Positions 1 through 38,678 of a stretch of 38,678 nucleotides of DNA are shown piece after piece. Both the position numbers and the translations under genes were made by a program. This stretch comes from a virus: the IMG/VR virus record IMGVR_UViG_3300035698_014932, positions 1 to 38,678 of that record; one strand, given 5' to 3'. Within the stretch, counting starts at the first letter, position 1; the number at the start of each line of letters is the position of its first letter. The notes beneath the pieces were generated by a model. It did not search any database. It had not been told where the DNA came from and was given only the letters and a program-made list of their open reading frames with translations.

Positions 1-1
1 T

Positions 2-85
2 ACAGACAATCAAATCAGTGAAGTAATACCTTGTAGTGCCGAATCAATAAAAAGTATAAAAGAAATTCAAGAATATTTACCATAA
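2..85 (+). CDS. 3' end of a gene cut by the window start
   Basis: An open frame enters from the left edge and stops at TAA 83-85; the visible tail is 27 residues and begins TDNQISEVIPC. The composition (hydrophilic, Ile/Ser/Glu rich) resembles the C-terminus of small phage proteins. It is plausibly the end of the cysteine-repeat protein that runs off the right edge: removing the single first base of the window makes the two pieces read continuously. Function unknown. Confidence 0.5.
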   Translation, partial: TDNQISEVIPCSAESIKSIKEIQEYLP

Positions 86-96
86 TAATAATAAGT

Positions 97-115
97 CCCC
101 ACTGTAAAGGTGGGG
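97..115 (+). terminator. GC-rich hairpin after the first gene
   Basis: The arms CCCCAC (97-102) and GTGGGG (110-115) are perfectly complementary around a 7-base loop, conspicuous in an AT-rich genome, and lie 12 bases after the stop at 83-85. There is no clear T-run after the stem, so it may be a weak terminator, an mRNA end-stabilising hairpin, or a translational control element for the next frame. Confidence 0.45.
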
Positions 116-262
116 CAACGCATTTATATAAAAGCTTATTCTTTTAATTTAGATTATGAAAGGGAAATATTTAAAAAACAATTTTTAGTTGATTTAAAAT
201 ATATTTTAACTAAAAATAAAATTAAAAAAGAAGATTATTTAATATTTAAAAATTTACTATAA
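110..262 (+). CDS. small hypothetical protein (start uncertain)
   Basis: The frame is open from 95 to TAA 260-262 and reads, from a possible GTG at 110, a Lys/Ile/Tyr-rich 50-residue protein ending KNLL. The only usable start is GTG inside the hairpin arm, so initiation here would require melting that stem. No family is recognised. It may also be the remnant of a longer gene, since the frame is closed upstream by TAA at 92-94. Confidence 0.3.
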   Translation: MGQRIYIKAYSFNLDYEREIFKKQFLVDLKYILTKNKIKKEDYLIFKNLL

Positions 263-279
263 ATCTTAACTATATAATT

Positions 280-492
280 ATGTTCAAAAAAGAAATGATG
301 GAAAAACACAATCTTACAGACAATCAATACGATATAGTACAAAGTATTACGACTGAATGAACAGATATACCTAACAACGCTTTTTCTGATACATTTACAG
401 TAATTCAAGATAAAATATATATAATACTAGAAGATATGGAAACTCATAAGTTAAGAAGAAGAAAAAAAAGCAATTTAATATCTAATAGATAA
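280..492 (+). CDS. small hypothetical protein, 70 aa
   Basis: ATG at 280 follows an A/T-rich leader and the frame runs to TAA 490-492 with one in-frame UGA read as Gly. The protein is mostly polar, with the central hydrophobic-polar pattern TFTVIQDKIYIILEDME and a basic tail (KLRRRKKSN). No family is recognised. The next gene starts 3 bases downstream, so the two are probably co-transcribed. Confidence 0.6.
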
Positions 493-495
493 GTT

Positions 496-756
496 ATGTT
501 AAGATGTAAATGATGTTGAAGTAAAAGATTTGAAAATAAAATTTGTATTTATTATTGAATCTGAATAGAAAAAAAAGAAATAATACTTGAAGAAATTAAA
601 TGAGATATGGGAAGATATAATATATTAAAAAATACAAGACTTATTTGAGATATGAATAGAATAAAATATGCTGAAAATTGTGAAATAATATGAGATATGA
701 ATAGAGTAAAAGAACATAAAAACACTATAGTTAAATGAGATATGAATAGATATTAA
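496..756 (+). CDS. zinc-ribbon-like protein with 15-aa GDMNR repeats
   Basis: An 86-residue frame. Residues 4-8 give a CKCGC metal-binding-like start. The C-terminal half is a tandem repeat of exactly 15 residues beginning GDMGR, GDMNR, GDMNR and GDMNR, with repeat starts at 601, 646, 691 and 736. All four leading glycines are UGA codons, so the repeat is visible only with table 25. Regular short repeats with a leading Gly-Asp resemble small right-handed beta-helix or polymer-forming modules found in bacterial and phage proteins, but no specific family can be named. It may bind nucleic acid or self-assemble; that is inference. Confidence 0.7.
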
Positions 757-789
757 TAATTTAATTTCTAAAGATACAAAAAAAACATA

Positions 790-810
790 ACTAACTAGTA
801 ACAAGTTAGT
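790..810 (+). terminator. small hairpin between genes
   Basis: ACTAACT (790-796) and AGTTAGT (804-810) are complementary around a 7-base loop, between the stop at 756 and the ATG at 840. Another GAGTTAGT copy follows at about 814. Only A/T-rich sequence follows, without a good U-run, so this is a weak terminator or processing site at best. Confidence 0.3.
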
Positions 811-839
811 CATGAGTTAGTAATATTAATAAAATAATT

Positions 840-1319
840 ATGAAAAAAGAATTACATAGATATTTTAAAAATCCAGGAAAATTACAATGACTTATTCTCG
901 ATTGAGCGAAATACAGTAAATATTGATGGCATGGTTCAACACATTGATATCATCCTAGATGAGTGCTTGTATGAGATATATTAATGTATGATGAATGGCA
1001 TTCCAATAATCATACATATATAGAAATATCACCAAAAAAATGATTAAATTGGATAGAGCAAGATAATAATTCAACAAGTTAGAATTGACGTGCTATACCT
1101 TATCAGAAAGAAGTAAAATTGATAACAGTTCGGAATTATTGATCAGAATTAAAAGAGTGACCGTGGTGTAATACTATCAATAATATGATATATGATTTAG
1201 AGGAGGAGATTTTCTTAAAAAAAGAAAAAGAAAAAAAAGAAGAAAAAGAAAAAGAAGAAAGATATCAAAGAGAAAAAGAAGAAAAAGAAAAAGAATTATT
1301 TAATAATTGGAAAGATTAA
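840..1319 (+). pseudogene. conserved-looking phage gene interrupted by in-frame TAG
   Basis: From ATG 840 the frame codes for 80 residues, meets TAG at 1080-1082, then stays open in the same frame to TAA 1317-1319. Both parts look coding: Gly/Trp-rich text before the stop (GWHGSTHGYHPRGVLVGD) and NGRAIPYQKEVKL with GPWCNTINNM after it, ending in a highly charged Lys/Glu coiled-coil-like tail. The codon context STS-stop-NGRAIPYQ would suit Trp (TGG to TAG) or Gln. The choices are a broken gene, amber readthrough, or two polypeptides. No function is recognised. Confidence 0.6.
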
Positions 1320-1336
1320 AATTTAATATAATAATT

Positions 1337-1786
1337 ATGATAGAAAAAAACATTATTTCATTAGAACTCTCAAAAAAGTTATCAGAAAGTTGATGTAAAT
1401 TAGAGAGTATGTATTTATATATAAATGAACAATTATATCAGAATGTACATAAGTATTCAAGTAAGTATTATATGAATATAGATGATTTCAGTGAATGGTA
1501 TTCAGAAAAGGAATTAGATGGGTTTAATCATAAATATGTAGCTTTTGATATATTAAATGATATTTGATGTAAATATGCAAAAGAGTTTTTTGGGGTGGAT
1601 AGTGAATATTCTAAAAGGGAAGAATATTGTCAAGAGTGCCAAGAATATCGCTCTATAGTATCTTGTAATGTATTAATTATAAATAAAATCAAGAATATTA
1701 TAATATTATTACAACAATGAAAAAAACAAGAAGCAGAAGACTATATATGGGGTAATACGTTATATAATCCTAAAAATAAATCCTAA
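1337..1786 (+). CDS. hypothetical phage protein, 149 aa
   Basis: ATG at 1337 after an AT-rich leader; TAA at 1784-1786. The beginning (ISLELSKKLSESGCKLES) and the acidic middle around DDFSEWYSEKELDGF resemble a common small cytoplasmic phage protein of unknown role whose N-terminus reads 'isle-skkL'. Four Cys residues lie at 104-126, two of them in a CQEC pair, and could bind metal. It sits in a run of small co-directional genes. Confidence 0.65.
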
Positions 1787-1796
1787 TAACTCTATA

Positions 1797-2009
1797 ATGA
1801 ATACAATAGATCAAGAAGACTACAGAAAACAAAGAAAAGATAAACTATTAATAGCAACTAAAATGTACTATGATTTTAAAGAGGTAGAGGCATTATATTG
1901 AAGCTATGAGCATTATTTACACAAACAACTAGAGTTAGTACAGGAACAAGAAACAATTATAAACCTTAAAGAAAAGATTAAATATATATTAGAAAAAAAA
2001 ACTTGATAA
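1797..2009 (+). CDS. small coiled-coil-like protein, 70 aa
   Basis: The frame begins at ATG 1797, ten bases after the preceding stop, and ends UGA(Gly)-TAA at 2004-2009. It is rich in Lys, Glu, Gln and Leu with heptad-like spacing after residue 30 (HYLHKQLELVQEQETII), suggesting one long helix. No family is recognised. Its 3' end overlaps the predicted promoter at 2003-2030. Confidence 0.6.
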
Positions 2010-2030
2010 TAATTAAAAAATAATTATATT
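2003..2030 (+). promoter_or_regulatory. promoter TTGATA-N16-TATATT
   Basis: TTGATA at 2003-2008 and TATATT at 2025-2030 are separated by 16 bases. This matches the arrangement and preceding C/A context of the stronger elements at 7202, 31762 and 37222 (acttgat..., 16 bases, TAtaaT). It would drive the genes at 2057 and 2223 and possibly the long RNA region beyond. Confidence 0.5.
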
Positions 2031-2056
2031 AATAATAATTAATAATAATAAAATAT

Positions 2057-2218
2057 ATGAAAAATACTCTTTTAAATGAGATAAGATTCCAAATGAATAA
2101 ATATGATAGATTGATGGGTGATTGTGAAAATTGAACTATATCAAAGAGTAGATTATGTAATGCATGAAAAGAGTTAAGAATAACAATACAAGAGTTAAAC
2201 AATTATTTATTAAATTAA
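2057..2218 (+). CDS. small hypothetical protein, 53 aa
   Basis: ATG 2057 to TAA 2216-2218; 53 mostly polar residues with the pattern MGDCENGTISKSRLCNAGKE and a helical end (LRITIQELNNYLLN). No family is recognised. It is the first gene behind the 2003 promoter and lies 4 bases before the immunity gene. Confidence 0.6.
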
Positions 2219-2222
2219 AAGT

Positions 2223-2390
2223 ATGGAAATAGTAGTACTAATATTAATCATATATTTTTTACCGACAATAAATGTTTTATTTAACAAAAATAAATCAAAT
2301 AAATGATCTACGATTGTAATAAATCTATTTTTGGGATGGACTTTTGTTTGATGGGTGATTGCATTCGCTATCTCTTTTTGAAAAGATTAA
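2223..2390 (+). CDS. imm: superinfection immunity membrane protein (Imm-like)
   Basis: A 55-residue protein with two hydrophobic segments, roughly residues 3-20 and 29-52. It carries the hallmark order of the superinfection-immunity family typified by T4 Imm: YFLPTINVL at the end of the first segment, a short basic loop (NKNKSNKGS), then LFLGWTFVGWVIAFAIS. Family members sit in the inner membrane and block DNA entry from a second phage of the same kind. The glycine of VGWV is UGA. The length is typical for the family. It follows the 2057 gene by four bases and precedes the long RNA region. Confidence 0.85.
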
Positions 2391-2475
2391 TTTTTAATTA
2401 TAAAATAAAATGGATAATAATAAATAAAAAACATGCTAATCCAAAAGTAAAATTTATTTAAAGATTTGAAATATA
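2391..2475 (+). other. AT-rich spacer
   Basis: Contains only tiny frames (for example MDNNK at 2410) and no clear promoter or terminator; it joins the immunity gene to the structured RNA region. Confidence 0.5.
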
Positions 2476-3345
2476 AATGTAATATGTAAATAACAGCCTA
2501 TAACTAGTATTTATATATTTTACACATTACATTGATAGATTTAAAGATTAATATCGTGGGTTCACCAGAGAAGTTAACAGTGAACATCTAGCCTCACTAC
2601 ACGACTGAAGATTCCTTTGACTAAGGATGAAACATACCTGTTCGATCAGCTCATTACTTATTTAATAAGTATGACTAGTCATCAGGTGTGTATCGTGGAG
2701 TCTCCCAAGTGAGGGAATAACTGGAGACCTAGACTTCTCACACTATATTAGTTTTTAAATATTGCTAAGCAATCACAGAAGCTCAATGATCTTGTAGGTG
2801 GGCTGTTAAATGAATTACTTTTGAGGAATAGATTTAATATATGAGTGTAATGTATAAATGAGTCTTTAAGTAGAATAATCATTATGTAGGAGAACTTTTC
2901 AGATCTATTTGGTTTGGGTACTTTGGTGTTTAATGAGTGGTTAAATCGCTCCCAAGCCCACTGCTGAAAGAAGAGCTTAAGTGCTAGAAGTAAAACGAGG
3001 CGTCGATGATACGCCTATCCTATATCGTTATACATTACATTGATAGATTTAAATACAAGTTGGGATTAGCAGCAACTACCTTATGCTAATCATAACCGAC
3101 GCTAGGGAAACCTAGGGGGGAATATAGGTAGGCAGGGCTCTATGGTTCGACGGAAATGTACAATCCATAAACTATAAATTGAGACTGTGCTCCTCTGTAT
3201 GATAATTAATTACTTAGTTTATACTAAGGCTATTTATAAACGTGTATTGTTTTATAGATAGAGAATTGATTATATTACAGAGGGAATGCAGTAGCAAGAG
3301 ATATAGTTCTCTGGAAATATTATTTAACACACAAAACGTTTTATT
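2476..3345 (+). ncRNA. candidate large structured noncoding RNA
   Basis: About 870 bases without a convincing gene in either code, visibly richer in G+C than its surroundings. A helix 2491-2498/2801-2808 (TAACAGCC with GGCTGTTA) closes a 320-base domain. Inside it are hairpins 2560-2565/2580-2585, 2613-2617/2623-2627, 2633-2640/2683-2690 enclosing 2656-2661/2665-2670, and 2700-2705/2723-2728. Downstream are 2999-3003/3011-3015, 3064-3071/3084-3091, CTAGG-GAAA-CCTAG at 3102-3115, 3141-3145/3165-3169, 3192-3199/3276-3283 and 3297-3301/3308-3312. Size and phage location recall the ornate large RNAs GOLLD and ROOL, but I cannot assign a class. The 3' part (GAGACT at 3181, AAGAGATATAGTTC at 3296) faintly resembles group I intron P7 strands. 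Strand is inferred from the neighbouring genes. Confidence 0.6.
2846..3039 (+). ncRNA. second arm-closed RNA module
   Basis: TGTAATGTATAA (2846-2857) is the exact reverse complement of TTATACATTACA (3028-3039), giving a perfect 12-base-pair closing stem around 170 bases. The module contains the hairpin 2999-3003/3011-3015 and the motif CGCCTATCCTAT at 3012-3023, which recurs in the next module at about 3471. No gene is supported inside it. Confidence 0.55.
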
Positions 3346-3438
3346 ATGAAAAACTTATTATCAATTATTGGATTATTTCTACCCGTCATTAAAGCAGATT
3401 TACATTCAGACTATTGAATATTTGATATATGAATGTAG
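3346..3438 (+). CDS. possible 30-aa exported peptide
   Basis: ATG 3346 opens a short frame to TAG 3436-3438. The N-terminus MKNLLSIIGLFLPVIKA has the shape of a signal peptide: a lysine, a hydrophobic run and a small residue. It is followed by a short acidic-aromatic tail ending GIFDIGM. It sits between two RNA modules, and its last seven bases fall in the arm of the third module, so initiation or termination could be coupled to RNA folding. It may also be a chance frame. Confidence 0.35.
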
Positions 3439-3617
3439 TGTATAAATGGTAAGGTAATTCGATTGTTCTCGCCTATCCTATTCATTGAAGGTATACAATA
3501 TATGAATAGGGTTACAAGGAGTTAATGCCAACTGAGGTGGAAGCATTTTAAAGCAGTTAACGGCTTGAATTGTGGAACAGGATATTGTTGGAAAACATAG
3601 GCTTTATACATTACATT
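3432..3617 (+). ncRNA. third arm-closed RNA module
   Basis: AATGTAGTGTATA (3432-3444) pairs with TATACATTACATT (3605-3617) over 13 positions with one G-U pair. Inside lie the CGCCTATCCTAT motif shared with the second module and a strong hairpin in which CCTATTCAT (about 3475-3483) pairs with ATGAATAGG. No convincing gene lies between 3439 and 3639. It probably belongs to the same transcript as the large RNA. Confidence 0.5.
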
Positions 3618-3754
3618 TATGTATTTAATAAAGTTATTTATGAAAACAGTAATAAAACCATGAAGAATACCAATTAAACTTTGGTTAGATGATATAGAAG
3701 ATGGAACGTTAGAACAAGCTACTAATCTTGTCAATGGTTATTACAGAAATACAT

Positions 3755-3783
3755 TTGACAAATGTACGTCAATTTTATATAAT
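3755..3783 (+). promoter_or_regulatory. consensus promoter TTGACA-N17-TATAAT
   Basis: Perfect sigma-70-type hexamers TTGACA (3755-3760) and TATAAT (3778-3783) with a 17-base spacer. The predicted start would be about 3790, just before the HNH gene ATG at 3813, so it would drive the HNH endonuclease and probably rtcB. It lies inside the RtcB remnant and may have arrived with the endonuclease. Confidence 0.8.
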
Positions 3784-3807
3784 ACTTATGTTTATGTCAT
3801 AAGTATT
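3781..3807 (+). repeat. 10-bp inverted repeat at HNH transcript start
   Basis: AATACTTATG (3781-3790) and CATAAGTATT (3798-3807) are perfect inverted repeats around a 7-base loop. The element overlaps the -10 box and the predicted transcription start, so it could be an operator or a 5' mRNA hairpin rather than a terminator. Confidence 0.55.
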
Positions 3808-3812
3808 ATTAA

Positions 3813-4307
3813 ATGAATAATAGTAAAGTAACATTAGAAAAAAGAAAAGAGCTAAGAAAGTACTATAAAAAAACTATAGACCCAAATTCTTTTCCAGTAT
3901 ATATTAAAAAGATATGTAAGGATTGCTGAAAAGAAAAAGATTGTAAATGGAATAGTTCTTTTACAACTAAATGAGTTCCAGAATATAAAGCTAGATGTGA
4001 TAAATGTCACAATATATTCAAAAGAATAATAGCAAAATCTAGTGTATCAAAATGACTATGTAATATAAGAGTAAAGAAATATCAAAGACAAAATAAACAA
4101 TGGGCTGTAGATTATCTATGATGAAGATGTATTAAGTGTTGATATAATAAATGTTTAAGAGCATTAAATTTTCATCATAGAAATCCAGAAAAAAAACAAT
4201 ATACAATATGAGAAATATTAGACCATCATAAAAATAAATTAAAAAAAGAATTAAACAAGTGTGATTTATTATGTTCTAATTGCCATATGGAAGAACATAA
4301 TAAATAA
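3813..4307 (+). CDS. HNH endonuclease (free-standing homing type)
   Basis: A 164-residue protein with two CxxC pairs typical of zinc-stabilised HNH enzymes: KICKDCGKEKDC and KARCDKCH near the N-terminus, then GRCIKCGYNKC leading to the core LNFHHRNPEK, ending CDLLCSNCHMEEH. The HH, N and final H positions match the HNH nuclease fold (a beta-beta-alpha-metal site that nicks or cuts DNA). Its position between an rtcB remnant and an intact rtcB suggests a homing endonuclease that moved into an rtcB region. It overlaps the remnant frame by 19 bases and has a consensus promoter just upstream. Whether it is active and what site it cuts are unknown. Confidence 0.88.
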
Positions 4308-4332
4308 AGTTTTATTTACTAACTTATTTAAA

Positions 4333-5529
4333 ATGAATTTTACTTATAAAAATCCTGATTTTAAAGTTCCTATTAAGGCTTGGATTCCAAGAGAAGAATA
4401 TTTTAAGGATGAATGAATGGTAGAGCAGTGTGAAAATTTAGCTAAATTACCATTTGTTTATAAACATATAGTGTTAAATTGAGATTGACATCAAGGTTAT
4501 TGAATGCCTATATGATGAGTTATGGCAACTAAATGAGTTGTTTTACCTAATGCTGTAGGTGTTGATATTTGATGTTGAATGTGTGCTGTTAAAACAAATT
4601 TAACTGATATTGATACTGAAACACTTAAAAAGATAATGTGAAAAATTAGAGAGGCTGTACCCGTTTGATTTAATAAACATAAAGAAAAACAAGATGAAAT
4701 GTTAATGCCAACCCCTCCAGATGTAGACATAGATAATTTATTTAAGTTAATAATTGAAAAAGAATATAATAATGCAGCAAAATCAATTTGAACACTATGA
4801 TGATGAAACCATTTTATAGAAATACAAAAATGATCTGATTGATCTATATGGATAATGATTCATAGTTGAAGTAGAAATTTAGGACTTCAAGTAGCTAAAC
4901 ATTATAATAATTTAGCAAAAGAACTGAATAAAAAATGGTATAGTAATATAAATGAAAAGCATGATCTAGCATTTTTGCCATTAGATAGTGAAGAGTGAAA
5001 AAATTATATTCATGAAATGAATTATTGTGTAGAATATGCTTTAGCTAATAGAAAATTAATGATGGATAGAATTAAAGGGATATTTGAAATACAATATTCA
5101 ACTTGTATATTTGATGAAATTATAAACATAGCTCATAATTATGCAAGAATGGAAAACCATTTTTGAACTAATGTAATGATACATAGAAAAGGTGCTACAA
5201 GTTCTAAGGATTTAGAAATTTGAATAATACCATGAAGTCAATGAACTAAGTCATATATAGTAAAATGAAAAGGGAATAAAGATAGTTTCATGTCTTGTAG
5301 TCATTGAGCAGGTAGATTAATGAGTAGAAAAAAAGCAAAACTAAACTTAAATCTTGAAGAAGAAATTAAGAATCTAGATGATCAATGAATTATACACTGA
5401 ATAAGACATATAGATGATCTAGATGAAGCATCATGAGCCTATAAAGATATATCAGTTGTAATGGAAAACCAAAAAGATCTAGTAGATATACTTGTAGAAT
5501 TACAACCTATTTGAGTTATAAAATGATAA
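4333..5529 (+). CDS. rtcB: RtcB-family RNA ligase
   Basis: A complete 398-residue RtcB, the GTP- and Mn2+-dependent ligase that joins 2',3'-cyclic-phosphate or 3'-phosphate RNA ends to 5'-OH ends. Visible signatures: GDGHQGYGMPIGGV near residues 50-63, the metal motif VGVDIGCGMC with Asp78 and Cys81, GGGNHFIE with His160, HSGSRNLG with His177, IIPGSQGTKSYIV, and SHGAGR with the guanylylated His324. Most of these glycines are UGA. The N-terminus differs from the remnant at 3640. Phage RtcB is thought to repair tRNAs or mRNAs cut by host defence nucleases. The adjacent long RNA also makes it a candidate processing partner; that is inference. The HNH gene ends 25 bases upstream. Confidence 0.95.
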
Positions 5530-5563
5530 ATCTTAACAAAAATAATTATTAATTATTTATAAT

Positions 5564-6016
5564 ATGCCTAAAAACACACAATGTAACAAGGTAGAAAAAC
5601 AACTTAGAACTACTTACTGTACTAAATTATATTTAAGATGATATGAGACGAATGAAATTTATAAATTTTTTGAAGAGAAATTCAAATTATGAACAAGACA
5701 GACTGATAGATATATTAAACTAGCTAAAGTGGCAATCTGCGACGAAAACGAATATACAATAAGGCAAGAGATCAATGTACACTATAGAAAGCTAATTGAT
5801 TTATATAATGCATCATATAAGAAAAAAGATTTTTGAGTTTGTAATAAAATTTTAAAAAGTATAAGTGATTTAAGATGATTAGATGAGGCTAAGAAAATAA
5901 AATTAGAATGAGACTTGTTTGATAAATTAATAATTAATGTTATTAAAAATGGAGATCAACACGACAAGGATATTTGAGGAGAACAATCAAACTGAAAAGA
6001 AGATAGTAATAAATAG
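5564..6016 (+). CDS. terS: terminase small subunit-like DNA-binding protein
   Basis: 150 residues, directly upstream of and overlapping the large terminase by 68 bases, the usual place of TerS. An N-terminal helix-turn-helix-like segment reads TNEIYKFFEEKFKLGTRQ followed by TDRYIKLAKVAI, as in TerS proteins that recognise the packaging site. The middle is helical (oligomerisation-like) and the polar tail (GDQHDKDIGGEQSNGKED) would contact the large subunit. The assignment rests on position, length and the HTH-like segment rather than a distinctive motif. Confidence 0.75.
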
Positions 6017-7178
6017 ATGAGGGACTAGATCAAGTAAGACATACAGTATTATACAAATATTAGTTATATGGTTAGTTAATTGAGTAATAGGCGAAAAACA
6101 CTGGAAAAAATGAGTTACTGACATTGTAAGAAAATATTGAGCTAACCTAAAAGATACAGTACAAAGAGACTTAGAGGATGTTATTGATGATTTGCAAGTT
6201 AGAGATAAAATAATAATAAATAAAAGTGATAGAACTTATAGATTTTGAAAAAGATTAATAAGATTAAAATGAGCGGATGACCCTCAAAAGCTAAAATGAA
6301 GTAAAAGAGATATTTTATTTTGTAATGAGGCAAACGAACTATCATATTTATGAGAATTTTTTCAATTATTAATCAGAACTAAGGATTTAGTATTTATTGA
6401 TTTTAATCCCGACGATGAAGATATTTGGATTAACACAGAATTAGAGCAAAAAAGATTAATTAATAAATGAGATGTAAAACTTGTAGTAAGTACATATAAA
6501 GACAATCCATTTTTGGAATCGCAAGAAGTAGATGAAATTGAAAATATTAAAACTATTGATATACAATTACGGCAAGTTTATTGAAAATGATGATATTGAA
6601 AAATAACTTGATTGATATTTCCTAATGTAAATATAGTCAAAGAAATACCAAAAGAATCAAATTTTATTTGTAATTGAAAAGATTTTTGATTTACAGCTCA
6701 TCCAACAACATTAATTTGAATTTATATGTATAATAATGAATTATATCTAGATCAAAGATTATGGAGTACTTGATTAGTAAATACCTATAGAAATGAATCA
6801 GAAAAAGAAAAATCAATAACTTGAAATTATGAGATATTAGGTATAACTAAAACAGAAGAAATTTTTGCCGATAGTGCTGAACCAAAAAGTATTGAGGAGA
6901 TATATAATTGTTGATATAATATAAAATGAGCTACAAAATGACCAGATAGCGTACAATTTTGAATTACTACAATGAAATGATATAAAATAAATGTTACAGA
7001 AAGAAGTCTAGATTTAAGAAAAGAATTTAGGAAATATAAACGGGCAGAAGATAAAAACTGAAAAACATTAAATGTACCTATCAAAAAATTTGATCATGGT
7101 ATCGATGCTGTAAGATATTGATGTATAATGAAGCTACCAAAGAAGAAAAAGAGATGAGTATATTTTTCAGTAATTTAA
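5949..7178 (+). CDS. terL: terminase large subunit (ATPase/nuclease)
   Basis: 409 residues, PBSX/XtmB-like terminase that pumps DNA into proheads. Walker A GGTRSSKT at residues 24-31 (first Gly is UGA), Walker B plus catalytic Glu in DILFCNEANEL (Asp121, Glu127), and an RNase H-like nuclease domain with acidic residues in KDFGFTAHPT (Asp245), FADSAEP (Asp308) and FDHGIDAVRY (Asp382, Asp386). ATG 5949 was chosen because the frame upstream of GGTRSSKT reads naturally (INTTRIFEENNQTEKKIVIN) and there is no later ATG before the P-loop. The gene overlaps terS in another frame. The order terS-terL-portal is standard. Confidence 0.96.
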
Positions 7179-7201
7179 AAAAAAGATTATTAAAATAAAA
7201 C

Positions 7202-7229
7202 TTGATTAATTATATAAATTAAATATAAT
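7202..7229 (+). promoter_or_regulatory. promoter TTGATT-N16-TATAAT
   Basis: TTGATT 7202-7207 and TATAAT 7224-7229 with a 16-base spacer. About 35 bases around it (from AAAATAAAACTTGATT onward) are almost identical to the element at 31762, so this is a reused phage promoter cassette. It probably drives the head and tail genes. Confidence 0.7.
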
Positions 7230-7292
7230 TGGTTTAATTACTTATTAATTTATAAAATAAAAAATTTGCTTTATTCAGAATAATACATACAT

Positions 7293-7310
7293 TGACTATA
7301 ATTATAGTCA
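7293..7310 (+). repeat. 18-bp perfect palindrome, possible operator
   Basis: TGACTATAATTATAGTCA is fully self-complementary and lies between the promoter at 7202 and the portal start. Its length and dyad symmetry suit a dimeric regulator; the small HTH protein at 31837 is one candidate partner, by inference only. Confidence 0.5.
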
Positions 7311-7412
7311 TATATATTTTGATGTATAAATTATACAATTACGGTGGTCACTGATTTACTCAACGTATTTAAGACTAATAATATCTATTTATTGTCTAAA
7401 TAGGTATAATGT

Positions 7413-8648
7413 ATGAAATTCGAATTATTCTGATACGACTTTAAAATAAATAAATGATCTAAAACAAAATCATATAGAGATAATTACAGTAGTTTTTTAA
7501 ACTTTTCTTCAGAAAATGTAGTTATAGATTTATATGTTTTTTATGATATATACAAAAGAAATGCAGATATCAGACAATCATCAAATAAAATAGCAATAAC
7601 AGTTTCAAAAAACTGATTATTAATTTACGATAATAAAAAAAACTTAATAGATAATCCATTAATTAATTTGGAAATATTAAGTATTTTTTCTTTGCCAACT
7701 TTTCTAAGTTTCAAAAAAGAATTTTATAAACAATATTTAATTTCATGAGAAGTTTATATTATTGCAACAAAAGATATTAGATGAAAAAATAATTGATTAC
7801 AGATATTAGATTCAAGAACAATGTCAAAAATTGTAGACAATAAATGAAATTTTACTTGATTCAAACAATATAATACATTTAAAAGCAAATATTATAGTCG
7901 TGATGATGTTTGTTACTTTCAATTGGAAAAAGATACAGACAACGAAAATAAATGAATGTGATTATTAAACTGAGTTATTTGGGACGCTTTAAGTGATTTA
8001 CAAAGTAGCAAAAGGAATTACAGATTTTTTGAAAATGATGCAATACCTGGAGCAATGTTGATGTTAGACGAAACACTATCAAACGAAGAAATGAAGATTG
8101 CAAAAGAACAATTTGAAAGACAGTATAAATGAACAAATAATAGCCATAAAATGCTAATTGCTTGATGAATAAAAGACATTAAGATATTAAGTATATCCCA
8201 TAAAGATATGGACTTCATAAATCAAAAAAAATTAACTACTGAAAAAATTAGTAGTGCTTTTTGAGTTCCTAAAACCATTTTATGATATGTTGATAATGTA
8301 AATCTCGCAAATGCTAAAGAGTTAAAAGTTGAATATATTGAATGAACTATTAGACCATACGAAAAAGATTTTGATTTTATTTTAAACAGTATTTTGAGAA
8401 AGTTTTACACTGATATTTTTAATAAATACAAAGTAAAAACTAATTGAGAAACTTTAGAAGATACGCAACTTAAAGAAGATAATCAAAGAAAAGATTTAAC
8501 TTTATGATTAAAAACAATTGATGAGATAAGAATTGAAAGAAATCTTGATGAATTTAAGTTAGAAGAAACTAAAAATCCTATTATCTTAAACAATATTATT
8601 CCAATAACAGAAATGTGAATGGATCCAACTATTAATTTATGAGAATAA
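7413..8648 (+). CDS. portal protein (HK97-like)
   Basis: 411 residues, the usual length for HK97-type portals, immediately after terL. The text has the expected order: an N-terminal region with VYFYDIYKRNADIRQSS-type signature (here LYVFYDIYKRNADIRQSSNK), a beta-rich wing (EVYIIATKDIR, LQILDSRTMSKIV), then GVIWDALSDLQSSKRNYRFF and the helical crown with FGVPKTILGYVDNVNLANA, which is the conserved 'FgvP..llG' portal motif. The portal forms the dodecameric ring through which DNA enters. It ends two bases before the next gene. Confidence 0.9.
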
Positions 8649-8649
8649 T

Positions 8650-9477
8650 ATGGCAAATGTAACAAACAATAGACCAATTTTAAAGACAGAATTGAGGATG
8701 AGGAATGCAACTATTAGATCATTTAGAAAACAGAGAAAATATTTTGAAAAACATTTAGCTGAATTATATAGAAATGAGTGAAAAATTCTAAGAGCATATA
8801 ACTATTTGATAAATTTAGTTTGAGAAGTTGAGCCTGACGCAGAAAAAAACAAAGAATTACCAATTGATGAAACGAGCGAGCCATTAAGTTGATTTTGGAT
8901 AGAAATGTGATTAGCTGACATGATTGAGAATATAAAGAAATATCCAAAAATAGCCTCAAATAAATGATATAAAAGAACATTCAGAAATAATGCAACAAAG
9001 TTAACAAATGAGTGAATTATATTTGAAGAATGATTATGATTAAGATATGAAGAGTTATTTTGAGAAACGCATTTTAGTAATTATAAATGAAGTATTACAA
9101 GAACTACTAAACTAAACCTATTAAAAACCTTAAAAGAATGAATTGAAGAAAATTTGACGGTATGAGAACTAACAAAAGAAATAGAAAAAGTAAGTAATGT
9201 ATTATTTAGCAAAAATAGAGCAGAACTAATTGCAATTAACGAACTTTGAAAAGCTTATGAGTATTGAAGTTGGGTGCCAATGCAACAATATGAAAATCTA
9301 TGATGACAAGTAGACAAAAAATGGTTAACAGTTAACGATTCAAAAGTTAGACCAGAACACCTTACAAACTGAGCTGAATGATGGAAACCTTTTGGATATA
9401 CATACCCAGCAACCTGAACAAATTTTGCTCCATCTTGATTTAGATGCCGTTGCACTATGGGTCGGCGTATACTTTAA
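8650..9477 (+). CDS. Mu F-like minor head protein
   Basis: 275 residues, starting two bases after the portal stop. The C-terminal region has the head-morphogenesis (Mu gpF/SPP1 gp7) signature: ELIAINELGKAYEYG, then KKWLTVNDSKVRPEHLTNG and a final APSGFRCRCTMGRRIL with the characteristic CRC. The N-terminal half is helical and charged. Such proteins bind the portal and are injected or help head assembly. Normally a prohead protease follows; here an HNH gene intervenes. Confidence 0.88.
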
Positions 9478-9488
9478 TATATATATAT

Positions 9489-10010
9489 ATGGAAATTTGG
9501 AAAAATATAGTTTGATTAGAATTAAATTATCAAGTATCTAATTTATGAAATATAAGAAGTTTAAAAAATAATAAAATTAAACCTATTAAATTAAGATTAG
9601 ATAAAAGATGATATGAAGTTTTTAGACCTTGTATGAATTGAAAACATTTAGATAAAAAAATTCATAGAGTAGTAGCCGAAAGTTTTATTGATAATAAATT
9701 TAATAGAAAAGAAATAAATCACAAAGATTGAGATAAAACTAATAATATAATAGAAAATCTTGAATGGGTTACTAGATCATATAATAATAAACATGCTTAT
9801 AAATTATGATTAAGAAAGCAATGATTTTGAATAAATAACCCATATCATAGAGAAGTAAATCAATATACAAAAGATTGAAAATTTGTAAAAAATTGGTGAG
9901 CAATAGCTGATATAAAAAGAGAATTAAATATATTTTCTAGTAATATTTCATCATGTTGTAAATGAATAAATAAAACAGCTTGATGATTTATTTGGAAATA
10001 TAATATTTAA
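9489..10010 (+). CDS. NUMOD4/HNH homing endonuclease
   Basis: 173 residues. The N-terminus has a NUMOD4-type DNA-recognition motif (EIWKNIVGLELNYQVSNLG) followed by GNIRSLKN and the HNH core KKIHRVVAESF, NHKDGDKTNNIIENLEWVT, where the final 'NLEWVT' is diagnostic. The C-terminal third (VNQYTKDGKFVKNWGAIADI and ISSCCKGINKTAGGFIWKY) is a NUMOD1-like module. It sits between the minor head and protease genes, a typical insertion place for a free-standing homing endonuclease. The short (TA)n run at 9477-9490 may reflect the insertion junction or the start region. Confidence 0.93.
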
Positions 10011-10034
10011 AATTTTATTTAATAATTTTTATTT

Positions 10035-11234
10035 ATGAAAAACCTAAATATTAAAAACAAGGATTGTTTCCAGATAATTTGCGAAAAAAAATCTGTAAAA
10101 ATTCTTGAAAAAGATGACTGAACTATTGAGTGAATAGAGCTTGAATGATTCGCAAGTACTAAAAACAAAGATAGAATGAATGATATTGTACAACCAAAAG
10201 CGTTTACTACAGCGTTAGATCTATATATGAAAAATCCTATTGTTTTATTACAACATAAACATCCTATCTGAGTTGCTACAGAGGCACAAATTAAACCAAA
10301 GGGGTTATATGTTAAGGTAAAAATAACAGAGGATGTTAACGGTGTATTTTCGGCGTTAAAAAATTGAGTATTGAAAGCATTTAGTATCTGATATAGAATA
10401 AATGAGGTTGAGATGAAAGAATTAGAAGTTGATTGAGATGTTAGATATGAATGGATTATAAAAGATTTAGATTTATTAGAAATAAGTCTTGTATCAGTTC
10501 CTGCTAATCCTTACGCATTAGTAAAATCAATGGATAATATCATCCAAAAAAGTTTTATTAAAAATTCAGACAAAGAAGTTTCTGAAGAAAAAGTTGAGGA
10601 AGATACAAAAGAAGAAATAAAAGAAGAAATTGCTGAAGAGAAAACCGAAAAAAAAGTTGAAGAAAAAACAGATGAGAAAAAAATATGAACTGAAGAATTT
10701 GACAAAATTTATAAGGAAATGGAAGACATGGACAAAGATAAAAAAGTTGAAGAGAAAAAAGAAGTAATTGAAGATGAAAAAGTTGAGGAGAAAAATGATG
10801 AAGTTGAAGAAAAAGAAGATGATACAGAAACAAAAGAAAATCAAAATACTGAATGACAAGAAATAATTGAAAACCAAGACTCTGAAAACTCTGTTGAAAC
10901 TACAGATAACAAACCAGTTGAGGAAGGTAAAACACTTAAAGAAATGTCATTTACTAAAATATTTGATTATATCGATAGTTGAATTAATAAAAATAATGAA
11001 ACTATAGTTTGATTTATAAAATCAAAAATTAATATTCTTGAAAAAGAGAATAAGACATTAGAAGACTCATTAATTGATATAACATGACAGTTTGAAAAAT
11101 TAGTTGAATATGTTGGTCAATTAGATCAAAGTATATTTAAGATTCAAATAAAAGAATGATATACATACGAAAAAGCTGACGAAGTAAAAAAAACAGCTTA
11201 TAGTAATTTAGCTGAAAAGTTAAAAACTATGTAA
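10035..11234 (+). CDS. prohead protease with long charged C-terminal extension
   Basis: 399 residues. The first 165 form an HK97 (U35-type) serine protease: GIELEGFASTKNKDRMNDIV, then LLQHKHPIGVA with His74 and AFSIGYRINE with Ser117, ending ISLVSVPANPYA. The remaining 230 residues are a Lys/Glu-rich low-complexity stretch (about residues 180-290) followed by helical segments with coiled-coil character (ILEKENKTLEDSLIDI). That size and composition suggest an internal scaffolding domain fused to the protease, degraded after assembly. Position just before the capsid gene agrees. Confidence 0.9.
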
Positions 11235-11258
11235 ATTTATATTTTAAATATTAAAAAA

Positions 11259-12398
11259 ATGAACGCATTAAAAAAGGCTATTATACAGTCAAAAAAATTA
11301 TTGGATTCTACTACTGACGTAAAAGCGTTAGAAAAAAAATTTGAGGAAGCAGAAAAATTACAAATGGAAAGAAAATCAAATGAGATAATGAATACATCTG
11401 CATCTGATTTTGGTACTGAACTAATTCCAGATAAGATTCAACTTGATCCATTGTTAGATCTAGTTCCAACTTATTCTACATTAATTAATCTATTGCCAGG
11501 ATCTCATTGAACTAATTTAGGTAAATCTATTGATCTACCAATTATATGAGAATCTGATATGTTTTCTTGAAATACTGAATGGTCAACTGGTGCACCTACT
11601 CCAGCAACTCCTGCTGATGAAGGTCCGCCTACTGATGAAATAACTATTACGCAAGGAATGTTTATTCTTAAAGTAGCAGTTTCAAAAAGAGAATTGAATT
11701 ATGCTCCAATGAATTTAGAAGCAATTATTAAAAATAGAATTAATATGAGTGCGGCGAGAACAATTGACGCAGTATTCTTAAATTGAGATTCGGCGGCGGC
11801 AAACAATGTAAATTATGATGGTTGAACACCTGCAACAACTCTTTACTACAAACAGTGTGATGGTTGAATCAGAAATACTGTTCTTGATGATACAAATACT
11901 AACAATGTATGAACATTTTCAGAGGCTGACTTAATTGCAACATTATGAAAATTAGCAAATTGATACCAAGCTGATCTATCTAATCTATTATGGATAATGC
12001 CAGCAAATGTTTATAATAAAGCAATGTTGTTTGATTCAGTTTTAACAATGGATAAGTTTTGACCTAACGCAACCATATCAAAATGAGTATTAGCAAAAGC
12101 ATTCTGAATTGATGTACTTGTAGCTAGAGATTGGCCAGCATTGGCACAAGCTACTTGATTAGTTTCAAGTACTACTTGAAGTAATACGGTTGGATCTTAT
12201 GGATTAATATACAAACCATCAATGCAATATGGTTTTGGACAAGCTTTAGAAATCGAACCTTACAAAGTTCCTGGTAGATGAATTGTATTATACGCAACTA
12301 TGGAATTTGGACAATGAATGGCTTATGACAAAGCAGGTCTTTGAAATACTGCGGCTCTTTGAATTAATGTAACAGTACAAACGGATAATATTATATAA
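11259..12398 (+). CDS. major capsid protein (HK97 fold)
   Basis: 379 residues. A short helical N-terminal region (about residues 1-45, ALEKKFEEAEKL) acts as the delta-like scaffold part. The body then starts with SASDFGTELIPDKI, and an HK97-like core follows with MFILKVAVSKRELN, ARTIDAVFLNG, LLWIMPANVYN and the final E-loop/spine-like AGLGNTAALGINV. Gly-rich positions are largely UGA. It lies directly behind the protease. The hairpin at 12407-12430, nine bases after the stop, probably sets capsid transcript level. Confidence 0.9.
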
Positions 12399-12406
12399 TA
12401 ACAAAA

Positions 12407-12430
12407 AGGGTGGTGGAATACTGCCACCCT
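12407..12430 (+). terminator. terminator/attenuator after capsid gene
   Basis: AGGGTGG (12407-12413) pairs perfectly with CCACCCT (12424-12430), a strongly GC-rich stem in this genome, just after the capsid stop. It is followed by CTTAATCC rather than a T-run, so partial termination or mRNA end protection is more likely than a full stop, since tail genes follow without an obvious new promoter. Confidence 0.7.
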
Positions 12431-12451
12431 CTTAATCCTAACCCTAAAAAC

Positions 12452-12766
12452 ATGAAATTTATTAAAAAATTAGTAACAATGAGAAATCTTACAAAAAAAG
12501 ATCAACTTGTTACAACTATAAATTGAAAAAAAACTGTAAAACCTAACTGAACATTCTCATTGTTAGAAAGAGATTCAAAAACTATGTTAAAATGCTATAA
12601 ATGAATGTTTGAAAAAGTTGAGGGACAAGATAAAACTTGAACATTAAAAGAAATAATTGACTGAACATGAGGAGAATCAGAACTTGAAATAATTGAAGTT
12701 AATCCTGAAGAAAAAAAAGAAAAAAAAGATAAAAAACCTACAAAGAAAAAAGAAATTAAAAAATAA
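12452..12766 (+). CDS. small charged protein behind the capsid gene
   Basis: 104 residues. The N-terminal half (KKLVTMRNLTKKDQLV to SLLERDSKTMLKCY) looks folded and beta-like; the tail is an uninterrupted Lys/Glu/Pro-rich stretch. Genes in this place often encode head decoration or connector-accessory proteins, but no family is recognised. It starts 21 bases after the terminator-like hairpin. Confidence 0.6.
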
Positions 12767-12777
12767 ATTGTATCAAT

Positions 12778-13593
12778 ATGATAAATTATAATACATTAGC
12801 AGAACTTAAAATATTCTTATCAATATCTTGAACATGAAATGATGATATATTAACTGAATTATTACTTTCAACTTATTATACACTTAATAAGATTTTAAAA
12901 ATTGATAGTTTTAATGAAACCTCATATACAGATACAGTTGATTTGAGATATTTATACAGTGATTGAACTGTATTTTTAGAAAATTATCCAGTTACTACTG
13001 TAAATACAATCAATTGAGACTCTTATACATGAGTTTTAAATACAGATTATAGAATTGTAAATAATAGACAAGTAATTATCAAAGATGTTGCTGATTATTT
13101 GAGTGATTTAGAGTTTGATTTTGTTGATATTATTTATACAGCTTGATATGATAGAGATGAGGTACAAACATTAAATGCAAGTGCTGCTGTTGATGCAACA
13201 GGTTGAGTAACAACAATTCCATTAACTGCTAATTGATATGCTATAAATGAAAGCGTAACAATATCATGAACAACTAATTATGACTGAACTTATACAATTT
13301 TAGCCGTTGCTACTGATTCCTTTAATATTACAGCAACTTATGTATCTGAAACTTTTGGCTGAACTGAAACATCTACAAATAATACTGCTGGTTGACCAAG
13401 TGATGAATTGCCAAATGATATTAAATTAATGCAAAATTTATTAATTTCTGGATTCTATAATAAAAGAAAAAGTACTTGAATTAAATCATACTCATTATGA
13501 GAAGAAAGTATAACATTTTGATGATGGGAAGACAAAGAGTATTCTAATTTTAATACTTTATTTAATTTACGTAAAAAAGTAAATGTTTTATAA
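12778..13593 (+). CDS. head-tail connector (gp6-like) with inserted beta domain
   Basis: 271 residues. The start (YNTLAELKIFLSISGTGNDD and ILTELLLSTYYTLNKIL) is typical of the gp6/gp15-like adaptor that binds the portal. It is followed by beta-rich text with VFLENYPVTTVNTI and the C-terminal LPNDIKLMQNLLISGFYN. Normal family members are about 100-200 residues. Here residues about 144-204 form an extra beta module (ESVTISGTTNYDGTYTI...ETFGGTE) that is closely related to a segment of the tail tube protein at 14997. The gene overlaps the next one by 11 bases. Confidence 0.8.
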
Positions 13594-13879
13594 ATCAACT
13601 TGAACATTATACACAAGAAGTAGAAACGTAAAAAACGTGGCATCATATTCAAGCGTTTGAACTTTTGATTGTACAATACAGCCAGTTTCATCTTCAGATT
13701 GATTTGATGGAGCTACAATGTATAAATTTAAGAAATTATTTACAGAATACGACTGAATAAAAAATTGAGATAAAATGGTTATTGATTCAATTACTTATAT
13801 TGTCAAAGAAGTAAAAGTGTGGGAATGAATAATTTGAGATTATAATATTTGTTTTATACAAGAATCAGAATGAAGCTAA
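13583..13879 (+). CDS. head closure (stopper-like) protein
   Basis: 98 residues, overlapping both neighbours (11 bases with the connector, 10 with the next gene). The beta-rich pattern FDCTIQPVSSSDGFDGATMY followed by GDKMVIDSITYIVKEVKVW fits phage head-closure proteins that plug the connector after packaging. The assignment depends mainly on position between the gp6-like and gp10-like genes. Confidence 0.65.
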
Positions 13880-14289
13880 AAAAAAGCGAAAATTTTGAAA
13901 ACGCATTACCATTAGATTTTTCAATAGAAGATGCAATTGAAAAAGCTTTATTACAAACAACATTATTAATACAAACAACAGCAAGAAGTTCTTGATATGC
14001 ACCATATAAAACCTGAACATTAAGAAAAAGTATTACAAGTGATTTAAGTCAATTAAAGAAATGAACTACTGTTGTATGAAGTGATGTAAAATATGCAAAT
14101 ATACAAGAGGTTTGATGAGATATAAAAGCAAAAAATAAACCATATTTACATTTTAAAATAAATTGAAAGTGGGTAAAAGTAAAAAAAGTAACTATCAAAT
14201 GAAAAAGATATTTAAGAAGAGCGTTTGAAGATAACGAATCAAAAATATTAAATATAATTAATAAAGCTATAAAAAAAGAACTTTGATAA
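13870..14289 (+). CDS. neck/tail component of the HK97 gp10-like family
   Basis: 139 residues with a helical N-terminus (SIEDAIEKALLQTTLLIQTTARSS) followed by APYKTGTLRKSI, the family's typical 'aP..tG.Lr.Si' motif, then VKYANIQEVGGDIKAKNKPY and a basic C-terminus with LRRAFEDNESKI. These proteins join head and tail. The glycine of KTGTL is UGA. Confidence 0.85.
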
Positions 14290-14304
14290 TATTAACAACT
14301 GAAT

Positions 14305-14745
14305 ATGAGTTATTCATTTAAAGAAATTTGAACTGCAATATATACTGAAATGCTAAAAGTTAAAAATACAGATACAAGAGTATGAGACGTTTTTAATTAT
14401 GATGTAAAAATTGAATGAGGAATAAATATGCCCGCAATTATTATAACGCCTACTTGATGAAACGAAGATCTATTGGATTCTTGTAATAATTCAGTTACTT
14501 TTGACTATTCTGTTAGGGTTATAGATGAAATACAGTATTGAGTTGCAACCGCAGAAGATAATCTAAGAGAATTAGCTAATATTGTATTAGAAAGATTGAA
14601 AGATATTGAGAGTGTAACTTGGACAGGTTCTAACTGATTTACTTTGAAAGTTACATTTAATTATATTTTTTGATGGGCGGATACACAAGAGCCAATTAGA
14701 GTATTTGAGGTTATTTGTAGCTTTTCGTGAATAGAAAATAAGTAG
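14305..14745 (+). CDS. tail completion/terminator-like protein
   Basis: 146 residues in the usual tail-terminator position, just before the tube gene group. An N-terminal helix (FKEIGTAIYTEMLKV) is followed by alternating strands (AIIITPTGGNED, NNSVTFDYSVRVIDEIQYGV) and a helix (DNLRELANIVLERL), the alpha-beta layout of tail-terminator proteins. It ends with TAG at 14743-14745. The next ATG at 14770 is in the same frame, so amber readthrough would fuse them, but the gap sequence looks like a normal leader. Confidence 0.7.
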
Positions 14746-14769
14746 TTTATTTTATTAATAATATTAATT

Positions 14770-14973
14770 ATGTGAAGAGTAAAAAAGTGTAAAGATATAA
14801 CAATTGAGGAATTAGAACAAGAAATAATTGAAAAAAAAGAAGATGAAATAATTGAAGAAAAACTAAAAACATTTTCTTTTCCAAAAATATGAATATCAGT
14901 AAAAGCAAAATCTTTAAGAGATGCAGAAACAAAAATGAAAATGATGATTAATTATAAAAATAAAAAAATTTAA
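14770..14973 (+). CDS. small Lys/Glu-rich protein, 67 aa
   Basis: ATG 14770 to TAA 14971-14973. The protein is dominated by charged helix (ITIEELEQEIIEKKEDEII), followed by FPKIGISVKAKS and LRDAETKMKMM. No family is recognised. Its place directly before the tube gene suggests a tail accessory or assembly role. Confidence 0.55.
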
Positions 14974-14996
14974 TTTAATATTTAATATAAAAAATT

Positions 14997-16415
14997 ATGA
15001 GTAATGAACATATAGGAAGAGTTAGTGCAATTTGATTATGAAAAGAATCAGTTGCTTGAACTTCTGTGGCTGCTGATGTTTGGATACCAAAAACAGCATG
15101 AGTATTAGTACCTGAATTTGAAGAGGCAGTTGATGACGGTGCTTATGGTGTAATTGATGAGGTTTATGATTCAGAAACCACTAAAAACTTTTCAAAACTT
15201 ACATTAACTTGAATCGCAAGAGATGATTTTATTTGATACTTATTATATTGAGCTTTATGAACATATAATCAAGTTGCTTGTGTAACTCTTCCAAGTCCTG
15301 ATTGATGAACACCAGCAAGAACCGATAACGTATATGTAACTGCGGCAACTACTCTTGATAATGCGGAGGCAGTAGATAGTTGATGAGCTCCAAACATGGT
15401 AGAAATTCCAATAACATGACATCCTTACGCTGATTGAGATATTGTAACAATATCTTGAACTACTAATTATAATGGTACTTTTACAGTTGCAAATTCAGCA
15501 ACTAATACAATTGAAATTGAAAGTGCTTATAACGCAGAAACTTTTGCATGAACTGAAGCAATTACATGAAGTACTTGGACTTGATCAATTAAAAAAATAA
15601 TAACAACATGAACTACACCAACAACTTATTATTTTGTAAGTACAACAACTTGAACTTTGGCAGACTGAGAAACTGTAACAGACTGAACTTGGACATCTAC
15701 TGTTGGATTAACCGCAACAAGTGCCGTAAAATGACATTTTTTCAGTAGAGCAAATACAAATACTCATCAATCATTTACTTTATATGATGATGATCCAGTT
15801 GCGGGTGTAAAATCAGTATATTCAATGATTAATACTTTTGAATTATCGACAGCAGTATGAGAATACGTTAATTTTTCTACTGAATTTTGGGGTAAAAAAA
15901 TGGAAACTTCATGAGCTTTAGTTCCTTCTTATTCTGATGAAAATCCGTTTCTAGCAAAAGATGCAAATGTATATTTTGCAACTAATGAATCTTGATTAAA
16001 TGCGGCGACAGCTCAATGTATGCAAAATTATAGACTAACTGTATCAAAAAATCTTACAGAGATACAATGTTTTTGAGATGATGACATAGATAGTATACAT
16101 AATCAACAGTTTACTACTGAATGAGATTTTGAGGCATTATATAATAGTATTACATTAAGAGATTATGTAATTGATTCAGATAAAAAAGCTTGTAGATTTG
16201 AAATAATAAATGATTGAGTAACTGCTATAGTTTCGGCTCAATTATATCCATCTTTATTTGTAGATTTTGCAAAAGTTTGATTTAAGGAATGGACAAAAAC
16301 AGATTCAAATAATGATATAGTTAAACAGACAATGTGATATACTTGACAATATGACAATACTACAAGTATGCAAATGGAAATTCTTTTATTGAATACAAAT
16401 TCAACAGGTTATTAA
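14997..16415 (+). CDS. major tail tube protein with inserted beta module
   Basis: 472 residues, long for a siphophage tube protein. The N-terminus IGRVSAIGLGKESVAGTSV and VWIPKTAGVLVPEFEEAVDD match phage tube proteins that open with 'vGr...iGlgkE...Gt', and the C-terminal half has the tube-like QNYRLTVSKNLTEIQCFGDD. Between about residues 136 and 192 lies a beta module (DGDIVTISGTTNYNGTFTV...AETFAGTE) nearly duplicated in the connector protein at 12778, probably an Ig-like surface decoration. It builds the hollow tail tube. Confidence 0.8.
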
Positions 16416-16447
16416 TATATATATTTTAATTTATAATTTTTAAAATT

Positions 16448-16996
16448 ATGCTTATAAAGAACACCTCTACAAGTAATGTTACTTGATTAGAGATAAACGG
16501 GCAAACATCTATGACAGTTTACCCAGGTGAAATCGTACAGTGCGACGATCAATATTGAAGAACTGCTATAAATGAAAATAGCAATCTTTCAAAAGTTACG
16601 TATTGATCTGAAACAAAGCAAACAGTTGTAACAATGACAACAGCAGAGATTTTAGCTTTGTATACAACTCCAAAGACATTAGTAATAGCTCCATGAGCTT
16701 GAAAAGCTATTATTGTTGATAAGATTATAGCAACAATGGATTATTGAACTGCTGCTTATGCAACTTATACAACAATTGAATTTAGATATACTAACGCATC
16801 ATGAACAAAAGTTACAGCTAATATGGCGGCAATATTAGATCAAACAGCAGATACTTATGTATCAGTATGAGGAATTGAAGCAGAACTAGCAATTACATCA
16901 AACGCTGCGATTATAGCAATACCAACAACATGAAATCCAATTACATGAGATAGTGATATAATAGTTACTACAATATATAGAGAAGTTTCATTATAA
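16448..16996 (+). CDS. conserved phage structural protein, 182 aa
   Basis: Beta-rich protein. The central text TTAEILALYTTPKTLVIAPGAG followed by KAIIVDKIIATMDYGTAAYA resembles a small family found near phage capsid or tail genes, often suspected to be a decoration or fibre-associated protein. The N-terminal 50 residues (NTSTSNVTGLEINGQTSMTVYPGE) resemble a strand-rich adhesive lead-in. No catalytic motif. A hairpin follows directly after its stop. Confidence 0.6.
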
Positions 16997-17001
16997 AGAT
17001 A

Positions 17002-17039
17002 AAGGGGGCTTAAAGTTTACTTGTTTCTTTGAGTCCCTT
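17002..17039 (+). terminator. imperfect hairpin after the 16448 gene
   Basis: AAGGGGGCTTAAAG and CTTTGAGTCCCTT are complementary with one G-U pair and a small bulge, separated by about 11 bases, starting six bases after the stop codon. It is followed by TCTATCTACC, so U-richness is modest. It may attenuate transcription between tube genes and tail-assembly genes. Confidence 0.55.
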
Positions 17040-17082
17040 CTATCTACCTAAAACAAGAATATTATTTTTTAATAAAATAAGT

Positions 17083-17349
17083 ATGAAAGATATAATTTAC
17101 AAAGAAGTTTACACAAGAAAAGTTGATAGAGAATATAATAATAAATTGATGGAAGATTGTAAAACTTCAACAGATATAAAATGAGATATGAAATTTGAAA
17201 TAAATCCTATTAATATGTACAAAGCAAATGACCAATTAGTAAAAGATATGACTAATTTGACAGAAAAAGAAATTGATGAATTATCAGTAGATGAATATGA
17301 TGATATTTTAGATAAGATTAAAAAAATAAAATCTCCCAGCAAAAAGTAA
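17083..17349 (+). CDS. tail assembly chaperone, short form (gpG-like)
   Basis: 88 residues, acidic and helical, between tube and tape-measure genes, the conserved place of siphophage tail assembly chaperones. The frame ends SPSKK-TAA. The next frame overlaps at the end and has no start codon of its own, so the product is probably made in two forms by frameshifting. These chaperones coat the tape measure during tail assembly and are absent from the virion. Confidence 0.75.
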
Positions 17350-17584
17350 TGAGGAGATATTAAAAAAGTTTTGAAATTCGATTAGGAATAGTTGAAATAT
17401 AACAAAAGAACACAGAGATTATATTTTAATAAAAGAATTATATCACTGTTCTCCATCTGAATTAGATAAACAAGATGAGAATATCTTATCATTACAATTT
17501 AATATGTTTATGGAAGAAAAAAAGAATGAATTTATACAACAAAAGAGACAAGAACAAAAATTAAAATCTTCTAATAAAAGGTAA
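17083..17584 (+). CDS. tail assembly chaperone, frameshifted long form (gpGT-like)
   Basis: The second frame runs from 17330 (closed upstream by TAA 17327-17329) to TAA 17582-17584 and is +1 relative to the first. A slip at the A-run 17341-17345 (AAA AAG TAA) would let tRNA-Lys re-pair perfectly and continue SNEEILKKFGNSIRNSG...LYHCSPSELDKQDEN, giving about 167 residues. There is no ATG, GTG or TTG near the beginning of the second frame. A -2 slip gives the same frame. CCC at 17335-17337 is an alternative +1 site. The T-domain-like end abuts the tape measure gene by one base. Confidence 0.7.
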
Positions 17585-17585
17585 T

Positions 17586-20144
17586 ATGGCCAATAAAACT
17601 ACATACGAAGTTGATTTAATCTTAAAAGCTCAAAATAAGATAGGTTGAGAGTTAAAAGAATTAGCAAAGCAAGTTAATAAAATAGAAAAAGAAACAAACG
17701 AAGCTTGAAAAGAATTTAAAGAACTATGAAAACAAACAAAAAAAACAGCGAGTACAATATGAAGTGATTTAAGAAAATTATGATGAATTATTGCATGAGT
17801 TTTTGTAGTGAAACAAGTTATTTGATTTGGTGTAGAATTATTTAATTTAGCTTGAAAATTAGAAGTTCTTGACAAAAAAGCAAAAATAGTTTTCTGAGAT
17901 TTTATATGACAAGTTGAACAAGTTGCGGAAGAGTCTGCAAGTAGTTTATGATTGACACAAACTGAATTTGTAAATGCATCGGCATCAGTATGAGATTTAC
18001 TTATACCTATGTGATTTGCTAGAAAAGAGGCAACAAAAATGTCAACTGATATTACTATGCTATCGTGAGCGTTAAGTGAATGGACATGATGAACTAGAAC
18101 AGCTACAGAAGTAAATGAGATATTGGCAAAAGCAATGTTATGAGAAAGAGACTCATTAGTAAGTTTATGAGTAAAAATAAGTGAAATTGATGTACAGGGG
18201 AGATTATTGGCAAAATGAATGGATAAATTAACTTGAAAAGCATTAGAGCAAGCCAAGTGAGTAGCAACATTAGAACTAATTTATGAAAAATCAACAGATG
18301 CACAAACGGCTTTTAAAGAGTGATGAGGTAGTTTAGTTAGACAACAAGCAGAACTTGGAGCTAGTTTAAAATCACTTAAAGAATCATTAGCAAAATCATT
18401 AATACCAGCATTTACGAAATTATTAAAAAAATATAAACCTTTAATAGAAAAAAATATAGAATTAGCAAAAGAATGGTTAGAAAATGAAGATAATATTAAT
18501 AAATTTGCAAAAAGTATAGATGAAGCACTAATTATATTAGATGCTATAATAATAACTATTGGAGACGTAATATGGTTTTTATGAGAAATGAAGGAAATGT
18601 TTAAATTTGTATGAGATGAAACTACAATTTGGGCAGAAAGTGTATGAAAAGATATATTTAAATTAAAAGAATGATTTAAAAATTTATGAGAAAAATGAGA
18701 TGAAATGTGAGATTCAATTGTTCATTGAGTTTTAGATTTAATGAAAGAATGATTTATAATTTGGTGAACTCTAATTTGAGAAACAATTGCAAAAATAAAA
18801 ATAAAATTTAGTGAATTAATAAAAGATGCTAAGAAATGGGGTGCTAATTTAATTCAAGAATTTATAGACTGAATTGGTAATAAAGCTGAGGATTTATGAC
18901 AATCAGTATTAGATTTGGCAAAAAAGATAGAAAATTTTTTAGGTTTTTCATCTCCTACGAAAAAATGACCTTGAAAAAATGCGGATAAATGGATTCCAAA
19001 TATGTTTAAAATGTTTAAAACTTGATTTACTAGATGAGAAATAGAAATATGAAAAGCAGCTTCAAGAATAGCATTAGTCGTAAATGACTGAATAAATAGA
19101 ATTTCAGTATTAGAGATTAAAGATAAATTATTAGATTTTAAAATAGTAGCGTGACAGACTTTCGATGATTTATGAATTCAAATACAATCACAAAAAAAAG
19201 TAGTTGGAGAATTAGTAGATGAATATAAGGATTTAAAAGATAGTGTATCTGACATAGACAAACAAATAGCAGATATTGCAAAGACTTGACTTGAAGAAAT
19301 TGCCTGAAGGGCTGTAGGTGTACAGGATGAGTTAAAATGAATTAATATAGAATTAAAGGCAAATAATAAAGAGTTGGAGGATTCTAAAAAAAATTATATT
19401 GATTGATTAGATATAACAGAAAAAGAAAAAGATGCTTTAAAATTAAAACAAATATGATTAGAAAAAGAATTAAATAAGGATAAAGAATTATTAGAATTAA
19501 AAAAGAAAAAATTAGAAACAGAATTAAATACAGCTAAACAATTTGTATCACAAGAAGATATACAACAAGCAAGATTAGAGGCTGAATCATCTATTACAGA
19601 AAAGATATTTTTTAGAATGGCTGCTAGAATTAGGGAAGCACAGGAAGAAAAGAAAAGATTTACTGAATTAATAGAGGCAAAAAAAGAGTTAATAAAATGA
19701 CAAATTAAAACAGAAGCAGATAATTATAAAACATTAGTTGATCTAAAAAAACAGTTAGATAGTGATTATTTTAAATTATTTTGAGAACATGTACAAAAAC
19801 AATCTAAATCTGTAGAAGATATTATATTAAAAATGCAAGATTTAACTTGATGAAAAAAATGATTAGAAAAAATTAGTACTCCAGAATTTGATAGATTAGA
19901 AGAAGTAAATAAAAGAGAAACATGATGACCAGTAATATCTTGAAGTCCATATATAGTAGGAGAAAAATGACCTGAATTATTCGTTCCAAGTAGTAGTTGA
20001 TCTATTATACCAAATAATGATATTAACAACAGTGTAAATATCAATATGTGATGAGTTAGTGTAAGAAATGAATCAGATATAAATAAAATAGTAAATATGT
20101 TAACAAGAAAAATACAATTAAAAAGGACATATAATATAGCTTAA
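17586..20144 (+). CDS. tape measure protein
   Basis: 852 residues, the second longest gene. N-terminal coiled-coil (LKELAKQVNKIEKETNEAG), a hydrophobic central part (GGIIAGVFVVKQVIGFGVEL, later LIILDAIIITIGDVIWFL) and a region FLGFSSPTKKGPGKNADKWI, a motif common in tape-measure proteins. A long helical tract follows (about residues 560-740). The end GGPVISGSPYIVGEKGPELFVP is the typical C-terminal 'tape measure' signature. The length sets tail length; at about 1.5 angstrom per residue this would suggest a tail near 130 nm. Glycines in these motifs are mainly UGA. Confidence 0.92.
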
Positions 20145-20153
20145 TTTAAAATT

Positions 20154-20990
20154 ATGATTGGTAGTTCATTATTAGCAACAACATCACTGGCAAGTTGATC
20201 TATTCCAACAGAGGTATCTACAACACAAGATAATTTTGTGTTTAATTGATATTCATTAAATAACTGAACTACGAAAAGGGTAAGAGTTAGTAATCACGAT
20301 GATATTTGAGAGATTGAATTGAATTTATTTAACGCTCCAAGAACTGATTGAGGTTGAGTATTATGACATTATTATAGAAGAAAAGATATTACAATAAGTT
20401 TATCACTATCACAAACAACAGCAATATTGCTAAATGATTTAATCGATGATTTTAAGGAAAATACAAGAGAGACTGAATGATATTTGGAAATAACTATTAA
20501 TAGTGAAGTAAGAAGATTAAAAGCAAGTATTAGTAGTTTAGTATTTAATAGGCAATATTTTAATATTACTTTTGTCCAAAATGTAGAAATAGTATTTACA
20601 ACAATAGAGCCGTTTTCCTATGCTAAGACTCTTGAAAATGTAACTTATTATAGTATAACATGAGATCTAAGTGAAGAAATAACAAACAACTGAACAGTAA
20701 AAACAGAAACAATATCATATTTTATATTTTGAACTTGAATTGCTGCTTTAACTAGCATTATTATTACAAGTTGAGATAATACAATGACTATTTCTGAAAC
20801 TATAAGTGATAATGACGTATTAATTATTGATTGAGATCAGAAAACTGTAACAATAGATTGAGTAGATGTTGATTATACTGGAACATTTATAGATTTGGAT
20901 GTTTGAGCGAATCCAATTTTATTTGATTTTGCAGGTTGAGCGACTTTTAGTTGTGATATCACGGTTATACATAAGAAAAAATATAAATAA
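20154..20990 (+). CDS. distal tail protein (Dit-like)
   Basis: 278 residues, directly after the tape measure, as for Dit in siphophages. The beta-rich N-terminal half has FVFNGYSLNNGTTKRVRVSN and RRKDITISLSLSQ, and the middle shows VRRLKASISSLVFNRQYFNIT and VQNVEIVFTTIEPFSYAK, a 'v.i.fttiePfsya' stretch typical of Dit proteins. A C-terminal carbohydrate-binding-like segment follows (SDNDVLIIDGDQKTVTIDGV). Dit forms the hub ring that links the tail tube to the adhesion device. Confidence 0.8.
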
Positions 20991-21000
20991 CTTATATTAA

Positions 21001-22026
21001 ATGATAAAAAAATATCAAGTAAAGACATATTCAAAGAGTTTAGTATATAAGACAACTATAAGTCCGAAAATTATTATGTCTGATATTGTTTTTTCATCTA
21101 ATATAAATTGATGACAATGAGAATTAATTATAGGTTTAGATTTAACATTTACAAATACAAATTATCTTGAATGAGATATAATAAAGGTTACTGAATATGA
21201 TGAAAATAATTCATCTTGAATATTAATATATTATGGTTTTATTAGTAAAATAATTAGAAATATAGATACATGATCTGAAACAATTAATTTGAATTGTATA
21301 TGAATAAGTGGATTACTTAATAATATTGTATTTAATGATTCATGATATACTCCAACCTTAAACCAAGACCCTGCACAAAGTATAAAAGATATCATTGATT
21401 ATTTCAACACACTGTACAGTTGAAGTTTACTAAGTTATTCTTGATGAAATATAGATAATTATTGAAGCAGTATTAATATTTCGTTTGATTATACAACTTG
21501 TTTTGATGCAATTAATGAAATAGTAGAGGCAACAGATTTTCGGTGGTATATAGACCAAGATTGACAAGTATTTTTTAAAGAAAAGCCATCTAGTGCCACA
21601 TATAGATTTACAAATAAAAAAGATATTGAAAATTTACAAATACAAGAAGATTTTGAAAGTGTAGTAAATAAATTATTTTTGGAAAGAAATTGATGAACAA
21701 TTAAAACTTATACAGATGCTACAAGCCAAACAACATATTGAATAAAAGAATTAATGTTGAGTAAAACAGATATACAAGATGAGAATTCGCAAGATATTTT
21801 TTGAGATGATTATATTTCAGAAAATAAAGATCCGAAAAAAAATACTGATATAATTATAAATTCTAAATATAATATAGAGAGTATAAAACCTGGATGAACA
21901 CTAAAAATATTAAATATCGATTATAGCATGACTAATTCCCAAATTTTATGAATTAATTATTCTCCTGATAATATTTCGTTATCAATAGAAAAATTAGTTA
22001 CTTTTGGGGTTGAAGTTGTTTGATAA
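21001..22026 (+). CDS. baseplate hub/Tal-like tail protein
   Basis: 341 residues after Dit. Strand-rich start (YQVKTYSKSLVYKTTISP and LIIGLDLTFTNTNYLEGD) with the hub-like IINLNCIGISGLLNNIV pattern near residue 100 (here ETINLNCIGISGLLNN). The middle (FDAINEIVEATDFRWYIDQD) resembles the tail-associated 'f.ai..i...tgf.w.id' motif. Length is short for Tal proteins with lysis domains, and no peptidase motif is seen, so it is probably structural only. Confidence 0.75.
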
Positions 22027-22046
22027 TATTTCTTAATTAAAACATT

Positions 22047-23408
22047 ATGGCTTTTGAAAAGTATAAAAATACTAACAATTGAAAAACTAAATTTCTTGCT
22101 TGAATAAATGGAAGTGCTACAAGTATGATTTGTACTCCATGAGAATGAGCTTTATTCCCTGCAACATGAGATTTTTTTCTAGTATTAGAAAATTATAATA
22201 GTAGTGATATAGTAATAAAAAGGGAAATTGTAAAATGTACAGCAAGAAGCACTGATACGTTTACGATAGTAAGATGATTTTGAACTTGTGTTTGAGATGA
22301 TTCGGCAACTCCAAAAGTATTAGGAACGACACAATATACTTTTGCTACTGCTGATTATATCAGTGAATATTTTATAAATGAACAGCTTGACGATATACAA
22401 GATGAAGTTGAAAGATTAGAAACAATAAAACTAGATATTGATTGAGAGTTAAGAACTTGAAATTGAGCTTGGAAAATGGGCTATAATGATTGAAGTTGAG
22501 ATGAAACAGAATTTGCATTGTGAGCTGTTTGAACTTATTTAAGATCTTGATGAACATGAGCTCCTCCAGCTTTTTCAGATGTTTGAGCTATTTGAGCTTT
22601 GAAAAAATCAATGACAGCATGAGAAAATATTGATGCGTGAGATTCTTTGAGTTTATGAGCGGATATAGATTGAGCTCAACCGTCGACATCAGAAGAAACT
22701 TTTTGATGAGCGACTGCTATTGATGAAAAAAGATCACAAAAAATAACTATATGAGCGACAAATTGAAATATAACACAGATAAAACTTGATTTAATGAATT
22801 TTAATAGTCCTACTGATAATGTTGAAATAAGAATAGAAACAGATAATGCGTGAGATCCAAGCTGAACACTAGTAGATGCAAACGCTGTTGCAACGATATG
22901 AAGTTGAACTCTTACTTGAACTTTAACAGAATATACTGTAAGTTTCACTTCTTGATTTAGTTTAACAGCTTGAACTTATCATATTGTAATACAAAGAAGT
23001 TGAAGTATTGATGCTACAGATAGATATAAAGTTTGATTATCTACAAATAATAATTGATTACTAGATTGAGCTTCAAAAGTGTTACAAAGTGCAAGTTGGG
23101 TGGTAGCAACTTGAAAATATTTAACTTATGATTTATCCATCGCAGAATTATGAGTATATTTAACAGATGCCACAAGCCTTAATAGGATTAATTTTGCTTG
23201 ATTTGCTGATGAGACAATCACTCTTTGAAATGCAATTGACGTAAATATAAGTTGAATTGACGATAACCAAAGTAGTTTATCATTATGAAAGACTTATTAT
23301 TTGAGTGATACACCGTGAGAAATTTCAACAAGTGCTGGATCTAATTCTGTTATTATTTGAAAATCTTTTAGTGATACAGATATTCTTATAAAAACAGGTG
23401 CATTTTAA
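22047..23408 (+). CDS. tail fibre or receptor-binding protein, 453 aa
   Basis: The N-terminus KFLAGINGSATSMICTPGEG and ALFPATGDFFLVLENYN is the lead-in seen in phage proteins that attach to the baseplate. A helix then follows (EYFINEQLDDIQDEVERLE), after which come beta-rich, Gly/Ser/Thr-rich repeats. The middle IRIETDNAGDPSGTLVDANA and VSFTSGFSLTAGTYHIVIQR resemble carbohydrate-binding jelly-roll modules. The C-terminus has YYLSDTPGEISTSAGSNS, a beta-prism-like knob found in many fibres. A role in surface binding is inferred. Confidence 0.75.
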
Positions 23409-23432
23409 TACTTTATTTTTTAAAAAAATATT

Positions 23433-23723
23433 ATGAAATTAACAATTTGAGCAACAAGTGCTTATATCTATGATGAGTTAACATCGGCACAAAGAATAGC
23501 AATAGATCAAAAAGCGAAAGAGCCGTTTAATAAAGGTTTGGCTATAAAAAATAATACTTCATGAGCTATTATTTATATCGAAACTACTGAAATTGCATCA
23601 ACTACAGCGGGTTGATATCCAATAGAATATGGAGAATCAATAAGTTTAGACCTAGCTGAATTACAATATGTAAGTATTATAAGTGATACGGTTACAACAG
23701 ATGTAAGAATTTTAACTATATAA
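23433..23723 (+). CDS. small structural protein, 96 aa
   Basis: Beta-rich protein beginning KLTIGATSAYIYDELTSAQ with the middle AIKNNTSGAIIYIETTEIAS and PIEYGESISLDLAELQYVS, resembling the small accessory proteins that carry an 'ik.nts..iiyi' motif next to fibre genes in many siphophages. It shares this pattern with the 16448 protein. No catalytic residues. It may be a fibre base plug. Confidence 0.6.
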
Positions 23724-23733
23724 CTTTAAAATT

Positions 23734-26700
23734 ATGAGTGGTAAAATAACAAATTTCCCTAGTAGAAAAGTAAAATTCTATGCTAATAAAGCAGCGTTTC
23801 CAGCCGTTTGAGTTGAATGATATTTATATATTGATGAAGATTTAGACAATATATGGAGGCGGGATTGATCGGCTTATGTAGAATTATGTACAACTTCAAC
23901 TTGAAGTTTTACGACAGTAACAGATCCAGCTTTGAATGTAGCAACAAGTACAGCTAATATTGATAATTATGATTGAGTAATTGTCACATTAACATGAGCT
24001 TGAAACGATCAAACATTACAAGCCCCGACTGATTCAACACCTTGAAAAACTTTTATTGTAACTAATAATGATACAAGTACAGATCCTTTTGATGTAATAG
24101 ACTGAACTCTGACAATTACATTAAAAGTTTGAGAATCTCATAAATATGTTTGGGATTGAAGTGCTTGGATGTGAATAAGTGCCGTTGATGCGTGAGATAT
24201 TGTTTCTATACCTTATGGAAATATAGTTGCAACAAACGTTCAAGACGCACTTAATGAATTAGATGATGAAAAAGTTTGAAAAGATGAATGGTTGCAAAAT
24301 TGAATAGTTGATCGTTCTGATTCTACACTAGCTTTTAATGATTGAACTAGAGTATTTACAATTAATAGGTCTACGCCTTGAAGTTGATCTTATTCTTATT
24401 ATATAGATTGAATTGAATATGTTATTGCTAGTGATGATGTTGATTGAGTAAATACGGTTACATTGACTGATACTGAATGATTATGGTTTATATATTATGA
24501 TTGAGCTACTTTGACAGCTCTAAATTCACCATCAGATTCTCAATTTGAAGATATAATTATAAATAAATGCTTAGTTTCGGCTGTATATTATGACGCAACA
24601 AATAACGTTTGAATATTATATGAAGAAAGACATTGAAATAAAATGGCCCCAGTAACTCACTTATATTTACACGATACTAGATGAATGGCTTATTCTGAAT
24701 GACTAGGTTTATGAGATTTTGTTATTAGTGATTGAACCGATAATGAAGACGCACAATTTAGCATTGCTTCATGAGAATGTTTTGATGAAGATATACAAAT
24801 AGAATTAAATGCAATAAATTCAACAACTTGAAATAATATATTTTACAGAGTTTGATCTGATTGGAGATGGACAACTCAAAGTTGATTTAAGTGTATGACT
24901 TTTTGATGAACAAGTGCAACTAGGTTAGCTTGGGATAATTCTTGAACACTTACAGAAGTAACAGACTGAAAATTCGTATTAGTTCATGTATTTGCAACTA
25001 ATGCTTATGATTGAGATTGTATATCAGTTATATGACAGGCTGAATATTTAAATGCAAACGATGCTAAAGATTGAGCTGAATCAGAAATATCTAATCTAGT
25101 ATTGTGAACGCTACCATCTGCTGAAATGAAACCTATTGCTACAATTATATATCGAACAAAAGATACTTATGCAAATGATGTAAATGCTAAAATTGTACAG
25201 ACCTCTTGATGAGATAATTATATCGATTGGAGAAGGTCAACACTTTCTGCCTGAGTATCTGCTTCAGATCATTGAAGTTTATGAGGGTTAGCAGATGACG
25301 ATCATAATCAATATTTATTATTACTTTGAAGAAGTGGTTGACAAGTAGCAATTTGATGAACTGATAGTTGAGATGATTTAACATTACAAAGTACGAGTAA
25401 TGCAACTAAATGAAATATATTTTTATGAATTGCTAATACTTCTTATTTTGATGAAGTTAATGAAAATTTAATTATAACGTGAGATATATGATTGACTTGA
25501 ACAAGAGTAACTAAATGATGGTTTACAGATTTTGAAGTTACAAATGCGATAACACTACCTAATTGAAGTATTTGAACAACACAAAGTGCTAGCGATAATT
25601 CAACAAAAGTAGCAACAACAGCTTATGTTGATTCGGCTGTATTATTAGAGGATATATGGGATAGGGTTACTTGAACTCCAAATTATGTTATCCCAAAAGT
25701 TGGGGCAGATGATATTTGAGCTACATGAGCAAGAATTACAAAGGGTTGGTTTACTGATATAGATTCGGCAACATCTGTAATAACTCCATTAATTACAAAT
25801 GCGTGAGCTTTATGATTAACCGCCACAGATTCGGCGATAAATGTAACAATTTGAACATGAGCGTGAGATAATTTTGCAATAAATACAACATGATTTGTAT
25901 ACGAATGAGATACTTGACGAGTTTGAATATGAGTTAATCCATTAACAAATATGGCAAGTTGAGATTTAGTCTTAGAATGATGAAGTTTAGTTTTAAACGA
26001 GATAGCTACTCCTACAGCCGACGCTGATTATTGAAAAATCTATACAAAAACCGATAATATTCTATACTTTCAAGATTGAGCAGGAGCAGAAAAAAGTCTA
26101 TTAAGTTCAGAATCTACAATATCTGTATTAACTACAATTTGAACAATAACAACATGAGGATTATGAACTTGATCTGTAATAGGTTGAGCTACAATGATAT
26201 TATGAAGCGACGCTGATTTTGATATGTATTACAGATCGAGTAATATAATGTCAAGAGTAGCACCGAATACAGTGGCAACGCAAAAGGTTTTAGCAATGAC
26301 TTGAACATGATCGGCATGACAAGCCCCAACTTGGGAAACAATATCGGTTTGAGATGTAACAAAAGTAAATACTCCAGTTAATAATGAATTATGAGTTTGG
26401 ACATGAGATTGAACTATAGAAGGAGAAGCAATGCTTACTTTTGTGGATAGTACAAAAACCTTTCAAATATGAGTTTGAGGAGATAATCTTGCGGCAACAT
26501 TAATTTTATTTGATTGACATTGAAATTATCATACTAATTTCATACAAACAACCTCAGTATTAAATATACAGCCTTTGGATTCTGCCGCGACTATTGTAAT
26601 TAATGACAATTGACTAAAAGCCGTTGATTTTAGAATAGAATCAGAATTAGACTCAAATTTATTTTTAACTGATTGAGAATTAAATGTTATTTGAATCTGA

Positions 26701-27402
26701 ACTTCTAGTTTTTGAGGGGCGACGGTTTGAAGATTAACTGTACAATGAACTACGAATGATGGAACAACAAACGTATATGCTTGAAGGGATAGTGATTGAA
26801 CTAATATTTTTACTGTAGATTCAGATTGAAATATTTTAATTAGTTGAGATTTAGGGGTTACAGGATCAAGAGTAACTAAATGATGGTTTACAGATTTAGA
26901 AAGTACTAATGATATTACTATATGAGGAAATGCTTTAGCAACAATATATTCACCTATTGCATGAAGTTCTAGTATAGTAACAACATGAGCATTAAATGCT
27001 TGAAGTATAACAAGTTGATTTGGTAATATAGACAATGGCTCATCTACATTAGATACAGGGGTTACTACTTGTACTACTATTAGAGCATCATCATGACTAG
27101 AAATTAATGCTCAAACATGAACTACTTATACTTTAGTAATATGAGATGCCTGAAAGGTTGTGACCCTTAATAATGAAGCTTCTATTACTTTAACAATTCC
27201 CGCAAATTGAGGAGTAGCTTTTGCCGTATGAACAATAATAAATTTTGAACAACTATGAGCTTGACAAGTAACATTTGCCATTACAACTGATACATTAAAC
27301 AGTAAAGATAGTAATTTAAAACTTACTTGACAATATAGTTGATGTTATATAAGAAAAGTTAGTGCTACAGTTTGGATAATGGTATGAGATTTGGCTTCGT
27401 AG
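23734..27402 (+). CDS. long tail fibre, 1222 aa
   Basis: The longest gene. N-terminal FPAVGVEGYLYIDEDLDNIW (a phage fibre lead-in of the form 'lyid...n..yvwdg') and VWDGSAWMGISAV. Then VQDALNELDDEK, a common fibre trimer-coil motif, then YLHDTRGMAYSEGLGLGDFV and DDDHNQYLLLLGRSGGQV. Three copies of a segment of the form GTRVTKGWFTDFEVTNAI occur near 25502, 25729 and 26870, with DNA identity highest between the first and third. Gly/Ser/Thr-rich beta text continues to the end. It presumably forms a trimeric adhesion fibre. Stop is TAG 27400-27402, followed almost at once by an in-frame TAA. Confidence 0.88.
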
Positions 27403-27472
27403 AGCTAATTAAAGATTAACAACTTTATGACAAACTCCAGAAAAAGCATTTACTTATTAATAATATAATAAT
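27403..27472 (+). other. short intergenic spacer
   Basis: Seventy bases, A/T-rich leader before the next gene. A 13-codon frame at 27427 is too short to support. Confidence 0.5.
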
Positions 27473-28159
27473 ATGCAAATACAAGCCCTTATGGGAGTAA
27501 TATCAAGTAGTACAGTTAGTGCTTCAACAGAAAATCTAATTAGTTGTGATATAAATAATAATAAAGTATATATTCATACTTGAATTACCATTACTATAAC
27601 AAGTAGTTTTTCATGACCTGGCGCAGCCATATCTTGATTAGCAATGGATAGTTCAAATAATTTAGTTGGAAGTGATGTAGCTTCAAATAAAATATTTTTA
27701 TTTACTTGAATTACAAGTACTGTATCAAGTAGTTTTGCGAGTGTTGACGATAATCCTTATTGAGTAACAATAGATAGTTGAGATGATCTTATTAGTTCTG
27801 ATACTGATACTGATAAAATTTATATACATTCTTGAATTACGTCTAGTATATCAAGTAGTTTTGCAGCACCTGGTTGATTTACTACTTGATTAACGGTAGA
27901 TAGTTCAGATAATCTAATTAGTAGTGATGTAGCTGATAATAAGATATATATACATACATGAACTAGCAGTACTATATCAAGTAGTTTTGCCTCACCTAGC
28001 ACTAGTAATTATTGATTAACTATTGATAGTTCAGATAACCTTATTAGTTCTGATACGAATTCTGATTTAATATATCTACATACTTGAATTAGTTCTACTG
28101 TATCAAGTAGTTTTGCATCACCTGGGGGGTTTTGTTCTTGATTAACAATGGAAATTTAA
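27473..28159 (+). CDS. beta-propeller-like repeat protein, 228 aa
   Basis: Five consecutive repeats of about 43 residues, each of the form DNLISSDxxxDKIYIHTGI-ssTiSSSFAsPGG. The conserved core 'SSSFA..pg' is at residues near 40, 82, 125, 168 and 211. The repeat length and the 'glt.Ds.dnLissd...kiyih' pattern match NHL/SBBP-type propeller blades. Five blades are visible and an open or incomplete propeller is possible. The DNA of the repeats is also similar (TATCAAGTAGTTTTGC recurs). Probably a virion surface protein next to the fibre. Confidence 0.75.
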
Positions 28160-28177
28160 TTTTTTATAAAATAAAAT

Positions 28178-28495
28178 ATGAAATATATAAAAGTTACTAT
28201 AACTAAGATTAGAACAGATATACAAACTTCTTTTTCTTATCCAGAAAAATATGATGCTAAGAAATTTAATGTTATTCAATACCAAAACGAATGATTAAAT
28301 TCTGAATATGCAATTGCAACTACTGATGATAATTTTGTAGAATCTAAATGATTAGAAGAACTAAGTTTGTGACAGGCTAAACAATTAATAGATGATTTTG
28401 TTAAATCTGATAAAGATATTAATGATAATAAATTATTAAATTGAAAAACTAGAGATAGTATTATCAAAAATAAACAAGATATTTTATGAAAATAA
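28178..28495 (+). CDS. hypothetical protein, 105 aa
   Basis: A polar, Lys/Asp-rich protein beginning KYIKVTITKIRTDIQTSF, with the end ARLL-free helix KQLIDDFVKSDKDINDN. No family is recognised. It ends in a TAATG overlap with the following gene, so the two are translationally coupled. Position suggests a fibre-associated or assembly factor. Confidence 0.55.
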
Positions 28496-29022
28496 TGATT
28501 GCTATTCCACATATTTGAAATATAAGAGCAGAATTGACACAATTTTTATTAAGTTTAAATTCTTATTGACACGAGGTTAAAATATTTCTTAGTTGGGGAA
28601 GACCTATCACACACAATAGGAATAAAATACTAAATGTCTTTAAAGAAAGTTGATTTGATTATCTACTTATGATTGATAGTGATATAAAACCACCTGATAA
28701 TATAATTGAAATGGTAAACAATAAAGTTGATATATGTTCTGCTGATATACATACAGCTTTATGAAATGAAATTATTAGATTATGATTAGAAAAAGTAGAT
28801 TGATGATATAAAACAAAACAAGTATTAATTGATTGATTAAACGAGGTAGATGCGACTTGAACTTGATGTATGTTATTATCTAAAAAAATAATAGATGATG
28901 TATGACAATTCGAATGAGATAGTGAAGATTTTAATTATTGTGAAAGAGCTATAAATAAATGATATAAAGTATATTATGATACTAGATACAAGTGTAAGCA
29001 TTTTCAAATATATCCAATGTAA
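28495..29022 (+). CDS. glycosyltransferase-like protein (GT-A fold)
   Basis: 175 residues. The text FLSWGRPITHNRNKILNVFK followed by GFDYLLMIDSDIKPPDNIIE is the signature of the small GT-A/GT2-like phage proteins, where DSD is the metal- and nucleotide-sugar-binding DxD motif (about residues 61-63). A later GTGCMLLSKKIIDDVGQFEGD and EDFNYCERAINKGYKVYYD carry the second acidic ED motif. It might glycosylate a virion protein or modify host surface sugars. Several glycines are UGA. It shares a one-base overlap with the 28178 gene. Confidence 0.85.
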
Positions 29023-29054
29023 TTTTATTTGAATAACTATTAATTTTAGTTAAT

Positions 29055-29252
29055 ATGAATAAAACAGTCTTTCTAATAGAACAAGCTAATTGAAAATACA
29101 CTGTTTTTGATGGACACCATTTAGGGGAATATATGCAAAAGATTAAAAGATCCACTTTTGCTATACTAAATAAAACTGAACTAGAATACGCAAATGATAA
29201 TGAACAATGGATTAAGAATGTTATGGATAATAATGACCGTAGACCTATTTAA
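29055..29252 (+). CDS. small hypothetical protein, 65 aa
   Basis: ATG 29055 to TAA 29250-29252. Sequence is polar with an aromatic start (TVFLIEQANGKYTVFDGHHL) and an Arg/Pro end (DNNDRRPI). No family is recognised. It lies between the glycosyltransferase and the membrane-protein genes. Confidence 0.55.
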
Positions 29253-29269
29253 TTTTTAACTTATTAACA

Positions 29270-29578
29270 GTGAAAACTTTCAAAGATTTTATCTTTTCCT
29301 TTAAGCCTGGGACTATCATTGTTATGATTGTTTGTATTATTTCAGTAGTAACAACAATATCAACAGTTTATTCATCTTTAGCATTCAAGATGTCAAGACT
29401 AGAAATAAGGCAAGATCATGTGGCAGAATTATATGAGAGTACTAAAGAAAAATATACAGCAGTACAGGAAAAACAGTATCAATCAGATATGATTATAATA
29501 GAAATAAAAACAAAATTAACTTGAATAGAAGCAATGTTAGTAGATATTAAACAACAATTAATATGATGAAAATATTAA
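29270..29578 (+). CDS. membrane-anchored coiled-coil protein (lysis cassette?)
   Basis: 102 residues from GTG 29270, the only start upstream of the hydrophobic segment TIIVMIVCIISVVTTISTVY (about residues 15-34). After it comes a charged helix (MSRLEIRQDHVAELYEST) to the end. One N-terminal anchor plus a coiled-coil tail resembles spanin-like or holin-accessory proteins. It overlaps the next gene by 13 bases and precedes the holin-like gene and peptidase, which supports a lysis cassette. Confidence 0.6.
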
Positions 29579-29766
29579 AAAGTAAAAAGTTTAAAGTATT
29601 TTGTTGGAATGTATTTAATGGATTAATAGCCATTATTATACCATATTTGTCTTGATTACCATACGAAAGTTTAGCTATAATTATACCTATTATTATTCTA
29701 ATCAGTAAAGAATTACATAAAAATTATAATCCTAATTATTGAAAAGATGAAAATATACAAAAGTAA
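29566..29766 (+). CDS. holin-like small membrane protein
   Basis: 66 residues (67 if the ATG at 29563 is used). Two hydrophobic segments: FNGLIAIIIPYLSGLPY and ESLAIIIPIIILISKEL, with a basic N-terminus (KILKSKKFK) and a charged C-terminus. Size, topology and position fit class II holins that permeabilise the inner membrane. Overlaps both its neighbours. Confidence 0.65.
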
Positions 29767-30346
29767 TAATAAATATTGTCATTTCTCTGAACTTAATCAA
29801 TGAGATGAGGATTGGAGCAAATATGCGTGTACTCTTTTCGCTCCTGCTGTTAATTTAAAATATAATTGTAACATAACATTAACTGAAGGTGATTTAATGC
29901 GTATAGCCAAACAACAAAACGAATTAGGACTATTTAACTATACTAAATGATGAAAGTGATATGATTGAGCGAAAGCTATATTTAAAGCTGTATGTAATTT
30001 TCATAGAGTTACATTAATAGAATTTAATAAGGATGATGATGAATATTGGTATCTGATAAATAAATGATATTCAATAATTTGATGAATGTGAGTTAATAAA
30101 GAATTTCTTGTTGATGCAAAAGACGGTAAAATTGAAACTTACGAGGATTATAAAAACTATAAATGAAATATTTATAAGCATTTCACTAACTACAAAAAAT
30201 GGATTAAAGAATGAAACGATTATTGAAAAGAGAGTATTCTTGATAGTTATGCGTACAATAAAAAAGGTAAAGAATGGATCTGTTATATAGATCTTGAAGA
30301 ATTAAGAGAAAACATATTATACCCTACAATGTATGCGTTCGTTTAA
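29747..30346 (+). CDS. C39-like cysteine peptidase, possible lysin
   Basis: 199 residues starting inside the holin-like gene. Possible active-site Cys28 lies in SKYACTLFAPAVNLKYN, the usual 'C.....a.....' papain-like start. A later block INKGYSIIGGMGVNKEF and DAKDGKIETYEDYKN matches the 'kGypvv.G...n..y..D...dG' stretch of C39-like phage proteases, and the following KHFT gives a candidate catalytic His. The holin-like neighbour supports a lytic peptidase. A virion-processing or host-directed protease is the alternative. Confidence 0.65.
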
Positions 30347-30371
30347 CATTTATTATATAATACTGCTTATT

Positions 30372-30704
30372 ATGAATAAATTTAAAAAGTATAAAAAGGA
30401 TAATAAAATGACGATTCATCACAACGTCGAAAAATCTTTGGGTTGATCTAATAAAGAAATTAATAAAACTCATATAACAGATCTTATACACAAAGCAATT
30501 AATATTTTATTTCCAAACTTACTTCCGACTCAACAGATAGAAAAAATTGTTTTTGGAATTAACCCTAAAGTTTTTACAGAAGAGTTCAAAGAGAAAATAG
30601 CAATGATATTAATGTATGAGGATTCAGATTATTATTATAATAAATGAGTCTTTGTGAAACCAAAATGAATATATCTAAAACACGAATATTTAGATGAAGA
30701 ATAA
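30372..30704 (+). CDS. hypothetical protein, 110 aa
   Basis: ATG 30372 to TAA 30702-30704. Basic N-terminus (NKFKKYKKDNK), then a helical middle (THITDLIHKAINILFPNLLP) and an acidic-aromatic end. No family is recognised. It is the last gene of the tail/lysis transcript before an intergenic gap. Confidence 0.55.
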
Positions 30705-30759
30705 TTTATTTTTAAAATAATAAAATTATAAAAAAAGTATTGAATATTTATAAAATAGA

Positions 30760-30949
30760 ATGATTATAAAAAACCCCACAAAAATTTATAATTATTACGT
30801 TCAAAAAAAATGAGGTTATTATTAAATAATCTTGTTTTTTTATAAATTCATTATTAATAGAAATACTGATATTGATATAAATAAATATATAAATATTTAT
30901 AAAATGATCTATTTTTACCCGAATAAACACGGTGAAATATTAATATATT
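30760..30949 (+). pseudogene. possible broken small gene with in-frame TAA
   Basis: ATG 30760 codes 21 residues to TAA 30823-30825, after which the same frame stays open to TAG 30947-30949 and codes about 40 more Lys/Tyr/Ile-rich residues ending FYPNKHGEILIY. Neither part resembles a known family. The rest of 30705-31039 is AT-rich without further genes. Low confidence that any of it is expressed. Confidence 0.3.
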
Positions 30950-30979
30950 AGATACACATAAAAAAAGTCAAAAATAAAC

Positions 30980-31008
30980 TTGACAAAACATATAAAATCT
31001 AATACAAT
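30980..31008 (+). promoter_or_regulatory. promoter TTGACA-N17-TACAAT
   Basis: TTGACA 30980-30985 and TACAAT 31003-31008 with a 17-base spacer, 31 bases upstream of the HD hydrolase start. One mismatch from consensus in the -10 box. It would make the hydrolase an independent transcription unit. Confidence 0.75.
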
Positions 31009-31039
31009 TATTATGTAATTTATTTAATAATATTTTTGT

Positions 31040-31627
31040 ATGAAATGAATTGAAAAATTATACAAAAAAGTTGAGGAAAAATTAAAAAAATGAGAGTTCA
31101 AAAAAATGAAAAAAGAAGAAATAAAATGCAAAATGAATTTATTTAAAATTGCATATAAATTAATGAAGGAAAAACATAGATGACAATTTAGGAAATCATG
31201 AGAAAGATATTTTGAACATTTAAGAGAAACTACAATAATATATTTAGACAAATTAGAAGATCCAAGAATTGATGGAATTATAATTTCATTAATGCACGAT
31301 TCTTTAGAAGATACAAATATTACAATTGAAAGTATTGAAAATATTTTTTGAAGATATATTTCTGATTCAGTTCAAAAATTGACAAAAGATGAAAACAAAC
31401 CGAGTTACTTATATTATAGAAGATTTAAAAAATGCGATAATATACAGATTAAGGTAAAATTAGCAGATAGAATACATAATTTATCTACCCTGAAGGGTTG
31501 TAATAATATAAAACATAAATATGAACAAACCAAAAAACACTTTCTTACAGTAGCAAAACAACACAGTAATCAAGGGTATAAAATAATTTTAAATGAACTT
31601 AATAAAATTAAATTTGAATTATTATAA
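31040..31627 (+). CDS. stand-alone HD hydrolase, MESH1/SpoT-like ((p)ppGpp hydrolase?)
   Basis: 195 residues. Helical leader, then the RelA/SpoT-type HD box: HRGQFRKSGERYFEH (His46, SGE), LMHDSLEDT (His86-Asp87, Glu90-Asp91), FGRYISDSVQKLTK, and KVKLADRIHNLSTL (Asp143, Arg144, Asn147). These are the metal-binding and guanine-nucleotide contacts of SpoT and the single-domain MESH1 enzymes that remove the 3'-pyrophosphate of ppGpp. There is no synthetase, TGS or ACT domain; the length equals a minimal hydrolase. Own promoter and strong terminator. It may lower the host stringent alarmone or neutralise a small-alarmone-synthetase toxin; the substrate is inferred. Confidence 0.88.
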
Positions 31628-31707
31628 TTAAAAATTATAGTTAGATAAACAAGTTTAAAAAAATTTTAGTTAGGTATTCTAAATGAAAAATACACTTGTT
31701 TCAATAG

Positions 31708-31739
31708 AGACGGAGAAAATCCGTCTTTATTTATTTATT
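31708..31739 (+). terminator. intrinsic terminator after HD hydrolase
   Basis: AGACGGA (31708-31714) and TCCGTCT (31720-31726) form a perfect 7-bp stem with a GAAAA loop followed by TTATTTATTTATT. An outer arm pair AAACAAG/CTTGTTT (about 31647 and 31696) lies around the preceding sequence. This is the clearest intrinsic terminator in the window. Confidence 0.88.
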
Positions 31740-31761
31740 ATAAAATAATTAAAAATAAAAC

Positions 31762-31789
31762 TTGATTAATTATATAAAATAAATATGAT
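31762..31789 (+). promoter_or_regulatory. promoter TTGATT-N16-TATGAT
   Basis: TTGATT 31762-31767 and TATGAT 31784-31789, 16-base spacer, with the same surrounding sequence (AAAATAAAACTTGATT and TATATAAA) as the element at 7202. It would drive the HTH regulator, RecT and nuclease genes. Confidence 0.7.
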
Positions 31790-31836
31790 ATATTTATAAA
31801 AACAAGATTATTTTATATTATTAAAAATGAGTATTT

Positions 31837-32043
31837 ATGTGAATAAGAAAAGAAAAGGTGCTAATATTGAAAAAAAATATTAAGAAATTAGAAAATAGTC
31901 TAATTATAGATCAGAGACTACAAAAAAAGATAGATATATGCAATAGTTATATATTGGGTGAAAATATGCTGGAATTATGAAAAGAGTTTTGAATGTCAAA
32001 ATGATGAATAAGCAATCACATTCAAAGTATATTAAAGTTATAA
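31837..32043 (+). CDS. small helix-turn-helix regulator
   Basis: 68 residues from ATG 31837. The C-terminus LELGKEFGMSKGGISNHIQS is a helix-turn-helix of the sigma-region-4/LuxR-like kind: a helix, the turn with Gly, then SKGGISNHI as recognition helix. The glycines are UGA. The N-terminal half is a charged helix (KEKVLILKKNIKKLENS). An earlier ATG at 31828 in another frame stops after 18 codons. It may control the promoter cassette shared by 7202 and 31762. Confidence 0.65.
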
Positions 32044-32068
32044 CAATTTATTTTTTTAATTTTATTTT

Positions 32069-32839
32069 ATGGAAAAACAAGTATGAGAAGTTACACAAAC
32101 TTCTATAATTCATAATGATAGATCTTTTATCAATATGGAAAAATTTAAGCAAATGCAAGAAATTGCAAATATTTATATTAAATCTGATGCGTTGCCAAAA
32201 ACTATAAAAAATCACGCACAACTAGTAATGATATTACAGGCAGGGAATGATTTATGATTAAATATATCTCAATCTATTAGTTGATTATATATTATTAATT
32301 GATTAATAACAGTATATTGAACTATTGCTATTATGCTTATTAAGAGATGAGGATACAAAATAGAATGGATAGAAAGTACTGCGAAAAGGGCAGAAGTAAA
32401 AGTTAGTAAATGATGAGAAGAATGTATTGAAACATATACTATTGCTGAAGCTGATTATGCTTGATTATTAAATGGTTGAATGTGAATTTGGAGAAAATAC
32501 CCAAGACAAATGTTACGTTACAAAGTACTATGATTTGTAAGAAAATTTTTTTGTCCTGAAGTTATGAGTGGCATGCAAATGGAAACGGAAATGGATGATA
32601 TACAGGATTGAGAAATTGAAACAATTAATAAGGTTGATAATTGAATTGAGAAACTAAAACAAAAGATTAATGATGTTAAGAATATTGAAGAATTGATGGA
32701 TTTAAAATGAGAAATTCAAGAATTAAATAACAAAGATATAATACCTTTTTTAGCAAAAAGAAAAGTAGAGTTGGAATATTGAGATTCAAAAGATGTTACA
32801 GTTGAAATATTACCTAACAAAAAAGAAGATGAAAAATAA
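32069..32839 (+). CDS. recT: RecT-family single-strand annealing protein
   Basis: 256 residues. The central part has the RecT pattern: SDALPKTIKNHAQLVMILQA leading to GNDLGLNISQSISGLYIING and VYGTIAIMLIKRGGYKIEW, then AEADYAGLLNGG, and WRKYPRQMLRYKVLGFVRKF with FCPEV. This is the canonical 'g.elGl.p.qSl..iyvi.Gk.......m.aLi...G', 'W.kyPr.ML..ra'. RecT anneals single-strand DNA for recombination and replication restart, together with an exonuclease; the next gene supplies a Cas4/RecB-like nuclease. They overlap by 11 bases. Confidence 0.88.
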
Positions 32840-33545
32840 ATTACTATGGATAAGTGCTTCAAAAATAAGAACTTATATTGATTGTCCAGCAATTCTAAAA
32901 TTTAGATATATTGATAAAATTCCTGAACTTGATAAACCGTATTTTAAGTATTGAAGAGAAGTTGAGGAAATGTATTATGATTTAATTTTAGAAAAAAAAC
33001 AACTAGACGAGATAAAAGATGACAGACAAAGATGTGTAGAAAGTTTAATTAATCACGAATGACTAAACAAATTAATCTGATGAAAAAAAATAGAAACACA
33101 AATAGAATACAAAACCATAAAATGTAAAGACTGTTGAACTAATAATAGACTGAATAAATGAGAATGGAATATTGATAAGTGTAAATGTTGAAGTGAAAAC
33201 TTAGAAAATTATGGGTTAATATGATTCTCTGATATAGAAACTGATGATGTTTGTATTGATATAAAGACAAGTTCAGTGACTTGGTGAGACACACAGATCA
33301 AAGAATTTATGTACCAAGCTTTAATGTATCATCTATTCAATTGAAAACAGTTTTATTTTTGTATTGTTAACAAGAAAACTTTTAAGGTACAATTATTAAA
33401 AATTAATATTGATAAATACGATAGATTATTTGAAAAGATAAATGAAGTTAAAACGGCTTTTGATTTAAGTTTTTTCCCGAAAAGCGAAAGCTGGAAGTGC
33501 AACAGATTCTGCGATTTTAAAGATATATGTAAAAATAATTTATAA
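32829..33545 (+). CDS. Cas4/RecB-like PD-(D/E)XK exonuclease with inserted zinc ribbon
   Basis: 238 residues. Nuclease core: SASKIRTYIDCPAILKFRYI at the start, GLIGFSDIETDDVCIDIKTS (Asp and the D-I-K of the PD-(D/E)XK motif), and FMYQALMYHLF (the QxxxY motif). The Cys in IDCPA and the C-terminal WKCNRFCDFKDIC provide the four Cys of an Fe-S cluster as in Cas4/AddB nucleases. Between about residues 96 and 126 is an extra CxxC...CxC pair (IKCKDCG and CKCGS), a zinc ribbon uncommon in such enzymes. It pairs with RecT to form a two-component recombination system. Confidence 0.85.
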
Positions 33546-33562
33546 TTTAACTATTAAAAAAA

Positions 33563-33970
33563 ATGGAAACTGAAACACTATTAGATAATTTAGATACAAT
33601 GTATCAGAAAATTGAAGAATTAGAAAATATTGAATTAATCATAGACTATAAAGAAATTTTAAAAGAGAAAGAAAAATTAACCAAAGAGGTTAAGAAAAAA
33701 ATTAATGATTGAGAGGATATTACAAAAAGTAAGATTTTGAAATTTGTAGTAAAAAAACAATATGCGTATAATATTCCAGCCTTAAAAATGTTATTGTGAA
33801 ATAAATATCCTAATTATGTATCAATAATTGAAAAACCGTTGATGAAAGAGATTAAAAATGATTTTAAAGATACTGAAATAATTGATGATATAGAAAATTC
33901 ATTAGAAGAAATAGGACACAAAATATATATTGAGAAAATAGAACAGGAAATTAAGGAATTTAATATATAA
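33563..33970 (+). CDS. hypothetical coiled-coil protein, 135 aa
   Basis: Helical, highly charged N-terminal half (TMYQKIEELENIELIIDYK and LKEKEKLTKEVKKKINDG) followed by IPALKMLLGNKYPNYVSI. No family is recognised. It sits behind RecT and the nuclease in the same transcription unit, so a recombination- or replication-associated role is likely. Confidence 0.6.
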
Positions 33971-34065
33971 ATACAAGTTTTAAATACAGTTTAATTATTT
34001 TAATATATATTTGTTAAAAAAATAATTAATACACCCTTAGAATTTAAATTTTAACAGTTTTTAAA
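33971..34065 (+). other. AT-rich intergenic spacer
   Basis: Ninety-five bases without a gene. No convincing promoter or terminator is visible. Confidence 0.5.
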
Positions 34066-34635
34066 ATGAATTTAGATAAAATAGCAGGAGCGTTGAATAA
34101 TGATACCAAATTATGTTCGAAATTTGGGGACAATTTAGAAAAGTTATGAGATTTTGACATAAAATTAAAAAGAGAATTACCCGAAAATACAAACGAATCT
34201 ATAGCTAAAATTAATCAGATCTTAGAATTTTGTAGATCCAAAGATAAATTTTTGTGATTAAAACCTGATTGATTAATTTCAATGCAAAGAGAATTAGTAA
34301 TTCATTTATGATTCTTAGCAGAAATAAAGGCTTTTTATTCTGTTGAATATTCAAGATCTTTAATATTTAGAAGGGTTACAAAAAGTGCTTTGAGTTTATC
34401 TTTGAGAAGGATATCAAAATCATTCGCAGAAGTGTTAGAAAATAGATTAACCAATGATGATGTTGCCAATATGTCAGATCTATCTACAATAGAAGAATTT
34501 GAAGAGGAGTTATATTGCAATTATGTGTCTGAATATTTGAAAAATCTAAGTAAAGCAGTATATGAATTAAGTAATATTATTAATAACAGACTTACAGAAT
34601 TAAGATACGAACGAAAAAATACAGAAAAATTATAA
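34066..34635 (+). CDS. hypothetical helical protein, 189 aa
   Basis: ATG 34066 to TAA 34633-34635. Almost entirely helical: ESIAKINQILEFCRSKDKFL, then MQRELVIHLGFLAEIKAFYS and RRVTKSALSLSLRRISKSF, followed by EVLENRLTNDDVANMSDL. No family is recognised. It falls between the recombination genes and the replication gene; the attenuator follows its stop. Confidence 0.6.
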
Positions 34636-34662
34636 ATAAATATATATATTTTAATAAAAATT

Positions 34663-34780
34663 TTGAATTTAAATATAATTCATTATAATTAAAATATAAT
34701 TATATTGGTAACTGGAAGAATTAGTATAATTATACTATTTAAGAAAAAGGGTTAAATTCTTCCAGGTTTAGCCCTTTTTT
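34663..34780 (+). promoter_or_regulatory. transcription attenuator with competing stems
   Basis: Two mutually exclusive structures. Antiterminator: TGGAAGAATT (34713-34722) pairs exactly with AATTCTTCCA (34755-34764). Terminator: AGGGTTAAA (34748-34756) pairs with TTTAGCCCT (34767-34775) and is followed by TTTTT. The 34755-34764 strand overlaps the terminator's 5' arm and loop. The palindrome AGTATAATTATACT (34723-34736) lies in the leader. A weak promoter (TTGAAT 34663, TATAAT 34684, 15-base spacer) may sit upstream. It would control expression of the replication protein at 34801. No leader peptide or riboswitch aptamer is recognised. Confidence 0.75.
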
Positions 34781-34800
34781 GTTGCAATAATAATATAATT

Positions 34801-35448
34801 ATGAAAAGAGATAGTTTTATTTTTTATAGAAGTTTTTTTGAAGCTTCACTACCATTAAATGATAGTAATAAATTAGAACTTTTTAATTCAATTTGTAATT
34901 TTGCATTAAACCAAAACGAAACCGAAAATAAACCAATGGTTAAAGCTATGTTTAGCTTAATTAAACCACAGTTACAAGCAAACCAAAAGAGATACGAAAA
35001 TTGAAAAAAATGATGAAGACCACAAGAAAAAAAAACCAAAATGAAACCAAAATGAAACCAAAATGAAACCAAAATGAAACCTAATGTAAATGTTAATGAT
35101 AATGTTAATGTTAATGTAAATAAGAATAAAAAAATAAACAAAAAAGAAATCTTAAATACCTTTGAAGAATTTTGGAAAAAATACCCTAGAAAAATAAATA
35201 AAAAGAAATGTTTTATTTTATATATTAAATTAATCAAAGATCATAATATGATTATGAAATGATTAGATGATTATATTAAAAAACGGGAAAATGAATGAGT
35301 AGAAAAAATATATATACCACATGCGACCACATGGCTAAATTGAGAACGATGGAAAGATGATATTGAAAACGAAATTAAACTCACAGATAAAGAAATATGC
35401 GAAAAACAGAAAGAGGAATACTTAAAAAAACTTAATCTTACTTCTTAA
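34801..35448 (+). CDS. phage replication initiator/replisome organiser-like protein
   Basis: 215 residues. N-terminal part (SFIFYRSFFEASLPLNDSNK, ALNQNETENKPMVKAM, FSLIKPQLQANQKRYENG, KKGGRP) is the module found in phage replisome organisers of the DUF6291 kind; the 'NQKRYENGKKGGRP' tail is characteristic. A linker with an 11-base tandem repeat (35038-35081) gives KMKP/NQNETKMKP, followed by an Asn/Val repeat (VNVNDNVNVNVN). The C-terminus TFEEFWKKYPRKINKKKCF resembles the DnaD/helicase-loader-like 'FE.FW..YP.K..K' domain. It probably loads host helicase at the phage origin; no origin is located. Confidence 0.8.
35038..35081 (+). repeat. 11-bp tandem repeat inside the replication gene
   Basis: AAAATGAAACC occurs four times in a row. 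As 11 is not a multiple of three, each copy is read in another frame, and gain or loss of a unit would shift the reading frame. It could also act as an iteron-like binding site for the protein itself, since initiators often bind iterons in their own gene. Confidence 0.75.
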
Positions 35449-35464
35449 ATCTTAAATATTAAAT

Positions 35465-35860
35465 ATGACAAATAATATTAATATTGTATTTGATGTATGT
35501 GCTGAATTTAGAATAAGTTGAATTCAACTTGATGATATTATTCAAATAGCAAATACACGGAATCAAAAAAATCCATTAAAAACCTTGGAGCGTTGAAATA
35601 TTATAACTATAATTGATAAGGTTACTTGAAGTGATATACAGATCGAGACAAACGCAAAAAAGGTATGCGATTATTGAACTAGACATAATCTAACAGAAGA
35701 ATGTAAATGTAAAAAAAAGTTTGGGGTATCTTATCGGGAATTTCACAAATGGTTTGAAAAATTATGATATCCAATAATTTATTGTAGAAATATTACAATA
35801 AAAATGCAAGAAAATTTTTTGGATAGAAATAATACTTATAATTCTGAATACAAACATTAA
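35465..35860 (+). CDS. hypothetical protein with small Cys cluster, 131 aa
   Basis: ATG 35465 to TAA 35858-35860. The middle KKVCDYGTRHNLTEECKCKK has Cys-His-Cys-Cys spacing that might bind a metal. N-terminal text INIVFDVCAEFRISGIQLDD and the C-terminal YREFHKWFEKLGYPIIY do not identify a family. It is between the replication gene and a broken gene. Confidence 0.6.
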
Positions 35861-35886
35861 TTTTTAATTTTTTAACTAATTTAATT

Positions 35887-36207
35887 ATGATAAAATATAT
35901 ACTTTTGAAAGATATACCATGAATATCTGAATGATAGATATTAACTACAACTGAAGTAGGTAATCTACCAGAACGACTTGTATTCTGACAATGGTTCTCA
36001 TCTACAGTTTTCTGTTCGCCAGTATTTAATATAAATACTATACTTAATAATAAAGATTGGTTTGCAGAAATACAAGAATGATTATTATGAGAACTTGAAT
36101 ATCATAGATGATTAAAAGATTATTGAATGATGGAATGCGATGAATTAAATATAACTAAATCTGAACTAGAAAAAATTTTATCAAAATATAATATAACCAG
36201 AAAATAA
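35887..36207 (+). pseudogene. small gene interrupted by in-frame TAG
   Basis: ATG 35887 codes 16 residues (MIKYILLKDIPGISEG, the 'yk.lkDlPg' start of a common small phage protein) and then meets TAG at 35935-35937. The same frame continues for 89 codons (ILTTTEVGNLPERLVFGQWF..., ELEYHRGLKDYGMMECDELN) to TAA 36205-36207. No ATG exists near the beginning of the second part. The two parts form one gene with an amber at codon 17. Confidence 0.6.
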
Positions 36208-36208
36208 A

Positions 36209-36496
36209 ATGGAAATTTTAATAAAAAAACTAGAAAATCAAATAGAATATATGTTAGATACTCTAGTCGAGATACAAAAAAAAGAGGCAAAAGATTGACC
36301 AGCAAGACATTTATGAACTTGGTATCAAACTGCTTTGGGTATGATTATGTTTTCTATGTTATCAAGACATTTATGGGATAAGATTATTCAAAATAAAATA
36401 AGTGTAGAACAAGCAAAAATATTATCCACGGAAATATGAAATGCAACACATGAGCATTATTTACAATTATATTGATATGATTCAAAAAAACATTAA
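36209..36496 (+). CDS. small hypothetical protein, 95 aa
   Basis: ATG 36209 overlaps nothing but starts one base after the preceding stop. Helical start (EILIKKLENQIEYMLDTLVEI), then the His/Trp-rich ARHLGTWYQTALGMIMFSML and a second helix. It may be a small regulatory or membrane-associated protein. No family is recognised. Confidence 0.6.
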
Positions 36497-36526
36497 TTTT
36501 TAATTTATATTTATTAAATAAATAAT

Positions 36527-36766
36527 ATGCTAAAAACAAATATATTTTTCAAAGAATATCAAGAAAAAGACAATGATATTTTTCTATGTTTTATTGATGA
36601 GTTAAAAAAACTTACAACTGAAAGGAATAGATTAAAATTATATAGATCAATATATTTTCAGTTGAGAAATTTCGAAAAATGAAAAGATTACAAGTTGGTT
36701 TATTCAAAAATATATATTAGAAATAGTATTTTTAAAAAAATATTATTAAAAAGATTAAAATGATAA
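36527..36766 (+). CDS. small basic helical protein, 79 aa
   Basis: ATG 36527 to TAA 36764-36766. Lys/Arg/Tyr-rich (KLTTERNRLKLYRSIYFQLR and KIYIRNSIFKKILLKRLKG). Charge and helix content suggest nucleic-acid binding, but no family is recognised. Ten bases separate it from the nuclease gene. Confidence 0.55.
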
Positions 36767-36775
36767 AAATAAAAT

Positions 36776-37198
36776 ATGAATGATTATATTAATTTATTAC
36801 TTTTATATAAAAAATATAAAAATTGGTTAAAAGCTGAGGCTGTAGAACAAGTAGAATTAGTTGTATGGTTAGAATTTAATTGATATATATATACATCTAT
36901 TCCAAATTCAACTTGGACAAAAAGCATTAAACAAAAAATATTAAATAAATTAACAGGATTAAATTCTTGATTATGTGATATATTAATTATTTTAAAAAGA
37001 TGAAGTTTATTATTTATAGAAATGAAAAGACCGAAAAGGAAACTAAAAAATTGAAAACTTTGAAAATCACCAAGTGTAATAAGTCCTAACCAAAAAAAAT
37101 GGATTGATGATTTAAATAAAATAAATAATGTATCTGCAATTATTACATATTGAGCTATTGAAGCAATAGAAAGTATAAAATATTATGAAGACTTATAA
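36776..37198 (+). CDS. VRR-NUC domain nuclease
   Basis: 140 residues. The core GLCDILIILKRGSLLFIEMK followed by RPKRKLKNGKLGKSPSVISP and NQKKWIDDLNKINNVSAIIT is the VRR-NUC signature: Asp of 'G..D', Glu and Lys of 'ieMK', and the later Q..w...l..... 'v.'. VRR-NUC proteins of phages are small PD-(D/E)XK nucleases suspected to resolve branched DNA. The N-terminal Glu (AEAVEQVELVVWLEF) gives the E..xQ..v.w helix. Alone or with the terminase and RecT it would process replication intermediates. Confidence 0.85.
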
Positions 37199-37221
37199 AT
37201 TATAGATAATTATAAAAAAAC

Positions 37222-37249
37222 TTGATTTAAATTATATTCTTAATATAAT
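37222..37249 (+). promoter_or_regulatory. promoter TTGATT-N16-TATAAT
   Basis: TTGATT 37222-37227 and TATAAT 37244-37249, 16-base spacer, preceded by AAAAAAAC as in the elements at 7202 and 31762. It is in the 98-base gap before the gene at 37297 and probably drives the terminal cluster of small genes. Confidence 0.7.
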
Positions 37250-37296
37250 GATATTAAGGATTAATAATTCTTATTTTATTTATTTATATTATTATT

Positions 37297-37536
37297 ATGA
37301 AAGAAAAAAGTGAAAAGTGAAAAGTAAAAAGAGTTATTCTAAATTCTGATGATTTAATTACAGATATTGAAAATGAATTTTTACAAAAAAGCTATGATGA
37401 TTTAAAAGACAAATTAAAAGAAAGATTTGTTGAATTAATAGCAGCACAAAAACAAGTTGATTTAATACAAGGAGATATTAACAAAATAAGAGATTTAATT
37501 GATAAAGATGACTTATGTTTGAGGAAGAATTTATAA
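37297..37536 (+). CDS. small coiled-coil protein, 79 aa
   Basis: ATG 37297, first gene behind the promoter at 37222. Charged helical text (LQKSYDDLKDKLKERFVELI and AAQKQVDLIQGDINKIRDLI). No family is recognised. It overlaps the next gene by 22 bases. Confidence 0.6.
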
Positions 37537-37916
37537 AGTGGTTTATTAAAGAATTTGATATACAATACAATGAAGTTTTATTATTTGTTGATGAATGAAT
37601 ATGAAAAACTTTTGTAAAAATATCTTCTGATATAAAATGATTTCCAACTAAGACTTTTGCAGAATGATATTGACATATTTGAATAAAAAAATTCGTTAAA
37701 AAAAGATATTTTTTCATTAAACCATTAATTATAGATATAATTTGATCTGTTTACTTATGGGAATGAAGATTAGAATGAGAAAAGCGGCAGAGTTTGGAAG
37801 ATTTAGATATTAATGAAATGCAAAATATAGTAACAAACGCATTAAAAAATAAAAGTTGTATTGTAATTGATGATGTTTCAGAAATATTACAATCAATAAA
37901 ATATCTTAAAAAATAA
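37515..37916 (+). CDS. hypothetical protein, 133 aa
   Basis: ATG 37515. Aromatic/basic start (EEEFIKWFIKEFDIQYN) and LLFVDEGIGKTFVKISSDI, where GIGKT resembles a short P-loop but is unsupported by any Walker B motif. A hydrophobic segment (RYFFIKPLIIDIIGSVYLWE) could reach the membrane. The end NALKNKSCIVIDDVSEIL is helical/strand. No family is recognised. Confidence 0.55.
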
Positions 37917-37925
37917 CAATAAATT

Positions 37926-38177
37926 ATGTGAGAAGAATTATTAAAACATATAAATATTATCAAAGAAAATATTGAAATAATATGACAAGTATGATTCAAA
38001 GATTTAATGGCTTTTGATTGAAAATTAATACTTAGGTGAAATTAAATAATAATACCTGTTTTATGAGGTAAAAAATGGCACTTAATTTGTGACTCAGATC
38101 CCAAAAAAGATTACATGGATCAAGATGAAGAAGAATTTTTTATACCACTAAATGATTATTTAATTAACTGAATTTAA
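37926..38177 (+). pseudogene. small gene interrupted by in-frame TAA
   Basis: ATG 37926 codes 39 residues (GEELLKHINIIKENIEIIG..., KLILRGN), then meets TAA at 38043-38045. The same frame remains open for 43 more codons (IIPVLGGKKWHLICDSDP..., EEEFFIPLNDYLINGI) to TAA 38175-38177. The second part has no near start and reads like the end of one protein. The codon before the stop would suit Lys, Gln or Glu. No function is recognised. Confidence 0.55.
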
Positions 38178-38179
38178 TT

Positions 38180-38323
38180 ATGAAAACATTAAATTTAGAA
38201 ACTACAAAACAGGCTAACTACGATCAACTGAAAGTAAAGGCATAAATTACAGCTTTAACTACAAGGTTTACTTGGTATCAAAGTATTAATGCAAATAAAA
38301 GATCAGAAATTAATATTTTATAA
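38180..38323 (+). pseudogene. small gene interrupted by in-frame TAA
   Basis: ATG 38180 codes 21 residues (KTLNLETTKQANYDQLKVKA), stops at TAA 38243-38245, and the same frame continues for 25 codons (ITALTTRFTWYQSINANKRS) to TAA 38321-38323. CAA to TAA would be the simplest change (KAQITAL). It starts two bases after the preceding frame and 14 bases before the next gene. Function unknown. Confidence 0.45.
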
Positions 38324-38336
38324 CTAATTTTAAACT

Positions 38337-38678
38337 ATGACTAATATAAATTGTGATTCTTGTAATTCTTGTAATTCTTGTGAATCTTGTTATTCTTGTA
38401 AATCTTGTGATTCTTGTAATTCTTGTGAATCTTGTTATTCTTGTAATTTTTGTGAATCTTGTGAATTTTGTATTAATTTAGAAATGACTAAATATAATTA
38501 CTTTTGTTATGCTGATAATTTAGATAATTGATTTCAAAGACCTAGATATCAAATATTTAATATACAACTTACTAAAGATGAATATCATAATATTGATATG
38601 GTTTATATTAAATTAGATTTAAAAGATAAGTCTTATAAAGATGCATTTAAAAAAGCTTGGTATAAACTAGATAAAGAA
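38337..38678 (+). CDS. cysteine-repeat protein, 3' end missing
   Basis: ATG 38337; 114 codons to the window edge with no stop. Residues 6-46 are a 3-residue repeat of Cys followed by two residues, mostly Asx/Glu-Ser, (C-[DNEYK]-S)n, with 14 cysteines, encoded by tandem nine-base units. After it come a folded part (MTKYNYFCYADNLDNGFQRP, then RYQIFNIQLTKDEYHNIDMV) and KAWYKLDKE at the edge. Such proteins occur in phages and may bind several metal ions. The C-terminus is probably the fragment at 2-85 in a circular genome. Function unknown. Confidence 0.75.

Follow-up and report, generated by a model that had tools for sequence, protein, structure and literature searches.

Gene layout and genetic code of the window

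The window, that is, the whole stretch of DNA that was analysed, comprises the 38,678 bases of a linear virus record and represents a tailed-phage contig (38.7 kb). Its main gene blocks, and the four small frames that are each interrupted by one in-frame stop, are as follows.

840..1319, plus strand: interrupted small gene 1, with a start part at 840-1079 (80 codons) and a tail at 1083-1319 (78 codons)
1080..1082, plus strand: in-frame TAG of gene 840
About 5.5 to 28 kb: terminase, portal, capsid and tail genes
About 31 to 37 kb: recombination/replication genes (RecT-like, PD-(D/E)XK nuclease, DUF6291, VRR-NUC)
35887..36207, plus strand: interrupted small gene 2, with a start part of 16 codons and a tail of 89 codons
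35935..35937, plus strand: in-frame TAG of gene 35887
37926..38177, plus strand: interrupted small gene 3, with a start part of 39 codons and a tail of 43; no known family
38043..38045, plus strand: in-frame TAA of gene 37926
38180..38323, plus strand: interrupted small gene 4, the weakest of the four, with a start part of 21 codons and a tail of 25
38243..38245, plus strand: in-frame TAA of gene 38180

Translation of the window with table 11 left hardly any long frames, and when TGA was read as a sense codon, genes filled the plus strand. TGA encodes invariant glycines of RtcB, in the motifs GDGHQGYGMPIGG..GVDIGCGM and GDGHQGYGMPIGGVMATKG, GVDIGCGM, and because these glycines carry TGA, they point to code 25 (TGA as glycine) and not to code 4. 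In addition, TGA stands opposite glycine and never opposite tryptophan in aligned relatives, so that the UGA reassignment invoked in an earlier, sequence-only reading is corrected here to glycine. The contig thus uses code 25, the code of Absconditabacteria/Gracilibacteria, and it is this code that points to a host among them. Code 25 is also the code of terminase and capsid relatives in IMG/VR, and the relatives, whose capsid proteins are about 50% identical, also have gene order in common with the contig. Among 51 ordinary genes, TAA is the terminator of 48, and TAG ends the other three (ending at 6016, 14745 and 27402).

Several other features of the window were recorded. The RtcB-like RNA ligase gene occupies 4333-5529, in a contig without a tRNA gene of its own. 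A short membrane protein at 2223-2390 resembles superinfection-immunity proteins (YFLPTI...NLFLGWTFVGWVIA) and is also found in the code-25 phage contig L300 near 9650-9840 (E 0.002). About 1.2 kb at 2450-3620, with an HNH-like frame downstream at 3813, has no good frames and holds a 26-29 nt element in three copies per orientation (e.g. 2520/3028/3604 and 2464/2832/3420). This block gave no Rfam match, and its part at 2640-3610 folds better than shuffles (z -3.8, from only 20 shuffles); it may be a large structured RNA, and a suppressor tRNA within it was rejected after a tRNA search. At the right end, a cysteine-rich repeat protein (SCNSCESCYSC...) at 38337-38678 runs off the contig.

Single in-frame stops in four small frames

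In each of the four frames the stop is the only one (two TAG and two TAA), and an open tail follows. Past the stop of a normal gene, the frame stays open for a median of 7 codons (50-odd genes), and the tails of 89 (35887), 78 (840) and 43 (37926) codons are the only long ones that are not explained by a same-frame next gene; the 25-codon tail of 38180 lies within the background by length alone. A codon-usage score was trained on the contig itself and applied to the frames on either side of the stops; it rated both sides of all four stops as coding and the two shifted frames as non-coding. The sequence-only reading had listed five frames with a single stop. Those at 840, 35887, 37926 and 38180 are borne out by their coding tails, and the fifth, 30760..30951 (plus strand), was rejected as a gene, with a non-coding score on both sides of its stop; it is an AT-rich spacer between genes. 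The same reading stated that no structural or enzymatic gene is interrupted in this way, which holds for the structural block. The sole start-less coding stretch there, at 17336-17581, lies directly upstream of the tape-measure gene and, in a different frame, overlaps gene 17083-17349 at its end, and the layout of 17083-17581 would be the expected tail-chaperone frameshift, which is usual at this position.

The starts of the tails were also inspected. No ATG, GTG or TTG lies near the start of the 35887 and 38180 tails, and in 35887 none of the three occurs for 63 codons past the TAG. The first ATG comes after 34 coding-like codons in the 840 tail, which has a TTG 12 codons in, and after 23 coding-like codons in the 37926 tail. 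At the true gene starts, AATT directly precedes ATG in 12 of 56 cases (280, 840, 1337, 14770, 14997, 16448, 20154, 23734, 34801, 35887, 37926 and 38180), compared with 3% of all ATGs, and these include all four interrupted frames; AATT is a possible initiation context. The base after the stop is A in all four interrupted genes, and also in 20 of 51 normal genes.

Searches of Pfam, PHROGs, NCBIfam and the phage collection gave no match to the four products; 353 host-class genomes gave only chance-level matches, and no homologues were found in the relatives' contigs. The intact neighbours of the interrupted genes are mostly equally orphan. The 840 product has a lysine/glutamate-rich, helical C-terminus and belongs to no known family, and a single-sequence fold of it was unusable. 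Because these searches found no homologues of 840, 37926 and 38180, we infer that each is one gene from the coding score and the start context.

A domain split by a TAG at 35887

For 35887, members of its domain could be retrieved. A regex search among the loci first collected found none, and no match was obtained with the bait consensus of the domain against the phage collection or with a TGA-specific DNA pattern of the motif against IMG/VR. The bait consensus was used for retrieval only, and the test rested on the six real sequences that were retrieved. These six IMG/VR phage proteins have in common the N-terminal domain MKYKLLKDxP..aGxIF...NNPeWFe, and an HMM of them gave the read-through product of 35887 a score of 27.5 bits, in a match that spans the TAG, compared with 10.7 bits for the 16-residue start and 12.7 bits for the tail. 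None of 500 shuffled tails reached the score of the tail, and no combination of the start with a shuffled tail reached the full score. The blocks K-D-x-P-x-x-x-x-G and N-x-(E/D)-W are both present in the read-through product, in order and with the TAG between them. The TAG stands after the conserved G and before the I(F) of the domain, at a position where the homologues vary (A/R/T/S/E), and in the predicted fold, which is of moderate confidence (pLDDT 72, pTM 0.66), it stands just before the second strand. Since the HMM match runs across the TAG, 35887 is one interrupted gene with a single domain split and not two genes, and separate conserved genes with starts past the stops, which the sequence-only reading had named as a refutation of its view, are excluded for this locus.

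Origin and meaning of the interruptions

The contig and three control sets were scanned for coding stretches that lack a usable start and lie directly behind an in-frame stop. On the contig, the scan flagged exactly the four frames (4 of 70 coding segments). Among code-25 relatives, some of whose contigs overlap, it flagged 2 of 613 segments (Fisher P about 0.001 for the contig against these relatives); standard-code phages gave 1 of 331 and host contigs 0 of 62. The scan under-counts, because only 20 of 57 stops planted in intact genes were recovered, and the under-counting was assumed to be similar in the control sets. There is an excess of nonsense-type interruptions that is specific to this contig. 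All four stops lie in the accessory/early region (about 12 kb of accessory genes) and none in the 22 kb of structural genes, as expected if the genes that carry them are dispensable.

The best explanation, which we regard as fairly probable, is that four small accessory genes were each recently hit by one nonsense codon and represent alleles of dispensable genes. They would be recent loss-of-function alleles or polymorphic ones, in genes that some infections can do without. The host RF1 would end translation at the stops and leave only short peptides, in 35887 one of 16 aa. The tails would still be coding-like because there was little time for decay. As no close relative was found in which any of the four is intact, we infer recency from the state of the tails, which, being undecayed, would make the mutations recent or polymorphic. 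Among the causes given in the sequence-only reading, the decay or polymorphism of accessory genes agrees best with the data. However, no pseudogene of the frameshift type was seen alongside these four, and plain decay would be expected to yield some, which counts against it. Four independent stops are also many for about 12 kb of accessory genes, and none is further than 2.8 kb from a contig end, a position that would suit an assembly effect as well.

Such an effect, in which the stops came from consensus error or strain mixing towards the two ends of a contig that is a metagenomic fragment, is unlikely but has an appreciable chance. The stops lie 1080 bases from the left end and about 2.7, 0.6 and 0.4 kb from the right end, they are substitutions without indels, which fits short-read consensus errors, and the pattern is absent from the relatives. 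However, if the error were uniform, all four stops would fall in accessory genes with P about 0.03 (estimated from gene sizes and nonsense opportunities), and the neighbouring end genes (280, 496, 1337, 36209, 36776, 37297 and 37515) are intact. Consensus error or strain mixture limited to the contig ends would give the same picture in the assembled sequence.

Functional or tolerated readthrough, giving a short and a long product and perhaps regulating early genes, is distinctly unlikely. It would agree with the presence of exactly one stop per gene, with tails as coding-like as normal genes, with the lack of frameshifts among the interrupted genes, with the conserved domain that is intact past the stop in 35887, and with the A that follows all four stops; conserved in-frame stops under purifying selection have also been reported in bacteria (PMC7918605). 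However, an A after the stop is common genome-wide, the three ordinary genes mentioned above end normally on TAG, and neither the code-25 relatives nor the host contigs have an excess of in-frame stops. Conservation of the stop in relatives, with purifying selection past it, would be a sign of programmed readthrough, and no close homologue was found for this comparison.

The decoding machinery also bears on readthrough. RF1 reads TAA and TAG, so that termination here should be no weaker once TGA has ceased to be a stop, and the main release factor in six code-25 host genomes is RF1-type with the tripeptide PET/PAT. The sequence-only reading had suggested readthrough via an altered release factor 2. 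This idea predicts leaky TAA/TAG across code-25 systems, and it is unsupported, given the RF1-type factor in the six hosts and the lack of an excess in relatives. It had also proposed a search of the host for a suppressor tRNA; in the window and the phage relatives, ARAGORN found no tRNA gene, suppressor or other. Whole-phage TAG recoding was rejected, since in-frame TAG/TAA occurs 0 times in about 45,000 aligned conserved codons of relatives; frequent in-frame TAG/TAA in conserved genes and a suppressor tRNA, the signs of TAG or TAA recoding, were both absent. Readthrough at these stops is possible but unsupported. It is quite improbable that the phage, in its TGA = Gly host, keeps a single TAG/TAA in several early accessory genes and exploits inefficient termination there to obtain a little full-length product, an early gene set that would be tuned by readthrough with no suppressor tRNA involved.

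Two same-frame genes at some sites, by re-initiation or a non-ATG start, are very improbable: same-frame neighbours do occur here (10035/11259, 14305/14770 and 17586/20154) and in L300 (a pair starting at 9501), and the 840 and 37926 tails hold further in-frame ATGs, but the coding signal starts directly past the stop, well before any ATG, and in 35887 the domain spans the stop and the 63 codons past it are free of ATG, GTG and TTG.

Known systems differ from the contig in several respects. The coat extension of phage Q-beta is made by programmed readthrough, and a short and a long product split by one stop are common to both. However, neither conservation nor a stimulatory context is seen here, and the short product of 35887, at 16 aa, lacks the length to fold. 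In code-15 phages, TAG is a regular sense codon. In these TAG-recoded phages, TAG encodes Gln (PMC9523058); in-frame TAG in phage genes is common to them and the contig, but unlike in those phages TAG here is rare, ends three ordinary genes and is never found in aligned conserved codons of relatives. Code-25 phages of Absconditabacteria/Gracilibacteria have been described (PMC10746230), and they share with the contig dense in-frame TGA as glycine, TAA-dominated termination and tailed-phage gene order. One of them, RSA-ATP1, has its own UGA suppressor tRNA among four tRNA genes (PMC13059738), whereas the contig has no tRNA gene. In the passages of these two sources that were consulted, in-frame TAG/TAA interruptions are not mentioned. 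Bacterial genes that are intact apart from a single nonsense codon have been reported, many of them argued to be non-pseudogenes, using dN/dS across related genomes (Belinky et al. 2021, PMC7918605); for the contig, no close homologues that would allow such a measure of selection were found.

In conclusion, the contig provides a further instance of interrupted genes, here in an unusual host code, and we see no evidence of new decoding. If readthrough were shown at these sites, it would become testable whether a bacterium with RF1 as its main stop reader terminates less strictly. If the four are recent nonsense alleles, they would show which genes a code-25 phage can spare, and automatic annotation that reads TGA as W or uses standard stops would split or miss such genes.

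Follow-up and report, generated by a model that had tools for sequence, protein, structure and literature searches.

A newly recognised family of structured phage RNAs, typically with tRNA-like ends, and its member upstream of rtcB in a phage that reads TGA as glycine

What is encoded by a stretch of phage DNA that folds strongly as RNA and holds no recognizable gene? The window (the whole stretch of DNA analysed here, 38,678 nucleotides of IMG/VR record IMGVR_UViG_3300035698_014932) raises this question just upstream of rtcB, where the first-pass annotation had read positions 2476-3345 as one candidate large noncoding RNA, perhaps of a new class, recalling GOLLD and ROOL. Here, we will distinguish between the stretch as a whole, which can be described by composition and folding, and a 222-base unit within it, positions 2832-3053, which is almost certainly a conserved structured RNA of a newly recognised family. 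All window coordinates refer to the plus strand.

Several properties claimed for the stretch can be read directly from its letters. The G+C content is indeed raised (32–40% vs about 20–28% in the surroundings), and under translation table 25 the ORFs inside the stretch are all shorter than 70 aa, with no supported coding ORF among them. The segments 2491-2498 (TAACAGCC) and 2801-2808 (GGCTGTTA) are perfect complements, and the GAAA-capped stem at 3102-3115 reads CTAGG-GAAA-CCTAG. When 2464-3345 is folded as RNA, it reaches -233.5 kcal/mol; dinucleotide shuffles reach -192.7 ± 7.1 (z = -5.8), and none of the 20 does as well. The parts fold to different degrees, with z-scores of -3.7 for 2832-3053, -5.0 for 3054-3345, and a weak -1.3 for 2546-2831 folded alone. 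Because 3420-3629 also folds strongly (z -4.7), the structure extends past 3345 to about 3629.

This longer stretch is organized by two repeat arms that are absent from the earlier description: D1 at 2464, 2832, and 3420, and D2 at 2520, 3028, and 3604, the one complementary to the other. The result looks like an array of units separated by repeated 25-base stems. The upstream structured stretch (2464-2831) contains D1a (2464-2492), D2a (2520-2545), and the domain closed by 2491-2498/2801-2808. Beyond 2832-3053 lie a downstream structured stretch with the GAAA-capped stem (3054-3345) and a further unit closed by D1c (3420-3448) and D2c (3604-3629). The latter unit has CGCCTATCCTAT in common with the family core; it is not matched by model R2 (described later), and no second family copy rises above noise in the window. 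Homologue searches with 2464-2831, 3054-3345, and 3420-3629 were empty, the evidence for these units being their folding, and a pattern search found the D1/D2 spacing in no other phage. The idea of a single 870-base RNA is therefore unsupported, homologues having been found for 2832-3053 only; as judged by sequence comparison, evolutionary conservation is proven for that unit only, which the first-pass annotation had not singled out.

The family came to light through a sensitive blastn comparison of the stretch with GenBank phages, which gave weak matches (E 0.03–0.4), all but one on the same 30–40 bases, in Pseudomonas phage D6, Listeria phage B025, E. coli phages CUS-3/IME10, and one further E. 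coli phage. The aligned matches have in common GTAAAACGAGGCG...CGCCTATC. Motif pattern scans recovered 69 and at least 119 IMG/VR stretches, plus nine genome contigs, which belong to Omnitrophota, Bacillota (Enterococcus, Shouchella, Gordonibacillus, and Clostridiaceae), Bacteroidota (Dyadobacter), and Pseudomonadota (Rhodanobacter and Pandoraea). With near-duplicates removed, the parsed set came to 82 candidate loci, at least one of which (L118) resembles a chance motif match; the parses of L100, L132, L178, and L183 were later excluded or assigned to a permuted class.

The carriers are phages and prophages of E. coli, Listeria, Acinetobacter, Pseudomonas, Dyadobacter, Omnitrophota, and others, so that the family spans phages of many bacterial groups in several phyla. 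In bacterial chromosomes, only the seed genome was found among 118 and among 114 sampled genomes under stricter filters, a low frequency that is consistent with a phage RNA. In E. coli, 828 of 5,426 complete genomes match all or part of the type-strain stretch that carries the RNA. In Arthrobacter and Rhodococcus phages there were weak matches of 23 bases, which were excluded from membership, and the abundant 800-base RNA of ICP1 was rejected. Also rejected was the tRNA cluster of the P100-like Listeria phage LMSP-25 (L311), which has long gene-free gaps at 42008-42667 and 46855-47522; three unexplained abundant RNAs near an Rsr-like gene have been reported for its relative CKA15 (PMC12282133).

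Alignment of the members shows a core in the form of a three-way junction (stems A, B, and C) with near-invariant junction strands. The core is present in 71 of the 82 loci and runs in the order (T/G)AATC(A/C)G or a near variant, stem A strand, usually AGAA, a variable domain, GTAAAACGAG, stem C, TATC, and the second strand of stem A. The near-fixed junction sequences are TAATCAG, AGAA, GTAAAACGAG, and TATC, with AATC invariant in 40/40 members of alignment A1.

Covariation in relatives, which had been proposed as a check on the RNA, is present. RNAalifold, applied to a 40-member alignment, predicts stems A and C together with some of the variable domain; 10 of the 17 pairs show compensatory changes. 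A fuller structure has a covariation score of 0.469, compared with 0.194 ± 0.014 in shuffles (0/500) and at most 0.106 when the structure or its partners are slid. In 65 canonical members, 99.5% of stem A positions are paired, as opposed to 66% when the strands of the stem are swapped between members.

There is one source of bias that the reader should keep in mind: the members were gathered by motif, and the parser favoured members with stem A, while stem B and the inner helix were unselected. Some of the invariance seen in GTAAAACGAG and stem C comes from this selection, since the motif served to collect the members. The bias is answered by held-out models, which find the window and further members not used in their building. 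Model R2, a leave-one-out model made without the window, matches 2858-3056 at 44.4 bits (E 2.8e-9), and members outside model building were also found in an E. coli type strain prophage (6.8e-18), a Hafnia phage (1.1e-18), and Pseudomonas M1 (3.1e-16). A sister model, R1, gave zero matches in 739 kb of terminase-related control phage DNA. The relatives of the window's terminase are without the RNA, as are the phages whose RtcBs are closest to that of the window.

Six members (L084, L100, L129, L132, L183, and L214) are circularly permuted and open at stem B. Their order is the motif, stem A', a short hairpin, (T/G)AATC(A/C)G, stem A, and AGAAC or AGGAC, and 41 of their 42 stem A pairs are formed. 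Directly upstream of one of them lies a 133-base tRNA match with a long insertion (L132 1335-1467, minus strand). Two members (L117 and L099) have a tRNA within the variable domain.

The unit in the window carries the family signature of (T/G)AATC(A/C)G, stem A, AGAA, stem B, GTAAAACGAG, stem C, and TATC, and the minimum free energy (MFE) structure of 2832-3053 alone gives the same stems as the family, together with a closing stem. This closing stem of ~25 bp is formed by D1b (2832-2857, 5' arm) and D2b (3028-3053, 3' arm), as seen from the repeats, inverted repeat I6, and MFE pairing. Inside it, TAATCAT (2876-2882; A1 columns 19-25) is the counterpart of the (T/G)AATC(A/C)G linker that follows the D-like hairpin. 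The 5' strand of stem A, ATGTAGG (2884-2890), pairs with the 3' strand, CCTATAT (3019-3025), both covering aligned and covarying positions in A1. The AGAA junction strand (2891-2894; A1 columns 34-37), of which AGA is invariant, leads to stem B (2896-2902/2964-2970) and its variable domain, which occupy 2896-2970 in the MFE structure; stem B covaries in relatives, and the variable domain on it is the site that hosts a tRNA in some of them. The invariant strand GTAAAACGAG (2990-2999), known from the alignment and also used as search motif, ends in the G that opens stem C. Stem C (GGCGT 2999-3003, a loop, and ACGCC 3011-3015) and the following TAT complete the core at 2999-3018 (A1 columns 206-230).

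Outside the core, canonical members possess a D-like hairpin upstream and a T-like hairpin downstream, and their outer flanks pair in the manner of an acceptor stem. A T-like hairpin of at least 4 bp is found in 92% of members vs 36% in shuffles, and an acceptor-like stem of at least 6 bp in 45 of 61 members vs 10% when flanks are exchanged between members; the T-loop sequence is of tRNA type in 17/66 and in 0 of the control. Some of these caps are near to tRNA-Leu (GGCGGAATAGGTAGACGC ... GGTGCAAATCC). Because the D-like, T-like, and acceptor-like elements in most members cap stem A, the core there occupies the position of the tRNA anticodon arm. In the window, the ~25-bp stem of D1b and D2b takes the place of the acceptor, the T-like arm is absent, and the D-like hairpin is a weak one of 3 bp in the MFE structure. 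ARAGORN called no tRNA in the window, and no cloverleaf with a 7-base anticodon loop was found.

A structured noncoding RNA in a phage with TGA as glycine is thus supported, and its class is absent from Rfam. With Rfam 15, the whole window gave zero matches at the gathering score, and matches at E<=10 within 2200-3900 were at chance level only; the suggested identity with GOLLD or ROOL found no match at either threshold. Searches of relatives (18 of them for GOLLD/ROOL), permissive thresholds included, returned nothing over the RNA, and the group I and II intron models of Rfam were unmatched in the window and in relatives. The motif was not found as text in the literature searched, which left subscription journals and preprints mostly outside, so that an earlier description is possible. 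From these comparisons the RNA family appears categorically new, a description that applies to the family and not to a proven new mechanism. As it is absent from RNA libraries, such a class would have been overlooked, and the RNA is indeed unlabelled even in well-studied organisms: the copy in the E. coli type strain carries no annotation.

Where, then, do phages keep this RNA? Its sites are tRNA clusters, the beginnings of late operons, and the vicinity of rtcB. In CUS-3 and the E. coli type strain it lies between Q and holin, in Aeromonas phage 62AhydR11PP just upstream of the terminase genes, and in D6, Psa21, Meifeng, and SNUABM_29 among tRNA genes. In neighbour scans, small terminase, holin, and HNH genes lead downstream, and upstream there were single cases of antiterminator Q and of sigma-70 region 4. 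The gene rtcB is directly downstream of the RNA in L164, L182, L189, and L166 (L182 and L189 being close), and in L287 and L301 it follows after one or three tRNA genes, read by eye. RtcB is encoded in 7 of 50 carrier records vs 655 of 50,697 GenBank phages (1.3%); the other 43 carriers have no RtcB in the record, and RtcB was found in 0 of 31 terminase relatives, many of which are short fragments.

Among the phages whose RtcBs are closest to that of the window, several have tRNA genes directly beside rtcB. More generally, many phages have tRNA genes that directly abut rtcB, as seen in L234, L257, L242, L227, L317, and L332. Two tmRNA calls were also noted, one of the permuted/alpha type in an RtcB-encoding phage (L266 295-681) and one upstream of a phage rtcB (L323 2889-3234).

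In the window itself, genes are read with TGA as glycine, and RtcB, the large terminase, portal, and protease were identified. TGA occurs at invariant RtcB glycines such as those of VDIGCGM and HQGYGMPIGG. The full-length RtcB RNA ligase domain lies at 4333-5529 (PF01139, E 2.9e-109), and a fragment at 3640-3735 represents the original N-terminus of rtcB, residues 1-32 (as much as 69% identical to phage RtcBs, with a best E of 2e-11). Since the fragment at 3640 matches RtcB residues 1-32, the array ends 10 bases before the original start of rtcB. The interval 3640-4332 shows an HNH endonuclease gene (3813-4307; phrog_2255, E 3.3e-24) with the opening 32 codons of an rtcB on one side and, on the other, a full-length rtcB whose N-terminus differs, as if a homing insertion had split the gene, which was then re-started. 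A perfect sigma-70 consensus, TTGACA-17-TATAAT, stands at 3755-3783 between the rtcB fragment and the HNH gene.

What might such an RNA do? We suggest that it would be produced abundantly, frequently as late transcription begins, excised at its tRNA-like or duplex ends, and used in trans as a tRNA mimic within a phage toolkit for tRNA maintenance that includes tRNA genes and the RtcB ligase. Its likeliest job would be to occupy a host factor that handles tRNA; it might serve as a decoy for tRNA-cutting defence nucleases or as a platform for RtcB-dependent tRNA repair. This role as a tRNA mimic or in repair is tentative and, in our judgement, rather more doubtful than probable, and the combined statement that 2832-3053 is a family member and that it has this role falls a little short of an even chance. 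Evenly balanced is the broader reading of a new trans-acting class of phage RNA, with a tRNA elbow, a three-way junction for the anticodon arm, and two circular permutations, as the RNA partner of a phage tRNA-repair system (decoy, platform, or RtcB-joined circle).

Because phages of very distant hosts keep the RNA, whatever it acts on must be common to all bacteria, and the handling of tRNA or the ribosome is the most likely target. Several points count against the role suggested here. RtcB is missing from the records of most carriers, and the unit in the window has a weak D-like hairpin and no T-like arm. The invariant junction strands have no tRNA counterpart, and the core must therefore do something beyond tRNA mimicry. 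A position in late operons does not suit an early anti-defence role.

The same position invites the reading of a cis-acting leader of late operons, in which the RNA, while still being transcribed, would fold at or next to RNA polymerase in the manner of HK022 put, or would control the gene just downstream. Many phages have the RNA between a late regulator and holin, terminase small subunit, or HNH genes, and several have it directly upstream of rtcB. However, it also occurs in jumbo phages, for example Psa21 and D6, within clusters of tRNA genes, the downstream genes vary widely, and the acceptor-like pairing of the ends and the permuted forms suggest a processed, free RNA; we consider a leader unlikely.

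Permuted forms are also seen among known self-cleaving ribozymes. The RNA could by analogy cleave itself or be circularized, its 2',3'-cyclic phosphate and 5'-OH ends being joined by RtcB, which the permuted members would reflect; the fixed strands that join the three stems, the existence of two circular permutations, and the linkage to RtcB all fit. Yet no Rfam ribozyme model matches, no cleavage site is evident, and RtcB is absent from most carriers, so that this explanation is decidedly improbable.

We regard as quite improbable, too, a structural RNA of the GOLLD or ROOL kind, forming a multimer or cage as infection nears its end. The niche of phages and tRNA islands is the same, and the tRNA inside the variable domain can be compared with the linkers of GOLLD, which rises late and whose linker can contain a tRNA (PMC12286853), but Rfam gives no match and a unit of only about 110–240 bases ends in tRNA-like elements. 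A phage Y RNA that partners a Ro60/Rsr protein encoded in an operon for RNA repair would likewise be a tRNA-like domain beside rtcB, as is YrlA in rsr-yrlBA-rtcBA (PMC7790460), and acceptor-like and T-like arms do occur in most members. This reading is very improbable all the same: TROVE (PF05731) is found in 0 of 50 carriers, by which the Ro60 link is rejected, and in seven carrier loci the YrlA model RF02553 has no match to the RNA itself at E<=1, its sole matches being weak and overlapping tRNA genes. That there is no functional RNA at all, only chance folding of DNA repeats such as operators or mobile-element ends, with D1 and D2 as possible protein-binding sites, is hardly credible given the covariation and the leave-one-out match, which refute it for 2832-3053 and not for 2464-2831.

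The trans-acting, tRNA-mimicking role that we prefer is open to experiment, as copies in E. coli prophages make function testable in a standard host, and the motif and covariance model make the family findable. The link to RtcB and tRNA genes offers a concrete hypothesis for how phages might protect translation.

How does the family compare with known systems? Like tRNA (RF00005) of the tRNA-Leu type, it has an acceptor-like stem, a D-like arm (GGCGGAATAGGTAGACGC in some), and a T-like arm; unlike tRNA, it lacks an anticodon and carries a three-way junction where the anticodon arm would be, and the unit is uncalled by ARAGORN and Rfam. In tmRNA (RF00023, RF01849, and RF04321), a tRNA-like domain likewise closes a large insert, and permuted forms exist, whereas the family RNA has no tag reading frame and no tmRNA model matches over it. 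GOLLD (RF01998) and ROOL (RF03087) are also phage-borne and near tRNA islands, but match the family in neither sequence nor structure, and the family's unit of about 110–240 bases has tRNA-like ends. Phage T4 rnaC and rnaD are likewise stable phage RNAs of unknown function beside tRNAs; they were tried as members and are not matched by the family model. YrlA and the bacterial Y RNAs (RF02553) are similarly small, partly tRNA-like, and placed beside rtcB in RNA-repair operons (PMC7790460), whereas the family RNA has an invariant junction of its own, no YrlA match, and no Rsr/TROVE gene in its 50 carriers. YrlA, the tRNA-like RNA of cellular rtcBA operons, has been proposed to be a competitive inhibitor of an anticodon nuclease (PMC7790460); it is the nearest precedent for the role suggested here, and by analogy the two RNAs may work in a like manner.

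Follow-up and report, generated by a model that had tools for sequence, protein, structure and literature searches.

The window analysed here is the whole stretch of 38,678 nucleotides, a 38.7-kb linear IMG/VR virus record whose large genes stay open only when TGA counts as a sense codon. In-frame TGA encodes glycine: the DUF6291 motif NGKKGGRP in the gene beginning at 34801 uses TGA for its glycine. The window is a code-25 phage. Code 25 is used by Absconditabacteria and Gracilibacteria and is common to some of their phages (PMC10746230), and assignment from the code alone suggests a host of the Absconditabacteria/Gracilibacteria type (PMC10746230). The plus strand holds the structural and packaging genes (terminase, portal and head) and also the early genes, a RecT-like gene, a PD-(D/E)XK exonuclease, the DUF6291 replication gene and a VRR nuclease. 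Elsewhere in the window lie a phage-encoded RtcB-like RNA ligase (4261–5529; phrog_1075, E = 5e-117), which adjoins an HNH endonuclease (3813–4307), an HD-domain phosphohydrolase (HD_4; 31040–31627), similar to (p)ppGpp hydrolases, that heads the early region, and the beginning of a protein carrying about 15 CxSC-type repeats (CDSCNSCNSCESC...) that is cut by the contig end (38337–38678).

The gene at 34801–35448 matches PF19808 (DUF6291; E = 1e-18), phrog_270 (E = 7e-22) and other replication-initiation families, and by tblastn it matches annotated phage replication proteins. These matches bear out a preliminary description of this DNA, which had placed an antiterminator/terminator pair in front of a replication protein. 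Homologues in other phages align with the gene from residue 1, indicating that the start at 34801 is right. A literature search found no papers naming DUF6291. The features of the locus are as follows.

34695–34700, plus strand: candidate −10 box TATAAT, read from the sequence, which would place the RNA start near G34707
34712–34722, plus strand: antiterminator 5′ arm CTGGAAGAATT, one half of an exact 11-bp repeat, with a duplex to the terminator region of −16.8 kcal/mol (evaluated in the chance tests below)
34723–34736, plus strand: small hairpin AGTATAATTATACT inside the antiterminator (RNAfold)
34743–34780, plus strand: intrinsic terminator, 16-bp stem 34743–34758/34765–34780 with loop CUUCCA (RNAfold and hairpin scan)
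34755–34765, plus strand: antiterminator 3′ arm AATTCTTCCAG, which shares nucleotides with the stem and loop of the terminator
34801–35448, plus strand: gene with a DUF6291 N-terminus and a C-terminus like phage replication initiators or helicase loaders (code 25)

The ATG at 34801 lies 20 nt past the last T of the terminator. As this leaves no room for a promoter between terminator and gene, the mRNA must cross the terminator, and this spacing is the simplest argument for the terminator controlling the gene.

The terminator is a stable hairpin with a U-run directly after it, encoded by six T at 34775–34780, in agreement with the competing terminator and T-run described earlier. Its stem includes G-U pairs and only three G-C pairs, making its strength uncertain; a standard scan with stricter loop and stem rules missed it and a second hairpin scan caught it. 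The antiterminator is an exact 11-bp inverted repeat with arms 32 nt apart, so that the alternative stem first given as an exact 10-bp pairing of TGGAAGAATT with AATTCTTCCA proves exact, correctly placed and one pair longer. Because its 3′ arm uses nucleotides of the terminator loop and inner stem, the upstream arm and part of the terminator form a stem that is mutually exclusive with the terminator itself. A pseudoknot containing both stems would require about 2 nt to span an 11-bp stem, which is sterically implausible, and the two stems consequently compete.

Folding of the growing RNA was begun at 34707, a start assumed from the weak −10 box. In this model the antiterminator emerges from 34762 and is the minimum-energy fold from 34764 to 34776 (−11 to −16.5 kcal/mol); from 34778, with the U-tract transcribed, it is displaced by the terminator (−17 to −19.5 kcal/mol). 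The full energies from RNA folding are −16.5 kcal/mol for the antiterminator versus −19.5 kcal/mol for the terminator, and the folded 91-nt region has a z-score of −2.8. The predicted succession, antiterminator first and terminator second, is the textbook attenuator order; the modelled energies do not give the default state, the antiterminator forming earlier and the terminator being more stable. The candidate −10 box is weak, has no good −35 and is one of several AT-rich options, and a consensus scan found no excess of promoters and no confidently identified leader promoter.

We next asked how readily such an arm arises by chance. With the terminator fixed and the upstream DNA shuffled, an arm of at least 11 bp appeared in 0–0.05% of cases and one of at least 10 bp in 0.05–0.3%. 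The word TGGAAGAATT is over-represented in the window's genome, and for this reason figures from real segments are fairer than shuffles: across real segments of the same genome the rate per 108 nt is about 0.14% for an arm of at least 11 bp, and 16 of 1,288 real 60-nt segments (about 1.2%) reach a duplex stability at least equal to the local one, a result that is only moderately strong. A chance origin of the upstream arm is unlikely, and the statistic alone is not overwhelming.

Relatives of the window were collected through the gene at 11259–12398, which gave 14 contigs at 47–54% protein identity and two weaker ones, all read whole or nearly whole. Their DUF6291-type genes have at most distant similarity to that of the window. 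No closer relatives were found through the genes at 34066–34635 and 32069–32839, none carried the window's leader at the DNA level, and the leader had no match in annotated phages. The exact inverted-repeat pattern occurred in four viral contigs, none related and only one (L054) hairpin-like. Relatives of the terminase were set aside: the 16 loci checked are without in-frame TGA and for the present purpose represent another lineage. In genome contigs the DUF6291 protein appeared only in Capnocytophaga, Erysipelotrichaceae and one proteobacterial MAG.

Seven leaders from the related code-25 phages (G004, G005, G007a, G007b, G008, G011 and G012, with G007a and G007b on one contig) share a promoter, an arm near the RNA start, a terminator and a DUF6291-type gene. 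The promoter is of the TTGACA/TATACT type, weaker in G007b, and is followed by a 130–173-nt leader, the intrinsic terminator, about 200 nt and then the gene. In six of these seven leaders the terminator 5′ arm finds its strongest, or nearly its strongest, partner in an arm about 8–28 nt into the leader. For G007a an automatic search favoured another segment (p = 0.17), yet the homologous arm still pairs at −16.8 kcal/mol, and across all seven the arms from this position pair at −15.4 to −19.7 kcal/mol. When arms were exchanged among the leaders in all 5,040 permutations, the natural pairing was the best (sum −126.3 versus a mean of −104.2), in a test that was not blind, the arms being hand-chosen from the same homologous position throughout. 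The pair after UUUC is compensatory, being U-A in G004 and G012, A-U in G005 and G-C in G008, and in the next pairs, too, G005 and G012 differ in both partners. A stem, P1 (ACAAGAU:AUCUUGU or ACAGAUA:UAUCUGU), keeps the arm in its loop. Both states co-vary in these leaders; for want of a close relative, the window's own stems stand outside this letter-by-letter comparison and covariation. At an E value of 1, Rfam returned only chance matches on the relatives.

An eighth leader, G013, also has a terminator before a DUF6291-type gene and gives weaker support, because its upstream arm lies inside a strong competing hairpin. In a duplex test of 21 terminators of these phages, the window and G013 had the lowest p values for the 60 nt upstream (0.003 and 0.007), with the next at 0.09; over 130 nt these two were still lowest (0.007 and 0.01), followed by two others at 0.013 and 0.03. 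Most other terminators tested in these phages are without such an upstream arm, as is a second terminator of the window (31703–31731; p = 0.36–0.40). No recognisable attenuator was found in G003 and G014, where a terminator lies about 390 nt upstream of the gene.

Like the window, the relatives' leaders set an early antiterminator arm against a terminator in front of a DUF6291-type gene. They differ from it in being longer (about 130–173 nt), in the conserved stem P1 round the arm and in carrying another hairpin, of 26 bp, ahead of the gene; their terminator lies about 200 nt upstream of the gene rather than 20, and the upstream gene is a different one. A sequence-only model of their leader, R1, finds no match in the window. 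What the window and its relatives have in common is the design and the gene behind the switch, with unrelated letters.

Together, these observations favour a transcription attenuator, acting in cis, that controls how much replication initiator is made, a reading to which we assign a probability of roughly 0.7; it is probably a real and hitherto undescribed brake on phage replication. The reading draws on mutually exclusive stems of similar energy, an antiterminator that forms first, an arm rarer than chance, a gene 20 nt past the T-run and co-varying arms before a homologous gene in related phages. RNA polymerase would arrive from upstream or from a leader promoter and transcribe CUGGAAGAAUU first; as AAUUCUUCCAG emerged it would pair with CUGGAAGAAUU to form the antiterminator, holding the terminator loop and inner stem, and polymerase would continue into 34801. 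Should the antiterminator be prevented or unzipped before polymerase has cleared the six U, the 16-bp terminator, as the more stable fold, would form instead and the RNA would end at about 34780. We infer that in vivo some transcripts stop at the terminator and others pass it, and that some factor tips the balance between antiterminator and terminator. Our best guess for the trigger is a phage protein or an RNA pairing with the 5′ arm, and a purely kinetic, unregulated throttle is possible.

The simplest competing explanation is a plain, unregulated and possibly bidirectional terminator that closes the operon ending at 34635, with an arm present by chance and the gene living on leaky read-through. 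An A-run before the stem and a T-run after it could let the hairpin act both ways, AAGAATT-type words are common in the genome, and real segments match the duplex energy in about 1.2% of cases. We nevertheless consider this explanation unlikely, given that the gene begins only 20 nt past the T-run, that the arm is rare in shuffles and such arms are absent at most other terminators of these phages, and that related phages show this design, with co-varying arms, in front of the homologous gene. That co-variation, which follows RNA pairing and includes G-U pairs, also speaks against a DNA element, in which the inverted repeats would serve as an operator or replication origin bound in double-stranded form by the initiator or a repressor. 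Phage origins often adjoin replication-initiator genes, as this locus does, and two copies of the palindrome TATAATTATA lie within 40 bp. However, TATAATTATA has six exact copies in the window and is thus no clear site-specific operator; together with close variants it is mildly over-represented in the genome (33 versus 23 expected), and the 3′ arm falls exactly in the terminator loop, a placement that a DNA site does not need. Such an element seems quite improbable.

Least probable of all is a classical signal-sensing leader, either a riboswitch for a small molecule or an attenuator driven by leader-peptide translation. A 16-codon frame from TTG 34705 to TAA 34755 does span the 5′ arm and end in the terminator stem, but it has a TTG start without a Shine–Dalgarno sequence, and the relatives have no conserved leader frame. 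Rfam 15 gave no match at gathering score in the window and none meaningful at E = 10 nearby, and only 32 nt separate the arms. The preliminary description had offered translation in the leader, protein binding or a small molecule as the control signal. Leader translation becomes less likely, with just the one non-conserved TTG frame to support it, and so does a small molecule; binding by a protein or RNA stays in contention. With no Rfam match, a small loop and no conserved leader peptide, RNA or protein binding and an unregulated throttle are the options that remain for the attenuator.

In BglG/SacY-type RAT control, a hairpin overlapping the terminator decides read-through; RAT is a short bulged hairpin of sugar operons that is bound by a PTS-controlled protein. 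The window differs in having a plain 11-bp stem round a 32-nt loop, and no BglG/SacY-type protein was seen among the proteins scanned. In plasmids pT181 and pAMbeta1, attenuation of the rep leader by competing terminator and anti-terminating stems limits the initiator. Similarly, RepR of pIP501 is limited by antisense-RNA-driven attenuation of the rep leader, so that there, as would be the case in the window, the leader of the initiator mRNA holds competing terminator and anti-terminating stems and premature termination keeps initiator synthesis in check (PMC4981023). In these plasmids, by contrast, an antisense RNA (RNAIII, 136 nt) drives termination, and their sequences are unrelated to the window. 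No convincing antisense promoter or countertranscript was found in the window, the minus-strand promoter-like sites opposite the leader being weak and no commoner than chance. In satellite phage P4 immunity (CI RNA), the phage silences its replication genes through RNA-driven premature termination in an untranslated leader (PMC4825925). A processed leader RNA pairs with seqA/seqC in P4, whereas the window has a self-contained intrinsic terminator. The resemblance to pIP501 and P4 would thus be one of outline, and we claim membership in neither system.

Gene regulation in the phages of CPR bacteria is almost unexplored, and an attenuator that recurs in front of their replication initiator would point to the step that such phages control. 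It would offer a compact switch of 77 nt and an example of one regulatory layout built from unrelated sequences. DUF6291 proteins, too, would gain a functional setting, as initiators or loaders in phage replication. A broader and rather doubtful conjecture is that RNA-based control of replication or lysogeny is common in phages of glycine-recoding CPR bacteria, with attenuator leaders before the DUF6291-type initiator switched by a trans-acting phage RNA that pairs with the antiterminator arm, which in the relatives sits in the loop of stem P1. This would be a form of immunity or copy control like that of P4 or pIP501 but of separate origin and with unrelated sequences.

Several further elements were observed around DUF6291-type genes. 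In L030 and L046 (G003 and G014), a tRNA-like 3′ half, GGTTCAAATCCCACCACACC, followed by a terminator lies about 390–500 nt before the gene; ARAGORN found no tRNA there, and the element is possibly an attachment-site remnant. The relatives' 26-bp hairpin (L033, L035, L036, L037, L040, L042 and L045; −29 to −41 kcal/mol) lies about 100–200 nt before the gene and is followed by UUUUAAUUUG, or by CUUUAAUUUG in L073. Its loop, CCGCAAGC, is complementary to the upstream GCUUGCGG (GCACGCAAGC/GCUUGCGUGC in others; broken in G012), and an invariant ATTACTTATGC motif follows the first terminator. The hairpin has no Rfam match and may represent either another switch or an origin of replication. In G012 (L045/L058) the 29-nt loop region of this second hairpin, CCATTGGATGCTTGCGGTCATCCAACAGC, is the exact reverse complement of GCTGTTGGATGACCGCAAGCATCCAATGG in G005, a difference that reads as a small inversion within a long inverted repeat. 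Finally, L005 and L006 carry at about 4630–4735 a 14-bp inverted repeat whose arms, GAGGGTCGAAGTTC and GAACTTCGACCCTC, are separated by about 90 nt; it lies towards the beginning of an operon with a DUF6291 gene, in a phage to which the standard code seems to apply.
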